Part shown: positions 1-64,000 of the stretch, piece by piece | Layout: each line of letters begins with the position of its first letter | Position numbering within the stretch: position 1 is the first letter of the stretch | Assembly (NCBI GenBank): GCA_031290985.1 | Contig: JARLJW010000008.1 | Span: 1-64,000, forward strand | Length of the DNA: 64,000 nt | Direction: 5' to 3' | Source of the DNA: Verrucomicrobiia bacterium | GTDB lineage: Bacteria; Verrucomicrobiota; Verrucomicrobiia; Limisphaerales; UBA11358 | Made by a program: the position numbers and the translations under genes | The notes under the pieces: model-generated | The model's database searches: none | Told to the model about the DNA's origin: nothing | Seen by the model: only the letters and a program-made list of their open reading frames with translations

Positions 1-651
1 CAGGATACGCTCGGGTGTGTGCAAGATGTGGCGGAGGAGGCCGGGGAGATCAAGGCGGCGTCGCCGGTGGCGGTGGCGGAGCATTTGAGCGTGGTGTTGG
101 CGGCGCGGTATGCGCAGTTGTTGTCGGGCTGGAACGGGGAGATGGATGAGAGGTTTTCGAAGAAGCTGAAGGGGTTGCGGTTGCTGGGCCAGGAGATTGC
201 GGTGATGCGGCGGGAGAATCTGCGGGCGGACCGGTTGGAGCTGCAAAAGACACAGCATCGGGACACGCGGAAGGATAAGTATGTGGCGGCGCTGGAGTAT
301 TGTGTGGCGGAGGGCAAGAAGTGGCCGGAGGTGGAGCAGGCGTTTCGCAAGGCGTTCGTCTTGCTCTTGGCGCATGCGCGGGGTACTGGCGTACGGCCAC
401 AGGGGGACCAGGGGCAGGGGCAAACATCCAACGGCCAACATTCAACATCCAACGTCCAAGCGCCAAGCTCCAGTGAAGCGCCAAAGTGCGAGCCGCACGG
501 GCCAGTGGGTACCGGCGGTACTGGCGGTACTGGCGTACGGCCACCGGGGGACGGGGGGACAAACGGGCAAACATCCAACATTCAACATCCAACATCCAGT
601 GAAGTTCCAAATTCCAATGCGCAGAACGGAAACCAAATTAACAGAAGATAA
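1..651 (+). CDS. Partial CDS (open at left edge): small charged helical protein of unknown function; C-terminal tail made of translated low-complexity repeats
   Basis: ORF is open to base 1. About 120 aa of normal protein (ARYAQLLSGWNGEMDERFSKKLKGLRLLGQEIAVMRRENLRADRLELQ) followed by a repeat-derived tail (GTGVRPQGD, TSNGQHSTSN). Resembles the right-edge ORF at 63755-64000. Confidence 0.55.
   Translation, partial: QDTLGCVQDVAEEAGEIKAASPVAVAEHLSVVLAARYAQLLSGWNGEMDERFSKKLKGLRLLGQEIAVMRRENLRADRLELQKTQHRDTRKDKYVAALEYCVAEGKKWPEVEQAFRKAFVLLLAHARGTGVRPQGDQGQGQTSNGQHSTSNVQAPSSSEAPKCEPHGPVGTGGTGGTGVRPPGDGGTNGQTSNIQHPTSSEVPNSNAQNGNQINRR
383..615 (+). repeat. TACTGGCGTACGGCCACCGGGGGACGGG motif copies with two heptanucleotide-period arrays (CATCCAA CGGCCAA CATTCAA CATCCAA CGTCCAA GCGCCAA GCTCCAG; CATCCAA CATTCAA CATCCAA CATCCAG)
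   Basis: Motif at 383-409 and 527-560; 7-nt periodicity read directly at about 425-473 and 573-600. Confidence 0.85.
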
Positions 652-748
652 CGGAGGGAACGAAGCTGAAGGGCTCCACAGATTCCGGATGGGCCCCCTG
701 CCCGCTCCGTTTCCTTGGTTTGCTTCTGTTCAATTTTTTGGCCCGGGA
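628..748. repeat. Dispersed ~120-bp imperfect inverted-repeat element, copy 1
   Basis: cggaaaccaaattaacagaagataacggagggaacgaag...cccgctccgtttccttggtttgcttctgtt...ggcccggg. Ends pair (AACAGAAG..AAC..AGG / CCT..GTT..CTTCTGTT). Second copy at 1339-1461. Confidence 0.8.
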
Positions 749-856
749 TGGCGTTGCTGGCGGTACTGGCATACGGCCACCGGGGGACGGGCGGGATGGG
801 CAATCAAATTAAACCCACAAATTTACGATGCCGGATTTACGATTTACGAGCGCAGG

Positions 857-1046
857 TGCGACCAATGGTTGCGGGTTCTGCGAATGGTTTCGCGCGGGCG
901 AAAGCGGCAGAGGGCTGCCGCACTCCAAGACGCTGGCGCGTTCGCGGGGGCAACGGGTGAAAAATGTGTCCGTTTTGGGTGAGGGCAAATTTGTGAAAAG
1001 GCCAATGAAAATGCAAAAATTAAACCAAATTAAAGCTAGTTAAAGC
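857..1046. repeat. Dispersed repeat copy 1 (tgcgaccaatgg...gaatggtttcgcgcgggcgaaagcggc...) ending in a 10-nt-period array
   Basis: Matches 1098-1340 in blocks; tail aattaaacca/aattaaagct/agttaaagca has 10-nt period. Confidence 0.7.
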
Positions 1047-1097
1047 ATGAAACAAATGGCGTGTGACGGGTGGCAAGTGACAAGAAACGCATCCGGT

Positions 1098-1340
1098 GCG
1101 ACCAATGGCTCGGGCCAGGCGAATGGTTTCGCGCGGGCGAAAGCGGCGGTGAACCGCACGCAGTCCAGGCGCTTCGCGAATGCCGGGCGGTTGGCGATTT
1201 GGCAGGCAATGGGCTGGCGAGAGTCGCGGGATGCCGAGCAGTGCTCGGCGCTCCGGGGGCCGGCGCGTTGGCGGGGGCGACCGGTGGAAAAAGTGTCCGG
1301 CTTGGCTGATTGAATATTTGTGAAAAAGGTCGATGAAAAC
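1098..1340. repeat. Dispersed repeat copy 2 of 857-1046
   Basis: Shared blocks gcgaccaatggc, gcgaatggtttcgcgcgggcgaaagcggc, ggcgcgttggcgggggcgac. Confidence 0.7.
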
Positions 1341-1461
1341 GGAAACCAAAACAACAGAAGCTAACGGAGGGAACGAAGACGAAGGACTTCATAGACGCCA
1401 GATGAGCCGCCTGCCCGCTCCGTTTCCTTTGTTGCCTTCTGTTAAATGTTTTTGGCCCGGG
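1339..1461. repeat. Dispersed ~120-bp imperfect inverted-repeat element, copy 2
   Basis: cggaaaccaaaacaacagaagctaacggagggaacgaag...ctgcccgctccgtttcctttgttgccttctgtt...ggcccggg, parallel to 628-748. Confidence 0.8.
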
Positions 1462-1518
1462 GGGCATCGCCAAAAATTGGTATGGACTTCCGTGGGCGGC
1501 AAATTCCATAATTACTGA

Positions 1519-3669
1519 ATGAACCTAATTAAATCCCTCCAGCGGGTGGTTTTGGCTGCCCGGCTGCCGGCATTGCTCTCCCTCCTGGCCACGACGGCGG
1601 CGGGTTTCGCGCAAACCAATGTTCCCGTTCTCCAGGTCCACGCGGACCGCGTCACGGCCAAGATGCCGCCGACGTTCTATGGCCTGATGACGGAGGAGAT
1701 CAATTATTCCTACGAGGGCGGGCTGTACGGCGAACTGGTCCGCAACCGTGCGTTCAAGGCGGATGCCATCCAGCAACCGATCAAGCCGGAAAATTATGAC
1801 CCGGCGAAATATTATCCGGTGCAGATCGCCGTGAGCAATGCGCCGAAATTTTGGAGCGCGGTCGGCACCGCCAAAATCTCGCTCGACACGAACACCGTCC
1901 TGAATGACGCGCTCAACGTCAGTCTCAAGGTCGAACTGGCCGGCGCGGCGAAGAGCCATCCGGCCGGCGTGGCCAACGGCGGTTACTGGGGCATTCCAGT
2001 CAAGCCGCACACGACGTATCACGCGTCATTTTATGCGAAGGCGAAACATTTCAACGGTCCGTTGACCGTCAGTCTGGTTCATCCGCTCAATGCCAGCAAC
2101 GTGACCGTCAAGACGCCGCCCGGCTATCACGTTTCCCTTGGCGCAACGACCCTGACCGCCGCGAGCGCGACGGTTCCGGGCGTCTCCGGTGAGTGGCAGA
2201 AATATGAAGTGACGCTCACGACGGGCGACCTCGAACCGTCCAAGGACAACCAACTGGTCATCACCGCGGCGAAAGCAGGAACTCTTTTCCATCATGACGG
2301 CACCCTCTGGCTGCAACAGGTTTCGCTGTTCCCGCCGACGTACAAAGACCGCCCGAACGGCGACCGCACCGACCTTTCCCAATTGCTGGCGGATGCGCAG
2401 CCCAAATTTCTGCGCTTCCCGGGCGGAAATTTTGTGGAGGGGGATTATTTCAACGAACGGTTTAACTGGAAACAAACCATCGGTCCGCTGGAGCAGCGTC
2501 CCGGCCACCGCAGTTGCTGGGGCTACTGGGCGACGGACGGTTTTGGCCTGCCGGAATTCCTCGGCTGGTGTGAAGACCTGCACATGGAACCGGTGCTGGC
2601 GGTCTTTGCCGGCTACACGCTGAAGCACGATTACATCAAGCCCGGCCCCGCGCTGGAGCCGTATGTGCAGGAAGCGCTGGAAGAGATCGAGTATGTCACC
2701 GGCGACGCCTCGACCAAGTGGGGCGCGCAACGCATCAAGGACGGCCACCCGGCCCCGTTCAAGCTGCGCTATGTGGAGATCGGCAACGAGGACTGGTTCG
2801 ACCGCTCCGGCAGCTACGACGGCCGGTTCGCCCAGTTCCACGATGCCATCAAGGCCAGGTATCCGCAGTTGCAGCTCATCTCCACCGCCGACGTCAAGAG
2901 CCGCACGGCCGATTTGAACGACGAACATTATTACCGCTCCGAGGAGGAGATGGAGGCGCAGTCGTTCATGTATGACAAGCGTGACCGCAGCGTCCCCACG
3001 AAAATTTTCGTCGGCGAATGGGCCACGCGCGTCGGCAAGCCCACGCCGAACATGGCGGGCGCGCTCGGCGATGCCGCGTGGATGTGCTGCATGGAGCGCA
3101 ATGCGGACATCGTGCTGATGCATTGCTATGCGCCGCTCTTCGTCAATGTCAGCGACCTCGGCGCGGGCCGTTCGATGCAATGGCCCAGCGACCTGATCGG
3201 CTACGACGCATTGAGCAGCTACGGTTCACCGTCGTATTATGCGCAGAAGATTTTTAGCCGGCATCAGGGCGATGAAGTGCTGGGCATCGAAGCGCAGAAT
3301 CTTCCGACGTACACCTGGATTCAAACCGGGCGCACCCGCAACGGCGTGGCGCAGCCGGCGAGGACGAACGAAGTGAAATCGCTGTTTTACTCCGCGACGC
3401 GTGAAACGAGCAGCGGCAAGATCATCGTCAAGGTGGTCAACCGCGCGGATGCGGCGCAGGAGGTGAACGTGGAGATCAGCGGGGTCAGCGCCATCGCCGG
3501 TGAAGGCACGGCCACGGTGCTGAAGGCGGACAATCGCGATGCGACCAATTCCCTCAATGACCCGCAGCATGTGTTGCCGGTGACGGAAACCGTGACCGGT
3601 CTCGGCACGAGTTTCACACGCACCTTCCCGCCCTGCTCCATCACGATCCTGGAATTGAGCGCGAAGTAA
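1519..3669 (+). CDS. Alpha-L-arabinofuranosidase-like glycoside hydrolase (GH51), secreted
   Basis: Signal peptide; FRPGGN-type block (LRFPGGNFVEGDYFNERFNWK), GNEDW (IGNEDWFD), VGEWATRVG. Confidence 0.85.
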   Translation: MNLIKSLQRVVLAARLPALLSLLATTAAGFAQTNVPVLQVHADRVTAKMPPTFYGLMTEEINYSYEGGLYGELVRNRAFKADAIQQPIKPENYDPAKYYPVQIAVSNAPKFWSAVGTAKISLDTNTVLNDALNVSLKVELAGAAKSHPAGVANGGYWGIPVKPHTTYHASFYAKAKHFNGPLTVSLVHPLNASNVTVKTPPGYHVSLGATTLTAASATVPGVSGEWQKYEVTLTTGDLEPSKDNQLVITAAKAGTLFHHDGTLWLQQVSLFPPTYKDRPNGDRTDLSQLLADAQPKFLRFPGGNFVEGDYFNERFNWKQTIGPLEQRPGHRSCWGYWATDGFGLPEFLGWCEDLHMEPVLAVFAGYTLKHDYIKPGPALEPYVQEALEEIEYVTGDASTKWGAQRIKDGHPAPFKLRYVEIGNEDWFDRSGSYDGRFAQFHDAIKARYPQLQLISTADVKSRTADLNDEHYYRSEEEMEAQSFMYDKRDRSVPTKIFVGEWATRVGKPTPNMAGALGDAAWMCCMERNADIVLMHCYAPLFVNVSDLGAGRSMQWPSDLIGYDALSSYGSPSYYAQKIFSRHQGDEVLGIEAQNLPTYTWIQTGRTRNGVAQPARTNEVKSLFYSATRETSSGKIIVKVVNRADAAQEVNVEISGVSAIAGEGTATVLKADNRDATNSLNDPQHVLPVTETVTGLGTSFTRTFPPCSITILELSAK

Positions 3670-3809
3670 GCAGGTTCTTTGACATGGACGGACTGCTGGA
3701 AACGGCGGGGCGTTGTTGTTAAAACGCATACTGTTTAGGAACGCCATAAACAGGCGGATGCCGCACGGCGGCGCAGCTTGACACTGCCCGCGACGAACAC
3801 TGGTGCCGG

Positions 3810-3880
3810 GTTTGGAGTTCCGCCTTTAGGCGGTTTGGAGCGTTCACCCACCCGGACCGCCTAAAGGCGGAACTCCAAAC
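3810..3880. repeat. Perfect 25-bp inverted repeat (GTTTGGAGTTCCGCCTTTAGGCGGT, 21-nt loop); REP-like hairpin or bidirectional terminator
   Basis: Arm 3810-3834 is the exact reverse complement of 3856-3880; between convergent genes. Confidence 0.95.
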
Positions 3881-3933
3881 GGGGTCAGGATGCGCCCGGC
3901 CACCACGCAGCGCGATGTCCCTGCCTGGTCAAA

Positions 3934-4848
3934 CTAAGCCGCGCGCCAGGGCAGGGTCTGCACTTGCGCGTGTTTGGGGTGTTTCACGTCCAGCGAACGC
4001 AGTTCCAGCTCCATGCTGTCTTTGGCAAGCGTGCAGCGCACCCAGCCGCTGGGCTGGCCGTCCTTGAACGGATAACTCGTGGGCGGCAGGTTGATGAGGT
4101 GGATGCCGCTTTCATGCTGCACGATGTGCCAGTCGTGGGTGTGGCCGAAGACGAGCGCCTTGACCTGGCGCCGGGAGGCCAGCACCTCCATCAACGCACT
4201 GGTATCCAACAGACCGGTCGTCGGCACGGGAAATTGCGGATTATGATGCACCACGACAATGGCGGGCTTGCCCGGGCGCGCATCGAGCTGGTGCGTGAGC
4301 CAGTCGAGCTGGGCCGGCCCGAGGATGCCGGGAGTCTTGCTGGTGATGCCGAGCGAATCGACCATGAACCAGTTGGCGCGGTCGCTGCTGAAAACGGTCG
4401 CCTGTTTTTCGGGGACGGCTTTCACCTTCTTCGCATCGTGCGGAAAGGCGCTCCAGAAATTTTCCCGCTCGTCGTGATTGCCCAGTGAGAGATGCACCGG
4501 CGCCAGTGCGCGCACGGGTTCGATCAGCAAGGCGAACTGGGCGTAATCTTCCGGCTTGCCCGCCAGGTAGGCGAGGTCGCCATTCACGATGACGGCGGCG
4601 GGCTTCACCGGCCACGCGGCGAGCTCGCGCGCGCAGGCGGTGAAGTGGTCGGTCATGTTGACGTTGAGATATATCTCCGCCGGATTGCCGGCGATGTGCG
4701 TGTCGGATAAAAAGAAAAACGTGTGGTGATCGCGCGACTTGCCGAAGAGCCCGGCGTAGCTTGAGGGCGCCAGGGCGGTCACGGCCCCGGCCAGGGCGGC
4801 GCGTTTCAGGAATTCACGACGGGAAAGTTGGGGCAGTGTGACAGGCAT
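3934..4848 (-). CDS. Tat-exported calcineurin-like metallophosphoesterase
   Basis: SRREFLKRAALAGAVTAL Tat signal; SDTHI, GDLAY, LGNHD, VFGHTHDW motifs. Confidence 0.85.
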   Translation of the reverse strand: MPVTLPQLSRREFLKRAALAGAVTALAPSSYAGLFGKSRDHHTFFFLSDTHIAGNPAEIYLNVNMTDHFTACARELAAWPVKPAAVIVNGDLAYLAGKPEDYAQFALLIEPVRALAPVHLSLGNHDERENFWSAFPHDAKKVKAVPEKQATVFSSDRANWFMVDSLGITSKTPGILGPAQLDWLTHQLDARPGKPAIVVVHHNPQFPVPTTGLLDTSALMEVLASRRQVKALVFGHTHDWHIVQHESGIHLINLPPTSYPFKDGQPSGWVRCTLAKDSMELELRSLDVKHPKHAQVQTLPWRAA

Positions 4849-4871
4849 AAAAAACTCCTTAAATCATGGCA

Positions 4872-6140
4872 TCAAAGCAGCAGACCGGCCAGCGAGGCCG
4901 TCATGTAAGCGGCGAGCAGGCCGCCGACCATCGCGCGGAATCCCAGCTTGGCCATTTCGCTGCGACGTTCGGGCGCCAGCGAACCGATGCCCCCGACCTG
5001 GATGGCGATGCTGGAAAAATTGGCAAAGCCGCAGAGGGCGTAGGTCGCGATGGTAAAGCTGCGCGGCGTCAGGTTCAGTGCCGTCGCGTTCTGGGTGAGG
5101 TCGAGGTAACCGACGAATTCATTGAGCACGACGCGTTCGCCAAGGATCTGGCCGATGCTCAGGCAGTCCTGCGCCGGCACGCCCATGAGGAACGCGAAGG
5201 GCGCATTGATCCAGCCGAAGATGTTCTGGAGTGTCACGGGATTTTTCATCCCAAAATGCGATTGCGGCCAGCCGAAGACATAGTTTGCCAGCGCGATGAT
5301 GGCGATGAAGGCGATGAGCATGGCGATGATGTTCAGCGCCAGATGAAAGCCGTCGCCCGCCCCGCGGCAGATGGCGTCGATGGAATTTGCCGTGGTGCGC
5401 GGCACGGTGGCGGGCGAAGTGCCGGCGGTTTCGCTGACCTCGGTTTCGGGCAGCATGATCTTGGCGATCATCAGCGCGGCGGGACAGTTCAAGACGGAGG
5501 CGCAGAGCAGATGGCCGGCAGTGTCGTGATAGCCGGCCGCCATGCCCATGGCCGCATAGACCGCCGCGACGCCGCCCGCAATGTGCGCCATGCCGCAGAC
5601 CATGATGGTCATCAGTTCGCTGCGGGTCATGCGCGGGACGTAGGGCCGGATGACGAGCGGAGCCTCGGTCTGGCCCATGAAGATGTTGGCGGCGGCGGAA
5701 AGCGTCTCGCTGCCGCTGGTGCCCATGGCCTTGCGCATCACGAACGCCACGGCGCGCACGACGCGCTGCAAAATGCCCCAGTGATAAAACAGCGAAGACA
5801 GCGCGGAGACGATCACCACCGTGCCCGTGACCAGGATGGCAAAGACGAGGCCGTGTTCGGGGCCAAATGTTTTGCCCAGCAGCCCGCCATCCGCCAGGGG
5901 GCCGAAAACGAACTTGGTTCCGTCCGTGGAAAACTGGATGAGCTTTTGGACGACCTTGCCGGCGAAGACAAAGAACTCCGCGCCCCAGGGGGTTTTCAGG
6001 ACCAATATCGCCAGGGCGAGCTGCAGGCCCGTGCCCCAGATGACGGTGCGCCAGGGGAAATTTTTGCGGTTGAAGGAAATCGCCCACGCGACGAGCAGCA
6101 TCGTGAGCCAGCCCACCAGGCTGATGAATTTTGGATCCAT
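4872..6140 (-). CDS. Concentrative nucleoside transporter (NupC/CNT family)
   Basis: Multi-TM; FMGQTEAPLVIRPY, NEFVGYLDL, YALCGFANFSSIAIQVGGIGSLAPERR. Confidence 0.92.
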   Translation of the reverse strand: MDPKFISLVGWLTMLLVAWAISFNRKNFPWRTVIWGTGLQLALAILVLKTPWGAEFFVFAGKVVQKLIQFSTDGTKFVFGPLADGGLLGKTFGPEHGLVFAILVTGTVVIVSALSSLFYHWGILQRVVRAVAFVMRKAMGTSGSETLSAAANIFMGQTEAPLVIRPYVPRMTRSELMTIMVCGMAHIAGGVAAVYAAMGMAAGYHDTAGHLLCASVLNCPAALMIAKIMLPETEVSETAGTSPATVPRTTANSIDAICRGAGDGFHLALNIIAMLIAFIAIIALANYVFGWPQSHFGMKNPVTLQNIFGWINAPFAFLMGVPAQDCLSIGQILGERVVLNEFVGYLDLTQNATALNLTPRSFTIATYALCGFANFSSIAIQVGGIGSLAPERRSEMAKLGFRAMVGGLLAAYMTASLAGLLL

Positions 6141-6758
6141 TTATTTTTTGGCCGCGTGCTCCAAAACTTCCTTGTAAATGTGCGGGTGCAGCACGCCGAC
6201 GAACGGAAGATTGCGATAACGCTCCGCAAAATCAAGCCCGTAACCGATGACAAACAGGTCGGGAATGGTGAAACCGACATAGTCCGGCTTCACCTTGGCC
6301 ACGCGGCGGCTGGGCTTGTCCAGCAGCACGCAGGTCTTGATCCGGCGCGGCTTGAGCGCCCGCAATTTGGGGAGCACGCGACTGAGGGTTTTGCCGGTGT
6401 CGAGGATGTCGTCCACCAGCAGCACGTCGCGGCCGCGCACGTCCAGACGCAGTTCCTTGGTGAACACCAGGTCGCCGGATTCCGTCCCCGCGCCGTAGCT
6501 GGAGACGCCGATGAAATCGAGGCGCAGCGGGAGGTTCAGGTGCCGGATCAGGTCGGCGAGGAACAAAACGGTGCCGTTGAGGAGGGAGACGACCACCATT
6601 TCGCGCCCGCGAAAATCGCGTTCGATCCCCCGCGCCAGGATCTTGATGCGTTGGGCGAGCTCCGCATCCGTGATGAGAATTTTTTCCACCTCGGCGCGCA
6701 GGCGCGGCGGGACGGGGGTCGAGGAACGATTGGTTTTAAGTATGGTGCTCACAGGCAT
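6141..6758 (-). CDS. hpt: Hypoxanthine phosphoribosyltransferase
   Basis: VLLVDDILDTGKTL PRPP motif, DFIGVSSYG, PDYVGFTIPDLFVIGYGLD. Confidence 0.92.
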   Translation of the reverse strand: MPVSTILKTNRSSTPVPPRLRAEVEKILITDAELAQRIKILARGIERDFRGREMVVVSLLNGTVLFLADLIRHLNLPLRLDFIGVSSYGAGTESGDLVFTKELRLDVRGRDVLLVDDILDTGKTLSRVLPKLRALKPRRIKTCVLLDKPSRRVAKVKPDYVGFTIPDLFVIGYGLDFAERYRNLPFVGVLHPHIYKEVLEHAAKK

Positions 6759-6805
6759 GACAATCGCGAAAGCGTAATGGGTTTTAATCCTTTGCCGAGG
6801 ATTTT

Positions 6806-7492
6806 TTACGTCTTTAAGCCGGTCACCCTGGTCATTTCCGACAACAGCCAGTCGGCCGCGGGCTTGCCCTTGATGTCCGTGGCGGCCCGAATGCGTTTTC
6901 CACCGGTGTTAACCACCTGGAAATCATGTTCCGTGAACGGGCTGCCCGCCCTGCCCTTGGCCGGATAGAGCCAGGCGAGCCGGCTTCGCTTTGCTCCGGT
7001 GGTCAACACCAGAATCTCGTAATAAAGATCCACGCCTACGCTCCCGGTGTTTTCCGCCCGAACCTCGATGATTTTATCCGCCGGAGCCGTGACCGTCCGC
7101 CGGAAGAACCACCAATGGGTGACCACCCGCAGTTCACCTGGCACGGCAATGACCCGGCTGGAACGGAACCACAGGTTCAGGCAGACATACGTCAGCAGCA
7201 ATTCGATCAAGCCCAGGAAGCCCATGACATAATACGTGTGGTTGGCGACGATGAACCGGACGAGGGCGGGCAGTTCATTCACCACGCGAACGTTGATAAA
7301 TCCAATTTCCAACAAGGCGGCCAGGAGAAACACCCAGATGATCGTAAAGGCGATCTTTTCACGGAAATTTCGCAACGCGGGCAGGATGAATTCCTTGCCG
7401 CCATCCGGCCGGTCAATGACCCGGATGCGCTGCCGGGCCGCCTCGCGCAGCGGGTCAAATGGTTCCCTGGGTTGTGGCGATTCACCGGTCAT
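6806..7492 (-). CDS. Membrane protein of unknown function, paralog of the C-terminal half of the upstream gene
   Basis: Two TM segments; start at MTGESPQ avoids overlap (longest ORF extends to 7573); aligns to 7528-9009 product. Confidence 0.65.
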   Translation of the reverse strand: MTGESPQPREPFDPLREAARQRIRVIDRPDGGKEFILPALRNFREKIAFTIIWVFLLAALLEIGFINVRVVNELPALVRFIVANHTYYVMGFLGLIELLLTYVCLNLWFRSSRVIAVPGELRVVTHWWFFRRTVTAPADKIIEVRAENTGSVGVDLYYEILVLTTGAKRSRLAWLYPAKGRAGSPFTEHDFQVVNTGGKRIRAATDIKGKPAADWLLSEMTRVTGLKT

Positions 7493-7527
7493 GGGTGGCA
7501 GCGGTTCTGTACTTGTCCCGTCAAAAT

Positions 7528-9009
7528 TTATTCGCCACGCCCCAGCGCCCGGTTCATTTCCTTCGCCAGCCATTCGGCTTCGAGCCGGCTGGGGACGCCG
7601 CTGCCAACGGTGATCTTTTTGTTGGCGCGGGTGAGGATTTGCAGGTTGTAAAAAACGGTCTGGCCGCTCGTCATGCCGGCGTTGAGGTCAAAACGCGCGA
7701 TGTCGCCCGCGTCGACCGTGTGCGTGGGGCCGATGAACAGCCAGTGTTTCGTGGCGCGCACGCTGGTGGCGTTGATGATGACGCGGCTGGTGCGGAACCA
7801 CATATTGAAACAGCCCACGACGAGCAGCACGTTGACCAGACTGAACACGATTTCAAAAAACAACGATTGGAACACCAGATACGTGGCGAGCGTGAAGGCG
7901 GTCCAGACCAGCGTAAACGCGGTGAAATAAACCACGTTCAGCAGATTGCGCGCGGCGGGAAAATAAAATTCCCGGCCGCCGGGAATGTCACGTACCCGGA
8001 TGCGGGAATGTTCGTCACGGATGACCTCCCCGGCGGGAAGCTGCAACGCGGCGGTCGGATCCGCCATGTCCCCCAGGATGTCGTCGGTAACCTTGAAAAC
8101 CGGCACCTCGAAATCGGCGCGGAAATCGATGCCCGGCTGTTTGCTGACGGCGGTCAATCGCCAGACAATTTGGTCATCGGGCTTTTCACTGTCCGTTTCG
8201 CGGCTGTTGGCGGGAATTTTGAAAAAGACGGGCACATCATATTCCTCCAGCCCGGCGCGCGGCAGGTTGCCGCCCAGGTGTTTTTCATCCTCCCATAAAA
8301 CATTCTCGCTGACACTGCGGCTTTTGCCCGAGCCGGTCACGAGGCGGCGCACGCAGCGCAGGCGCAGAGCAATGCCCGTCTGTGGCTGAAAGTGCGCGGG
8401 AATCCGGACGGTCCCCATCAAAACGCCGCCAATGATCCCGGGCACGGACTTCATCTTGAAAAGCACCGCGCCGTACTTCACCCAGCGCAAGGTCTGGTAA
8501 ATTGCGGCGGTCAATAACCCGAGTCCCGCCAGCGGAAACAACAGCGCGATCAGCGCGAGCTTGTTGCCACGGTGCAGCTCCTGCGGAATCACGAAAATCG
8601 AAATTGGGATGCCAAAGCCGCAAAACGCCGTCGCCATGATCCAGAACAAAACGACCTGGCCACGGGTGGCGGATTTGATTTCGCCGCTTGCCCAGTCGGG
8701 ACGCAACAGCCACAGCTTGTCCGCGAACCGCGTTCGCAACTCCGCGGTCTGTTTCATTTTTTTTCGCCCCCAGACTGCGCCAAACATCAGGCCGAAGCCG
8801 ACGGTGCAAAAGACCAGCGCAAACAGGCACAGCATCAAACCATCGTACGTATTACCCACGATGAGTTTCCTGACACCCAGGACGGCCGCAAACAGGCCAA
8901 AACCCGCAAACGGGGTGGCGAACAGAACCAAAAAAACGACCCCGCCAATCCCGTCAGTCCTCGCGGGCTGGGAGCCGGCCGGTTGCGGGTTGAATGACGC
9001 ATCGCTCAT
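7528..9009 (-). CDS. Membrane protein of unknown function (DUF3592-like architecture)
   Basis: Long ORF with several TM segments; RIRVRDIPGGREFYFPAARN resembles RIRVIDRPDGGKEFILPALRN of the neighbour. Confidence 0.65.
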   Translation of the reverse strand: MSDASFNPQPAGSQPARTDGIGGVVFLVLFATPFAGFGLFAAVLGVRKLIVGNTYDGLMLCLFALVFCTVGFGLMFGAVWGRKKMKQTAELRTRFADKLWLLRPDWASGEIKSATRGQVVLFWIMATAFCGFGIPISIFVIPQELHRGNKLALIALLFPLAGLGLLTAAIYQTLRWVKYGAVLFKMKSVPGIIGGVLMGTVRIPAHFQPQTGIALRLRCVRRLVTGSGKSRSVSENVLWEDEKHLGGNLPRAGLEEYDVPVFFKIPANSRETDSEKPDDQIVWRLTAVSKQPGIDFRADFEVPVFKVTDDILGDMADPTAALQLPAGEVIRDEHSRIRVRDIPGGREFYFPAARNLLNVVYFTAFTLVWTAFTLATYLVFQSLFFEIVFSLVNVLLVVGCFNMWFRTSRVIINATSVRATKHWLFIGPTHTVDAGDIARFDLNAGMTSGQTVFYNLQILTRANKKITVGSGVPSRLEAEWLAKEMNRALGRGE

Positions 9010-9101
9010 GGGAAATCCATCGCACTGCCGATTCTCCCAGCGCGGCGCGGCGATTCAATTACAATTCCGGCCCAATTTTGGAATCAGTCGGGCGGCGGCG
9101 A

Positions 9102-9482
9102 CTAGATGTGCTTCGAATCGTTTTCGTCCTTCTTGACGTAGCCGCTCTCCTGGCGCTGGAAGTTCACCGCGTTCTTTTTGACGTAGGCGGCAAAGACATC
9201 GTCGGCGCTCATGCCGAGCACCTGGGCCATGCTGATGAGAAAGTGAAACAAGTCCACGACTTCGACGCGGGCGTTCTGCTCGTCAAATTTCTGATACTTG
9301 GCCCACCACTTCCAGGGGACGCTGTCGGTGAGCTCGGCCATCTCCTGCTGCATGGCCCGGGTGTAGTTGAGCAGCCACTTGGTCTTCTCCTCCTCGCTCA
9401 TGCCGTCGGTTTTGACGCCGATGCGTTCGTTGAGGGCCTTTTGCATCCGAAAGAGTTCGCGGAGTTGGTCGGGATTGTCCAT
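9102..9482 (-). CDS. Dimeric dUTPase / all-alpha NTP pyrophosphatase-like protein
   Basis: EMAELTDSVPWKWWAKYQ...ARVEVVDLFHFLISMAQVLGMSADDVF. Confidence 0.8.
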   Translation of the reverse strand: MDNPDQLRELFRMQKALNERIGVKTDGMSEEEKTKWLLNYTRAMQQEMAELTDSVPWKWWAKYQKFDEQNARVEVVDLFHFLISMAQVLGMSADDVFAAYVKKNAVNFQRQESGYVKKDENDSKHI

Positions 9483-9614
9483 GCGCGAGTTTAACCGCGA
9501 GGACACCCTGAACGCCAAGAAAAATTTTACCGGGCTGAACCGCCGCCCATGCTTGCCGGTGATTTCCTGATTTTTGCGCTTTGAAGTTCCCACGCGAACG
9601 CCTTTAATTACCCC

Positions 9615-10232
9615 ATGCCTACGCTTTTAGCCAACGGCGGACCGGTGATCTGGCTCATCCTGATCGCCGCCGCCACCGCCGCCGTCGTGTTCGTGGAACG
9701 CGCGCTGTACTGCCACCGCTCGCAGATCAATTCCGCCGAGTTCCTCAACGGCGTGCGCACCGTGCTCAAGCGCGACAACGTGGTCGAGGCCGTTTCCATC
9801 TGCGACGCCACCCCCGGACCGGTCGCGCGGCTCGTGAAAGCCGCCATCTTGAACCGTGACAAGGGCCGCGACCTCGTCCGCGAAGCCGTCGAGGAGGCCG
9901 GGCTCGTCGAAGTCCCGCGGCTGGAGGAAAAACTGAACCTCCTCGCCACCATCGCGCAGATCGCGCCGTTGCTGGGCCTGTTCGGCACCATCTGCGGTTT
10001 TATCAGCATCTTCGGGCAGATCGAACAGTCCGGCCTGTATTCAAATATCGAGGTGCTTTCCAAGGGCGTCTGGGCGGCGCTGATCTGCGCGGCGGCGGGC
10101 ATCGGCGTGGCCATCCCCGCGCACGCCGGATATAATTATCTCGTCAGCCGGGTGAACAAGATCGTGCTCGACATGGAGCGCGCGGCGGCCGAGATCGTCA
10201 ACATCGTCACCGAGAACGGAAACGGGAAATGA
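9615..10232 (+). CDS. MotA/TolQ/ExbB proton channel family protein
   Basis: LATIAQIAPLLGLFGTICGFISIF...GVWAALICAAAGIGVAIPAHAGYNYL. Confidence 0.9.
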   Translation: MPTLLANGGPVIWLILIAAATAAVVFVERALYCHRSQINSAEFLNGVRTVLKRDNVVEAVSICDATPGPVARLVKAAILNRDKGRDLVREAVEEAGLVEVPRLEEKLNLLATIAQIAPLLGLFGTICGFISIFGQIEQSGLYSNIEVLSKGVWAALICAAAGIGVAIPAHAGYNYLVSRVNKIVLDMERAAAEIVNIVTENGNGK

Positions 10233-10666
10233 AATTTTCGCGCAATTCGAAAATCCTGCGCAGCCAGTTCGACGTGGCGCCCTTCGCGGCCGTCCTGTTC
10301 CTCATCGTCATCTTCCTGCTGCTCGGGGCGCTGATGCCGGTTCCCGGGCTGCACGTCCAATTGAACCCGCCCGCGGCCGACGACCTGCCCGGCGTCAACG
10401 GCCGCACGGTCGCCATGGCCGTGGATTCCACCGGGCGTTATTTCATCGAAAACCGGCTCGTCAACGAGCGGCAGCTCAAGACCAGCCTGCAAGTCGCCGT
10501 CATGGGCGCGCGCGAGCCGCTCACGCTGGTCATCCACGCCGACCGGGCGGTGACCTATGAGCAGCTCACGCACCTCTCGCTGCTGGCACGCGAAAAGTCC
10601 GTCGGCATCACCAACGTCCTGCTCGCCACCCTGCCGCGCGTGACGGACCCGCCCGCCCCCAAATGA
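10229..10666 (+). CDS. ExbD/TolR family biopolymer transport protein
   Basis: N-terminal TM, DVAPFAAVLFLIVIFLLL, LVIHADRAVTYEQL; 4-bp overlap with ExbB-like gene. Confidence 0.85.
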   Translation: MKFSRNSKILRSQFDVAPFAAVLFLIVIFLLLGALMPVPGLHVQLNPPAADDLPGVNGRTVAMAVDSTGRYFIENRLVNERQLKTSLQVAVMGAREPLTLVIHADRAVTYEQLTHLSLLAREKSVGITNVLLATLPRVTDPPAPK

Positions 10667-11499
10667 GCGAAGCGAGCGCCAACCTGCCCGCGATCAAGCC
10701 CGCCGGGCCGCCCGCCGGTGAAGGCTGGCCGGCCGGCCCAAGGTCCGACGTCGGCTGGTCCCGCAAAAAAATCCTTTTCCTGATCGCGCTGGCGGTCATC
10801 GTGCATGTCGCGCTCATCGTTGCCTTCGGCACCAAAAAACCGTTCATTCCAAAACCGGTGACCGGCGTTCCTCATTTGCAATTCGGAAACCAAGCGGACG
10901 AATTGCTGGAGCTGGACAACCCCGCGCTCTTTGCCCTGCCCAACCCGCGCGATTTCGCCGCCGCCGTCTGGCAGAAACCGCCCGCGATCACACCACCGTC
11001 GTTCCGCTGGCAGCCCGTGCCGGGCGAACTGCCGCAGCCGGCCACGAACAATCTCGGCGCCGCCTTCGCCCGCTTCATGCAGACCAACCAGTTCGGCGAT
11101 TTCCCGCTCGACTTCAAGCCGCCGCCGCTGTTCGTCGAGCTGACCACGGCCTTCAATTCGGTGCTGCCGCCATCGTCCCTGCTGCAGATCTCGGGCGCGC
11201 TGGCGCAGCGCACGCTGCTCGCCCGGCCCGCCCTGCCCTCGCTGGACTGGAACGATGTCATCGCGCCCAGCAAGGTCCAGGTGACCGTGGATCAGGCCGG
11301 CAACGTCCTTTCCGCCGTGCTGCTGCCGGCGGATAATGCCATCGAGGCCGCCGGGCGGTCGCCCAAGGGCGATACCAACGCCGTGGCGCTGGCCCTCAGC
11401 CTCAAGTTCGCGCCCGCCACGCAACTGGCGCTCGGCGAAATCACCTTTTACTGGCACACCACCCCGTTGACCACCACCAACGCCCCCAACCAGCCCTGA
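10663..11499 (+). CDS. Probable TonB-like energy transducer, divergent
   Basis: Single N-terminal TM, proline-rich middle, translationally coupled to exbD-like gene. Confidence 0.5.
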   Translation: MSEASANLPAIKPAGPPAGEGWPAGPRSDVGWSRKKILFLIALAVIVHVALIVAFGTKKPFIPKPVTGVPHLQFGNQADELLELDNPALFALPNPRDFAAAVWQKPPAITPPSFRWQPVPGELPQPATNNLGAAFARFMQTNQFGDFPLDFKPPPLFVELTTAFNSVLPPSSLLQISGALAQRTLLARPALPSLDWNDVIAPSKVQVTVDQAGNVLSAVLLPADNAIEAAGRSPKGDTNAVALALSLKFAPATQLALGEITFYWHTTPLTTTNAPNQP

Positions 11500-11507
11500 A
11501 CCAGTCC

Positions 11508-12176
11508 ATGAAATCCAAGCCCAAAAAAATCCTCGTCATTGACGTGGGCGGCACCCACGTCAAATTCCACGCGCCCGGCACCGGGCAGGTCCTTAAATTC
11601 CTTTCCGGCCCCGCCATGACGGCGGCGGACATGGTTGCCGGCGTAAAAAAAGCCGCCGCCGGCTGGCACTACGACGCCGTCTCCATCGGCTATCCCGGGC
11701 CGGTCAAGGACGACCAGCCCACCCGCGAACCGCACAACCTCGGCGGCGGCTGGGTGAAGTTCAATTTCAAAAAGGCCTTTGGCTGCCCGGTCAAGATCAT
11801 CAACGACGCCGCGATGCAGGCGCTCGGCGGCCACACCGGCGGACGCATGTTGTTCCTCGGCCTCGGCACCGGCCTGGGCTCCGCGCTCGTCGTGGGCCGG
11901 ACCGTGCTGCCGCTCGAACTCGCGCACCTGCCCTACAAGAAGGACCGCAGCTACGAGGAATACCTCGGCACGCTCGCCCTCAAACGCCTCGGCAAAAAGA
12001 AGTGGCGGCATCACGTCGACACGGTCGTCACGCTCCTGAAAAATGCGCTGCTGGTGGATTACGTCGTGCTGGGCGGCGGCAATGCGCGGCTCATTGAAAA
12101 GCTGCCGGCCGGGGCCGTGCTGGGCAAAAATTCCAATGCCATCCTCGGCGGACAGCGGCTCTGGAGAGACGAGTAA
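11508..12176 (+). CDS. ROK family protein (polyphosphate glucokinase-like)
   Basis: VIDVGGTHVKFH, SIGYPGPVKD, NDAAMQALGGH, FLGLGTGLGSALV. Confidence 0.85.
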   Translation: MKSKPKKILVIDVGGTHVKFHAPGTGQVLKFLSGPAMTAADMVAGVKKAAAGWHYDAVSIGYPGPVKDDQPTREPHNLGGGWVKFNFKKAFGCPVKIINDAAMQALGGHTGGRMLFLGLGTGLGSALVVGRTVLPLELAHLPYKKDRSYEEYLGTLALKRLGKKKWRHHVDTVVTLLKNALLVDYVVLGGGNARLIEKLPAGAVLGKNSNAILGGQRLWRDE

Positions 12177-12177
12177 C

Positions 12178-12402
12178 GTGAGCATCCAACACCTCATGAC
12201 GGCCTACGTGGCGCTGGCGCTCGGTGCGCTGTGCGTGGTGGGCATCTTGTCCGAGCTGCGCCGGCGCCGGTTCGGTCCCGCGCATCCCGAAGACCGGGTG
12301 TTCCGCTGCACCAAGTGCGGCTTCGTCTACACCGATGACGCGGACGTGGACCGCTCCCGCTGCACCCAATGCGGCAAGCTCAACGAGCCGATTGTATTTT
12401 GA
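12178..12402 (+). CDS. Small membrane protein with C-terminal zinc ribbon
   Basis: GTG start after ROK gene; FRCTKCGFVYTDDADVDRSRCTQCGK. Confidence 0.6.
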   Translation: MSIQHLMTAYVALALGALCVVGILSELRRRRFGPAHPEDRVFRCTKCGFVYTDDADVDRSRCTQCGKLNEPIVF

Positions 12403-12617
12403 TCCGCCTTGATCCTCCACGCCAGTGCCACCGCCCGATGTTCAATTTCAGGCCGGCTCCCAGCGCCCCACGGTGGCCCTGCGCCAGCAGCGGCCGCCAA
12501 GCCTTTGCCTTCAACGCAACCTTGCCGGTTGAAAAATTTCTTTTCCGTTTGGCGGCCAACCCATGAGGCTCCAGACTTCGCTTCAATTCACATCCCGCAG
12601 TTGCCGGACTTTCAACG

Positions 12618-13022
12618 TCATTGCCCCAGCTTCAGCAACCGTTCCGCCTGCTCCTTCGTCAACGGCGTGACAGACAGCCGGGACTGCTTCACCAGCGGCA
12701 TCGCGGAAAGAACTTTGTCGGTCTTGATGACTTCCAGCGTCACCGGCTGTTTGAAGGCCCGCTCCGGCGCCAAATCCACGCAGGACCAGTCGCCCTCCTC
12801 CGCCGTGGCATCGGGATAAAATTCCTTCACCACCCGCGCGAGGCCCACCACCTGCTTGCCGGTGACGCTATGATAAAAAAAGACGGCATCGCCCGGCTTC
12901 ATTGCGCGCAGGTTGTTCCGCGCTTGAAAATTGCGGACGCCCGTCCACGCCGCCTTGCCATCTTTGACAAACTGTGTCCACGAGTAAGCCTCGGGTTCGG
13001 ATTTCACGAGCCAGTAATTCAT
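12618..13022 (-). CDS. EVE domain-containing protein
   Basis: MNYWLVKSEPEAYSWTQFVKDGKAAWTGVRNFQARNNLRAMKPGDAVFFYHS. Confidence 0.92.
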   Translation of the reverse strand: MNYWLVKSEPEAYSWTQFVKDGKAAWTGVRNFQARNNLRAMKPGDAVFFYHSVTGKQVVGLARVVKEFYPDATAEEGDWSCVDLAPERAFKQPVTLEVIKTDKVLSAMPLVKQSRLSVTPLTKEQAERLLKLGQ

Positions 13023-13049
13023 GGCGAAATTAAACCACGGATGAACCCA

Positions 13050-13487
13050 AATGAACACGGATAATTCGGCGCTGATTGTCGCATCGTTCGACAACGCCAC
13101 CTGCCAGGTCATTTCGCTGGCGGCCACCAACAAGGAGGCCAGCAGCCTCGTGCACGGATCATGCCGGGAGTTTTGCCCGGCACCAGACCGCGGTGATCAT
13201 CCTTGAAAATTATTCGGAAACGCAACTTGGGCCGGAATTCCGTGACCGCCCGTTTTCCTGGTTTGTCGGGCTGTGCCCTCGGCTACGAGCACATCATCTT
13301 CCTGCAAGGAAACGGCGTCCTTAATCTAACCCAAAAAGCAACAGACCAGTTGGCCTCCATCCGGAAAGTGTTTGCAATTGCGATATCCGGTGACGCCATA
13401 CGAATCGGCGAGGATGGGATAGTTGGTTTCTCTACCACCACCACGAAACACTTGATCGTTGCCGACTACATTCTGGCCCGTCTGTAA
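13050..13487 (+). pseudogene. Frameshifted remnant of a conserved protein of unknown function
   Basis: Protein-like segments in successive frames: ALIVASFDNATCQVISLAATNKEASSLVHGS / HQTAVIILENYSETQLGPEFRDRPFSWFVGL / CALGYEHIIFLQGNGVLNLTQKATDQLASIRKVFAIAISGDAIRIGEDGIVGF. Confidence 0.5.
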
Positions 13488-13639
13488 CAGACCCAAAAGT
13501 TTACCAACACTTGCCAACACTTTTTCTGTCAAAATACCGTTTTCATGCGCCACACACTTTCAAATTCAAACCGCGCTTTCAGCCTTTATTTGCAAGATTT
13601 CCCCAGTGATTCGCGAAGATCGTCAAAAACAGCGAAACA

Positions 13640-13668
13640 GGATTCGATTCCCGGTACGGTCGCCATTT
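13640..13668 (+). other. tRNA 3'-end-like fragment (TTCGATTCCCGGTACGGTCGCCA)
   Basis: T-loop plus acceptor 3' strand plus CCA, no 5' half upstream; near-repeat at 14450-14476. Confidence 0.5.
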
Positions 13669-13739
13669 TAATTTAGCGCTCAATGCTTTCCACGCACCAG
13701 GACCGGATCGCCGTCAAAAGCGCGATCCCGGGTTTACGG

Positions 13740-14300
13740 TTAAAGCCCATGAGATAACGCAGCCTTTTGCTTCGCATCATCCGCTTTGTCTTTGTCGTCC
13801 TGCTCTTGGTGAAAAGCATCTAACAAATCGCGATCAAAATACTCCAGCTGCAAAAAGGCGTTTGTTTTATTGTCGGTTATCATCAGGTGTGCGGGGCGAT
13901 TTGTGGTCCCAAAATAATAATCTTCAGCCCCGATTTGGATATGCCTTTCAACCGGTATTGCCGGACGCGCTCCATATTTCTCCGCCAGAATTGAAATCAA
14001 TCGCTGCTTTGCATCCCGCAGGTCGTTCCCCTCCACTACTCCCATGCCAGCAATCTCGCAAATTTTCCCGTCCGACGTCCTCATCAGAAAGACCGTCGAA
14101 AACGGCGGGGTATCATTTATGCTCGATACCTCTTCGGTCCCATCGGGAGCTTTTTCTCCTATGGTGAATCCAAAAGCGGTGGCTACAGGCTTGAGCTTTG
14201 ACTCATCGAAGGCCGTTTTTTTTGAGCACCCGGCAAGCAGGGATAGCGAGATTGAAAAACCTGCAACCAAAAATAGTGTCCGACTGATTATCGCCCTCAT
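13740..14300 (-). CDS. Lipoprotein of unknown function
   Basis: MRAIISRTLFLVAGFSISLSLLAGCSKK lipobox. Confidence 0.6.
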   Translation of the reverse strand: MRAIISRTLFLVAGFSISLSLLAGCSKKTAFDESKLKPVATAFGFTIGEKAPDGTEEVSSINDTPPFSTVFLMRTSDGKICEIAGMGVVEGNDLRDAKQRLISILAEKYGARPAIPVERHIQIGAEDYYFGTTNRPAHLMITDNKTNAFLQLEYFDRDLLDAFHQEQDDKDKADDAKQKAALSHGL

Positions 14301-14449
14301 AGTTTTGAATTCGTGGTGGAAATTTAGCAGTACTCGCAAAATAGTTGCGAGCAAAAAAATCCGGGGCTCCCAATATTGACTGATCCTGACAACCCTTGCC
14401 CCGGTCGGCAGTTATTGCACGAACGTTGAATCCCAGTGCAGGTGAAGAA

Positions 14450-14476
14450 GGGTTTGATTCCCGGCACGGTCGCCAT
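14450..14476 (+). other. tRNA 3'-end-like fragment (TTTGATTCCCGGCACGGTCGCCA)
   Basis: Same architecture as 13640-13668; antisense ORF reads WRPCRESNPSSPA, typical of antisense tRNA 3' ends. Confidence 0.5.
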
Positions 14477-14577
14477 TTCTCTTTTTTCACCCCCTTAATT
14501 CACTGGACAACCGGGAAAGCCGGAAATAACGTCATTTTTATGGAAAAATTGGCGCCGTAAAATGCGGCCCATCAATT

Positions 14578-14949
14578 ATGGACCGCCCCATTCCTCCAGA
14601 TCCGGAAGAGTGCCCCAAAATCAAAAAAGCGATGCGTGCAGCTCGTTTTATGAAGTGGGGAGCAACACCCGTGTCTGGAGTTTGCCTGATGGCAGCCGTC
14701 ATCTCCGGGATAACGGTGGCATGGTATTTGGGCGTTATCATTTTGGTCGTCACTTGGTTGCCACTGTTTATTTCTGGTTACCGCTGCGCCAGATGTCCAC
14801 GCTGTGGACAAGTATGGTGGTCAGGCTTGGGCACGGTTTATGCCATCGGAGGTTGGCTTGCTGTTGGTGCATGTGCCGAGCAGGAAGATGAGACGGAGTC
14901 ATTTGTGTGTCGGCGATGCCGTTTAAATATTGGATTAGGATTAAGATAA
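14578..14949 (+). CDS. Small membrane protein with C-terminal Cys pairs, unknown function
   Basis: Two TM segments, CARCPRCGQVWW and CRRCRLN. Confidence 0.5.
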   Translation: MDRPIPPDPEECPKIKKAMRAARFMKWGATPVSGVCLMAAVISGITVAWYLGVIILVVTWLPLFISGYRCARCPRCGQVWWSGLGTVYAIGGWLAVGACAEQEDETESFVCRRCRLNIGLGLR

Positions 14950-14996
14950 AGAAGATGATACCTGTCACCTTGTCCTGTTACCCCCACTAATTTCCC

Positions 14997-15467
14997 ATGT
15001 CCCGAGACTACATGCTCCGCATGATTGAGCAAATCGCCGCGATGCTCGCGCGCATTCTCGCCAAGAAACAGGCGGGGCAGATCGCGGAGGCGCGGTCGGA
15101 GGCGGAAAACCTCTCCGTCCAAAACATCGGCCTCACGCTCACCGAATTGAAGCGCCTGTCGCCCGAGGCGGTCGCACAGTTGCTGGACAAGATGGGCGGG
15201 CTGCGCACCATCCGCGCCGTGACGCTCGCCGAGTTGCTGCTGGTGGATGCCGAGTTATACGAGGCGGATAAGATCCCCAATCAGTCTCTCTCAAACTACG
15301 TCCACGCCTTCTGCCTGCTGGCCGATGAGGTGGATAAATTGTCCCGCGAGGAACAACCTTTTTACCGCGCCAAGCTGGATCTGCTGGCCGGCCGGCTGGG
15401 CGACCTAAAAACGCATCCGTACATCAAGGCCCGACTGCGGGATTTTGGGACTGGTAAAATCCAATAG
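14997..15467 (+). CDS. DUF6483-like protein
   Basis: MSRDYMLRMIEQIAAMLARILAKKQAGQ N-terminus. Confidence 0.65.
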   Translation: MSRDYMLRMIEQIAAMLARILAKKQAGQIAEARSEAENLSVQNIGLTLTELKRLSPEAVAQLLDKMGGLRTIRAVTLAELLLVDAELYEADKIPNQSLSNYVHAFCLLADEVDKLSREEQPFYRAKLDLLAGRLGDLKTHPYIKARLRDFGTGKIQ

Positions 15468-15700
15468 CCATTGGTAACGGTCTGCGATATCCAATGCACC
15501 CGGTGGCATCTTGGCTTGCGGTGGCAGTCCCGATGTATCGGGAGACACCGCTTTCGACCGGGCGAAAAATGTGCTATCTATGGAAAACCTCGGTGCGCGC
15601 AAAAGCGGCGTGGCGCTGCGCTTCCCGCCGCAGTCCATGACCCTGCCGGTGATGCGAATGTCTCCTTGAATTACAGCCGCATGGGTGTTTGAAATGACTC

Positions 15701-16990
15701 TCACCGCAAATCGATCGTCACCTGCGCGTTGGTGCTGGACAGCTTGTTCACCCCTTCCGGCGTGGTGATTTTACAATCCACCAGCCGGACGTTTTGCGCG
15801 TAGTAGATACCAAACGGTTTATCCGCCGTGATGTTGACCTGCTGCAACAGCACATTCGTCACGCCCATTTCGGGCAAACCCCAGATCAATCCCGCCCGGT
15901 AGCCAGGATTCACCGTCGCCGTGATGTTGCTGAAAATGAGGTCGCGATAAACCGGCGTCCGGCCCGTGACGACCGCGCCCGGATAACCGGCGGCGATGGC
16001 GGCGGTAACTTTGTTCAGCGCCCGGTACTCGCGGTTGGTCGCCATGTACGTGGCATAGACGAGGATTGGAAAATCCACGTTCGTCATGCGCAGGTTCAGG
16101 TACGTCAGGTTGTGCAGATAACCGCCGCGGTCGCGGTCGGATTTGATGCGGATGCCCTGCTCGGTATGATTGAACGTGCAGTTCACCACCATGAAATTCG
16201 ACACACCGCCGGCGGTCGGGCTGCCGATGGAAACGCCGTGGCCGTAGCCATAGGTGCAATTTGTGATGAGCACGTCGGAAGTGCCGCCGCCGCACGTGAA
16301 GTTGTCATCGCCCACGCTCACGTCGCAATCCTGGATCAAAACCCGTTTGGCACTGACGTCGCACGCGTCGGTGTTGTGGCCGGGGTTGACCGGGTCGGTG
16401 GAGGGATTCGCCCGGATGGTCACGCCGCGAACCGTGACATCCGTGCTCTTGCCGCTGATGGCGATGTGAAACATCGGGGAATTGGTCAGCGTAAGCCGCT
16501 CGATCAAGACACGGTTGCAGGATGACAGCGCGATCATCCGCGGCCGCCGGGCGCCGCGCTCACGCGCAAAGGGCCACCACGGAATGCCCTGTCCGTCGAT
16601 CATGCCGGAACCGCTGATGGCGACGTCGTGCAGCCCATAACCAGTGATGAAGCTGGCCGGGTTCACGGTGCCACCCGGGTATTTGTCCAATGGCAGCATC
16701 CGCAACGTCCCATCCACACGCAGATTGATCTGGTTGGTCAGCCGGACGGGCCCGCTCAAATAAACTCCCGCCGGAATTTCCACGATTCCGCCCCCTGCCC
16801 CGCTGGCCGCATCAATCGCCGCCTGGATCGCCGCCGTGTTCGTGGCCACGCCATCGCCGGTCGCGCCATATTTGGTGATGTCAAAAACACCACCGGGTAT
16901 CTCCGGCAACGCGGGATTGCCAAATGAACGACCAAGGCCCGCCAGCACCACCAATCCGGCCAGCGTCCATGCACAAAAATTTCTTTTCAT
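15701..16990 (-). CDS. Glycoside hydrolase family 28 (polygalacturonase-like), secreted
   Basis: Signal peptide; NPGHNTDACDVS, GDDNFTCGGG, GYGHGVSIGS, GIRIKSDRDRGG. Confidence 0.92.
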   Translation of the reverse strand: MKRNFCAWTLAGLVVLAGLGRSFGNPALPEIPGGVFDITKYGATGDGVATNTAAIQAAIDAASGAGGGIVEIPAGVYLSGPVRLTNQINLRVDGTLRMLPLDKYPGGTVNPASFITGYGLHDVAISGSGMIDGQGIPWWPFARERGARRPRMIALSSCNRVLIERLTLTNSPMFHIAISGKSTDVTVRGVTIRANPSTDPVNPGHNTDACDVSAKRVLIQDCDVSVGDDNFTCGGGTSDVLITNCTYGYGHGVSIGSPTAGGVSNFMVVNCTFNHTEQGIRIKSDRDRGGYLHNLTYLNLRMTNVDFPILVYATYMATNREYRALNKVTAAIAAGYPGAVVTGRTPVYRDLIFSNITATVNPGYRAGLIWGLPEMGVTNVLLQQVNITADKPFGIYYAQNVRLVDCKITTPEGVNKLSSTNAQVTIDLR

Positions 16991-16998
16991 AAACAAGC

Positions 16999-18723
16999 TC
17001 ACGGTTTCCACCCATCGGTTCCGCCCAAAATCTTTTCCACCGTGAACGCCTTCGCCTCGTCATCGGTCAACTGCTTCGCCCATTTCACGCGCGCGGCGGG
17101 ATTCGCCCCCGGGCCGGTGCTGTGGTATTCCGCATAGCGCGCGGTCAATTCATTCGTCGGGTTACGCCAGTTGTTCCAGCCTTCGGGCTTGATATGGTCG
17201 CCCAATTCGCAGTTCAGGTAGGTCACGCTCGCATACGGACGCCAGGGACGCCCCAGATCGGCCTTCGGCGGGCTGTTGGTGTTGGCGGGAACTCCCTCCG
17301 GGCTCAGCCAGGGGTTTGGGTCGCCGGTAAGCTTGCAATTCATGAAAACAAATCCTACCGGGCGATCCGGCGGCGTGTTCGCTGCCGTGACGTGCCCGCC
17401 GTTCTTGCTGTGAATCTCGCAATGGTCAAACACCGTCGTGGCCGAGCCGTAAATAAAATCCACGCGCCCCTCGATGTAGCGATTCGTGAAATATTGCCGC
17501 GCGTCATCGACCCGCAACGTGTCTTGCCAGCCCAGCAGCCGACAGTGATTGAGCACGGCGCGATCGCCGATCACCCGCAAGGCCAGCGCCTGCCCATGAT
17601 CGCCGGAGGTGTTTTGGAACGTGACATTCTCCGCGTGAAAATCATCGCCCAGCACCACCACGCCAATGCCCTTGTAACTCGGATCGGCGCCCGGGTTGGG
17701 CTCGTTCTGGTTCAAGCCGTAGGTAAAAATCGTGTTCGCCAGTTCCTCGCCCACGAAGCGAATATTGCGCTTGGATTTTGGCACGATGATCTGGCCCTCA
17801 TATTTGCCGGGTTTCAACAGGATCGTGAACGGTTTGGCCGCACCATCCGGCGCGGCAGCGATGGCCGCCGAGACCGTGGTGTGCGTGCCGGAGCCGTCGG
17901 CGGAAACGACGGCGTCAAACTTCGCCTCCTTCGCCACCGGGTGTACATCCAGCGGCTCCGCACGCAGCACCGGCGACAATTCCGGCGCGGCCTTGCGCAG
18001 TTCTTCCACCACCAACCGCGCGAACAGCACATGTCCCTTCTCGTTCAGATGCGTGCCGTCGAAGCCGCCGGTATTGGTGCCATCCACGACCTTCGGCGGG
18101 CTGAACTCCAGGCATTTCTCCGGGCCGAGCGATTCACACAACTCGATGCTGCGCGCCTGCAAATCCACGAGCGGCACATGCCATTCGGCGGCGATCTTGC
18201 GGACTTCCTCCGCGTAGGGAGCGAGGCTGGATTTGATCTTGCCGGGATGCTCCTTGTCCCATTGCCGTCGTGTCAGCGGCGTGACGAGCACCGGTTTGGC
18301 GCCAATCGCCCGCGCCTCCTCCACATAGCTCACCATATTACTCACAAACGTCGGCATGTCCGTCGAACGCCCCGGCTTGCCCGGCTCATTGTTGTGGCCG
18401 AACTGGATGAGATAATAATCCCCCTTCAACGCCAGCGCATTGGTCCAGCGACCTTCACGCCGGAAACTTTCGGAACTGCGCCCGCCCTGCGACGTGTTGA
18501 TGCACTCCGCGCCGTCGGTGAGAAACTGTTTGAAGCCCAGCCCCCAGCCCGCGTTATCCGTCACTGTAGAATCGCCAACGAGCACGATCTTGATTTTTGC
18601 GGCTGCCGGAGCGGTGGCGTCATCCGCCGCATATGAAATGGCCAAAGGCAAAAAAATGGCGCAAATCACCGTGCCAGATCGGAGGGCTGCAAGCTGACGG
18701 CGGAAAATGGCAAAGGTGGTCAT
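16999..18723 (-). CDS. Two-domain pectin enzyme: SGNH rhamnogalacturonan acetylesterase (CE12-like) fused to pectinesterase (CE8)
   Basis: N-term VLVGDSTVTDNAGWG, NTSQGGRSSESF, FGHNNEPG, DGTHLNEKGH; C-term GDHGQALALRV, CRLLGWQDTL, EGRVDFIYGSATTVFDHCEI. Confidence 0.92.
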   Translation of the reverse strand: MTTFAIFRRQLAALRSGTVICAIFLPLAISYAADDATAPAAAKIKIVLVGDSTVTDNAGWGLGFKQFLTDGAECINTSQGGRSSESFRREGRWTNALALKGDYYLIQFGHNNEPGKPGRSTDMPTFVSNMVSYVEEARAIGAKPVLVTPLTRRQWDKEHPGKIKSSLAPYAEEVRKIAAEWHVPLVDLQARSIELCESLGPEKCLEFSPPKVVDGTNTGGFDGTHLNEKGHVLFARLVVEELRKAAPELSPVLRAEPLDVHPVAKEAKFDAVVSADGSGTHTTVSAAIAAAPDGAAKPFTILLKPGKYEGQIIVPKSKRNIRFVGEELANTIFTYGLNQNEPNPGADPSYKGIGVVVLGDDFHAENVTFQNTSGDHGQALALRVIGDRAVLNHCRLLGWQDTLRVDDARQYFTNRYIEGRVDFIYGSATTVFDHCEIHSKNGGHVTAANTPPDRPVGFVFMNCKLTGDPNPWLSPEGVPANTNSPPKADLGRPWRPYASVTYLNCELGDHIKPEGWNNWRNPTNELTARYAEYHSTGPGANPAARVKWAKQLTDDEAKAFTVEKILGGTDGWKP

Positions 18724-18860
18724 GTTTTGGATAAGACGGTATTTCCCCTTAGTTTGCCCACAACAACTTCCGGTTCAAATAGAGAATCGTGCAATAAACA
18801 TTGAAAAAATTGCCACTGCAGGACCTCCCAAGTCCAATGACCACGCAGAATCGCGGTTCA

Positions 18861-18938
18861 GACAAACTTTCCCAGATTTAGTATCCCGTGCGGGTCGAGC
18901 GCGGATTTTACCACGCGGTGAAGCTCGCGTGATTCAGG
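18861..18938 (-). pseudogene. 26-codon relic of the 3' end of a GlcD-like FAD oxidase gene
   Basis: Reverse strand encodes PESRELHRVVKSALDPHGILNLGKFV*, versus PESRELHRVVKAALDPHGILNPGKFV* at the end of the 22036-23406 product; stop codon precedes the relic. Confidence 0.85.
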
Positions 18939-18984
18939 TCAAAGCCATCCAACATCACGCCGGATTTGACCACCGCCGCCACGT

Positions 18985-21903
18985 TCAATTCCTCCAAACC
19001 CAATCCCCCGATCTCACATCCTCCTGACCGGATTGATTGAGGCCCACCATCCCCCCGTCATCGGTTTCATTCCAGCCGATCGAATACAGCAAAAAACTCC
19101 CCGCATCCATCCGGAGATATTTCAATGGCTGCCCGCCGATGATGTCATGCGGCGGAATCGCGATGAATCCCGGCACCAGCACACCGGGTGATTCCGGGTA
19201 TACCCCCTGTTTCAGCCGGTACCGCTCCAAGGCACAAGCCACCTGCCCTTCCCAAACTCTGGCCTGATAGCAGGCGGTGGTCGCAATGGCTTTGGAATAG
19301 ATTGTAGCCACCTTGGCGGCGAAAAAGTAATAAGGCCGGAACCTGTCACTGACGGCATCCAGGTCGCTCTGGCATTCGGCAATTTTGCCGGGCAGGAAAA
19401 CGTTCTGACCGGCATCCCAGCTTGCCGCCTCTTTTTGGTGGATGGCGGATATGAAGACCAGATTTTTGTAAAGCCAGCCGCGTGGCGCCCAATCAAATTC
19501 CCCGGGGCGTAACATCTTGGATGTTGAATATTGCTCAACCGCATAAATGTGGATTTGTATGTCCTCTTTAAGCGCTTCAACGAGATCTGGAGCCAGGTTG
19601 ACCTTCGCGAGCTGCGCTTCCAATGCGGCCAGTTGCGGCTCGCGCCAGGCATGAAGCCTGATTCCATCCGCGATGGCATCTGTATAAAGCCCGGCCACAG
19701 CCACATTGATCATCGCCGCCACCAGAGTCATTGGCTTGCGGGCGGGGGCCGCTTCCAGCAGGCGTCGCATGTCATTCAGCAGCGTGAGTTCAGCCAGCGC
19801 CTTTTCCGGCCGGCCCAACAGCAGTTCACACTGCGCACGTTGGGCCAGCACCTGCGCCACCGCCCGCACATTGACATAATTGGGGATCGGCATCTGATAC
19901 GGAGTTGAATAATCACCGTCCATGCGCGCATAGGGACGTTTCAGCGCCTCCCGGATCAGGTCAAAATCGCCCTGAAATGTGTCCGACCACGCCAGATAAT
20001 CCGCCGCCGGCGCCGCATCCATGACCACCTGAAAGCGGTTTGCCCCCGCCGGTTTCACGTACAGCGGAGGCGGTCCCGGATGCGTTGAACCATTGGGATA
20101 TAAGTCCGCAAATAATGCGGTCAATTCCCCGGCCGACGGCGTTTGGTCCGAGCAAAGGGTGACTTGCACCGGCTGGACCCGGCTTGACGCCCCGGCCAGC
20201 ACCGCCATCCCCTGCGAACCGACCAGGTTACCTCCGATAGCCTGCTCCAACCGGGCAGTCAGCGCCTCCCGCTCCCCGGCCGGGATGTAAATGGAACGTG
20301 CCCCCTTGCTTTTCGGCGTGATTTTGGCGATGCCAGTCTCCGGAATATAATCCAGTTGCAGGTCGTTCTGGTTGAGGATGGCCAGCAGCGCCTCTCCGGC
20401 GGCGATATTTTGCCAGTTAAGCGACAATTGCGGTTCGATTTTGTAGTGCCCGTCCACGTCCGGCTGGCCATAACCGATCCTCGGGTCGAATATGAAATTA
20501 AGCCCCGCCTGCCGCGCCAGATTTTCCACGGCCGTGGTCAGCGGAACATCATTGAATTGAATCAATGGTATGCTTTCATTGACATCGTTGGTGTCGGCTG
20601 GCCACGGAAAATCCCGCGCCAGTGAAATTTCAGCCGGCGGAATTACTGTCCGCGGTTCCTGTACCGTGATGACTCCCGTTCTGGTGTTCCGGTCGTAAAC
20701 CAACTGCAGGCCGTAATTGTCCAGCAGCGCCAGCAGGGCGTCCCGCGCTGAGATGTTTTCCCAGCGGAGGGAAAGCTCGGGCTCCTTTTTGAATTGTCCA
20801 TCCTTGTCCCGCCTGCCATAGCCGATTGTCGGATCCATTGAAAATTGGATGCCCGCCTGCCGCGCCAGATTGGTGATCACCACCGTAAGCGTCATGTCAC
20901 TGAACTGCATCAGCGGTATCACCACATCATTGGTTGAAGCCGGCCAGATGGATGCCTCGTCCGCCGGGTGTTTGATCAGACGCTTCAGGGTGATACGGGA
21001 GATGCCTGTCTTGGGATCGTCAATCAACTGGAGATCGTAATTGTCCAAGACCGCCAGCAAAGCCTGCCGCGCGCTGATATTTTCCCAGCGGAGGTTCAAC
21101 TCCGGTTCCCGCTTGAGCCTTCCATATTCGTCTGCTTGCCCGTAACCGATCTTCGGGTCCAGCATGTAATTGATGTCCGCCTGACGCGCCAGATTCTCAA
21201 TCGCCGTGGTGATGGGCACATCGCCGAACTGGATCAGCGGAATACGCGCCTCGTTGCCCGCAGCCGGCAAAGTTTTTGCCGCGTTGGACACCGCACGGCG
21301 CGGCTCATTTTCCCAGAAAGCGGCCGGTCCTTGGGAAATATAGCGCAGCAGCATCCCGCCCTTGTTTCCATCCGTGACCGGATTGTTTGGGTGCGTGGTT
21401 GGCACGAACGTCACCTCTGCCAGGGTCACGGAGTTGGAAAATTCGCGGCCAAAATCGGCCAGATTCATCCGGACCGACGGCTCATCGGGCCGTGCGGTTC
21501 CTGCTCTCCGTTTCACGAACCAGTCCGCCATGTGGGAGGCCTTGAAAAAATTCTGGTCGTCCGGCACCGGGGGCGGGATGCACGCCTTCCAATCGACCGC
21601 TTCCCCCCTGGCTTCCAGTTCGCTTTTACATTGCTCCCACGCGCGCTTGCCCCGCCAGTCTTCTTCCAGGTAAAAAACCGCCACCAGCAGCAGCACAATA
21701 CAAACCGGAACCCAAACAATGAAGTGATACGGAATGGATCTGTGCGTCTCCGGAACCTTGTGTCTTGGCGGCAAATCAGAGTGTGGGATGGGTGGCGGCT
21801 TGGGAACGCTCTTCTGGCTGGACGGGTCCAATGGCGTGTGGTCTAGCGCGCAAATGACGGCATCGTCAGGGTACTCTGCCCCGCAATATGGACATTTCTT
21901 CAT
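18985..21903 (-). CDS. Large membrane-anchored protein with N-terminal zinc ribbon, one TM and three ~100-aa secretin/TonB N-terminal (STN)-like repeats
   Basis: MKKCPYCGAEYPDDAVICALDH; TM VCIVLLLVAVFYL; three IPLxQFxDxxxTxxxxNLARQAxxxxxxDPxIGYG...LxWxNIxAxxALLAxL...LQL repeats. Confidence 0.8.
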   Translation of the reverse strand: MKKCPYCGAEYPDDAVICALDHTPLDPSSQKSVPKPPPIPHSDLPPRHKVPETHRSIPYHFIVWVPVCIVLLLVAVFYLEEDWRGKRAWEQCKSELEARGEAVDWKACIPPPVPDDQNFFKASHMADWFVKRRAGTARPDEPSVRMNLADFGREFSNSVTLAEVTFVPTTHPNNPVTDGNKGGMLLRYISQGPAAFWENEPRRAVSNAAKTLPAAGNEARIPLIQFGDVPITTAIENLARQADINYMLDPKIGYGQADEYGRLKREPELNLRWENISARQALLAVLDNYDLQLIDDPKTGISRITLKRLIKHPADEASIWPASTNDVVIPLMQFSDMTLTVVITNLARQAGIQFSMDPTIGYGRRDKDGQFKKEPELSLRWENISARDALLALLDNYGLQLVYDRNTRTGVITVQEPRTVIPPAEISLARDFPWPADTNDVNESIPLIQFNDVPLTTAVENLARQAGLNFIFDPRIGYGQPDVDGHYKIEPQLSLNWQNIAAGEALLAILNQNDLQLDYIPETGIAKITPKSKGARSIYIPAGEREALTARLEQAIGGNLVGSQGMAVLAGASSRVQPVQVTLCSDQTPSAGELTALFADLYPNGSTHPGPPPLYVKPAGANRFQVVMDAAPAADYLAWSDTFQGDFDLIREALKRPYARMDGDYSTPYQMPIPNYVNVRAVAQVLAQRAQCELLLGRPEKALAELTLLNDMRRLLEAAPARKPMTLVAAMINVAVAGLYTDAIADGIRLHAWREPQLAALEAQLAKVNLAPDLVEALKEDIQIHIYAVEQYSTSKMLRPGEFDWAPRGWLYKNLVFISAIHQKEAASWDAGQNVFLPGKIAECQSDLDAVSDRFRPYYFFAAKVATIYSKAIATTACYQARVWEGQVACALERYRLKQGVYPESPGVLVPGFIAIPPHDIIGGQPLKYLRMDAGSFLLYSIGWNETDDGGMVGLNQSGQEDVRSGDWVWRN

Positions 21904-22035
21904 AGGCTGTTGCGTGCGCCCGCCGCCTGCGGTATCCAATGGTCTTTAATTCCGTTTGAACGTCAATCCGAATGCATTGACCGCTGTGAACCATCCTGCC
22001 GCCGATCCCGCTTCGTCAACAACCGCAATATCAGC

Positions 22036-23406
22036 TCAAACAAACTTTCCCGGATTCAGGATGCCGTGCGGGTCGAGCGCGGCTTTGACGACGCGGTGGA
22101 GTTCGCGTGATTCTGGCGAAACGGCCTGGGGCCACCAACGTTTCTTAGCCAGGCCGATGCCGTGTTCGCCGGTGATGCTGCCGCCGCTGGCGATGACCCA
22201 ACTGAAGAGATCATCCAGACACTTCTTGGAACGCGCCTTCGCGCCGGGCTGCGTATAATCCACCATGACGTTGGTGTGGATATTGCCGTCGCCCGCGTGG
22301 CCGAAGCAGGCGAGTTGCAGGCCGTGCTTTTTCTGCAATTGCGCGGCGAACTTGAACAGCGCCTCCAGTTTGCCGCGCGGCACCACGACGTCCTCGTTCA
22401 GCTTGGTCAGGCCGGTGTCGCGGAGGGCGTAGGAAAATTCGCGGCGGATCTGCCAGACGGCTTCGCACTGTTCGGCGCCGAAACCGCGCTCGACGAACAG
22501 CGGTTTTTGTTTGCGCACAATTTTTTCCACGGCGGCGATCTCCGGGCGGACGGAATTTTCCTGGCCGTCCAGTTCCACGATGAGGTGCGCCTTGCAACCG
22601 AGCAATCGCTTGCTCTTGGTCCGCTTGGCGGCGGCGGCCAGCGTGAATTCATCTGCCAGTTCCGCCGCGCACGGCAGAAAGCCGGCGGCAAAAATGGATT
22701 GCAACGCCCGCACGGCGGCGCTCATGGAGGAAAAACCCACGGCCAAATTCGCGCGGAACGGCGGCAGCGGAATCAGCTTCAGCGTCGCCCCGGTGATGAC
22801 GCCGAGCAGGCCTTCCGAGCCGACGAAGAGCCGGTGCAGATCGAAGCCGGTCTTGTTTTTGTGCGTACGCCCGCCGAGCTTCACGATGTCGCCGTTGGTG
22901 AGCACGACCTCGAGGCCGAGGACATAATCACGCGTGACGCCGTATTTCAGGCAGCGCGGCCCGCCGGCGTTGGTGGCGATGTTGCCGCCAAGCGAATTGT
23001 TGGCGCGGCTCGCCGGATCAGGCGGATAAAAAAGTTTCTGGCGCTCGACCCTGGCCTGAAATTCCGCCGTGTTCACGGCGGGCTGGACGACGGCGACGAA
23101 ATCCTTCGCATTGATCTCCAGAATTTTCCCCATGCGCTCGGTCGAAAGCGCGATGCCGCCGTGCATCGGCACGCAGCCTCCGACATAGCCATGACCCGCG
23201 CCGCGCGGCGTGACGGGTATCTTGTGCTGGCTCGCAAACCGCAGGATCTTCGAGACGGATTGCGCGGAACGCGGCAAGGCGACGGCGTCCGGCTGGTGGA
23301 CGGCGAACCATTTGTCGCCGGCGTACTTGGCGAGCGTGGCGGGCTGGAGAAAAATTTCGCCGGGCAGTTTCTTTTTGAGCTGGTGGAGCTGACGGGAAAA
23401 ATTCAT
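22036..23406 (-). CDS. FAD-binding oxidase, GlcD-like
   Basis: VTPRGAGHGYVGG, NNSLGGNIATNAGGPRCLKYGVTRDYVLGLEVVL, CFGHAGDGNIHTNVM, GEHGIGLAKK. Confidence 0.9.
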   Translation of the reverse strand: MNFSRQLHQLKKKLPGEIFLQPATLAKYAGDKWFAVHQPDAVALPRSAQSVSKILRFASQHKIPVTPRGAGHGYVGGCVPMHGGIALSTERMGKILEINAKDFVAVVQPAVNTAEFQARVERQKLFYPPDPASRANNSLGGNIATNAGGPRCLKYGVTRDYVLGLEVVLTNGDIVKLGGRTHKNKTGFDLHRLFVGSEGLLGVITGATLKLIPLPPFRANLAVGFSSMSAAVRALQSIFAAGFLPCAAELADEFTLAAAAKRTKSKRLLGCKAHLIVELDGQENSVRPEIAAVEKIVRKQKPLFVERGFGAEQCEAVWQIRREFSYALRDTGLTKLNEDVVVPRGKLEALFKFAAQLQKKHGLQLACFGHAGDGNIHTNVMVDYTQPGAKARSKKCLDDLFSWVIASGGSITGEHGIGLAKKRWWPQAVSPESRELHRVVKAALDPHGILNPGKFV

Positions 23407-23615
23407 TCGACGGGCGCGTCCAGAAATTCTTTGGCATCACCGGCTTCCTCATCCGGCACTTCAATCCGCAGCAGGGTGGCCGTGGAACTGCCGCCGAGCC
23501 AGCCGGCGGCCATTTCATTGGCGATGAAGGGATGAAAGCCCGCGGCCTCCAGCCGTGAGCGGGTCAGTTCCGCCTCGGCGAGGTTGAAATTGGTGGTGAT
23601 GGTCACGAGGTTCAT
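23403..23615 (-). CDS. DUF2007-like putative signal transducing protein
   Basis: NLAEAELTRSRLEAAGFHPFIANE...LLRIEVPDEEAGDAKEFL; 4-bp overlaps with neighbours. Confidence 0.75.
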   Translation of the reverse strand: MNLVTITTNFNLAEAELTRSRLEAAGFHPFIANEMAAGWLGGSSTATLLRIEVPDEEAGDAKEFLDAPVE

Positions 23616-24628
23616 TTGGCGGCTCCATTGCGGGCTTCGGCGAACACCAGCACGCCGGCACCGGTTTGCACGGTGCTTTGAACTTGCGCATCGATCTGCT
23701 GGCCAATGTGCGGCTGGCCGTTATTGACGATGACCATCGTGCCGTCCGGCAGATAGCCGATGCCCTGCCCCTTGTCCCGGCCTTCGCGCACGATCTTGAT
23801 GTGGACAACCTCGCCCGGAATCATCGCCGCCTTCATCAGGTGCGCGATTTCATGGAAGTTCACGCACTGGACACTTTGCAGCCCGGCCACCTTGGCCAGA
23901 TTGGAGTCATTGGTGAACAGCTTGGCGTTGAGGTTGCGCGCCAGGCGCACCAGCTTGGCGTCCACGCCCTTTTCCTCGGGAAAATCACCGTCATGGATCC
24001 GCACCTCGATCTTGGTGTTGTGCTGGAGCCGGTTCAACATCTCGAAACCGCGCCGGCCGCGCGCGCGTTTGATGTCCTCGGCGGAATCGGCAATCTGCTG
24101 GAGTTCCAGCAGCACGAACCGGGGCACGACGACCAGGCCCTCGACCAGCCGCGCCTCGATCAAATCAGCGATGCGACCGTCGATGATGACGCTGGTGTCC
24201 AGCAACAGCAGGTTGTCCGGCTTGTTCTGGGGCGAAAAGCGGACGTAAGGGATGATGAGCGAAAAATCCTCCTTGTTGCTGCGCATGGCCAGCACCATGC
24301 CGATGTAGCCGAACCCCAGGAACAGGGCGAGGCGGATGAGCTGGCGCGTGTTCCCCTCGCCGTCACCAAACAGCCCGGAGTGATCCACCAGCAGGGCGAC
24401 CAGCCAGCCGAGAAAAAGCCCGAACGTCGTGGCGGAAAAGGCGCGCAGCGAAAACCCCTTCAACATTTCGTCCACGGCGATGAGCAGGCCGCCGAAACCG
24501 AAGCCGATCATCATTCCTAATATTCCCGCATGTGACTGGTTGACATAGTCTTGCGCCTGACTGAGGGCGTAGCCGCCCAAGATGCAAAGGCCGAGAAACA
24601 GGATGCGGATGGACCAAAGTGGTGTCAT
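23612..24628 (-). CDS. PIN/TRAM domain membrane protein (YacL-like)
   Basis: TM N-term; LLDTSVIIDGRIADL PIN; C-terminal TRAM (GEVVHIKIVREGRDKGQGIGYLPDGTMVIVNNG). Confidence 0.9.
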   Translation of the reverse strand: MTPLWSIRILFLGLCILGGYALSQAQDYVNQSHAGILGMMIGFGFGGLLIAVDEMLKGFSLRAFSATTFGLFLGWLVALLVDHSGLFGDGEGNTRQLIRLALFLGFGYIGMVLAMRSNKEDFSLIIPYVRFSPQNKPDNLLLLDTSVIIDGRIADLIEARLVEGLVVVPRFVLLELQQIADSAEDIKRARGRRGFEMLNRLQHNTKIEVRIHDGDFPEEKGVDAKLVRLARNLNAKLFTNDSNLAKVAGLQSVQCVNFHEIAHLMKAAMIPGEVVHIKIVREGRDKGQGIGYLPDGTMVIVNNGQPHIGQQIDAQVQSTVQTGAGVLVFAEARNGAAK

Positions 24629-25597
24629 TTATTTGCGTGACTTTCCCGGGACGGCGTTGGTGGTCGGTGTTTTATGCGACCACAATATGCCCCAAAGTCC
24701 TGCGCGATTCAAGTTGCTCGTGGTGATGGCGAGATTGGCGGCGATGTTCTGCACGTTCGTGGCGAGTTCCTGATTTTGCAGCACGGTGCCGGCCAGGCCC
24801 TTCCCGGCCTGCACATCCGTTGATATCTGCTTCCAGGTGATGGTCATTTCATCGATGTTCTTCGTGGCCTCGGCAATATTCACGCTGTTGGTGGCGAGAA
24901 TGCCCTGGGCCGAATCGCCGAGCTGATTCAACTGGCCGGAGAAACGGACCAGGTTGCTGACCGCAAAGCTGACCTGCTGTCCGTTCGTGGCGAGGAGCAC
25001 GTTGATCTGGTCAACCGCGCTCACCGCCTGCACGGTAAACGCCCGCATGTTGGTCAGCGCCACACCAAAGCTGGAGAGCGTCTGGGCATTCAAAACCTGC
25101 GCGCGCAGATCGGTGACGGAGTCGTCGAGTTTTTTGGCCGTCTCATCCATGCGTTTGATGAAGCCGGCCGCGCCGCGGGCGACCTCCTGCAGGTCGAACG
25201 GCTCCTGGCATTCCACCTGGTCGCCATCCGCAAGTGTGCTGCCCTGGTTCGCCGTGGGAATCACGGAGACATATTGGTCGCCCAGGAAACCGGCCTGCTC
25301 GATCACAAAACGGGCGTCGTGATAGACCGGATATTCTTTGTAGATCTGCAACTGGATGTAGACGCTCTTGCCGTCCGGCGCCAGTTTGATCTCCTTGACC
25401 GCCCCGATCTGCACGCCGGAGAGCAACACGGTCGCACGCTCCTTCAGGCCGCCGACATTCACCGCATGCATCTTGAGCGTGATGGTGCCGCGAAAGGCGC
25501 TGGTGCCCTTGCTAAACTGCACCACGATCACCGCCAGCAGCACCAGCGCAAACAGGACAAACAGTCCGACTTTGATTTCCAAGCGCGATTTATTCAT
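24629..25597 (-). CDS. mlaD: MlaD family (MCE domain) protein
   Basis: N-terminal TM, MCE domain VNVGGLKERATVLLSGVQIGAVKEIKL; downstream of MlaF/MlaE genes. Confidence 0.85.
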   Translation of the reverse strand: MNKSRLEIKVGLFVLFALVLLAVIVVQFSKGTSAFRGTITLKMHAVNVGGLKERATVLLSGVQIGAVKEIKLAPDGKSVYIQLQIYKEYPVYHDARFVIEQAGFLGDQYVSVIPTANQGSTLADGDQVECQEPFDLQEVARGAAGFIKRMDETAKKLDDSVTDLRAQVLNAQTLSSFGVALTNMRAFTVQAVSAVDQINVLLATNGQQVSFAVSNLVRFSGQLNQLGDSAQGILATNSVNIAEATKNIDEMTITWKQISTDVQAGKGLAGTVLQNQELATNVQNIAANLAITTSNLNRAGLWGILWSHKTPTTNAVPGKSRK

Positions 25598-25600
25598 GGT

Positions 25601-26347
25601 TCAAAATAAAATTTCCTGCGGATCGGCCACGCCGTCGACAAATTGCCGCACGACCGGATCCTGCGAGCCAAAAAACTCCTCGGGCGTGCCGTGCGCATAC
25701 ATCTTTTTCTCATGCAGCAGCATCACGTGGTTGCCCACGCGCCGCGCGCTGCGCATGTCATGCGTGACGACCACCGTGGTGACGTTAAAATGATCGCGCA
25801 CGCGGATGATCAACTTGTCGATGCTGTCCGAGACGATCGGGTCCAGGCCGGTCGTCGGTTCATCATACAGGATGATCTGCGGCTCGTAAACGATGGCCCG
25901 GGCCAGGCCCACACGCTTGCGCATGCCGCCGGACAATTCGGCCGGCTTTTTCTTTTCCGTGCCGGGCAGATCCACAACTTCCAGCGCCTTGGCCACCCGC
26001 GTGCAGATCTCCCCGGCCGTGTATTTGCCCTTGCGCTCCAGCGGAAACGCCACGTTCTCGGCCACGGTCATCGAATCGAAGAGCGCCGCGCCCTGGAAAA
26101 CCATGCCGAATTTTTCACGCACCCGCAGCAACTGGCGCTCGGTCATGCGGGAGATGTTTTCGCCGTCCACCAGCACGTCCCCGCTGTCCGGCTGGAGCAG
26201 GCCGATGAGATGTTTCAACAAAACGCTCTTGCCGCCACCGCTGCGCCCGATGATGACCACGGATTCGCCGGTTTCGATGCGCAGATCCACGCCGTCCAGG
26301 ATCAACTGCGGGCCAAAGCTCTTTTTCAATGCGCGCGTCTCGATCAT
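25601..26347 (-). CDS. mlaF: ABC transporter ATP-binding protein (MlaF-like)
   Basis: GRSGGGKSVLLKHL Walker A, LSGGMRKRVGLARAI signature, IILYDEPTTGLDPI; ATGA overlap. Confidence 0.92.
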   Translation of the reverse strand: MIETRALKKSFGPQLILDGVDLRIETGESVVIIGRSGGGKSVLLKHLIGLLQPDSGDVLVDGENISRMTERQLLRVREKFGMVFQGAALFDSMTVAENVAFPLERKGKYTAGEICTRVAKALEVVDLPGTEKKKPAELSGGMRKRVGLARAIVYEPQIILYDEPTTGLDPIVSDSIDKLIIRVRDHFNVTTVVVTHDMRSARRVGNHVMLLHEKKMYAHGTPEEFFGSQDPVVRQFVDGVADPQEILF

Positions 26348-27129
26348 ATGCCCAGGATGACGCAGATCTGTTCGAGCGTGAGCGTCAGGAAAAAGTTGGT
26401 GACGAGGATGGTGATGGACGCATAGACCACCGCCTCGGTGGTGGCGCGCCCGACGCCCTCCGCGCCATTCACACACGAAAGCCCCTTGTAACAGCCGATG
26501 AGCGCGATGATGCCCCCGTACACGACGGATTTGATGAGGCCGATCATCACGTCGGAATTATGCGAGTATTTGAGCATGTTGTACCACGCGTACGCCGGAT
26601 CGATACCCAGCAGGCCCACCCCCACAAAGTAGCTGGCGATGATGCCGATGCTCATGGATTCAATGGTGAGCAGCGGCAGCGCGATGTTCGCCGCGATCAG
26701 GCGCGGCACCACAAGGTAATCAATCGGATGCGTCGCCAGCGTGCGCAAGGCGTCGATCTGTTCCGTCACGCGCATGGTGCCCAGCTCCGCGGCGATGGCC
26801 GCGCCCACCCGGCCCGCCACCATCAGCGCCGTCAGCACGGGGCCGAGTTCGCTGCACATCGAGACGCTCACCACCGCCAGCGTGGCGGTGTCCATCTTGA
26901 CCTTGTGGAACTGGAAATATGTCTGCGCCGCAAGCACCATGCCGGTGAAGGCGCCAGTGACCAGCACGACCGACTGCGATTTGACGCCGATAAAATAAAC
27001 CTGGTAGATGAGGTCGCGCCGGGAAAACTTGAACGTGAGGCAGGAGGCGATGGCGTCGCGCGACAACAGGGCGATGCGGCCCAAGCCAATGAGCCATTCG
27101 CCGATCCAGGTGCGCATTAAAAAATCCAT
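26344..27129 (-). CDS. mlaE: MlaE family ABC permease
   Basis: VVLVTGAFTGMVLAAQTYFQF, VAGRVGAAIAAELGTMRVTEQIDAL. Confidence 0.92.
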   Translation of the reverse strand: MDFLMRTWIGEWLIGLGRIALLSRDAIASCLTFKFSRRDLIYQVYFIGVKSQSVVLVTGAFTGMVLAAQTYFQFHKVKMDTATLAVVSVSMCSELGPVLTALMVAGRVGAAIAAELGTMRVTEQIDALRTLATHPIDYLVVPRLIAANIALPLLTIESMSIGIIASYFVGVGLLGIDPAYAWYNMLKYSHNSDVMIGLIKSVVYGGIIALIGCYKGLSCVNGAEGVGRATTEAVVYASITILVTNFFLTLTLEQICVILGI

Positions 27130-27381
27130 CGCGGATGAAAGCTAACAAAGGCCTCCGCATTTTGCCAGCGCGGGAAACGAAAATGTCTTGGCCGAAGTCC
27201 GCCATTTTTAAGCGACCCGTTTGGAACCGGCCCCGCGGTGATAAACGGCGGCAGGGTCGCAGCGCGGCCCCGCCCGCCCGCCGGGAACGAAGTAGAACAA
27301 ACGTTGGCCCCCGGATTGGCTTGCGTTTTGGTCGCGCAGGAATTCTAATTCTGCTTCACCGACACATAAAAGTTACAATCA

Positions 27382-27398
27382 TTGTTTAACGCAAACGA
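27382..27398 (+). promoter_or_regulatory. Partly palindromic sequence TTGTTTAACGCAAACGA upstream of fucI; possible operator
   Basis: GTTT/AAAC half-sites in the AT-rich leader of 27415-29199. Confidence 0.25.
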
Positions 27399-27414
27399 TT
27401 ATTTTTATAAAAAT

Positions 27415-29199
27415 ATGAAACTCTCCGTCTTCAACGGTTCCCTCCCCAAGATCGGCATCCGGCCCACGATCGACGGCCGCCTCGGCGGCGTCCGCGAGTC
27501 GCTCGAAAAGCAAACGATGGACATGGCGAAGTCCGCCGCAAAACTGATTTCGGCCAGCCTGCGCTATCCGAACGGCCAGCCGGTCGAATGCGTGATTGCC
27601 GACACGTGCATCGGCGGCGTGGCCGAAGCCTCGGCCTGCGCGGAGAAATTTGCCCGGGAAAATGTCGGCGCGTCGCTCACGGTCACGCCCTGCTGGTGCT
27701 ACGGCAGCGAGACGATGGACATGAATGCGTCCATCCCCAAGGCCGTGTGGGGTTTCAACGGCACGGAACGGCCCGGCGCGGTGTATCTGGCGGCGGTGCT
27801 GGCCGGGCACACGCAGAAGGGCATTCCGGCGTTCAGCATCTACGGGCGCGAGGTCCAGGATGGCGGCGACAAGTCCATCCCCGCCGATGTGCAGGAAAAA
27901 ATCCTCCGATTCGCCCGCGCCGGCCTCGCCGTTGCGCTGATGCGCGGCAAATCTTATCTGGGCATGGGCGGCGTCTCGATGGGCATTGCCGGCTCGATCG
28001 TGGACCAGCCGTTCTTTGAAGAGTACCTGGGGATGCGCGTCGAGACGATCGACATGACGGAATTCCTGCGCCGCATGGACAAGGGCATTTACGATCAGGA
28101 CGAATATAAAAAGGCGCTGGCTTGGGTTAAGCAGAACTGTCCGGAAGGCAAGGATTACAATTCGGCCAAAACCAAGCGCTCCCGCAAACAGCTCAACAGC
28201 GAATGGGAAAAATCCGTGAAGATGGCGCTCATCGCGCGCGATTTGATGGTCGGCAACCCCAAGCTCGCCAAGATGGGTTTTGGCGAGGAGGCGCACGGCC
28301 ATAACGCCATCGCGTCCGGTTTTCAAGGCCAGCGCCAATGGACGGATTACCAGCCGAACGGCGATTTCCTGGAAGCCATCCTCAACACGTCGTTCGACTG
28401 GAACGGCATCCGCGCGCCGTACATTGTGGCGACGGAAAATGACTGCCTCAACGGAACTTCGATGCTGTTCGGCCACCTGCTCACGAACACGGCGCAGATT
28501 TTTGCCGATGTGCGGACGTATTGGAGCGCGGATTCCGTGAAGCGCGTTTCCGGCCACACGCTTGCCGGCCACGCATCGGGCGGCATCCTGCACCTCATCA
28601 ATTCCGGATCGGCGACGCTTGACGGCACGGGCCAGCAATCGCTCAACGGCCAGCCGGTGATGAAACCATTCTGGGAAATCACGGGGGCCGAGGCGAAGAA
28701 ATGCCTGGCGGCGACGTCGTGGCATCCGTCCATCACGGAATATTTCCCCGGCGGCGGCTGGAGCTCGCGGTTCCTCTCGCGCGGCGGCATGCCGGTGACG
28801 ATGTGCCGTTTGAATCTCGTCAAGGGCCTCGGCGCGGCGTTGCAGATCGCGGAAGGCTGGACGGTGGATCTGCCGGAAAAAGTCCATGACACGCTCGACC
28901 AGCGCACGAACCCGACCTGGCCGACGACGTGGTTTGCGCCGCGGCTCACCGGCCATGGCGCGTTCCGCGATGTCTATTCCGTGATGAACAACTGGGGGGC
29001 GAACCATGGCGCCATCAGCTACGGCCACATCGGCGCGGACCTGATTTCATTGGCCTCCATGCTGCGTATCCCGGTCTACATGCACAACGTGGCGAACGAC
29101 CAGGTTTTCCGCCCGAGCGCCTGGGCGGCGTTCGGCACGCAATGTCTGGAAAGCGCCGACTACCGCGCGTGCGCCAACTTCGGGCCGCTGTACGCGTAA
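27415..29199 (+). CDS. fucI: L-fucose isomerase
   Basis: [57 protein letters not shown]. Confidence 0.95.
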
Positions 29200-29280
29200 A
29201 TACTTCGCTGGCGGTGGGCATGGTCGCAGCGCGACAAACTCCACCAGCCAGCTTTGCAATCGGGCACCCCTCACCTTAAC

Positions 29281-29303
29281 CCTCTCCCCTCCGAGGGGCG
29301 AGG
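29281..29303. repeat. REP-like imperfect hairpin CCTCTCCCC-TCCGA-GGGGCGAGG
   Basis: 8/9 paired arms, flanked by caccttaaccctctcccc text. Confidence 0.5.
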
Positions 29304-29404
29304 GAACTGCGTTGGGTAGACGGGAACGCACGACCAGGAGTTGCGCAGCGATTTTTGATCTTTGCTACAGAGCAGCTGGACAACCTGCCCACCACCGGTA
29401 TCGC

Positions 29405-30817
29405 TCAGGCGATGCCGGCCTTTTTCAACACCAGCTCAATGTCATATTCCGGCTTGCGGGATTTGCGACCGCGCAGGGCATTGGCGGCGTCATCGCCGGC
29501 AAACATTTCCGTGGCGACATCCCAGGTCAACTTGCGGCTGAGCTTCATGCTGATCCACGCGGCGGCGCAGGCTTGCAGGCTGCGCGCAGATTGCTGGATC
29601 GGCGCGATGGGCTGGCGGTTGGCCACGATGCTTTCAAGCCAGTTGCCATGATGCGTCCGGCTCGGCATCCAGCGGACGGCCTGATCGTCCAACGGTAAAA
29701 GAATCTTCGGATTGCTGGCGCGCAACGGCTTCAGGGCCTCGCGGCCGGCCGGGGTGGTCGGATCGCTGGCGGTGACCTTCTCCTCGCTGCGCGTACAAAA
29801 GACCCAGCCTTCATCGCCTTCAAACCGGATGCCCATCTCATGTTTGTTGTCGAGAATGACCGACACGTTTTTGGGGTAAAGCAGGTCGACGTGGTATTTG
29901 GTGTGAACCGTCCACGCGTCGTTTTTCATGAACTCCGCATGGGCATCCACGGTGAGCGGCCCGCCGAGTTCCTGGCCCATGGCCCAGTGCGCGATGTCGA
30001 TGTGGTGCGCACCCCAGTTGGTAATCATGCCCAGGCCGAAATCTTCCGTGGTGATCCAGCCGGGCCGGCCCTCCAGTTTGTCCTGCGGATGGACGCGGCG
30101 CTCCATGTAGGGCTGTTCCGGCGCGGAGCCGAGCCAGCGTTCGTAATCCAGATTGGCCGGCACGGGCATGGGTTCAGGCGGGTGACCGCAGGGCTTGTCG
30201 AGGCCGATGCCGATCTTGATAGTCTTGAGCTGGCCAATGCGGCCGTTGCGCACGGCCTCGCTCGCGGCGCGGAAACTTTTCCAGGGACGCTCCGAGCGCT
30301 GCTGGGAACCGGTCTGCAAGATGATTTTTTTCGCCTCCACCGCGCGGCGCAGCGCGATGGACTCAACGATGTTGTAGGTGACGGGCTTCTGGACGTAGAT
30401 GTGCTTGCCGGCGAGCGCGGCCTCGATGGCGACGAGTGCGTGTGAATGATCCGGCACGGTGACGACGACGGCATCGATGTCCGGCGAGGCCAGCACATCG
30501 TGGTAATCGTGAAACGTCTTCACCTTCACACCAGACTCGCCCCGCTTGGTGTAATAATCCTCCGCCATGGCCTTGCCCTCGGCGAGACGGTGCGCATCCA
30601 GGTCGCACACGGCCACGACGCGGGCGAGCGGCTCGGTCAGGACGTTGCCCATGTCGCTGCGGCCCATGCGGCCGCAACCGATCTGCGCGACGTTGATCTT
30701 CTTGCTGGGAGCGTCCGCGCCGAGCAGGCGCGAAGGGATGATGCTGGGCAGCAGGATCAACCCGGCGGCCCCGCCCAAAGATGTCTTGATGAACCCGCGA
30801 CGTGATTGGCTTTTCAT
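29405..30817 (-). CDS. Gfo/Idh/MocA family oxidoreductase, Tat-exported
   Basis: SRRGFIKTSLGGAAGL; VAQIGCGRMGR, DAVVVTVPDHSHALVAIEAALAGKHIYVQKPVT. Confidence 0.9.
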   Translation of the reverse strand: MKSQSRRGFIKTSLGGAAGLILLPSIIPSRLLGADAPSKKINVAQIGCGRMGRSDMGNVLTEPLARVVAVCDLDAHRLAEGKAMAEDYYTKRGESGVKVKTFHDYHDVLASPDIDAVVVTVPDHSHALVAIEAALAGKHIYVQKPVTYNIVESIALRRAVEAKKIILQTGSQQRSERPWKSFRAASEAVRNGRIGQLKTIKIGIGLDKPCGHPPEPMPVPANLDYERWLGSAPEQPYMERRVHPQDKLEGRPGWITTEDFGLGMITNWGAHHIDIAHWAMGQELGGPLTVDAHAEFMKNDAWTVHTKYHVDLLYPKNVSVILDNKHEMGIRFEGDEGWVFCTRSEEKVTASDPTTPAGREALKPLRASNPKILLPLDDQAVRWMPSRTHHGNWLESIVANRQPIAPIQQSARSLQACAAAWISMKLSRKLTWDVATEMFAGDDAANALRGRKSRKPEYDIELVLKKAGIA

Positions 30818-30835
30818 GTTGGTCAGACGCGACGC

Positions 30836-32473
30836 TTAGTTGGCCGGGAGTTCGCGGAGCTTGAGGTTGCGGAAGGAGGCTTCGCTGCCGTGTTCCTGCA
30901 GGAGGATGTGGCCGTCCGCCCATTCACCGAAGTCGGGGATGTTTTTAAATTTGCTCAGGGCGACCGTGGCGCGGAACGCCGCCGAGCCGCGGTCAAATTC
31001 CACCGTCTTTTCGCCGTTGAGCCAGAACTCGACGTGCTTGCCCTGCGACACGATGCGCGCATGGTTCCATTCGCCCACCGGCATGACTTTTTTGTCCTTG
31101 GGCGCGGGAATCAAGTCATAGAGCGAACCCAGCGTGCGGTCGCCATTGCGACCGAGTTTCGCATCGGGATGGTTCACATCGTCGAGAATCTGATATTCCA
31201 TGCCGATGGCCGAGCCGGTGGCGGTCGGCTTGCCGGTCACCTTGTCAATCGGCGAGAGGTTCGGCTGCACAAAGATCTTGATGCCGCTGTTGCAACCAAT
31301 GGTGGTCTTGAAATCGGCGGTGAGCTCGAAGTTGGCGTAGCGGTCGAGCGTGATGATGTCGCCGCCGGCCTGGGCCTCGGCGTTGCCGGAGGAGATGACC
31401 TTGAGCTCGCCGTCCGAAAGCGACCAGCTCTTGGTGGGAAACTCATCATTCTTCGGGCTGCGCCAGCCGGCGGTGGTCTTGCCGTCCCAGAGCAATTTCC
31501 AGCCGGCGGCCTTTTCCTGTGCGGTCAAAGTATTCGGGGCGGCGGCAGCGGAATTTTTGGCCGGGGCGGGCTTCGGTTCGACATACGACGGGTTGGTGTA
31601 AGCGCCGGGAGCGGCCGTCTTGAGATTCGGGGTGATGTCCGCCGTGACTTCGCCGAGCGCCCATTTGATGCCGCCAACCAGGATGTCCTGAAAGAGCGGG
31701 TTGGTCCAAACGTCCTCGCGATGGCCCATCGAGGTGTACCACACGCGGCCTTTGCCTTCCATCCGCGCCCAGGTGTTGGGATACGGCGGACGCTGATACA
31801 TGGGGCCTTTCATGTGCGGCGCATCAATCACGGTGAGCACGTGGATATCCGGCGCGAAGTCCTTGAGCGAATACCACTCCTCATTGAAGGCAAAGCTTGC
31901 ACCCGCCTTTTCAAAGCCGGGAAAGCCCGGGTCGGTCACGGCGTTGGTCGCCACCTGCTGCGCGCCATGGATGATGAATTCGCCGCCGATGAAGCGCACG
32001 TAATCATCGGCCTTTTCGCCGTGGTTCACATAGCGATCCGGCCCCTTCTTCGATTCATCGGCCGTGTGGAAGGTGTCGTCCGCGGCGTGGGTGCCGATGA
32101 AGCCTTTGCCGGCGCGCACGTAATCGAAGAGCGCCTGTTTGCCGGCGGGGGTCATGGGCGGCTGTTTGTCGGTGCCTTCGGTGCACAGGTCGCCGGTGGT
32201 ATAGAAGAACACGGCGTCAAACTGGTTCAGATAATCGGGGCTGAATTTGGAGCCGTCCTTGGAGAAGGTGAACTCCCAGCCGTTTTTCTGGCCGAGTTCC
32301 AGCAGCACCTTCTCGGCGAAACTGGGCTGGCCGTTCTTCCACGAAATGACGGAATGCTCGTAGCCGCTGGATTTGGTGAAAAAGAGGATCTTTTTGGGCG
32401 CGGCGGAGGCCGTGAGCACCGTGGCAAGGAGGAAAAGGGCGAGGACAAGGACACCCGGTTTAAATAGACGCAT
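30836..32473 (-). CDS. ThuA domain fused to DUF1080 (3-keto-disaccharide hydrolase) domain, secreted
   Basis: ILFFTKSSGYEHSVI...GKGFIGTHAADDTFH (ThuA); GWKLLWDGKTTAGWRSP...NAEAQAGGDIITLDRYANFELTADFK (DUF1080). Confidence 0.88.
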   Translation of the reverse strand: MRLFKPGVLVLALFLLATVLTASAAPKKILFFTKSSGYEHSVISWKNGQPSFAEKVLLELGQKNGWEFTFSKDGSKFSPDYLNQFDAVFFYTTGDLCTEGTDKQPPMTPAGKQALFDYVRAGKGFIGTHAADDTFHTADESKKGPDRYVNHGEKADDYVRFIGGEFIIHGAQQVATNAVTDPGFPGFEKAGASFAFNEEWYSLKDFAPDIHVLTVIDAPHMKGPMYQRPPYPNTWARMEGKGRVWYTSMGHREDVWTNPLFQDILVGGIKWALGEVTADITPNLKTAAPGAYTNPSYVEPKPAPAKNSAAAAPNTLTAQEKAAGWKLLWDGKTTAGWRSPKNDEFPTKSWSLSDGELKVISSGNAEAQAGGDIITLDRYANFELTADFKTTIGCNSGIKIFVQPNLSPIDKVTGKPTATGSAIGMEYQILDDVNHPDAKLGRNGDRTLGSLYDLIPAPKDKKVMPVGEWNHARIVSQGKHVEFWLNGEKTVEFDRGSAAFRATVALSKFKNIPDFGEWADGHILLQEHGSEASFRNLKLRELPAN

Positions 32474-32640
32474 ATATGATTTCAAGATTGTCGCTGGATG
32501 GACGCCCGCCGGGCGGACGACGTTACAGCCTGGTTCAGGTATAAATTTTGGTGAACCACTGCGAAAGCGCAACTGAACATTTGTTGTATTTTATATGGCG
32601 GTGCTTTATTTCTGACCGCGCCCAAGCCAGAATAGCATTC

Positions 32641-33525
32641 ATGCAAGACCTGATCGCCAAAGCCGCGACGCTGCTCGAAGCGCTGCCGTACATCCAGAAG
32701 TTCAGCGGGGAAACGTTTGTCGTGAAATACGGCGGCAGTTTCATGGATTCGCCGGATCCGGCGGTGCGCAACGGCGTGGCGCGGGACATCGTTTTTCTCG
32801 AGGCGGTGGAGATCAACCCGGTCGTGGTGCACGGCGGCGGCAAGGCCATCACCCGCGCGATGGAAAAGTCCGGGCTGAAGGCCAATTTCATCCAGGGCCA
32901 GCGCGTCACGGACGAGGCCACGGCACAGATCGTGGATGACGTCCTCTCCCGCGAAATCAACCCCGAGGTGGTCCGGGCCATCAATGCCCTGGGCGGCCAG
33001 GCGGTCGGGTTTGCCGGCCCGGACATCTTCAAATGCAAAAAACTGCTGCTCGACAACAAGGAACGGCCGGGCGAAAAAATTGACATCGGCTACGTCGGCG
33101 AAGTCACCGAGGTCAATGTCGCGCCGCTGAAGGAATCCATGTGGTGCGGCTTCACGCCGGTCATCAGCCCGACGGCGCGCGGCGAGGATGGAAAGATTTA
33201 CAACTGCAACGCCGACGTGGCCGCCGCCATGTGCGCCATCGCGCTGAACGCCAAGCGGCTCGTCTTCATGAGCGACGTGCCCGGCCTGATGCGCGATCCC
33301 AAGGACCCGGCCACGCTCATCGCGCATCTGCATACCGGCGAAGTTCCCGGGCTCAAGGCCGCCGGCATCGTGGACAAGGGCATGATCCCGAAGGTGGACA
33401 GCGCCGTGGCCGCCATCAAGTCGGGCGTGGAAAAAGTGTCCTTCGTGGACGGACGCGTGCCGCACTCCGTATTGATGGAAATCTTCACGGATGCGGGCGT
33501 CGGCACCGAAGTCGTGCTCGGATGA
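32641..33525 (+). CDS. argB: Acetylglutamate kinase
   Basis: EALPYIQKFSGETFVVKYGGSFM, VVVHGGGKAI, IALNAKRLVFMSDVPGL. Confidence 0.95.
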   Translation: MQDLIAKAATLLEALPYIQKFSGETFVVKYGGSFMDSPDPAVRNGVARDIVFLEAVEINPVVVHGGGKAITRAMEKSGLKANFIQGQRVTDEATAQIVDDVLSREINPEVVRAINALGGQAVGFAGPDIFKCKKLLLDNKERPGEKIDIGYVGEVTEVNVAPLKESMWCGFTPVISPTARGEDGKIYNCNADVAAAMCAIALNAKRLVFMSDVPGLMRDPKDPATLIAHLHTGEVPGLKAAGIVDKGMIPKVDSAVAAIKSGVEKVSFVDGRVPHSVLMEIFTDAGVGTEVVLG

Positions 33526-34727
33526 AAGCCTGGTTCCAAGTGGGGCTGCTGGTGTTTCTCCTGGGCCTCACGGGTTGCGAAACTCCGCAGCCGGACAAGG
33601 AGCCAGCCGCTGTGCCGCCGGAGCCCATTCCATTGCCGGTGTTGCGGACGCTGGTCACACCGCCGGCCCCGCCGGGGCCCACAAACCGGCCAAGCCTGCT
33701 GTCACCGCCGAAACTAACCTTGCCGCCGGTGACGGTCCAAACGAATCCAGCGGTCGCGGCGCCCTGGCTGGGGCTGCAACTGTTCATCCAGAGCAATGAG
33801 GCCTTGAATGCGCTGGCCACGGCCATGCCCCGGCTCGCCAGCAATGGCGTCAATGTCATCATCGTGGATGTGGGGTATCATTTTGATTTCAAGTCGCACC
33901 CGGAACTGCGGCGCGGCAAGGTCATCACGCGGGCGAACGCGAAAAAGCTGGCCGCCATTGCGCGGGCGAACGGCGTGCGGTTGATCCCGGAACTCGACTG
34001 CCTTGGCCATCAGTCCGAGAAAAATTATACCAAGGCATTTCTGGCGACGTATCCCGAGTTCACCGAGCCGTCGCCTTCCCAGCCGGACCTGAAGACAGCC
34101 TACCTCAAGAGCTGGTGCCCAAATAATCCGCGGGTCGAGCCGATCATCTTTGATCTGATCGACGAAATTGCCCGGGCGTTTGATGCGGATGCCTTTCATG
34201 TCGGCATGGACGAGATTTTCAACCTGTCCTCGGACAACTGTCCACGCTGCCGGGGCCAGGAACCGGCCAAGCTTTTTGCCAAGGTCGTAAACGATCTGCA
34301 CGCGCACATCGTGGACACGAACAAGCTGGAGATGTTCATGTGGGGCGACCGGTTGCTGGACGCGAGAAAAACCGGCTATTCACAATGGGAGGCATCGCGC
34401 ATCGGCACGGCGGGGGCGATTGACCTGATTCCCACGAACATCGTCATCTGCGACTGGCATTATGGCAAACGGGCGGCGTATCCCTCCGTGCCGTTGTTCC
34501 TGCAAAAAGGATTTCGCGTCTGGCCGGCGGGTTTCCAGCCGCTGGAAGCCTCCCGGGCCTTCAGCGATTATGCGCAGAAGCTGCGGGCGCAAAATCCGCG
34601 GGTCATGGGTTATCTGTGCACCACTTGGACCCTGGGCAAGCCGGAAACGGTCGCGGACTGGCCGCCGGCGAAGGAGATTTTGAAGGATTGGAAGACGCCG
34701 GAGGCGGTGAGCACGAACAGTCCATAA
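33522..34727 (+). CDS. Lipoprotein with GH20-like (beta-N-acetylhexosaminidase) TIM barrel
   Basis: Lipobox LLGLTGC; RLIPELDCLGHQS, FHVGMDEIF, MFMWGDRLLD; ATGA overlap with argB. Confidence 0.75.
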   Translation: MKAWFQVGLLVFLLGLTGCETPQPDKEPAAVPPEPIPLPVLRTLVTPPAPPGPTNRPSLLSPPKLTLPPVTVQTNPAVAAPWLGLQLFIQSNEALNALATAMPRLASNGVNVIIVDVGYHFDFKSHPELRRGKVITRANAKKLAAIARANGVRLIPELDCLGHQSEKNYTKAFLATYPEFTEPSPSQPDLKTAYLKSWCPNNPRVEPIIFDLIDEIARAFDADAFHVGMDEIFNLSSDNCPRCRGQEPAKLFAKVVNDLHAHIVDTNKLEMFMWGDRLLDARKTGYSQWEASRIGTAGAIDLIPTNIVICDWHYGKRAAYPSVPLFLQKGFRVWPAGFQPLEASRAFSDYAQKLRAQNPRVMGYLCTTWTLGKPETVADWPPAKEILKDWKTPEAVSTNSP

Positions 34728-34897
34728 GCGAGGATTGAAGGTGGAGGATGGAGGATGGCCGGTCAAAAGTGAGCAACCCACGCGCGGGGCGGCTGGCAGG
34801 GGGAAATGACTCCAATTCCCCCCGAATTCAACGCAACGGCAAAAGCTGCAACGCGTTATTTATAAATGTTTTGTAAAAGTGTCACTTGAAAGGACAC

Positions 34898-35005
34898 TTG
34901 CCCAAACGCCTGCTGGACACCAGCCGGGTGCGGCGGCAACTACGCGAGCATCACCAAGATTTGCTGCCGGAACTGGAAGACATCGCAGCAGCGGAATTTT
35001 TGTAA
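34898..35005 (+). pseudogene. Short orphan coding remnant, unknown family
   Basis: LPKRLLDTSRVRRQLREHHQDLLPELEDIAAAEFL* with no plausible start. Confidence 0.3.
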
Positions 35006-35014
35006 AACGCGAAA

Positions 35015-35197
35015 TCAAACAGCGGGGATTTCTCCACGCTGTTTCATGACTGCGGCAAAGCCAATCTCACCCTTGGGCTGGATGGTTTGCATCATCAACT
35101 TCTGTTCGCGCTGCCGAAGCCAATTGATGATCACGTAGGATGCAACGGCACCACACACAATAGCTGCCAAGAGAGTAAAAAATAATCTTCCGCTCAT
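35015..35197 (-). CDS. Small single-TM protein
   Basis: MSGRLFFTLLAAIVCGAVASYVIINWLRQREQ. Confidence 0.45.
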   Translation of the reverse strand: MSGRLFFTLLAAIVCGAVASYVIINWLRQREQKLMMQTIQPKGEIGFAAVMKQRGEIPAV

Positions 35198-35239
35198 AAT
35201 GATTTTGATTATAGCACAGAACGTGTGAGTTAACAAACG

Positions 35240-35823
35240 GAGCTGGATTGCCCTAGTCTGTAAGCAAATCGTTCAGGTCAATCCCATGCTGCATCCCAAG
35301 CTGGATGGTCATTTGAAAAACGTCGCTTTCAGAATCTCCATAAAAAACGCTTTTTTCAGGGTAACTGCCCGGACTTTTGATGATATGGAAAAATTGTTTC
35401 CGGCCATCCCAGGTTGTCCAGCCACGACAAATACGACCTTCGGCCAGATACCGGTCAACGGTAGCGGCATCAGAGTGATGCAGGATTATCTACAATGGTT
35501 GGCAGGCAATCCTTTCCATATTCTGCAACTTTTTCCCATGCTTGGGTGTGATCAAAAAAATGGTCTTCGGGGTGGTCAGGATTATTACAAGATCCCGTTA
35601 TGACTACTTTGACCATGTCCAGCGGGCGAATCGCCTGGCCCTGGCAAAGTGTGCTGCCGTATGGAACTCCGCCAGCTGGGTTTCTTGGATCAACAAGCCG
35701 AATCCATTGATTGCTGATATCGTAAAGACCAGCTTCCAATGGAGTTGCCAACTTCCCCGCCACACAAAACCCACCTGGGCGTTTTGAGTTCGCCAAAATC
35801 AGAATGTGTTTAGTCTCAGCCAT
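35240..35823 (-). pseudogene. Frameshifted Dual OB-like domain protein (N-part 35470-35823, C-part ~35250-35470 in another frame)
   Basis: MAETKHILILANSKRPGGFCVAGK...DCLPTIVDNPASL* then HHSDAATVDRYLAEGRICRGWTTWDGRKQFFHIIKSPGSYPEKSVFYGDSESDVFQMTIQLGMQHGIDLNDLLTD*. Confidence 0.6.
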
Positions 35824-35934
35824 ATGATGCCCTTTCCCTTTGTGTTTACATGATTTTTCTCGGTTCGATAGATTCGAAATTGGGAATGTACGCCCGTAGC
35901 AAGCAGGTGGATTGCTATTGACACTAATTGATGT

Positions 35935-36127
35935 TCAGAGTTTTTCACGCAACAGGTTTGACACATAGGTCCAACTGCCCATCGACAACCGCCTGGCAAT
36001 CCAACCCAGGGTCGTGGTCGTTTCCGCCCGCAACTGCGGGTAACTTCACCTTCCCTTTATCGCCTTTCGGACGTTGGGGCAATTCCTTTTCGTCCAGCCC
36101 GGCGCCGGCAAGCCGGCCCGCAGCCAC
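35935..36127 (-). pseudogene. Frameshifted C-terminal remnant resembling a REP-associated/IS200-like transposase (RAYT)
   Basis: Frame 1 AGAGLDEKELPQRPKGDKGKVKL, then shifted frame QLRAETTTTLGWIARRLSMGSWTYVSNLLREKL*. Remembered pattern (KGD..KV.LA..LR..TT....IA.RL.MG); not searched. Confidence 0.55.
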
Positions 36128-36385
36128 GCCGGGCGCTGTGTTGGCGGTTGGAGATATTTCTGTCCGCCCTCATTCTATAGCAGTTCCTGGCAAGATTGGC
36201 ACAGTCTGGGCGTGTCACTTCTGCGTGCCGGCGTGGTGAATCAGCACGCGTTGGTTGGCAATCGCGGCAGGCAGAGGACTGCCCGCCCTACCTGCCGCGG
36301 TGCCAATATCAAGTTTAACTGCCATAACGTGGACTCGCGCGCGCCCGCCCGTCCGGCCCTCCGGGCCTTCGCCTCGGCCGAATTC

Positions 36386-36413
36386 TTTTTTCTGCTTTCC
36401 CAAGCAGAAAAAA
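36386..36413. terminator. Perfect 12-bp hairpin TTTTTTCTGCTT-tccc-AAGCAGAAAAAA
   Basis: Arms 36386-36397 and 36402-36413. Confidence 0.5.
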
Positions 36414-37149
36414 TCTCCCCTAGGTAGAGGAACCCGGGAAGTTGTGTCGGGCAGGCTCATGGGTCGTGGGAGCAATCCAGTCGCGGGCGCTGCTGGCGCA
36501 GAGCCACCAGGGGGCGGTCAAACCAGTTTCAATTGCGAGGGTGGGCGGGTGGGCTTTGGATGTTCGCGCGTCGCGGGCGGGGTCACGGTTTTTCCAGGCG
36601 GCAGGATGCCGCCCAGAACCCGCAGGCAGGATGCCTGCGCTACGGAAGGACCGGCCAGCCGCGCCCGCAACACGAATTTTCAGGAAATCGAAAACCGGTG
36701 TAGCGGCTACAGGGCAGGTTTTTAGGAAAAGGAGCAGGATCAGTTTGTGAGGTAGAGAATCCGGGTTCACCTTGCGGGTGGATGATTTGGGCGTCGTGGG
36801 TTGGCGATGGAAAAGCGGCGCTGAAGCGACCGGAGTCCAGACGCTACGCGAATGCCGCACGGTGGACCTTTGAGGCATGGCGGGTTTGCGAGGCTCAGGC
36901 TGGCAGGGACATGAAGGACAGCAGGGACAAAAGGCCGGCGGGGACAAAGGGGTCGGCGGTTCCGGTTCGACTGGAAGGTTGCCATGGATCCCGCTTTTTC
37001 TTCTTTCCGCCGGCCAAATATACAGACAGTTTTTTTGGGAAAACGTTCAATAAAATACTTGGATTTATTTGCGGTGCGGGGGTTGCCGGGAGGGCGTGGG
37101 TGGGGATAGTATCCAAGAGTTTTTCTATCTTATGGCCTAGGTTGCAGGC

Positions 37150-37906
37150 GGACGTGTAAATAACGAATGTCGAATGACGAATGCGGTGTTCAGGTTCGAG
37201 TGTTCAGGTCCGTGCAGGGGACGGGCGCACGGCCGCCGGGGGCAGGTAATGAGTTTGTGAGTTAGTGAATGAGTGAGTTTGGGGTCCTTGCGGACGGCCA
37301 CCGGGGGACGGGTTTGGCGAGCATGAAGGGTTGGCGCAGCGTTTTCAGGCAAGAATGCTTTGGTGGCAGGCGAAAGCGGTGTCGCCGCTGCGCTCTGCCA
37401 CCGCAGTCCAAAACACGCTGGCGCGTGGACGGTACTGGCGTACGGGTGCGAGCCGCACGGGCCACCGGGGAACGGGGGAAATGAGCCCGTTTTGGCCGGT
37501 TGGAATTTTGCAAAAAGACCAATAAAAACGCAAAAATTAAACCAAATTAAACCAAGTTAAGGTACTGGCGTACGGCCACCATGTGACGGGTGATGGGTGA
37601 CCTGTGACGAGGAAAAACCGGGCACTGATGCATATATAGAGATAAGAAAAAACAGATAAGAAAAAGGCCGAAAACATTGGGAATCCAAGTAAATCCAACT
37701 AAATCCAACCAAAAAATAAATCACGAATGAATATAGGAGCCCGAGGCCTGAAACGTGCATTCGAGGACGAGAACGAGGACGAGGACGATCCGCCTCTGGG
37801 AAGGGTCCTTGCGCAAGGCCTTGGGTATCAAGGTCCGTTAGCCCTTGTTAGGCTTTGTTAGCCCTTAGAATTTTTAAAAGTACTGGCGTACGGCCACCAG
37901 ATGCCG
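37150..37906. repeat. Repeat island: TACTGGCGTACGGCCACC copies with 6-, 7-, 10- and 14-nt-period micro-arrays
   Basis: Motif at 37291-37313, 37430-37479, 37561-37582, 37880-37900; AATTAAACCA x2 near 37533; heptads AACGAAT GTCGAAT GACGAAT near 37157 and TGTGACG GGTGATG GGTGACC TGTGACG near 37582; decamers GTTAGCCCTT GTTAGGCTTT GTTAGCCCTT near 37835. Confidence 0.85.
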
Positions 37907-37986
37907 CCAGGCAAAACCGGGCGGCGGCTGGCGGGGTGGAAGTCGGGCTTGGATTTATTTTGGCAAGCTGCGAAAATGGAACGGTC

Positions 37987-38550
37987 GTGAATCAAGCCGC
38001 CTACATATTGCGCGAGAACACCGGCACCTCCGGTCTCGTGGAATCCGCGCGTGCCGCCGTGGCGGTGCTGGCGGAGCACGATATCCCGCATCTCATCGTC
38101 GGCGGGCTGGCGGTGCAGGAGCATGGTTATCCGCGCGTGACCATTGATGTGGACATCGTGGTGCCGGATGTGTTGGAGGCGGTGGAATGGCTCACGGCCA
38201 ATGTCAGCGGCCCGTTCTTCCGGGTGCCCGATTTCCAAGACCGCGTCGAAGACCGGCGCAATGGCGTGGAGATCGACCTGCTTCCCGCCGGCAAGGTTTT
38301 GAAGCGGGGCTGCAAAGTCCCCTTCCCCGAACCGGTCAAAGTGACGGAACAATTTCAAATCATATCGCTGGAGGAACTGCTTTCACTGAAGCTGGACAGT
38401 TGGAACAGCAGCCCAAACCGGCGGCTCAAGGACAAAGCCGATGTGATTGAACTGATCCTGCGCCGCAAGCTGGCGCGCGATCTGGCGGTGAACCCGGCGA
38501 TTCGCGCGCTCTACACGGAGACGTGGGATGCGTTGCAGAAAGAGCAGTGA
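37987..38550 (+). CDS. Nucleotidyltransferase-fold protein (AbiEii/MNT-like)
   Basis: HLIVGGLAVQEHGYPRVTIDVDIVVPD (GG + DxD), SLEELLSLKLDSW...KDKADVIELI; GTG start preferred. Confidence 0.7.
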   Translation: MNQAAYILRENTGTSGLVESARAAVAVLAEHDIPHLIVGGLAVQEHGYPRVTIDVDIVVPDVLEAVEWLTANVSGPFFRVPDFQDRVEDRRNGVEIDLLPAGKVLKRGCKVPFPEPVKVTEQFQIISLEELLSLKLDSWNSSPNRRLKDKADVIELILRRKLARDLAVNPAIRALYTETWDALQKEQ

Positions 38551-38834
38551 AAAAGTGAATGCGGCGGAGCGGAGTTCGAAGCTTCGACGCGCTGATAAAT
38601 TAGAATGCATTGGTTGGCAACCGGCGGCGCGCGCGGAGCGACGCGCCCTACCACGTTGGGCGAATTTGGTGCGAATGGATTTAAGATCGTTTCAACAAAA
38701 GAAGGCCAGGGCGCGACGGAGTCCCGCCGCGCCATTATTGGATGAATGATTTCGATTTGCGATTTGGAAAATTCGTTTTAGGATTCGACCGCGAATCCAT
38801 GTGGAATCCGCGCTTGATAAGATCGATACTGTAA

Positions 38835-40118
38835 ATGAAAGAAATCGTCCCCGCGCCTCCGGCCATCGTGCGCAATGATTACGAGTCCATCCGTGAGCTG
38901 TTCACGCGCAATGTCGTGCCCAGCTACGGGCGCTTTGAACTGGTGCTGAGCCACGGCGCGGGCAGTTATGTTTTTGACGTCGCGGGCAAGCGCTATCTGG
39001 ATCTCGGCAGCGGCATCGCGGTCTGCTGCCTCGGCCACGCGCACCCGGCCATCACGGAGGCGCTGGTGGAACAGTCCAAGAAGCTGATCCACGTCTCGAA
39101 CCTGTATTTCACCGAGCCGCAGGGTCGGCTGGCGGCGGAACTGGTCAAACGCATCGGCGCGGGCAAGGTGTTCTTCGCGAACAGCGGCGCGGAGGCGAAC
39201 GAAGGCTTGTTCAAGCTGGCGCGGAAGTTCGGGCATGACGAGGGCCGGTTTGAAATCCTGACGGCGACCAATTCTTTTCACGGGCGGACGCTGGCGGGCA
39301 TCGCGGCGACGGGCCAGGACAAGGTGAAGAAGGGTTTTGAGCCGATGACGCCCGGGTTCCGGCACATCCCGTACAACGACCTGGCGGCGGCGCGGGCGGC
39401 CCTCTCGCCGGCGACGGTGGCCATCCTGATCGAGGGCGTGCAGGGCGAAGGCGGCGTGACGCCGGCAACGCCGGAGTATCTGCTGGGCCTGCGCGCGTTG
39501 TGTGATGAGAAAAAATTGCTGCTGCTCATGGATGGCGTGCAATGCGGCCATTACCGGACGGGCCGGTTCCAGAGTTTTCAAAAGATCCTCGAGGGCGTGC
39601 CCGGCGGCGAAAAATTTCTGCCGGACGGGCTGTCGATGGCGAAGTCGCTCGGCGGCGGTTTTCCGATCGGCGCGTTCTGGGTGCGGGCGCCGTATGCGGA
39701 CCTGCTGAGCGCGGGGACGCATGGCACGACGTACGGGGGCACGCCGCTCGCCTGCGCGGTGGCCTTGAAAGTCCTCGAGGTTTTGGACCGGGAGAATTTG
39801 GCGGAGCAAGCGGTGAAACTCGGCGGCTGGCTGAAAGCGGAGATTGAGCGGCTGGCGAAGACCTATCCCACGGTGGTGAAAGGGGCGCGGGGCATGGGAT
39901 TTATTTTGGGGATCGAATTGATGGAAAAGATTCCCGCTTTTGCCGCGAGCGACAAGACGGCGGCGTTGCAGTTCACGAACCGGCTGCATGCGGCGGGCGT
40001 GCTGACGGTGCCGGCGGGGAGCCAGATTGTGCGGTTGTTGCCGCCGTTGAATCTGAAACTGGAGGAGGCGGCGGAAGGGATTTCGAAGATTGAGGAAGTG
40101 ATCAAGGGGTTGGTTTAA
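38835..40118 (+). CDS. argD: Class III aminotransferase, acetylornithine aminotransferase
   Basis: FFANSGAEANEGLFKLARK, TATNSFHGRTLA, LLMDGVQCG, AKSLGGGFPIGA. Confidence 0.9.
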   Translation: MKEIVPAPPAIVRNDYESIRELFTRNVVPSYGRFELVLSHGAGSYVFDVAGKRYLDLGSGIAVCCLGHAHPAITEALVEQSKKLIHVSNLYFTEPQGRLAAELVKRIGAGKVFFANSGAEANEGLFKLARKFGHDEGRFEILTATNSFHGRTLAGIAATGQDKVKKGFEPMTPGFRHIPYNDLAAARAALSPATVAILIEGVQGEGGVTPATPEYLLGLRALCDEKKLLLLMDGVQCGHYRTGRFQSFQKILEGVPGGEKFLPDGLSMAKSLGGGFPIGAFWVRAPYADLLSAGTHGTTYGGTPLACAVALKVLEVLDRENLAEQAVKLGGWLKAEIERLAKTYPTVVKGARGMGFILGIELMEKIPAFAASDKTAALQFTNRLHAAGVLTVPAGSQIVRLLPPLNLKLEEAAEGISKIEEVIKGLV

Positions 40119-40124
40119 CCCAAC

Positions 40125-40191
40125 CTCACCTCTCCATTCCATGGCCGCTGTCGCTGCTCCCCTCCATCGAATGGAGCGGAGAGGGGGTGAG
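40125..40191. repeat. REP-like hairpin CTCACCTCTCC...GGAGAGGGGGTGAG with inner CTCCATTC/GAATGGAG
   Basis: Complementary arms directly downstream of argD. Confidence 0.65.
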
Positions 40192-40233
40192 AGCAACGGC
40201 AGATCGGATGCGATGGTTGCAAGAGGCGTTGAA

Positions 40234-40249
40234 GCGGCCTAAAGGCCGC
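40234..40249. repeat. Palindrome GCGGCCTAAAGGCCGC
   Basis: Near-perfect palindrome, core like the CCGCCTTTAGGCGG arm at 3810-3880. Confidence 0.55.
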
Positions 40250-40276
40250 GGCCCGGCTGAAAGAATAATTTGAATC

Positions 40277-40900
40277 ATGAATGCGGCGGCACATAAACAT
40301 TTGTCCACGGTTGACCCGGTGATGGCGCGGCTGATTCTTGAAATCGGCGAATGCAGGCTGGTGCCGGAAACGCGGCGGTCGCCGTTCCAGTCACTGGTGC
40401 AGGCGGTGGCGCACCAGCAGCTCAACGGGACGGCGGCGAACACGATCCTGACGCGTTTCAAAAAGTTGTTTCCCGGACGCAGATTTCCGCGGCCGGAAGA
40501 CCTGGCGGGGGTGACGGATGAACAGATCCGCGCGTGCGGATTTTCCTTCGCGAAGATCAGGGCCATCCGCGACATTGCAGAAAAGACCCTGTCCGGCGTG
40601 GTGCCGACCGCGCGGGAAATTGTCAAGCTCTCCGATGACGAGATCATCGCGCGGCTGACGGCGGTGCGGGGCGTCGGGCGCTGGACGGTGGAGATGCTTT
40701 TGATTTTTCAACTGGGCCGCGAGGATGTGCTGCCCGTGGATGATTTTGGCGTGCGCGCCGGTTTCCAGAAGGCCTACAAAAAACGCGCGATGCCCAAGCC
40801 GAAACAACTGCTGGCGTACGGCAAACGGTGGCGGCCGCACGCGACCACGGCGGCGTGGTTCCTCTGGCGGGCGGCCGACGCGGCCAAGAAAAAGAAGTGA
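40277..40900 (+). CDS. DNA-3-methyladenine glycosylase (HhH-GPD, AlkA-like)
   Basis: FQSLVQAVAHQQLNGTAANTI, LTAVRGVGRWTVEMLLIFQLGREDVLPVDDFGVR. Confidence 0.92.
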   Translation: MNAAAHKHLSTVDPVMARLILEIGECRLVPETRRSPFQSLVQAVAHQQLNGTAANTILTRFKKLFPGRRFPRPEDLAGVTDEQIRACGFSFAKIRAIRDIAEKTLSGVVPTAREIVKLSDDEIIARLTAVRGVGRWTVEMLLIFQLGREDVLPVDDFGVRAGFQKAYKKRAMPKPKQLLAYGKRWRPHATTAAWFLWRAADAAKKKK

Positions 40901-40962
40901 CGACGCGGCCCACTTAGGTTATACAATTTTCTTTGGGCGGAAATTCCCAGAAGGATTTAATC

Positions 40963-41862
40963 ATGAAACATCTGTTATCATTGGAAAAGCTGCCCCGGGC
41001 GGATTTTGAAACGATCCTGCGCGACACGAGATTTTTCAAGCAGGAGCGCGGGGCGCACTCGACGCAGCCGCTGAAGGGCCAGACGTGGGCGATCATGTTC
41101 TCCAAGTCATCGACGCGGACGCGCGTGTCCTTCGAGGTGGGCATCCGGGAGCTCGGGGGCAGCCCGATGTTTCTGAACGCGAATGACATCCAACTGGGCC
41201 GCGGCGAGCCGATCCAGGACACGGCGCGGGTCATCGGGCGCATGGCGCACGGCGCGGTCATCCGCACGTTTGCGCAGAGCGACGTGGAGACGTTCGCGGA
41301 GTTCGCCAAAATTCCGACGATCAACGCCTTGACGGATGACGAACACCCGTGCCAGGTGTTGACGGACATCTTCACGTTTGAAGAAATGCGCGGATCCATC
41401 GCGGGCAAGGTGGTGACGTTCGTCGGCGACGGCGCGTGCAACATGCCGGTCTCGTGGATTTTTGCGGCGGTGAAGATGGGGTTTGAACTGCGCATCGCGG
41501 CGCCGAAGGCGTTTCAGCCGGCGCCGGAAATCCTGCGGCGCGCGGGCGGAAAGATCGTGGTCACGGAAGACCTGAACGCGGCGGCGGCCGGCGCGGACCT
41601 GCTGTACACGGACGTGTGGGTCTCCATGGGCAAGGAGGCGGAGGCGGCCGAGCGCATCAAGGTTTTGGGCGGTTACCAGATTAACGCGAAGCTGGTGAAG
41701 CTGGCCAAGCCGGGCGCGCTGGTGATGCATTGCCTGCCGGCGTATCGCGGCAAGGAAATCGATGCGGAGACCTTCGAGGCGCACGCGGACACCATTTTCA
41801 CCGAGGCGGAAAACCGGCTGCACACGCAGAAGGCGATTTTGAACTGGTGCGTGGCGCGATAA
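40963..41862 (+). CDS. argF: Ornithine carbamoyltransferase
   Basis: SKSSTRTRVSFEVG, DEHPCQVLTD, MHCLPAYRGKEI. Confidence 0.95.
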   Translation: MKHLLSLEKLPRADFETILRDTRFFKQERGAHSTQPLKGQTWAIMFSKSSTRTRVSFEVGIRELGGSPMFLNANDIQLGRGEPIQDTARVIGRMAHGAVIRTFAQSDVETFAEFAKIPTINALTDDEHPCQVLTDIFTFEEMRGSIAGKVVTFVGDGACNMPVSWIFAAVKMGFELRIAAPKAFQPAPEILRRAGGKIVVTEDLNAAAAGADLLYTDVWVSMGKEAEAAERIKVLGGYQINAKLVKLAKPGALVMHCLPAYRGKEIDAETFEAHADTIFTEAENRLHTQKAILNWCVAR

Positions 41863-42034
41863 AGATTGTCCGCGCGAAAAGGTGCGGGACGACCAGCCTC
41901 ACCGAGGCTCGATGGGAACCGAGAAGCGCAGAGGGGCGCGGAGGTGGCTGCAACCGATGTTTTTCTCAGCGAGGCGCTGCGTTCTCCGCGCCTCGCGTTT
42001 ATTGGAGATTGCAGAGTTGCGGCTGGGAAAATGT

Positions 42035-42838
42035 TCAGCGGGCGATGGCGAACTGGCGAAGGTATTTCAAGGCCACGCGGAAATCCTTCGGGATTTCACT
42101 TTTAAGAACCAGGGGTTCGCCGGTGACCGGATGCGGGAGGCTTAGCTCTTCCAAGTGCAGCGCGGCGCGGCCGAGCAATGGACGTTCATCGCGGCCGGGC
42201 TTGAGGCGGTAATCTTTTTTGAGGCGCGAGAGCCAGAGATTTTTGCCGCCGTAGACCTCGTCGCCCACGACGGAAAGGCTGACGTATTTCAGGTGGACAC
42301 GGATCTGATGCTGGCGGTCGGTCACCGGCAAACAGGCCAGCAGGGACCAGTCGGAGAACCGCTCGAGCACTTCAAAGGTGGTGCGGGATTTTTTGCCCTC
42401 CCGGGCGTCCACGCACACCTGGCCGGGTTTCAGCGGATGCGGCGAGAGCTTGGCGTCCACTTCGAAATTTTGGTCCAGCGGATTGCCCCAGACGAGGGCG
42501 AGGTGTTTCCGCACCGGCTTTTCGGCGCTGAACTGATCGGCCAGGGCCATGAAGGCCGGCTTGTCCTTGGCCAGCAGCAGCACGCCGGTGGCGCCGGTAT
42601 CGAGCCGGTGCGGGTTGTTCAGATAGGTCAGACTGCGCTGCTGCGCCCAGGGCTTGGCGGCGGCGATGCCCTCGTGCAGCAGCTTCATGAGGCTCGGCCG
42701 GTCCACATCATCCGGGTCCGGGGCGACCATCAGGCCCGCCGGTTTGTCGAGGGCGAGCAGATGCGCGTCCTCAAACAAAACGGGCATCTCCCAAAATTCG
42801 CGGGTGGCCGGCGACGAGAGCTTGATGGGGGCGCTCAC
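42035..42838 (-). CDS. RluA family pseudouridine synthase
   Basis: LNNPHRLDTGATGVLLLAKD, TDRQHQIRVHL, RAALHLEELSLPHPVTGE. Confidence 0.93.
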   Translation of the reverse strand: MSAPIKLSSPATREFWEMPVLFEDAHLLALDKPAGLMVAPDPDDVDRPSLMKLLHEGIAAAKPWAQQRSLTYLNNPHRLDTGATGVLLLAKDKPAFMALADQFSAEKPVRKHLALVWGNPLDQNFEVDAKLSPHPLKPGQVCVDAREGKKSRTTFEVLERFSDWSLLACLPVTDRQHQIRVHLKYVSLSVVGDEVYGGKNLWLSRLKKDYRLKPGRDERPLLGRAALHLEELSLPHPVTGEPLVLKSEIPKDFRVALKYLRQFAIAR

Positions 42839-42840
42839 GG

Positions 42841-44523
42841 CTAGTTCGCCGCGCCGGGCTGCTTTTGGAAGGCCGGGATGCTGTGCAATTCGCGGGAGGC
42901 TTCGGTGTTGACCCAGATGTTGAACGCCTCGTTTTCCCGGCCGCGGCGGATCTGGGAAGTGTAGGCGGTGAGTTCCGCGACGCTCTTCGAGGTGTCCACG
43001 GATTCAATCTTTTGCAGATAGAGCACGAAGCCGCCATCGGCGGTCGGCATGAACCGGCTGATATGGCCGGGCGCGGTGCTGAAGGCCGCCTGCTTCAATT
43101 CGCGGGCGTCCGCGTGCTCACCGGCTTCGGGCACCTCGGCGGAGCTCTGCGAGAAGGGCGAAAGGACGACCGGCGTCTGGGCTTCGGCCACGGCGGCTTG
43201 CGCAAAGGTTTTGCCGGCGGCCATCTGCACACTGGCGGTGATGTAGAAGTTCGTGCCGGCCCGATTCGCCAGCGAGAGGGCGGATTGCGTACGGAAGTCC
43301 TGCTCCACGCGCGCCCGGATGTCGACGAACGACGGGGCGGTGCTCGGCAGCTGGTTCCCAAGACCGATCATGTAAACGCCGTCTTCACTACCGATCAAGT
43401 CGGAGAACGGCGAATCCGCATTCAAGGCGAACGCGGTGCGGATCACGCCGGGGGCATTGGCAAATTCATCCGGCTGGGAGCCTTCGGCAAACGGCTCGGA
43501 GAGACGGGAGGTGATGCCAAACTGCTTCGCCAGCGTCGGGATATTTTCGGGCTTGGGCGGGTCCATGGCGTACAGAGCCTTCTTGAACTCATTCGCCTTG
43601 GAGGCGGCCTCGCGGAGAGCACGCTGCCGGATAAGCACCTCACGGATCTTCGCCTTGGCTTCCTCCGGCGTCTTGGCATCCTTGAATTCAGGTGCGGTGG
43701 CATATTGTTTGTAGGCGTTTTCCACGCTCTGGTCAAAGTTGGTCTTGGCCAGCTCGGCTTTGGCCGCGTCTAAATAGTTCGTGACGTTGAACCAGACATA
43801 GTTCACCTGGACGCGGTCCGGCAGACGGTAATACGCCATGTTGTTGGTGAAAAACTGTCCGACCGCCGCCGGGGTGACGGTCACCGCGCCGAGATAGTTG
43901 CTGACGGAGAAGAACACCGCCTGCGCGTGCACCTCACGATGTTCATAATCGTAAAGCAATGCCGCCTCCTGCGGCGTGACCAGGGAGCCGGACAGACCGA
44001 GCGTGAGACGCAATTGTTCAACAATCAACTGCGACCGGATCGAGTGCTCGAAATCCGCCGCGGTATAACCCTTGGGCTTGAGCACGTACTCGAGAAATTT
44101 GTCCATGGGCACAGCCTGACCGGCGGCGCCAACCGCGCGGGACAGCGCCTGGGAATGCAGAATCTGCGACGCGGCGTCCGCCACGGCGTCTTCCGGAATG
44201 ACCACGCCCAAGGCCTTGGCCTTCTGGGCAAACATCAGGTTCAGATAAGTCTGCTGTTCCAACTGGTCCGCGGTGATGTTGTGGTTTCTTTCCGGCCATT
44301 CGCCGGAATTGACGAAGTAAACCAGGTCGAAATCACGCCGGGCCTGGCCGACTTCCTCCGCGCTGAGTTCATGACCGTAGATGGTGCCGTAAGAGCCGCC
44401 GGCACCGCTGCCGCCACGACTGCGTCCCGGGCCGGAGCCCATGAACACAACAAATGAGATGATGGTCAGACCGGCGATCAACCACCAGAGCCATGACGAA
44501 TGTTTGCGAATTGTTCCAATCAT
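42841..44523 (-). CDS. SurA-N/PpiD-like peptidylprolyl isomerase family membrane protein
   Basis: MIGTIRKHSSWLWWLIAGLTIISFVVFMG, SurA_N-like helical region. Confidence 0.8.
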   Translation of the reverse strand: MIGTIRKHSSWLWWLIAGLTIISFVVFMGSGPGRSRGGSGAGGSYGTIYGHELSAEEVGQARRDFDLVYFVNSGEWPERNHNITADQLEQQTYLNLMFAQKAKALGVVIPEDAVADAASQILHSQALSRAVGAAGQAVPMDKFLEYVLKPKGYTAADFEHSIRSQLIVEQLRLTLGLSGSLVTPQEAALLYDYEHREVHAQAVFFSVSNYLGAVTVTPAAVGQFFTNNMAYYRLPDRVQVNYVWFNVTNYLDAAKAELAKTNFDQSVENAYKQYATAPEFKDAKTPEEAKAKIREVLIRQRALREAASKANEFKKALYAMDPPKPENIPTLAKQFGITSRLSEPFAEGSQPDEFANAPGVIRTAFALNADSPFSDLIGSEDGVYMIGLGNQLPSTAPSFVDIRARVEQDFRTQSALSLANRAGTNFYITASVQMAAGKTFAQAAVAEAQTPVVLSPFSQSSAEVPEAGEHADARELKQAAFSTAPGHISRFMPTADGGFVLYLQKIESVDTSKSVAELTAYTSQIRRGRENEAFNIWVNTEASRELHSIPAFQKQPGAAN

Positions 44524-44693
44524 AGTGAAAAAGTGAACGCCAAGCGTAACGGTCGCGGAGTGACATGGCAAACGTAAAACGACGTGCATTGGGATGGACT
44601 TGTGGGCATGGGAATGATGTGGCCACGGTCACCTCCTGCCCTTTCAGGTTTCCAATCGGTGGCTCCCCACTCACTGACTCGCTAATCCATCTC

Positions 44694-45677
44694 CTATCCC
44701 TTGAGCCACTTCGCCACATCCACCGCCGCGTAGGTGATCAAAATATCCGCCCCCGCCCGGCGCATCGCCAGCAGGCTTTCCAAGGTCACCGCACGTTCAT
44801 CAATCCACCCGTTTGCCGCCGCCGCCTTGATCATGGCGTGTTCGCCGCTGACGGCATAAGCGGCCGTCGGCAGGCCAAATTCCGTTTTCACACGCTGGAT
44901 GATGTCGAGATACGCCAGTGCCGGCTTGACCATCACGATGTCCGCGCCTTCCTGGATATCGAGGGCCACTTCGCGCAGGGCCTCATTCGCGTTCGAGGCG
45001 TCCATCTGATAACTACGGCGGTCGCCGAACTTGGGCGTGGACTCGGCCACTTCGCGGAACGGACCATAAAAGGCGGAGGCAAACTTCGCCGCATAACTCA
45101 TGATCGGCGTGTCGTCAAACCCGACCTTGTCCAGTTCCGCGCGGATGGCGCGAACGCGACCGTCCATCATGTCGCTCGGCGCGACGATGTCCGCGCCCGC
45201 CTCCGCATGGCTGGCGGCGGTGCGGGCGAGCAGTTTCAGCGTCGGGTCATTCAAAATTTTCCCGCCCTGCACAATACCGCAATGCCCGTGCTCCATGTAT
45301 TCGCAGAGGCACACGTCGGTGATGACGAGCAGCGATGGCAGTTCTTTTTTCAACAGCCGTACCACCTGTTGCACGATGCCGTTTTTGGCATAAGCGCCGG
45401 AGGCCTTCGCATCTTTTTTGTCGGGAATGCCGAAAAGCAGCACAGCAGGCACACCCGCCGCATGGGCCGCCGCAGCCTCGCGCACAATTTCATCCGGAGA
45501 GAGTTGAAACACGCCCGGCATGGCCTCGACCGGGCGGCGGAGCTTCCGGCCGCTGCGCGCGAACAGCGGCAGGACGAGCTGGTCAACGTTCAGCTTGGTT
45601 TCAGCCACGAGCCGGCGCAACGCCGACGAGGTCCGCAACCGGCGCGGACGGGAAATTGGAAATCCGGGCAAAGTCAT
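44694..45677 (-). CDS. hemB: Porphobilinogen synthase
   Basis: RPVEAMPGVFQLS, DVCLCEYMEHGHCGI, VAPSDMMDGRV, YAAKFASAFYGPFRE. Confidence 0.97.
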   Translation of the reverse strand: MTLPGFPISRPRRLRTSSALRRLVAETKLNVDQLVLPLFARSGRKLRRPVEAMPGVFQLSPDEIVREAAAAHAAGVPAVLLFGIPDKKDAKASGAYAKNGIVQQVVRLLKKELPSLLVITDVCLCEYMEHGHCGIVQGGKILNDPTLKLLARTAASHAEAGADIVAPSDMMDGRVRAIRAELDKVGFDDTPIMSYAAKFASAFYGPFREVAESTPKFGDRRSYQMDASNANEALREVALDIQEGADIVMVKPALAYLDIIQRVKTEFGLPTAAYAVSGEHAMIKAAAANGWIDERAVTLESLLAMRRAGADILITYAAVDVAKWLKG

Positions 45678-45755
45678 GGACGTAGTCTAGCGTTTTATCC
45701 AGCGCGGGCAAATGGGGAAATTATTCAACCACGGATGGACACAGATAGACACGGA

Positions 45756-46412
45756 TCAGGGAAGGATGAAGCGGTTGGTGACGATGCCGGTTTGTTTGAG
45801 CACTTTTTTTAAAACGAAATTGCCCAACATCTCAACACTACCGTCGGCAAAAACAACATTGCCGCTCCGGTGACGATTTATGGTCCAGTTCACAGAAGAA
45901 TCCGCCGTCAGATCAATGAGGCCCGGCCGGATGAGGTGCCCATTAATCTCAAGATTGTCGTCACCAGAAAGCAAGGCACCGGGCAGATTTTTTTTGCCAT
46001 CCAAACCAATAAAGTAGCTGATATTTTTGGCTTTGAAATTAACCGAAAAATTGGTGGCCGCAACCCGGTTGTCATCGGCCGGACAAATCAAGATTTTGGG
46101 CAAAGTCAATTCGTTGGACATAACTTGAAAGATTGCAGCCACGTTTCCGGCTGCAGCCAGCTCCATCACCCCGCCATTGGTTGCAGCTACTTCCATCGGA
46201 AACATTCCGTTGTGGTCATCAGACCATACGTGATAACAAAGACCAATTTGCTTTAGGTTGTTCACGCATGAAATTCGTTGATACTTCCTTTGGGCTGATG
46301 GCTCGGGCCAAGGGTATAAAGATACGAATAAAAAACCCACAACCACGATTACCACCAGTACTTCAACCAGTGTCAGGGCGGCAATCTTCTGATTGGAAAC
46401 ACGCGGCTTCAT
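45756..46412 (-). CDS. Prepilin-type N-terminal methylation domain protein (pseudopilin)
   Basis: ALTLVEVLVVIVVVGFLFVSL; NVVFADGSVEML. Confidence 0.8.
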   Translation of the reverse strand: MKPRVSNQKIAALTLVEVLVVIVVVGFLFVSLYPWPEPSAQRKYQRISCVNNLKQIGLCYHVWSDDHNGMFPMEVAATNGGVMELAAAGNVAAIFQVMSNELTLPKILICPADDNRVAATNFSVNFKAKNISYFIGLDGKKNLPGALLSGDDNLEINGHLIRPGLIDLTADSSVNWTINRHRSGNVVFADGSVEMLGNFVLKKVLKQTGIVTNRFILP

Positions 46413-46438
46413 TTTTCAACTCTGGTCCCCCCGAACAA

Positions 46439-47188
46439 TTAATTGCCCTTTTTCGGCACCGATTTGATAAAAGCCACCAAATCATCCGCCGCCGCCTTCA
46501 ACGCATCGGCGGCGGATGCTTGTTCCGCCCGGCGCATGGTCTCGGTCAGGTCGAGGTCGCCGGGCTGTTTCACTTCCAGCCGTTCACGGCTGATGACGCG
46601 GGTGAACGGCACCAGCCCCGTCCGCACATCCAGCAGCACCACTTCACACGTGCTGTACGCCTTCACCTGGTCCTTGGTGAACATCCGATATTGCGAATAG
46701 GTGTCGCTCCCGACCCGGTACACCAGCAGCAGATCCGCCTGCATCCGCACCGCGGCCTCGCGCAGCACCGGGATGGACATCTGCTTCGGGATCATCAGCG
46801 AAGGCAGCGGCGTCACCTCCGTGATCTGGTCCGATCCCAGCAAAGCCGATGAAAGCGCGTCCACCTGCGTCTGCTGGAGTTTCAGATATTGTTCATCCCG
46901 CCAGTAAAAACTGCCGTAGTATCTCGCGCCAAAGCCTTCGTCTGAAAATTTCATGAGCGCCAGTTTTGCCTTGGCCGGCAGTTCCAGCTTGCTCGAAAGA
47001 ATTTTCGCCACCGCTTCGTCGTTCAAGACCGCCTGGTCGGATGGAAACAGCGAGGTGGTGACCGCTTCCCGGGCGACATAGTCTTGGGAGGCCATCATGG
47101 TCGTCACCCGCCCGCCGGAGGGAGTGTCGCAACCGGAAAGAAAAATTACAGTGAGGGTCGTCAGCGCCGCGAGCAGTGCCGTTTTCAT
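46439..47188 (-). CDS. Lipoprotein of unknown function
   Basis: Lipobox FLSGC. Confidence 0.65.
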   Translation of the reverse strand: MKTALLAALTTLTVIFLSGCDTPSGGRVTTMMASQDYVAREAVTTSLFPSDQAVLNDEAVAKILSSKLELPAKAKLALMKFSDEGFGARYYGSFYWRDEQYLKLQQTQVDALSSALLGSDQITEVTPLPSLMIPKQMSIPVLREAAVRMQADLLLVYRVGSDTYSQYRMFTKDQVKAYSTCEVVLLDVRTGLVPFTRVISRERLEVKQPGDLDLTETMRRAEQASAADALKAAADDLVAFIKSVPKKGN

Positions 47189-47316
47189 GGTATCAAGTCT
47201 TTGGGGGTTGGGGATTTCCCGATGTCCGCCCTGACTCTGCTCCCCGCAAAAAACTTTGTCCAGCCAAAGCTGCTCGCCTTTTCAATTCTCCATCGTCACC
47301 TTCCCACCGCCTGCCT

Positions 47317-47868
47317 TCACTGCTGCTTCTTCCGTTTGCGCTGAAAGTCCCAGACGCCGATGGCGATGCAGAACACCGCCAGAAACAGTTCGCCGAGCGG
47401 TTTGATCCGGTTCTGCGTGTAGGATTGCCAGATGGAATAACCGCCGATACAGATGCCCGCGAGGATGTAATACCACCACTTCCATTTATCCTCCTCGGGC
47501 TCGCCGGTATGCGCCTTCAATTCGCGGGTCAGGCGCTGGATGCCGGTTTCCGCCGTCGAAGGCGGCGGCGGGGCTGCAGGGGCCAGCGGGGCGACCGGGG
47601 CTGGTGGCGGTGCCGCTGCGGTCTGCAATCGTGCGGTGCTGACGGGCACGGGTGCGGGCACGGGTGCGGCCGTCAAGGTCGGCGCGGGTCGGGGTGGCGG
47701 CGGTGGCACGGCCTGGCTGCGGGCGAGAATCTCGTTGGCGGCGGCGGTGCCGTCCACACCGCAGACCGGACAGGCAACCCGGGAGGGCATCCGGCCATTG
47801 ACCGGCTCGACATCAAAGGAATATTTCTGGCCGCAGCCGCACACAACTTTGACAGGTATCATAGGCAT
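47317..47868 (-). CDS. Zinc-ribbon, proline-rich membrane protein of unknown function
   Basis: VVCGCGQKY...ACPVCG, Ala/Pro linker, TM WWYYILAGICIGGYSIW. Confidence 0.55.
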   Translation of the reverse strand: MPMIPVKVVCGCGQKYSFDVEPVNGRMPSRVACPVCGVDGTAAANEILARSQAVPPPPPRPAPTLTAAPVPAPVPVSTARLQTAAAPPPAPVAPLAPAAPPPPSTAETGIQRLTRELKAHTGEPEEDKWKWWYYILAGICIGGYSIWQSYTQNRIKPLGELFLAVFCIAIGVWDFQRKRKKQQ

Positions 47869-48107
47869 GTGATCAGGCCGACGCAGACTTCGGGCGTCAG
47901 CGGGTTGTCTCCGGTTTCAGGCTTCGACTTTGCTCCGGGCCGGGGAATTTGTCCAGCAAAAGCTGGCCGGCCACCGCAGGCGACGGTGGATGGACGCCAA
48001 AATATGTTTGAACTTCCCAAATCCAAGGTGAGCCGTTTCCGGTGGCACATACGAAATTATCTCCGGCTGAATCATTAAGTTTCAGCCATTGGCGAAAGGA
48101 TACCACA

Positions 48108-48563
48108 ATGAAAATAAATACGACACTTCTGGCCGCGCAACCTTTTCTGAAAGGCTTGTCCAAACAACAGTTGGAAGTGTTGTCCGACAACGCCATGCTC
48201 GTGGAATTTCCGGTCGGCCGCCTCATCTTCGAAGAGGGTCTCGATGCCCACCGCTTTTATGTCATCCTCGAAGGCAGCGTGGCCCTCGAATCCGCCAACG
48301 GTTCCGCCGAGAGCGACCTCATCCAGACCATTTCGGCCGGTGATGTGCTGGGCTGGTCCTGGCTGTTCCCGCCATACAAATGGAATTTTAATGCGCGCGC
48401 GCTGGCGCCGACCAAGGCGATCATCTTCTTCGCCCCGACCCTCCGCGAATTGTGCGAACGCGACCACGATCTTGGTTACGAGCTCTTGAAGCGCGTGTCG
48501 CAGGTGGTCATCAGCCGGCTACAATCCACGCGGCTGCAATCCTTGAAGCGCGTGTTGAAATGA
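48108..48563 (+). CDS. Cyclic nucleotide-binding (Crp/Fnr-like sensor) domain protein without HTH
   Basis: IFEEGLDAHRFYVILEGSVALE, GDVLGWSWLFPPYKWNFNARAL. Confidence 0.85.
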   Translation: MKINTTLLAAQPFLKGLSKQQLEVLSDNAMLVEFPVGRLIFEEGLDAHRFYVILEGSVALESANGSAESDLIQTISAGDVLGWSWLFPPYKWNFNARALAPTKAIIFFAPTLRELCERDHDLGYELLKRVSQVVISRLQSTRLQSLKRVLK

Positions 48564-48640
48564 CCTGATGCCGCCGGGCTTTGACCCGCCGGCGTCAGAA
48601 TGCGGCTTGCTTCCTGTCCGGGGCGACTTATTTTGCCGCC

Positions 48641-49270
48641 ATGCGGATTTTGAAGACCTTGGGCGTGCTGGCGCTGATTTTTTTTATCTTCGCCACCGGC
48701 GTGTGGCTGGGCTTCCGGCTGCTGCAGACGCTGCATGGCGGCCCGCACATGGAAAACACCGTCACCGTGGTGCAACAGGTGCAGGCGTTGGCCGACCTCG
48801 TGACGGTGAAGTATGTCATGCAAAAAGTGGTCATCGAGACCGCACCGCCGGACACCACCTTGGGCCAGTTTTTGCAGGGGGAAAACCGCCTGCTCCTCCT
48901 CGCCCAAGGCAACGTCAAGGCCGGCATCAACCTCAAGCGGCTGCAGCCGGAGGACGTGAGAATATCCGGCCGGAAAATCATCATCCATCTGCCCCCGGCG
49001 GAAATCACCGATGCGTACCTGGATGAACAACAGACCAAGGTGATTGACTGGCAGCGCGGTTTTCTGCGCAAATTTGACAAGGACTTGGAGACCACGGCGC
49101 GGCAAGAGGCGGTGGATGACATCCGCCGGTCAGCCCGGAACGCGGGGATTTTGCGCGACGCCGATGAACGGGCGCGGCTGGAACTGGCGGTGTTTTTGAA
49201 CCGGGCGGGTTACGAACAGGTGGAATTCACGGGACACATTGAAGCGGCACCGCTGGAACTTCCGCGGTGA
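48641..49270 (+). CDS. DUF4230-like membrane-anchored protein
   Basis: N-terminal TM; TTLGQFLQGENRLLLLAQGNVKAGINLKRL. Confidence 0.75.
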   Translation: MRILKTLGVLALIFFIFATGVWLGFRLLQTLHGGPHMENTVTVVQQVQALADLVTVKYVMQKVVIETAPPDTTLGQFLQGENRLLLLAQGNVKAGINLKRLQPEDVRISGRKIIIHLPPAEITDAYLDEQQTKVIDWQRGFLRKFDKDLETTARQEAVDDIRRSARNAGILRDADERARLELAVFLNRAGYEQVEFTGHIEAAPLELPR

Positions 49271-49611
49271 CGGTGCCCATTTTCTGGCTGGCGTGTCTAA
49301 TTTTCACCGTCTGCGGCACCTCGGCAAAGCCCCGGACCATCAGACGGCGGCGCGGCTGATGCACCCGCTGGGCGCGCGGCGGCACCCCAATAGACGCCAG
49401 TTGAAACGAGGACGCCAATTGGAACGATGCCATCCGCAGGTTCATCGTTGCGGCGGTTGCCGGGCTCGGCACGAAACTTTGATTGTGAAATTTTCTGGCC
49501 ACGCAGGTTTACCCGCAACTCGTGTGCCAGAAAAACTAGCTTGATCGGAAGAAAAACCGCCGTTTGCAAAAATTTCCCAATGTCATTTCCGACCGGCATT
49601 GATTGCCGGGT

Positions 49612-50265
49612 TCAGTCATTTTCAGCGCCGGGATTTTCCCATTCCGGATAGACCGCTGGCGGGAGCTGCCCGCGCCGGATGAGTTCCTGCAGATCACGGA
49701 TGATCGTGCGCCGGGCGACCTTGAACTCCCGCGCGAGGGCGGAGATGTTGGGCCGTTCGCTGGACGGGCTTAAGCGCGCCAGAATCTCGTTCTGCCGCGC
49801 CAGCCGGTCGGTGGAACGGCTCAACAGCTCGGGCGCATCAATGCGCCGTGACCGTTCCAACGCTTCAAACTGCCGGATGATCTCAGTATCGGCACATTCC
49901 TGCAGCGCGGTCGCCACCGTGCGCCTCAGTTCGCGGATGTCCACCGGCTTGGGCAGGCAGTAATGCGCCCGGCGCGGCCCCTGCAACGCGGCCATCTGCT
50001 GCCGCACTTCCAGCGCCCCGGAAACGATGATGACCGGCACATGCGGCAGCAATTCCTTGAATTCCGGCAAAAAATCCAGCCCGCGCTCGCCGCCCTCGAG
50101 CACATGATCCAGCACCAGTGCATCGGGCTGGATCTGCGGCAGCAGCGCCAGCGCGGCGCTGCCGGTCTTCACGCGGGTGAGCCGGCAATGGCCCAGCGCC
50201 TCCTCGTAGATCTCATATTGCAGGTCGTCGTCCTCGATGATAAGCAGATGTGGTTTTGGGTTCAT
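49612..50265 (-). CDS. Response regulator with receiver domain and C-terminal HTH
   Basis: LLIIEDDD, ALVLDHVLEGG, LPKPVDI; NISALAREFKVARRTIIRDLQEL. Confidence 0.88.
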   Translation of the reverse strand: MNPKPHLLIIEDDDLQYEIYEEALGHCRLTRVKTGSAALALLPQIQPDALVLDHVLEGGERGLDFLPEFKELLPHVPVIIVSGALEVRQQMAALQGPRRAHYCLPKPVDIRELRRTVATALQECADTEIIRQFEALERSRRIDAPELLSRSTDRLARQNEILARLSPSSERPNISALAREFKVARRTIIRDLQELIRRGQLPPAVYPEWENPGAEND

Positions 50266-52052
50266 GGCTTTACCGGAAGGATCAGGGTGAACGTGCTACC
50301 CGCGCCGGGTTCCGATTCCACGCCCAGGCCGGCCCCCATTTTCCTGGCGAGTTCATAGACCATCGAAAGGCCCAGGCCGGTGCCGCGGCGCGCCGACAGG
50401 TTTTTGGTCGTGAAAAACGGCTCAAAGATCCGTGCGCGGATCTCCGGGGTGATGCCCGTGCCGTGGTCGTGCACGGAGGCCAGGATGAAACGCGCCGCCG
50501 CGGCGGGCGGCAGCACCAGTTCCGCCGGCAAACTTTCCACCAGCCGGGTGCGGATCTCGATCTGCTTTCGCCCGGTCATCGCCTCGTTGGCGTTGAAGAT
50601 GAAGTTGAGCAGGATCTGCTGGACAAAATCACGCGGCACGGAGACCGCCGGCAGGTTTTCGCCGGGTTGAAACTGGACATCTGCCTCGTGCAGGAAGCGG
50701 TCGCCGAGCAGCCGGCGGGTGTCGGCCACCACGGCGTTGAGGTCGCACGGCGCGGCCGGCGCGTCATTGCTGCGGCTGAAGCCCAGCATCGCGTCCACCA
50801 CTTCCGCCCCTTGTTGCACCACCGTCTGGATGCGCCCGGTGCGGGCGCGAATCTTGTCCGGGTCGGCCAGGTTGTCCTCGATGATCTGCGCCGAGCCCTT
50901 GATGATGGACAGGATGTTGTTGAAGTCATGCGCGATGCCGGCGGCCAGCGTGCCCAGCGCGTTCATCTTCTGGCTGTGCAGCAGTTCGCGGTTCGCCAGC
51001 TCGAGCTGGCGTGTGCGCTCGGCCACCAAGCGCTCAACCGCGGAATGGCTCTGCTGCAACTGGCGATGGCGGTTCAACGCCAGCGCGGCAAAGAACACCG
51101 AAACCACCAGCGCCAGCCCCAGCACCGCGACCAGCCGCGATTCGCGATACCACGGCACCACCACCGTGAAATCCGTTTCCGCGGGGATGGTTTCCACATT
51201 CCCATTGCGGTCCATCGAACGCACTTGGAACACGTGCCGGCCCAGCCCCAGCCCGGAAAACGCCACGGGCACCGCCGGTTGAAACGATGACCACGCACGT
51301 TCGTCCAGCCGGTAGGAAAATAGCAGGTCGCCCGGCGCGGTTTGATCCAAGTGGTCGCGCCCCTGAAAACGCAGCGTAATAACCGAATCCTCCTGCACGC
51401 TTGCACGGTTGAACCCGGTGGCCAGGATTTCCGACCGGGGCGCATCCGTGTCGGCATCCGGCTCATAGCGGCTCCAGCCTTGGTCGGTTTCGGCAAAGAC
51501 CGCGCCGGCTCCATCCTCCTGCACGGATAATACTTCGTCCGCCGGGAGGCCGTCCGCGCTGGAGTTCATGAGCCACGCGCCCCGCGTGAACCGGAGCAGT
51601 CCACGCGCGGTCGCCACCCACAGCGTGCCATCGCGGGTCGTGGTCAGCGAATGGATCCGCCCCGGCGCATCGCGCGTCGCCAGCCAGTCGCGCCCGTCAA
51701 ATTCCCAGATGCGGTCCGGGGTGGCGCACCAGACGCGGCCATCCGCCGCCCCGGCGAATCCGACCGCTTCTTCCGGACCGATTTGATTCGTGGAAGCGAA
51801 CACCCGCCATTGGCCGCGATGACGCCACGCAACGTGATTGCCGCCGCCCAGCCAGACATCGCCCGCCGGGTTGGTGAAGGAAACCTGCCAGACGGCGACG
51901 CCGGCGATTTCCGGCGGCACGGCAAAATTGGTGGTGGCCGCCGGCGGCGGGCGCGGCGGCGCGGGCTGCCAGATCTTCTCCGGCAACGCGGGTGCGGCCC
52001 AAGCCGGCAACCCGAGCAGCACGGCGCACAAGAGCACGGCGCGTGGATTCAT
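50262..52052 (-). CDS. Sensor histidine kinase with periplasmic propeller/Y_Y_Y-like region
   Basis: FSYRLDERAWSSFQPAVPVAFSGLGLGRHVFQVRSMDRNGN; H-box GIAHDFNNILSIIKGSAQ; GTGLGLSMVYELARKMG; ATGA overlap with response regulator. Confidence 0.9.
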   Translation of the reverse strand: MNPRAVLLCAVLLGLPAWAAPALPEKIWQPAPPRPPPAATTNFAVPPEIAGVAVWQVSFTNPAGDVWLGGGNHVAWRHRGQWRVFASTNQIGPEEAVGFAGAADGRVWCATPDRIWEFDGRDWLATRDAPGRIHSLTTTRDGTLWVATARGLLRFTRGAWLMNSSADGLPADEVLSVQEDGAGAVFAETDQGWSRYEPDADTDAPRSEILATGFNRASVQEDSVITLRFQGRDHLDQTAPGDLLFSYRLDERAWSSFQPAVPVAFSGLGLGRHVFQVRSMDRNGNVETIPAETDFTVVVPWYRESRLVAVLGLALVVSVFFAALALNRHRQLQQSHSAVERLVAERTRQLELANRELLHSQKMNALGTLAAGIAHDFNNILSIIKGSAQIIEDNLADPDKIRARTGRIQTVVQQGAEVVDAMLGFSRSNDAPAAPCDLNAVVADTRRLLGDRFLHEADVQFQPGENLPAVSVPRDFVQQILLNFIFNANEAMTGRKQIEIRTRLVESLPAELVLPPAAAARFILASVHDHGTGITPEIRARIFEPFFTTKNLSARRGTGLGLSMVYELARKMGAGLGVESEPGAGSTFTLILPVKP

Positions 52053-52162
52053 CCGTCGCGAGTATTCCATCCTCGCCCGCACCTGTGCAACCAAAAGGAC
52101 GGGTGTGCGTCGAGACGCACAGTTTGCATTATCAGGCGGCGGGATAAACTTTAGACCGACTG

Positions 52163-52927
52163 ATGAAAGTTCATGCCCCCATCCGCACCACGTCAACGCG
52201 TGCGTTCACGTTGATCGAACTGCTGGTGGTCATCGCCATCATCGCCATTCTGGCCGCCCTGCTCATGCCGGCATTGGGAACCGCCAAGGCCAAGGCAAAA
52301 GCCGCCGGTTGCACCAGCAACCTGCGCCAGCTTGCACTCGGGTGGAGAATGTACGCCGACGATAACATCGGCACTTTGGTGGTGAACCTCCCCCAGCCCA
52401 GCAACAGCACATCGTGGGTGACTTGGAATACCGCAACCAATCCGAATCAGGCAACCGGCATCAGTCAGGGGCGCCTTTTTCCTTATGTCGTCAACCCAAT
52501 GGTCTATGACTGTCCAGCGGACCAGCCGCCCACGAACGGCTTGACCCGGTTGAGCTATTCGATGAATGGCTGGATGGGCAGCCGGGCCATGAACCAATCC
52601 GGGCCGGCCACCGGTAACGAAGCTTACCGCACTTTCGTGCGCGAAGCGGAGATCGCGAACATCGGCGGTGCCTCGCGCTTCTGGGTGATATCCGATGAGG
52701 ATCCCAGCACCTTGGATGACGGCTGGTTCCTGGTGACCATGGATGACAGCCGGCCATTCGCCAGTTTCCCAGGCATCCGGCATCAGCGTGGCGGCGCAAT
52801 GAATTTTGCCGATGGCCACGCCCAAATGTTCCGGCTGCACGATCCCGCCAGCGTGCCCGGCGGCAAGCAAATCAGTTCCACCAACCCCGACTGGCTCCTG
52901 TTCAAGCAGATGACGACTGACCGTTGA
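52163..52927 (+). CDS. Prepilin-type N-terminal methylation domain protein (pseudopilin)
   Basis: [37 protein letters not shown]. Confidence 0.9.
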
Positions 52928-53157
52928 AACATCTTGAAACACCCAACAAAACACAACTTATGAGCCGTCATAATTTTCCCGAACCAAGCCTCCAATCCGG
53001 CCAGCAAATGCTGCGTGTTTCTTGGCTGGTGAATTGCAAGAAATGTCACACAAATGTTGATATTTTAGGATTGCTTATCCTTCAAGGTTCCACTAAACAA
53101 GAAAGCGTCGCTCAGAGAGAAATTTCCAACCGGGTAAACTCCAAGAAACCAAGACTT

Positions 53158-56100
53158 ATGAAACAGCTTTCCACCATTGTGCCCAGGTTCATCGCGGTCG
53201 CTTTTGCCATCGCCACGGCGCTCGCCGCCGCCCCGGCACAAGCGTCCTGCACGCCGCCGCCGGCGGGCATCATTGCGTGGTGGCAGGCTGAGAGCAACGC
53301 CCTAGACATCATCGGCGGCAATAACGGTTCCGTCCCGGCGGGGGTGACTTTTGGCCCCGGCGAGGTTGGCCAAGCCTTCAACTTCGCAGGTAATGCCAAC
53401 ATCACCGTCCCCAACCAGCCGACCCTCAACCCCACCAATCAGTTGACCGTTGAATGCTGGATCTATCCCCGGGCCCGCGCCGCTTTTACCTGGCCCCAAG
53501 ATGTGGTCACCAAAGATGGTGAATGCGTCAACCGGCAATATATCCTCGGGATCGACAACAACAACAGCCAGGGTACCGGGGCGGGTATTTTTGAATCCAC
53601 CGTCTGGCTTGGCAGCGGGGCGGTACCGGTTAGTGGGGCGACGGTCGTGCAGACGAATACCTGGTATCACGTGGCGGTGACCTATGACGGGGCGCTGCTT
53701 AAACTCTATGTCAACGGGGCTGTGGATGGCCAAGTGGCGGTCACCGGCCCGATTGTCACCGGATCCGAACCCGTCCGGCTGGGGGGTGGCGCTCCCAGTG
53801 GCTGCACCCCTTACTTCTTTAATGGGATGCTGGATGAACCCGCCATTTATAACCGCGCCCTCGCCTCCAACGAGATCGCCGCCATCTATCTCGCCGGCTC
53901 CGCAGGCAAATGCACGCCAGCCGCTACCGGCCCGGTCATCACCTTCCAGCCGACCAACCTTACCGTTGTCGCCGGCAGCACGGCCACCTTCAGTGTGACC
54001 GCCACCGGCACCGCCCCGCTCGCTTACCAGTGGAGCCTTAACAATACCAACTTGCCCGGGGCGACCAACGCCACCTTGTTAGTACCCAACGTCCAACTCT
54101 CACAGAATGGCTCCTTTTACTCCGTCCTTGTGTCCAACCCCGCCAATTTCGTCGTCAGTTCCAATGCCTTCCTGACCGTTTCTTCACCAGCGCCGCCGCC
54201 GTCTTGCACGCCGCCGCCGGCAGGCATCGTCGGCTGGTGGCCAGCAGAGAACAACGTGACAGACATCATCGGCGGGGACAATGGCGTATTGTCGGCCAGC
54301 GGTGCCACTTTTGCCGCTGGCGAGGTCGGCAAAGGTTTCCGGCTGGATGGCACCAACGGCTATGTGCAAATCCCTGATTCCGCCGCGCTGCGGCCGACTA
54401 ATGTCACTGTCGAAGCCTGGGTCTGGTTGGATCCGGCAGTGACAGGTTCCGCCGGCGAATACATCATCTTTAAGCGTAATACTAGGACATCGCTTTATGA
54501 GGGTTATTCCCTGGCCCAATATATGGGTCATTTTCAATTCAGCGCCACCCGCAACGGAAACCAAGTGAGCGCAAACTCCACGACCGTGATCCAACGCGGC
54601 ACTTGGTATCATGTGGCGGGAACTTACGATGTCAATACACTGACAGTATACGTCAATGGTGTGGCTGAAGCCTCGGCAGTTGCCGGGTTTGCCTTGGACT
54701 ACGACACGCTCCCTGTCTACTTTGGCACGTCGGGTGAACCGGCACCGAACCGAGGAATGCTAACCGGCGTCATTGATGAGCCATCCATCTACAACCGCGC
54801 GCTCGCTTCCAATGAGATCGCCGCTATCTATCTCGCCGGCGCCGCCGGCAAATGCACGTCGGTCCCGGTCGCGTCTGCGGTTCCCGCCATTTACAACTTC
54901 GCCCCGGCAGCCGGTTTCAACGGAACGGTGGTCACCCTGTCGGGCACCAACTTCAGTTCCACGCTGGCAGCAAACATCGTTTACTTTGGCGCGGTGCGAG
55001 CGACGGTTACTGCCGCCAGCCCGGCCAGCTTGACCGTGACGGTGCCGACGGGCGCAACCTACGCGCCCATCACCGTGACTGTCGGCGGGCTGCAAGCCTG
55101 TTCGAGCCAGTCATTTGAACCGACCTATGCTGGCAGCGGTTCAAATATCACCACCAGCAGCTTTGCGCCGAGTTTCAATCTCAGCACACCCGGCGGCCCC
55201 GGTCAAACCGTGATCGCCGACCTTGACGGAGATGGCAAGCCCGATGTGATCGTGGCCGACGTTTATAACAACACCATTTCGATTTTCCGCAATATCAGCA
55301 CCAACGGAACATTGTCCGCCAATTCATTTGCACCACCGGTCAACCTGCCGGCGACTGCGGGGAGCTATAGTCCAAGCGTCATCGCAGTGGCCGATGTGGA
55401 TGGCGACGGCAAACTGGATATCATCGCCACGGAGTCTGGTGATAATCTGGTCTCGGTTTATCGCAATACCAGCACACCCGGCAATCTCAGTTCCAACTCG
55501 TTTGCGGCCCGGGTGGATTTCCCGACGGGTGTGCAACCACAGGGAGTTGTCGTCCGGGATCTGGATGGAGATGGCCGGCCGGACATGGTGGTGCCCAACA
55601 GCGGCGACGGAACGGTTTCCCTTTTGCAAAACATCGGTGCACCGGGAACGCTGACAACCTATTCGTTTGCGCCGAAAATTGACATCGCCACCGGCGCCGG
55701 TGCCGACCGGGTGGCCGTGGGCGATCTGAACGGCGATGGCCGCCCTGATTTGGCGGTGGCCAACGGCAACGCCGGCACCGTGTCTGTGCTGCAAAATATC
55801 ATCACTTCGCCGGGCAGCTTCACCGCCGGCTCGTTCGCCCCGAAGATCGACCTCGCCGTTCCATCGGGTGCAATCCAAGTGACGATTCTGGATGTGGATG
55901 GTGACGGCAAGCCGGATCTTGCGGTCACGGCCTATTTGCCGCAAACCTTCTCCCTGATTCAAAACCTGAGCACAGGTGGAAATCTAACATCCAATTCCTT
56001 CGCCCCCCGGATCGATTATCCCCTCAATGGCCGTGGCCATACGATTGCGGTCGGTGATATTAACGGTGATGGCAAGCCCGACCTGATCGTGGACACGGAG

Positions 56101-59100
56101 TTAAACAGCCTGCTCAACATTTTCCAAAACGTCAGCACACCTGGTACTTTGAACAACAATTCGCTGGCCAGCCAGGTGGAGCTCGCGACCGGCTGGAACG
56201 CCTGGGGCGTGTCCGTCGGCGATCTGGATGGCGATGGCCGTCCGGACCTCATTTTCGCGAACAGCTATGACAGCACACTTCAAATCTACCAAAACCAGAT
56301 GCCGTTCGCCACGCCACCGCCGCCGCCGCCGGCTTGCACACCCGTTCCCGCCGGCATCGTTGGCTGGTGGCAGGGTGAAGGCAATCCCAATGACCTGATC
56401 AGTTCAAACAACGCCACGCTCTTCGGCGGAGCAACTTACGCGGCCGGCGAGGTCGGCCAGGGGTTCCGCCTCGATGGCACCAACGGGTATGTGCAGATTC
56501 CTGATTCAGCCGCGCTGAAGCCGGCCAATGTCACCGTCGAGGCCTGGGTCTGGCTGGATCCGGCCATCAACACGACCACCAACCAAAGAACGGAATGCAT
56601 CATCTTCAAGAAAAACAGCTGGGACTTCCTTTTTGAAGGCTATGAGCTCGTGAAAGAAAGCCTGCCGAACGGTGACGGCACATATACCGACCACTTTTCC
56701 TTCGTGATCACCAGCAGTGGCAATCAAATCATCACCCACTCCACCACGGCGGTTCAGCGCGGAAAATGGTATCACGTTGCCGGCACCTATGACGGCACCA
56801 CGCAGACGCTGGTAGTCAACGGCGTGGCGGAGGCTTCCGCCTATGCGGGCTTTGCCTTGGACTACGGCACGCGACCGGTTTTCCTCGGCACCTCCGGCCA
56901 GCCGGCTCCGTATCAATCGATGTTCGCGGGTATCATCGATGAGGCTTCCATTTACAACCGCGCCCTCACGACCAATGAACTCGCCGCCATCTACCTCGCC
57001 GGCAGCGCGGGCAAGTGCTACTCACCCGTGGCACCGATGATCACCGCCCAGCCGACCAATCTCACGGTGACCGTGAACAACACGGCGGTGTTCAACGTCA
57101 CGGCCCAAGGCACATCGCCGCTCTATTATCAATGGAGCTACAATGGCACCAACATTCTGGGCGCGACCAATTCTTCGCTCACGTTGAACAACATTTCGCC
57201 CGCGTTCGCCGGAAATTATTCCGTGCTGGTTTCAAACTTTGTCGGGACGGTGACCAGTTCGAACGCCACGCTCACCGTCCTCGTTCCGGCGGTGCCGCCG
57301 TCGATCCTTGCGCAGACGCCCAGCCAGATCGTGCTGCTCGGCAGCGCGGCGACCTTTACCGTCACGGCGGGCGGCTCCGCCCCGTTGAGCTATTTCTGGG
57401 AGCGCAACAACGTGCCGATCCCCGGCGCGACCAATGCCAGCTACACCCTGCCCGGCGCGCAGCTCGCTGATTCCGGCAGCAAGTTCAGCTGCCTGGTCAC
57501 CAATGCTTACGGTTTCGCCGCCAGTACCAATGCCACGCTCAAGGTCATTGACACCGTCTCGAACGACCTGTGCAGCGGCGCGGTGGTCATCACGAGTTAC
57601 AGCTACACCAACGTCCAGTCCACCGTGAAAGCCAGTTCCTACGGCGATCCCCTGCCCGACTGCATCGATGGCTTTGGCAATGGTGTGTGGTACCAGTTCA
57701 CCCCGCCCGTCAGCGGACTGCTGCTCGCGGATACGCTCGGCAGTGACTTTGACACCGGCCTGGCCGTTTACACCGGGAGTTGCGGTTCATTCACCGAGGT
57801 CGCGTGCAACGATGATTACGACGGCGTGACTTCGGCCCTCAGCCTCCCGACGACGGCCGGCACAACGTACTATCTCCTCATTGGCGGCTATGACGGGCAT
57901 GTGGGCAACCTGGTGTTCCATCTGAACTACCAGACCCCGCCCGCATTTGACGTGCAGCCCACGAATATTTCCGTGGTCGTCAGCAGCAATGCCACCTTCA
58001 CCACGGCCATCTCCGGCACGCAGCCCATCAGCGCCCAGTGGTATTTCAACAATACGCCGCTCGTCGATGGCGGACGCATCAGCGGTTCTACGAACCCGGT
58101 CTTGAACATCGTCAATGTGAACCCGAATGACGGTGGAAATTATTTCATCATCGCCTCGAACTTCCTCGGCGTGACCACCAGTTCCGTGGCGGTGCTGACC
58201 CCGGTCATCCTGCCGCCGGTCATCCTCGTGCCGCCGGTCAGCCAGTCCATCGTCACCGGCGCGAACGTCACGTTCACCACCGTGGTCTATGGCACGCCGC
58301 CATACACCTATCAGTGGAGCTTGAACGGCAACCCGCTGGCCGATGACGGTGTGCGCATTTTCGGTTCCAGCACGGGCAGCCTGACCGTTTCCAACCTCAC
58401 CACGGCGGACGCGGGCAGTTACTCGCTGACCGCCACCAACGTCTCCGGTTCTGCCAGTGCATCCGCCACGCTGGTGGTGATGGTGCCGCCGGTCATCACC
58501 GTGCCGCCGGTTGGCCGCTCTGTGCCACCGGGTCTGCCGACGATTTTCAACGCCTCGGTCGCTGGCATTCCGACGCCGGTTTACCAGTGGCAATTGAGCG
58601 GCACCAATCTTCCCGGCGCGACCGGCAGCAGCTATACGAATCCGGCGGTGGGCATCAATGACCTTGGATATTATCAGGTCATCGCCAGTAACGTGGTTGG
58701 CAGCGTGACGAGCAGTGTGGCGCAACTGACCTTCGGCCCGGTGGCCGCGTGGGGCAGAAACCTGAACAACGAATGCCTGCCGCCACCCGGCTTGAGCAAC
58801 GTGGTTGGGGTCGCGGGCGTTAATATGGCCAGCATCGCGATTCATGGAGATGGCTCACTCGCGTTCTGGGGCGGCAACTCGGGCACAAATGCTCCCGCCA
58901 GTGCAACGAACGTTGTGCAACTGGCGCTCACCGGCGGTACCGGCAATTATGCGTTGCGCAGTGACGGCACGGTGGTTGGCTGGACCGGTTATCCGCCGCC
59001 GGTGTTGAGCAATGTTGTTTCCGTGGCGGCGGGAAATCTCTTTGCGCTGGCTTTGCGCACGGAAGGCACGGTCGTAGGCTGGGGCAGCGGTGCCGCCAGT

Positions 59101-62100
59101 GTCGTGCCCGCCGGTCTGTCGCGGGTGGTGGCAATTTCTTGCGGCAACACGCACTCGCTCGCGTTGCGGAGCAATGGCACCGTCGTGACGTGGGGCAGCG
59201 GCACGGGCACGAATCTGCCTCCTGGCATCAGCAACATCGTCGCCATCGCTGCGGGCTTTACGCACAGCCTTGCGTTGCGGGCCAACGGCACCGTCGTCGC
59301 TTGGGGCAGCGGCACGGGCACGAACGTACCGGCGGGATTGACCAACGTTACGGCAATTTCCACCGCCACCATGCCATATCAGTCGCTGGATCTGGCGTTG
59401 CGGGCCAACGGCACAGTCGTCGCGTGGGGCGACATTTCTTTCGGTGAAACCAATCCGCCGGCGGCGTTGAGCAATCTCCTTTCTGTCGCCATTGCCGCCG
59501 TGCCCAATCACGGACTGGCGCTTGTAAATGATGGCAGCCCGCAGATTCTCCAGCCGCCCGTCGGTCTCACCGCCTACACCGGGCGTGACGTAACATTTCG
59601 CGGCACCGCCGTGGGCGCGGCACCGCTGGCATACCAATGGCTGCTGAACGGTACGAACATCCCCAATGCGACGAACACCAGCCTCATCCTGTCCAACATC
59701 CAGCTGGCCAACGCCGGCAATTACCAGTTGTTGGTCAGCAACTCCATCAACACGGCCCTCAGCCTGCCCGCGCCCGTCACGGTCATCAGCAACAGCGCCC
59801 CGTTCTTCTTAAGCCAGACGACGGTTTCCGCTACCAATATCTATCAAGCTGGCAGGGTCACCTTCAACAGCGGCACGGTGCTCGGCAGCGGGCCGCTGCG
59901 TTATCAGTGGTTCTTCTCGGCCACGAATAGAAATTACGTGCCGGTGCCGGCGGCGACCAATGACACGCTCACCTTCGACCCGGCGCTGGCGGTGCAGACG
60001 GGAAATTATTACATCGCCATCAGTAATCTGGTCGGTGGCGTCACCAGCGCGCCGGTCGGCATCCGCGTCTTGTTCGCCCGCGCCTGGGGCTATCAGGCCG
60101 TCAGCAATCCGCCGGTCAATGTGACCAATTGCATCGCCCTCGCCACGGGCGGTGGTTCGGCCAGTTTAAACGGCCATTATCTCGCGCTGGGGTCGGATGG
60201 CAAAGTCACGGCGTGGTCCAGCGGTTCAACGTTTTATGGGGAAACGAACGTCTCCGCCTTAAGCAATTCCATCGTCACCGCCATCGCCGCCGGCTATCAA
60301 GAATCGCTCGCCCTCAAATCGGACGGAACCGTTTACGCCTGGGGTTATGGCGGCTACGGCCAGACCAATCCGCCGGTTGGCTTGAGCGGTGTCACGGCCA
60401 TTTCCGTTGGCGGTTACCATGACCTTGCCTTGAAGGCGGATGGTACGGTCGTCGGCTGGGGTGATGTTCTGCAGGCACCGAATTACGGGCAGGCGACCAA
60501 TAATCCCGCCGCCACCAATGTTGTCGCCATTGCCGCCGGCCAGCAACACAGCCTTGCGTTGCGCGCCGATGGCAGCGTGGTGGCCTGGGGCTATGGCTCG
60601 GATGGGTCAACCTTGATTCCCTTTGGCGCCACCAATATCGTTGCCATTGCTGCTGGCAATGGCTTCAGCGCGGCCTTGCGCGCCAACGGTACGGTGGTGG
60701 AATGGGGGGGTCTGGGCAATTACCCCGTGCCGCTCAACCTGAGCAATGTCGTCGCCATTTCCGGCTCCGGCACGCATTTGACGGCGCTCAAGAATGACGG
60801 CACCGTCGTCACTTGGGGCTATCAGTATGCGGGCTTGGCCTCGAACAACCTCCCCGCCGACTTGACTAATGTCGTCGGCCTGGCCAGCGGCGGCGATCAT
60901 GACATCGCCCTGTTTGGCACGCGCGCGCCGGTCTTCACCGTGCAACCGTGGAACCGCGCGGTGATCGTCTCCAAATCCGCCTACACCACCATCACGCTGG
61001 CCGCCAAATGCGCCGGGGTCCAACCCGTGCGTTACCAATGGTTGTTGAACGGCACGAATTATCCCAATGCCACCAATGATACCTTGACCCTGCGCAATGA
61101 TGGCCTTGGAGGCCCCGGCCAGTTCCCGGCGGGCGCCTACCAGCTCGTGGCCAGCAACGCGTATGGCGTGACCTTCAGCAAGCCTGCCAAAGTCACCATC
61201 GTGATTCCGCTCGGCGAAGCTGTCGATGCCACCAACCTCGTCTGGACTTCCACCGGTTCCACCCCGTGGTATGGCCAGACCAACATCACTCATGACGGCC
61301 TCGACGCCGCGCGCAGCGGCGGCATTGGCGGCTCGCAGGAAACCATCCTGCAAACCACGCTCGCCACAAACTTCTCCGGCTTTGCCACCTTCTGGTGGAA
61401 GGTTTCCTCGGAACAATTCTTCGACACCTTGGAATTCCGCGTGAACGGAACCGTGCAGGCCACCATCTCGGGCGAGGTGGACTGGACCCAGGCCAGCATC
61501 CCCATCCCCGCGGGCACCAACCTGCTGCAATGGCGCTATTCCAAGGACGCCTCATTTGATTCCGGCCTCGATGCCGGGTTCGTGGATCAGTTCGCCTTTG
61601 TCGCCGGTCCACCCATCATCACCAACCAGCCCAACTCGGTGGTCGTCAATGCCGGGGCCAACGTGACCTTGTCCGTCGCCGCCGTCGGCGCCCCGCAATT
61701 AAAATACCAATGGTGGAAGGATGGCAACGCCGTCGGCGGCAACAGCCCCGTCCTGGCGATGAACAACGTGAGTCGCGCCAACGCCGGAAATTATTGCGTC
61801 ACCGTCACCAACCTTGCCGGCAGCGTGACCAGCAGCACCGCCGCAGTACGCGTCGTCGCCCCGCAATTGCTCGGCTCGCCGCAATTGCTCCCCGACGGCT
61901 CGTTGCAGTTGATCGCGACCGATGCCAATGGTGGCACGCTGACGGACGCCGACCTCCCCAATTTCGAGGCCCAGGCCAGCTCCGACTTGGTGAACTGGAC
62001 CACGCTGCCTGATGCCTTGAGCCTCACGAACGGCAGGTTGCAGTTGCAAGACACCTCGCGGACGAATTTCACGACGCGCTTCTACCGCATCATTGAGCAC

Positions 62101-62112
62101 CCCGCGCCCTGA
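53158..62112 (+). CDS. Giant secreted multidomain protein: three LamG, IPT/TIG, FG-GAP/VCBS block, Ig-like repeats, PPC-like domain, two RCC1-like blocks
   Basis: Signal peptide MKQLSTIVPRFIAVAFAIATALAAAPAQA; LamG at ~53250, ~54200, ~56330; DLDGDGKPDVIVAD-type repeats ~55160-56310; LALRANGTVVAWGSGTGTN-type repeats ~58735-59530 and ~60070-60920. Confidence 0.9.
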   Translation: MKQLSTIVPRFIAVAFAIATALAAAPAQASCTPPPAGIIAWWQAESNALDIIGGNNGSVPAGVTFGPGEVGQAFNFAGNANITVPNQPTLNPTNQLTVECWIYPRARAAFTWPQDVVTKDGECVNRQYILGIDNNNSQGTGAGIFESTVWLGSGAVPVSGATVVQTNTWYHVAVTYDGALLKLYVNGAVDGQVAVTGPIVTGSEPVRLGGGAPSGCTPYFFNGMLDEPAIYNRALASNEIAAIYLAGSAGKCTPAATGPVITFQPTNLTVVAGSTATFSVTATGTAPLAYQWSLNNTNLPGATNATLLVPNVQLSQNGSFYSVLVSNPANFVVSSNAFLTVSSPAPPPSCTPPPAGIVGWWPAENNVTDIIGGDNGVLSASGATFAAGEVGKGFRLDGTNGYVQIPDSAALRPTNVTVEAWVWLDPAVTGSAGEYIIFKRNTRTSLYEGYSLAQYMGHFQFSATRNGNQVSANSTTVIQRGTWYHVAGTYDVNTLTVYVNGVAEASAVAGFALDYDTLPVYFGTSGEPAPNRGMLTGVIDEPSIYNRALASNEIAAIYLAGAAGKCTSVPVASAVPAIYNFAPAAGFNGTVVTLSGTNFSSTLAANIVYFGAVRATVTAASPASLTVTVPTGATYAPITVTVGGLQACSSQSFEPTYAGSGSNITTSSFAPSFNLSTPGGPGQTVIADLDGDGKPDVIVADVYNNTISIFRNISTNGTLSANSFAPPVNLPATAGSYSPSVIAVADVDGDGKLDIIATESGDNLVSVYRNTSTPGNLSSNSFAARVDFPTGVQPQGVVVRDLDGDGRPDMVVPNSGDGTVSLLQNIGAPGTLTTYSFAPKIDIATGAGADRVAVGDLNGDGRPDLAVANGNAGTVSVLQNIITSPGSFTAGSFAPKIDLAVPSGAIQVTILDVDGDGKPDLAVTAYLPQTFSLIQNLSTGGNLTSNSFAPRIDYPLNGRGHTIAVGDINGDGKPDLIVDTELNSLLNIFQNVSTPGTLNNNSLASQVELATGWNAWGVSVGDLDGDGRPDLIFANSYDSTLQIYQNQMPFATPPPPPPACTPVPAGIVGWWQGEGNPNDLISSNNATLFGGATYAAGEVGQGFRLDGTNGYVQIPDSAALKPANVTVEAWVWLDPAINTTTNQRTECIIFKKNSWDFLFEGYELVKESLPNGDGTYTDHFSFVITSSGNQIITHSTTAVQRGKWYHVAGTYDGTTQTLVVNGVAEASAYAGFALDYGTRPVFLGTSGQPAPYQSMFAGIIDEASIYNRALTTNELAAIYLAGSAGKCYSPVAPMITAQPTNLTVTVNNTAVFNVTAQGTSPLYYQWSYNGTNILGATNSSLTLNNISPAFAGNYSVLVSNFVGTVTSSNATLTVLVPAVPPSILAQTPSQIVLLGSAATFTVTAGGSAPLSYFWERNNVPIPGATNASYTLPGAQLADSGSKFSCLVTNAYGFAASTNATLKVIDTVSNDLCSGAVVITSYSYTNVQSTVKASSYGDPLPDCIDGFGNGVWYQFTPPVSGLLLADTLGSDFDTGLAVYTGSCGSFTEVACNDDYDGVTSALSLPTTAGTTYYLLIGGYDGHVGNLVFHLNYQTPPAFDVQPTNISVVVSSNATFTTAISGTQPISAQWYFNNTPLVDGGRISGSTNPVLNIVNVNPNDGGNYFIIASNFLGVTTSSVAVLTPVILPPVILVPPVSQSIVTGANVTFTTVVYGTPPYTYQWSLNGNPLADDGVRIFGSSTGSLTVSNLTTADAGSYSLTATNVSGSASASATLVVMVPPVITVPPVGRSVPPGLPTIFNASVAGIPTPVYQWQLSGTNLPGATGSSYTNPAVGINDLGYYQVIASNVVGSVTSSVAQLTFGPVAAWGRNLNNECLPPPGLSNVVGVAGVNMASIAIHGDGSLAFWGGNSGTNAPASATNVVQLALTGGTGNYALRSDGTVVGWTGYPPPVLSNVVSVAAGNLFALALRTEGTVVGWGSGAASVVPAGLSRVVAISCGNTHSLALRSNGTVVTWGSGTGTNLPPGISNIVAIAAGFTHSLALRANGTVVAWGSGTGTNVPAGLTNVTAISTATMPYQSLDLALRANGTVVAWGDISFGETNPPAALSNLLSVAIAAVPNHGLALVNDGSPQILQPPVGLTAYTGRDVTFRGTAVGAAPLAYQWLLNGTNIPNATNTSLILSNIQLANAGNYQLLVSNSINTALSLPAPVTVISNSAPFFLSQTTVSATNIYQAGRVTFNSGTVLGSGPLRYQWFFSATNRNYVPVPAATNDTLTFDPALAVQTGNYYIAISNLVGGVTSAPVGIRVLFARAWGYQAVSNPPVNVTNCIALATGGGSASLNGHYLALGSDGKVTAWSSGSTFYGETNVSALSNSIVTAIAAGYQESLALKSDGTVYAWGYGGYGQTNPPVGLSGVTAISVGGYHDLALKADGTVVGWGDVLQAPNYGQATNNPAATNVVAIAAGQQHSLALRADGSVVAWGYGSDGSTLIPFGATNIVAIAAGNGFSAALRANGTVVEWGGLGNYPVPLNLSNVVAISGSGTHLTALKNDGTVVTWGYQYAGLASNNLPADLTNVVGLASGGDHDIALFGTRAPVFTVQPWNRAVIVSKSAYTTITLAAKCAGVQPVRYQWLLNGTNYPNATNDTLTLRNDGLGGPGQFPAGAYQLVASNAYGVTFSKPAKVTIVIPLGEAVDATNLVWTSTGSTPWYGQTNITHDGLDAARSGGIGGSQETILQTTLATNFSGFATFWWKVSSEQFFDTLEFRVNGTVQATISGEVDWTQASIPIPAGTNLLQWRYSKDASFDSGLDAGFVDQFAFVAGPPIITNQPNSVVVNAGANVTLSVAAVGAPQLKYQWWKDGNAVGGNSPVLAMNNVSRANAGNYCVTVTNLAGSVTSSTAAVRVVAPQLLGSPQLLPDGSLQLIATDANGGTLTDADLPNFEAQASSDLVNWTTLPDALSLTNGRLQLQDTSRTNFTTRFYRIIEHPAP

Positions 62113-62126
62113 TCTTACGCAACAAC

Positions 62127-62160
62127 AAGAAAGCCCCGCCGGCAACGGCGGGGCTTTCTT
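62127..62160 (+). terminator. Intrinsic terminator hairpin AAGAAAGCCCCGCC-GGCAAC-GGCGGGGCTTTCTT
   Basis: Perfect 14-bp inverted repeat ending in TTTCTT, 15 bp after stop of 53158-62112. Confidence 0.92.
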
Positions 62161-62178
62161 ATTTCAAGAAAGCGCCGC

Positions 62179-63579
62179 TTATCTCTTCGCCGCAAACCGC
62201 TGGAGCAGTTTCGCGTGGATGCCGCCAAAGCCGCCGTTGCTGAAGACCACCACCACGTCGCCGCCCTGCACGCACTTGCCCAGATGCGCCACGATGGCGT
62301 CAGCATCCGGCAGGTAGGCCGTCGGCTTGCCGGTCGCGCCGATGGCTTTCATCAGCTTCTCCGGGTCCAGCCGCTCTTCCGGCGCGAGCAGTTCCAGCCG
62401 GGCCACCTGCGCCACCACCACGCCGTCGGCGTCCACAAACGATTCCGCCAGCTCATCCTGAAAGACATTGCGCCGCGTGGTGTTGGTGCGCGGCTCGAAA
62501 ACCGCCCAGATTTTTTCGCGCGGATATTTCAGGCGCAACGCCCGCATCGTTTCCTTGATGGCCGTCGGGTGATGTCCAAAATCATCAATGACCGTCACCC
62601 CGCCCGCGATGCCCTTCACCTCCATGCGCCGCTTGATGCCCTTGAAGGTGTCGAACGCGCCCTGGATCTGCTTGTTGGACAGGCCGCAATGTTTCGCGCA
62701 GGCGACGACCGCCAGCGCGTTGCGGACGTTCAATTCCCCGACGAGGTTCAGATGAAATTTCGTGCTGGGAATCTCAAACTCCGTCGCCGTCGGCCCAAAC
62801 CGCAGGTTGAAGGCCCGCACCGCGTTATTTTCCCCAAGGCCGAATTTTTTCACCGGACAATGGGTCACGTTCAGCAACGGCGCCAGATTGGCGTCGTCCC
62901 CATTGCCCAGCAACAGCCCGTTGCGCGGCACCAGCCGGATGAAGTGCGAAAAGGTCTTCTTGATCGCCGCCAGGTTTTCAAAGATGTCCGCATGGTCAAA
63001 CTCCAGGTTGTTGATGATCGCAACCTCCGGCTGGTAATGGATGAACTTGCTGCGCTTGTCAAAAAAGGCCGTGTCATATTCATCGCCCTCGATGATGAAC
63101 CACTCGCTGTCCGTGAACCGCGCGCCCGCGGAAAAATTGTTCGGGATGCCGCCGATCAGGTAGCTCGGATTGAGCCCGGCATGCTCGAACACCCACGTCA
63201 GCAGCGAGGTCGTCGTGGTCTTGCCGTGCGTGCCGCTGACGACCAACGAGCGCTTGCCGCGGATGAAAAATTCGCGCAACAGGTCCGGCAGCGAGCAGTA
63301 ACGGAGCTTGTGATCGAGCACATATTCCGCCTCGGGATTGCCGCGCGAGATGGCGTTGCCAATGACGACCAGGTCGGGCTTGTGGGCGAGGTTGCGCTCG
63401 TCGTAGCCGTTCATCACGGCGATTTTTTTGGATGCGAGGAACGAAGCCATGGGCTCATAGACATTCTGGTCCGAGCCGGTGACGGAAAAACCCTTGTCAA
63501 GCAGCGCGCCGGCGGCGGAAGCCATCGCCGTGCCGCCGATGCCCGTGAAATGAACTGATTTGATTGCGGATGAAAACAT
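62179..63579 (-). CDS. mpl: UDP-N-acetylmuramate:L-alanyl-gamma-D-glutamyl-meso-diaminopimelate ligase (Mpl)
   Basis: VHFTGIGGTAMA, SGTHGKTTTTSLL, VIGNAISRGNPEAEY, EGDEYDTAFFDKRSKFIHY. Confidence 0.93.
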   Translation of the reverse strand: MFSSAIKSVHFTGIGGTAMASAAGALLDKGFSVTGSDQNVYEPMASFLASKKIAVMNGYDERNLAHKPDLVVIGNAISRGNPEAEYVLDHKLRYCSLPDLLREFFIRGKRSLVVSGTHGKTTTTSLLTWVFEHAGLNPSYLIGGIPNNFSAGARFTDSEWFIIEGDEYDTAFFDKRSKFIHYQPEVAIINNLEFDHADIFENLAAIKKTFSHFIRLVPRNGLLLGNGDDANLAPLLNVTHCPVKKFGLGENNAVRAFNLRFGPTATEFEIPSTKFHLNLVGELNVRNALAVVACAKHCGLSNKQIQGAFDTFKGIKRRMEVKGIAGGVTVIDDFGHHPTAIKETMRALRLKYPREKIWAVFEPRTNTTRRNVFQDELAESFVDADGVVVAQVARLELLAPEERLDPEKLMKAIGATGKPTAYLPDADAIVAHLGKCVQGGDVVVVFSNGGFGGIHAKLLQRFAAKR

Positions 63580-63702
63580 TGCGGCTTAAAAGATAAAACA
63601 TCGGCGGTGGCAGGGAAGAAAAATCCTGCCGGAAACGGGCCGCCCGGAAACGGGCCGCCGGTCGCCGACCCGGCGGGTTGGAGCTTGGGCCTTCCTCGGT
63701 GT

Positions 63703-63758
63703 TTGGATATTGGTCATTGGAAATTTTATCTCGTCATTGGGATATAGGAATTAGTCAT
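63703..63758. repeat. Heptanucleotide-period array TTGGATA TTGGTCA TTGGAAA TTTTATC TCGTCAT TGGGATA TAGGAAT TAGTCAT
   Basis: Eight consecutive 7-mers, overlapping the stop of the adjacent minus-strand ORF. Confidence 0.85.
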
Positions 63759-64000
63759 TGCCCCGGTGGCCGTGTGCCATGGTGGCCGTGCGCAAGCACT
63801 TCCCGCTCAAATTCCAGTCGTTGCTTAAGATGTTCACCGCGCCTCAGCGCCATCACATCATGGCAAAACTCCCGCATCCGGTCCCAAGCTGGCACTTTAT
63901 CATCCCCCAAGCCCTCCGCCGACTTCGCCGCCACCAAATATCGCGCCGTCAGCCACGTCGCCAACGTCTCCGTCATCGGCTCCTTCGCCGCCCCGGCCAA
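63755..64000 (-). CDS. Partial CDS (open at right edge), same apparent family as the left-edge ORF
   Basis: ARYLVAAKSAEGLGDDKVPAWDRMREFCHDVMALRRGEHLKQRLEFEREVL then repeat-derived tail AHGHHGTRPPGQ*. Confidence 0.55.
   Translation of the reverse strand: MAGAAKEPMTETLATWLTARYLVAAKSAEGLGDDKVPAWDRMREFCHDVMALRRGEHLKQRLEFEREVLAHGHHGTRPPGQ

Follow-up and report, generated by a model that had tools for sequence, protein, structure and literature searches.

The stretch of DNA analysed here (the window, 64,000 nt) begins inside a gene whose reading frame passes abruptly from an ordinary charged helical protein into copies of a short motif and 7-nt arrays. A sequence-only reading of the window had reported the same order of gene, motif and heptads at the right edge and had proposed a lineage-expanded gene family with a linked array, either as a repeat-targeted mobile unit or as a variable-tail system. 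The locus raises two questions: what the gene is, and whether the repeats behind it belong to it.

The edge genes and the repeats behind them

The window corresponds to contig C111 (64,052 bp) of a 113-contig, 5.98-Mb assembly, so that the window has a contig end on either side. Both edges are assembly breaks, which is consistent with repeats. A very large reading frame of 3062 aa (52924–62112, + strand) was also observed in the window.

The left-edge reading frame (1–651, + strand) encodes 216 aa, is open at its 5' end and has no start codon inside the window. Residues 1–128 (nt 1–384, + strand) are a conserved charged helical core which is kept in other copies. They come from an orphan gene resembling the Mu gp27 small terminase (TerS-like), of whose conserved core they form the 3' part. 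The 5' end of this gene is lost at the contig end; approximately 73 N-terminal residues are missing relative to the family profile described below. The remaining 89 aa (385–651, + strand) are a run-on C-terminal tail from dispersed repeats which is not conserved in the family. On the + strand the motif TACTGGCGTACGGCCACAGGGGGAC is found at 384–408, degenerate 7-nt units of the CCAACAT/CCAACGT type at 421–471, a second motif copy, TACTGGCGTACGGCCACCGGGGGAC, at 528–552 and a clean 7-nt array of AACATCC, the sole strict period-7 array of the window, at 567–600. The earlier description of about 120 residues of charged helical protein followed by a repeat-derived tail is thus confirmed. Beyond the gene lies a non-coding mosaic of dispersed repeats (652–1460, + strand) with up to 92% identity to the C86 copy discussed below, and a third motif copy is found inside it at 764–788. 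Searching the window reading frame against Pfam and PADLOC gave no match and against NCBIfam none near the cut-off, and a search of the left 1.5 kb of the window for known RNA found none.

A second family member lies at the right contig end (63755–64000, − strand) and extends to contig base 64052, with a profile E-value of 1.1e-28. It has CACGGCCACC motifs in its last codons, terminating in two copies, and the 7-nt units which follow are too degenerate for the array detector. As regards the order reported for the right edge, the family gene and the motifs were found there but the heptads fall below array detection.

By inspection, most copies in the source genome have no fixed 3' end. Frames running past the core enter apparent antisense of neighbouring genes, other repeats or a motif/heptad mosaic, and within the source genome a motif/heptad tail is common to only the left-edge locus and the locus on contig C86. 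Beyond the gene these two loci share 92% identity over 371 bp of non-coding sequence, and their coding cores share 75%. The same mosaic was found on C63, C35, C74 and C96 with no adjoining family gene as far as those contigs extend. The 89-aa tail is a run-on translation into dispersed repeats and not a designed variable tail. That the tails of heptads and motifs act as variable C-termini with a function has next to no probability. One part of the proposal stands, namely that the frames are open and the tails differ between copies; however, on inspection several of the tails resemble other repeats or antisense translations of adjacent genes, some copies end immediately past the core, heptads behind family genes are at background density, and the non-coding repeat is better conserved than the gene in the two copies which share the tail.

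The heptads themselves are real. Background array rates were drawn from a 400-kb sample of the source genome, in which five period-7 arrays were found compared to none in Markov shuffles, thus the left-edge 7-nt array is beyond chance. Near family genes the density of period-7 arrays was 0.34/kb in the 400 bp upstream (7 arrays) and 0.14/kb far away. In the 400 bp downstream it was 0.159/kb, the same as in random non-coding DNA of the source genome (0.159/kb), and none of 64 family stop codons had an adjoining period-7 array. With downstream density at background, no array at any of the 64 stop codons and a tail of this kind at two loci only, the supposed link between the 3' end of the gene and the heptads fails, the arrays being equally frequent elsewhere. 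In this genome the heptad arrays are genuine intergenic repeats of an ordinary kind, without specificity for the 3' end of the gene. Nor is the motif tied to the family gene as had been supposed, since it associates with arrays instead. The motif GTACTGGCGTACGGCCACC is part of a composite: among 31 distinct sites, a period-10 array lies just upstream in nine, and a period-7 array lies just downstream of the TACTGGCGTACGGCCACC motif at eight, with other periods giving 0–4.

A chromosomal family of small-terminase origin

The full-length copy on C86 is 398 aa long and starts MTRTGKIARLP. Taken alone, it shows a weak resemblance to small terminases (PHROG 426, E = 0.007; Pfam Mu Gp27, E = 1.3). 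The family gives a clearer result. The PHROG terminase small subunit (PHROG 426) matches 29 of 46 aligned family members, and members in a phage context match TerS with E-values to 2e-10 and Pfam Gp27 with 5.7e-6, just below its cut-off. A family profile built from nine copies matches, across the phylum, rare single-copy genes with E-values down to 1e-31. On reading the neighbourhoods of distant homologues, eight of those examined directly precede a terminase large subunit and most of these are then followed by a Mu-type portal; the loci tested with PHROG and Pfam gave E-values of 3e-62 for the portal, 1e-22 for Terminase_6C and 2e-10 for TerS. The core has an N-terminal helix-turn-helix-like region and a helical remainder, and the predicted monomer structure is all-helical and confident (mean pLDDT 88). 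Fold searches with this predicted monomer and a sequence search of solved structures gave nothing significant, and comparison of the phage-context TerS with named phage records gave no match.

Judged by these sequence comparisons, the left-edge reading frame is a truncated member of a multi-copy chromosomal family whose core is homologous to Mu gp27-type TerS, and the family very probably consists of TerS-derived orphan genes. TerS is a DNA-binding protein which marks the start of phage DNA packaging, and small terminases determine which DNA enters phage particles. The left-edge copy derives from TerS and may act like one but, as packaging neighbours are absent, we do not class it as a functioning terminase of a phage. 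Shorter TerS-like reading frames without the N-terminal helix-turn-helix region were also observed, at L057 (C63) and L058 (C90) in the source genome and at L115 and L117 in G012. Several times these lie just upstream of a full gene, and in the source genome they end in PMTEEELKACVDKVDEIFGLK-type sequence. Upstream of the C86 copy (L002, 2280–2920) there are repeated, dispersed units with CATGTCGCCGCTACATG / CATGTAGCCGCTACATG near-palindromes, which are also found near L161.

The profile gave 25 matches (about 20 loci) in the source genome, 13 in G008, 7 in G032 and 6 in G012. Most relatives in the genus gave none. The proposed lineage expansion of the gene family is thus borne out. A genome scan found 63 chromosomal loci, all in Verrucomicrobiota assemblies (one labelled Akkermansia), and a viral scan found 37 loci. 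A large terminase is present inside 36 of the 37 viral loci versus none of the 63 chromosomal ones. In a tree of 99 proteins, based on 147 columns and of correspondingly limited resolution, the chromosomal copies form a single clade (support 100/98) with lineage-specific expansions. Recent copies in CAIQKM are under purifying selection, with dN/dS of 0.04–0.28 in the closest subgroup and 0.28–0.48 in the other subgroup. That every copy is the remnant of an independent, decayed Mu-like prophage is highly improbable on these results. The gene is clearly phage-derived, as such remnants would require, but a large terminase or portal is kept at none of the 63 chromosomal loci, the chromosomal copies are one clade separate from the phage copies and the recent ones are under purifying selection. 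The absence of a large terminase from all 63 loci and the single chromosomal clade led us to reject this explanation.

Near-identical copies are located at contig ends in the source genome and in G008. The TerS-like family may account for some of the contig breaks which repeats cause in these Verrucomicrobiota assemblies.

Decamer arrays and a palindrome beside the genes

Comparison of the copies in CAIQKM, an independent genome, revealed (AAATCAAACC)n directly after the stop codon. In a pattern count covering all loci, from −60 to +150 around stop codons, 30 arrays were on the same strand as the gene versus two on the opposite strand, and the density far away was 0.008/kb. CAIQKM and the source genome suggested the period of 10, which was afterwards looked for at all loci with a lag scan independent of any sequence pattern. 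This unbiased scan placed period-10 arrays next to a start or stop codon in 34 of the 86 distinct loci, from 18 of 33 genomes, the genome count being the safer of the two because copies within one genome are not independent. The maximum for any other period was seven loci in five genomes, for period 7, and periods 11–13 were found in at most one. As a control, ordinary genes of the source genome gave a period-10 array in 1 of 244. None of the 37 phage TerS genes had decamers beside it. Given that the phage relatives have no adjoining decamers, the decamer array was not inherited from the phage gene.

The 3' decamer arrays begin between −30 and +42 relative to the stop codon, mostly near 0, and six of ten 5' arrays end no more than 16 nt from the start codon. 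In several genomes the first decamer itself provides the stop codon, for example GAATCAAGG-TGA. The unit sequences vary between genomes (AAATCAAACC, AAATCCGACT, GAATCAAGGT and GAATTACGGT) and the period is constant at 10. There was no array at the threshold used in 52 of the 86 loci, and the array nearest to the left-edge copy, AAATTAAACCAAATTAAAGC (1016–1047, + strand, the strand of the gene), lies 365 bp past its stop codon. The earlier proposal of a linked array thus survives in altered form: the heptads are not linked to the family, but a family-linked array exists with a period of 10, abutting the start or stop codon. We suggest tentatively that the decamers might be binding sites of the TerS-like protein.

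Decamers also occur away from the genes. In the window, three differing decamer arrays and two motif copies are clustered in intergenic DNA at 37531–37898 (+ strand) without a TerS gene nearby. They comprise a gene-less composite of decamers AAATTAAACC followed by GTACTGGCGTACGGCCACC at 37531–37580, a decamer array GAATCCAAGTAAATCCAACTAAATCCAACC of the type found in gene-less palindrome elements at 37678–37715, and decamers GTTAGCCCTT followed by GTACTGGCGTACGGCCACC at 37837–37898.

Many TerS-like copies carry a palindrome, TTGGACNGCNNNTGTCCAA. In the source genome TTGGACAGCCTTTGTCCAA lies some tens of bp upstream of several copies or of the shorter TerS-like reading frame which precedes them. 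It is found upstream of copies in CAIQKM, CAIJGS, CAIZWI and CAIQWB too (11 of 63 loci). The source genome contains 31 exact copies of TTGGACAGCCTTTGTCCAA and 10 near matches, with none in the reversed control, and the 31 identical copies indicate that the palindrome has also been amplified. Relatives contain TTGGACNGCNNNTGTCCAA 0–5 times per genome, and there it precedes a dinB-type polymerase (IMS, E = 9e-35) and an integron-like integrase. The palindrome or a close variant precedes recA in 3 of 27 genomes, the source genome being one of these. A plain transposon end was set aside as an explanation, since the palindrome precedes recA, the dinB-type polymerase and the integrase in relatives, and a genus-wide recA operator was rejected since only 3 of 27 recA genes have it. 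The palindrome is probably a LexA-type DNA-damage operator, and we regard an operator of SOS type as likely. The model for the LexA DNA-binding domain (PF01726) had no match in the source genome while the same model matched in 10 of 14 control genomes. The recA-associated palindrome is present in the source genome despite no canonical LexA DNA-binding domain match. The repressor may be a divergent one.

A strong period-10 array follows the palindrome at about 18 of the 30 sites examined here, usually with no TerS gene. Palindromes beside recA, RNase HI and a small number of further host genes have no such downstream array. A conserved small reading frame (MTTNQQLELGFNG...QWWFARMREVVNQA type), possibly an uncharacterised SOS gene, was seen in several genomes just downstream of the palindrome (L149, L227, L228, L229 and L233). 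At L162 (G000 C98, about 20.5–24 kb), a unit of ∼100–150 bp starting ATGAGACACGA follows the palindrome in about three copies separated by decamer arrays, resembling a small cassette array.

These observations could be read as a domesticated regulator or nucleoid-type protein, TerS-derived and serving the host, which would bind phased A/T-rich arrays and regulate its own gene and nearby SOS genes, its copies being ordinary paralogues. Purifying selection, the association with a probable damage operator and the position of the arrays against coding boundaries all agree with this. However, the family is patchy, being missing from most relatives in the same genus and varying in presence between relatives, many copies are truncated or internally deleted, and near-identical copies break the assembly at contig ends. 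We consider a domesticated regulator quite unlikely.

Spread of the units and comparison with known systems

The reading we prefer, with a probability of about 0.55, is that the TerS gene is dispersed and probably selfish, is accompanied by phased repeats resembling a pac site, and would be damage-induced and spread as a module. DNA damage would induce the TerS-like gene through the palindrome, and the TerS-like protein would treat the helically phased decamers next to its gene as a pac-like site to which it binds. Selfish spread could result either from a helper phage terminase being drawn to the decamer site or from recombination between arrays. A search of the source genome for Portal_Mu found no Mu-type portal gene, so any helper phage must come from outside. 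A narrower form, suggested by analogy with packaging systems and in itself unlikely, is a minimal packaging parasite consisting of a damage-inducible TerS gene and its own phased pac-like site and nothing else. With such a parasite, damage or phage infection would lead to a Mu-type packaging motor being drawn to host DNA and to transduction of the unit with its flanks, leaving behind many copies and gene-less derivatives.

The boundaries of the copies bear on how the units move. Four CAIQKM copies have a common sharp left end, GGGGTCAGTCAATG, with no defined right end or target duplication seen. Among CAIQKM copies which are 93–97% identical, homology often stops at the start codon and within the decamers past the stop codon. 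One locus holds the TerS gene in CAIQKM but lacks it in G008; G008 retains the right flank, apparently from its sequence an HflX-type GTPase gene, and has a rearranged left flank. With the left flank differing, the locus shows variation in presence or absence of the gene rather than a true empty site, and neither a clean empty site nor a target duplication was found. Gene-less units retain the palindrome and the decamers. A cassette mobilised in trans would explain some of this. The decamers, perhaps with the palindrome, would be ends for a transposase or recombinase encoded elsewhere, the TerS-like protein would be a passenger or accessory DNA-binding factor and the gene-less derivatives would be MITE-like. 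The palindrome and decamers kept in gene-less units, the divergence of near-identical copies at the start codon and in the post-stop decamers, the shared sharp left end and the locus lacking the gene in G008 all favour it. On the other hand, the units showed neither terminal inverted repeats nor a target duplication and no transposase was seen linked to them, a decamer sequence which varies among genomes at a fixed period of 10 would be odd for a transposase site, and gene conversion between old copies could equally create the homology boundaries. We consider such a cassette rather unlikely.

If the selfish TerS reading is true, a clade of TerS outside phages, multiplied, under a probable DNA-damage switch and bearing arrays, would exploit phage packaging in a new manner; alternatively the same clade and arrays, if mobilised as a cassette, would be a new kind of mobile cassette. 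As the array sequence varies by genome and the period is fixed, the family also offers a testable system for recognition of DNA by TerS. The literature searched contained no account of decamer arrays or of orphan TerS families in Verrucomicrobiota.

The repeats have partial counterparts elsewhere. Cyanobacterial heptanucleotide STRR are intergenic 7-nt tandem arrays dispersed through the genome. The heptads here are likewise intergenic and dispersed, but differ in phylum, in sequence and in their placement after TACTGGCGTACGGCCACC at 8 of 31 sites. MITE- or REP/BIME-like repeats are similar in having numerous short non-coding copies, some with the palindrome, beside fuller gene-bearing ones; however, no inverted-repeat ends or transposase were found here, and in relatives the palindrome is operator-like before DNA-damage genes.

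Mu gp27-type TerS (Pfam PF11985, PHROG 426) shares the homologous core, and its phage relatives precede a large terminase and a Mu portal. The chromosomal genes, in contrast, lack packaging neighbours, fall in a clade of their own, occur in multiple copies and have decamers which are absent from the phage copies. The pac analogy is drawn from the pac repeats of SPP1, the ring model of SF6 TerS and the redirection of packaging by SaPI TerS. The TerS of SaPIs redirects packaging through recognition of a pac site (PMC6092414). The TerS modules of PICIs and SaPIs resemble the present family in that TerS has been captured outside a phage genome; they differ in that the chromosomal TerS-like copies are dispersed and many and any helper is hypothetical, and inspection around the source-genome copies recognised no integrase, replication, capsid or regulator genes. 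We do not class the family as a PICI. In SPP1, pac consists of direct repeats at the terS gene, spanning the terS promoters and start, and the SF6 TerS ring of helix-turn-helix domains has been proposed to select intrinsically bent DNA (PMC4737164). Direct repeats at a small terminase gene are thus common to SPP1/SF6 pac and to the family described here, with the difference that the arrays here have a period of exactly 10 nt and form a putative site at the start or stop of a chromosomal gene.

Follow-up and report, generated by a model that had tools for sequence, protein, structure and literature searches.

Stand-alone small-terminase-like genes accompanied by decamer arrays and a probable inverted-repeat operator in a Verrucomicrobium

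The gene fragment at the right edge of the DNA analysed here is one of about 20 stand-alone copies of a small terminase (TerS) in this Verrucomicrobium. Proteins of this kind occur in phages and in satellites such as SaPIs. Sequence comparison gives good support to the view that the closest relatives of the family are the TerS proteins of Mu-like phages, and equally to the view that the chromosomal stand-alone genes make up one clade separate from phage TerS. Unlike the heptads found at both edges, decamer arrays (at about half of the genes) and a probable inverted-repeat operator (in part of the family) accompany the gene. The identity and the architecture of the unit are well supported, and its function in packaging is inferred by analogy.

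The window, meaning the whole stretch of DNA under study, covers bases 1-64000 of the 64,052-bp contig C111, which belongs to a 5.98 Mb genome (94% complete, 113 contigs). At its right edge, the minus-strand ORF described in the first-pass annotation proved real: the stop codon lies at 63755-63757, and the frame stays open through 64000 to the contig end at 64,052, so that 98 amino acids are readable (LQEAGTLMKR...HGHHGTRPPGQ). It represents the 3' portion of a TerS-like orphan gene of the Mu gp27 kind (63755-64000 and on to the contig end, minus strand), with a profile match at C111:63791-64048 and at least 12 further paralogues in the same genome. Its C-terminus is motif-derived, as had been noted; the motif count places two copies of the dispersed motif ACGGCCACC within the 3' end of the gene, on the minus strand, at 63765-63773 and 63781-63789. 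The neighbouring gene (62179-63579, minus strand) is a host gene of the Mur ligase family (PF08245, PF02875, PF01225). At the left edge, a second family member occupies positions 1-651 on the plus strand, its 5' end lost at the contig start. Its closest full-length paralogue lies in locus L050, with a nucleotide identity of 75% in the gene and 92% downstream.

The motif ACGGCCACC itself occurs 11 times in the window against 0.94 expected, about 12 times chance, at positions 537, 773, 2741, 23475, 37294, 37572, 37890, 53980, 55710, 63765 and 63781. It frequently stands within a longer GTACGGCCACCGGGG context and is a separate dispersed repeat.

The kinship of the two edge ORFs, previously suggested from alignment by eye, is accepted because a single family profile finds both ends of C111 (E 2.9e-23 on the right, 2.0e-6 on the left); pairwise BLASTP gave E 0.027, too weak to decide. 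A search of the focal genome with the right-edge ORF returned 13 places at E <0.01, the query included, and a five-row profile returned 26 matches, fragments counted, with both C111 ends among them. In several cases a contig stops within the gene and has one gene half in common with another contig (C111/C109, C35/C24); the assembly broke on this repeat, which is why both edge genes are cut off at the contig ends. The full copies follow the consensus M.(.)T...GKIARLP..IRE.LN.RL..GE....LV.WLN.LPEV.AVLA.EFGG..I...NL.EWK.GG...W, succeeded by a helical stretch ending in DVLALRR.EH.AQRLE.ER, and past this stretch the tail is variable and merges into repeats. Truncated copies are also present (L056, L057). 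Ten of 59 relatives carry the family, with 1 to 24 matches each and a patchy distribution, and the GTDB relatives are nearly all labelled as Verrucomicrobia or one of its subgroups. An imperfect palindromic, MITE-like insert (CTATGGCCATTCGG...CCGAATGGCCATAG) was observed directly behind two family genes, at L054:5612-5797 and L044:3906-4100.

The pairing of this gene with a heptad array, on which the first-pass annotation had built its interpretation, did not survive closer analysis. An eight-unit TTGGNNN run is indeed present on the plus strand at 63696-63751, matching 25 of 32 TTGG positions, but it is degenerate, with only three exact in-register units (63703-63720), and it sits just 3' of the stop codon, outside the coding sequence that it had been said to overlap. 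Shuffling puts the run beyond chance (0/5000 shuffles), and nowhere else in the window scores as well as the two edge arrays; Tandem Repeats Finder did not report the right-edge run. The same program reported two plus-strand arrays in the variable 3' end of the left-edge gene, namely NNNCCAA at 421-473 and AACATCC x4.1 at 570-598. The claim that the association is more than an anecdote is not borne out at the genome level: 46 of the 59 relatives contain strict heptad arrays, which are equally common with and without the gene (p=0.46). Among the family genes, period 7 was detected upstream of 3/57 and downstream of 0/49, and a single strict array out of 22 in the focal genome falls in the flanks of its gene copies. 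Loose heptads show a weak local excess near these copies (5 in 13 kb versus none in 219 kb of background that is mostly coding), a co-occurrence that we take to reflect the repeat-rich intergenic DNA in which both lie. Although a partnership between gene and heptads could appeal to the arrays at both window edges and to this modest excess, it was rejected on the genome-level and gene-level counts, and we assign it next to no probability.

Profile matches hint at a phage small terminase. The profile phrog_426 (terminase small subunit) matches four of five orphan members, with a best E of 8e-4, and PF11985 (Phage_Mu_Gp27) matches the orphans weakly, at E 0.05 and under Pfam's cut-off. The phage relatives score E 7e-8 with phrog_426 and E 7e-5 with PF11985, still below Pfam's cut-off. 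A scan of IMG/VR yielded 17 homologues, and the checked viral neighbours comprise a large terminase (TerL), a Mu-type portal (PF06074, up to 1e-59) and a Mu F-like protein. By profiles built from these viral neighbours, TerL and the Mu-type portal stand beside the homologue in 17/17 viral loci versus 3/47 GTDB loci. An AlphaFold model from 66 aligned rows reached a pLDDT of 87.5 and consists of an HTH head, at 98, and a subsequent helical hairpin; it supersedes an earlier model made without an alignment (pLDDT 50). The fold search with this model returned nothing significant (best E 0.03), its weak matches including a DUF3486 protein at 0.08 and small terminases at E about 1-3. Searches of Rfam, of PDB sequences and, by tblastn, of a phage GenBank collection gave no match. 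Mu gp27/DUF3486 (PF11985, PHROG 426) and the family share the HTH head and helical hairpin, and the phage relatives lie directly before TerL, the Mu-type portal and the Mu F protein. The orphan clade differs from the Mu kind in lacking an adjacent TerL or portal, in being multicopy, in its linked decamer arrays and often present operator, and in scoring under Pfam's cut-off.

TerL and portal neighbours are missing at 44/47 GTDB loci and at all copies in the focal genome, which contains no Mu-type portal anywhere and does hold TerLs of other kinds. Pfam matches identify the genes flanking L042, L045 and L051 as host genes, the other flanks being judged by inspection, and neither an integrase nor a capsid-size gene was recognised at the checked copies, which bear no satellite hallmarks. 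The maximum-likelihood tree, built from 76 rows, places 52 orphan rows on one side of a branch with 99/99 support and a length of 0.6, with 18 phage rows apart. The remaining six rows, outliers labelled 'solo' (G011, G021, G041, G043), lie outside and were not counted as orphans; the loci checked among them hold a prophage TerS next to a TerL of another type. Distant relatives also share two TerS-TerL pairs, related to each other and belonging to a different type of prophage, at G000:C15:24660 (L238) and G056:C93 (L239). Recent paralogues in the focal genome show dN/dS of 0.32-0.57 in most recent pairs and are therefore under purifying selection; the left-edge gene, with dN/dS of about 1.0 against its nearest paralogue in L050, may be relaxed or misaligned. 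A literature search found no description of an orphan TerS in this phylum, which is no proof of absence.

A version of the unit with two genes also exists. Several species, from different orders, have a second short gene, B, immediately ahead of the main gene, here termed A (L044, L045, L060, L061, L108, L109, L110, L111, L113, L115, L116). Gene A encodes the HTH head and the helical hairpin; gene B keeps the helical region, and the HTH is missing. In the copies read, the tail of B ends in DEIFG-like residues, comparable to the LMFG tail of phage TerS, and some A proteins likewise keep a phage-TerS-like tail. A B-like ORF stands before a TerL with a broken frame in relative G012, and a prophage TerS before TerL in G009 has its tail in common with B; these two arrangements make a phage of this type the probable source of B. 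The fullest unit in the focal genome, L045, is composed of the inverted-repeat operator/promoter, gene B, a 10-bp direct-repeat array and gene A, in that order. Other copies hold a subset of these parts, and many remnants consist of operator and decamers only.

These data bear on the explanation that the genes are decaying fragments of Mu-like prophages kept by chance in repeat-rich intergenic DNA. The homology to phage TerS, the truncated copies L056 and L057 and the B-like ORF followed by a broken TerL in G012 would all fit ordinary debris. Against such debris, the orphans make up a single clade and do not lie dispersed among phage TerS, most of the recent pairs have a dN/dS far below 1, the checked loci lack other phage genes, and the B-A pairing recurs in several orders together with linked cis elements. 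We consider this explanation very unlikely.

The first of these cis elements is an array of decamers. A period scan, blind to motif and strand, covered 57 orphan genes upstream and 49 downstream. Period 10 was in 141-fold excess upstream of the start (9/57 genes) and in 185-fold excess downstream of the stop (9/49 genes), and every other period was confined to at most three genes. Nearly all period-10 arrays fit one motif family, RRTCMRRSYN, with variants by subfamily (AATCCGACTN, AATCAAACCN, AATCAAGGTN, GGTCAAACCN). By motif count, a decamer array is present at the start or stop of 27/57 genes in sense orientation, of 3 in antisense orientation and of 0/12 phage TerS genes. Decamer density at the genes is about 400 times background, a figure that is partly circular, as the motif was defined partly on these loci and then counted. 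In low-copy genomes, the few arrays often lie at the gene and on its strand (3/4 arrays in G056, 1/1 in G026, 1/2 in G012), but 0/8 do so in G033. Across genomes, decamer matches number 84 in the focal genome, 37 in G008 and 8 in G033, and 0-1 in gene-less genomes with one exception (p=3e-6). In IMG/VR, decamers and the inverted repeat occur in 2 and 6 contigs, respectively, of 2.9 million, and none of these contigs contains a TerS of the family.

Within the window, a decamer array of the gene-linked family (AATCCAAGTA AATCCAACTA AATCCAACCA) was located by repeat and motif scan at 37682-37713 on the plus strand, where the gene is absent. The surrounding intergenic region, 37290-37900, contains ACGGCCACC three times, along with 10-bp arrays of three kinds (AAATTAAACC, AATCCAACTA, GTTAGCCCTT), and looks like a decayed, gene-less unit of the same orphan-TerS family.

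The position of the arrays speaks to the possibility that the protein is a domesticated regulator, i.e., a TerS-derived HTH protein acting as a transcription factor or nucleoid-type protein on decamers both beside its own gene, in autoregulation, and at sites scattered elsewhere, and taking no part in packaging. Decamers stand directly before the start codon in 8/27 array-bearing genes and recur at about 50 further positions across the focal genome, and both the purifying selection and the damage-type operator ahead of part of the family would suit a regulator. In 19/27 genes, however, the array lies at the stop codon and not at a promoter; gene B and some A proteins retain the phage-TerS-like tail, and the patchy, lineage-specific copy number is unlike that of a core regulator. 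We regard a purely regulatory role as rather doubtful.

The second cis element is an inverted repeat, TGGACA-N5-TGTCCA (longer form TTGGACA-N5-TGTCCAA), which is found before gene A or B in several copies of the focal genome and in G008 and G033, and upstream of only part of the family. It occurs 35 times in the focal genome, 62 times in G012, 18 times in G033 and 7 times each in G008 and G056, and 0-4 times in genomes that lack the gene (p=1e-4). Relatives of the latter kind have the repeat in front of a recurring set of genes, which includes those for a Y-family polymerase (PF00817) and for two small conserved proteins; in viral contigs, it is placed before one of these two small proteins and before a recombinase-like gene, in one case 22 bp ahead of the latter. 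Because of the genes it precedes, the Y-family polymerase among them, the inverted repeat is probably a DNA-damage operator. No clear LexA was found in the focal genome, nor any LexA with this operator; the lexA loci of G012 and G033 carry no such repeat upstream, and its candidacy as a LexA operator was accordingly dropped. The two small proteins behind the repeat belong to no Pfam family and read NQLELGFN...IPGA.REVKV and MKLKN.IPQR...NGQ.ELIGG (loci L176, L178, L185, L186 and, in the focal genome, L161; L180, L189, L191); they are candidates for an undescribed damage regulon. On five G056 contigs (C2, C59, C61, C76, C105), the repeat lies at base about 107 from the contig start, where it is probably part of another multicopy element.

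Several sites in the focal genome consist of the operator, decamers and the first codons of gene A with no intact gene, and these are decayed units. Such remnants, retaining the inverted repeat, decamers and a truncated gene start, could also be the trace of a selfish dispersal unit, in which gene and flanking repeats form a small mobile element of REP/RAYT-like logic, and decamers and operators are spread through the genome by its protein or by a trans-acting helper. The amplification in some gene-bearing genomes (35 inverted repeats and 84 decamers in the focal genome, 62 inverted repeats in G012, 37 decamer matches in G008) and the contig ends that fall within the gene are in keeping with this idea. 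Against it, no transposase or nuclease motif was recognised in the protein, and G012 combines its many inverted repeats with only 2 decamer matches. Target-site duplications, which the first-pass annotation had recommended looking for, were not seen around the unit copies, and neither was a constant 3' boundary. The family resembles REP/REPIN-RAYT systems in that a single gene family is tied to dispersed short repeats; it differs in that the orphan protein is no Y1 HUH transposase (no family match; a TerS-like HTH and hairpin) and in that its repeats are phased direct repeats plus an operator. Selfish dispersal on its own is, in our judgement, an unlikely account.

The nearest functional parallels come from phage satellites. 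Operon I of SaPIs, which includes terS, is LexA-controlled (PMC5052747); the SaPI TerS directs packaging of SaPI DNA, and interference with the TerS of the phage comes from other SaPI-encoded proteins (PMC5052747; PMC6739421). Like SaPI operon I (terS, cpmAB and related genes), the unit described here provides a TerS homologue without its own TerL, that of SaPIs residing in an SOS (LexA)-controlled operon. Unlike it, the orphan unit measures about 1-2 kb, is present in many copies per genome and has a different operator sequence. The hallmarks of PICIs and SaPIs (integrase, att sites, replication or capsid-size genes, an island of several kb) were not found, by Pfam for the flanks of L042, L045 and L051 and by inspection for the others, and the unit is for this reason not classed as a SaPI or PICI. 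The Rpp protein of Gram-negative PICIs is related to TerS and forms mixed complexes with the phage TerS, by which the choice of DNA is changed (PMC6739421). As a TerS-related packaging redirector, Rpp offers a role that would suit the headless gene B; no island surrounds the orphan genes. In phage SPP1, the direct repeats of pac extend across promoters and the beginning of the SPP1 terS gene (PMC4737164), whereas the orphan arrays are 10-bp helically phased units of one motif family, located at the gene start or stop.

Since the unit unites, within about 1-2 kb, the same three components (a damage-type operator, a TerS and adjacent phased repeats), we postulate that it diverts or jams packaging by Mu-like phages. 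The preferred reading, to which we give about an even chance, is that of a damage-induced orphan TerS with its own pac-like array that hijacks or jams phage packaging in a manner similar to SaPI operon I. DNA damage or prophage induction would free the operator, in the role suggested by the genes behind the inverted repeat, and TerS A (and B) would be made. A would then assemble as a TerS ring and bind the helically phased decamers beside its own gene, like phage TerS on pac. In this form, A could compete with or redirect the TerL of a co-resident Mu-like phage, so that packaging would be jammed and/or host DNA bearing the element would be packaged. Copies would multiply within genomes and then decay. 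A more tentative proposal sees a minimal chromosomal packaging parasite or phage-defence device, in which damage-induced orphan A (headed) and B (headless) would recognise their own decamers and commandeer or poison the Mu-like TerL, arrays and operators having multiplied on the chromosome.

A TerS clade that spans several Verrucomicrobiota orders and stands solitary on chromosomes, equipped with helically phased arrays and a probable damage-responsive operator, would pare packaging hijack or interference down to one or two genes. The orphan TerS unit further offers a concrete hypothesis to account for some of the short repeats scattered through these genomes. As the subfamilies carry different decamer variants, TerS specificity may perhaps be readable from the adjacent decamers, a prediction that can be tested.
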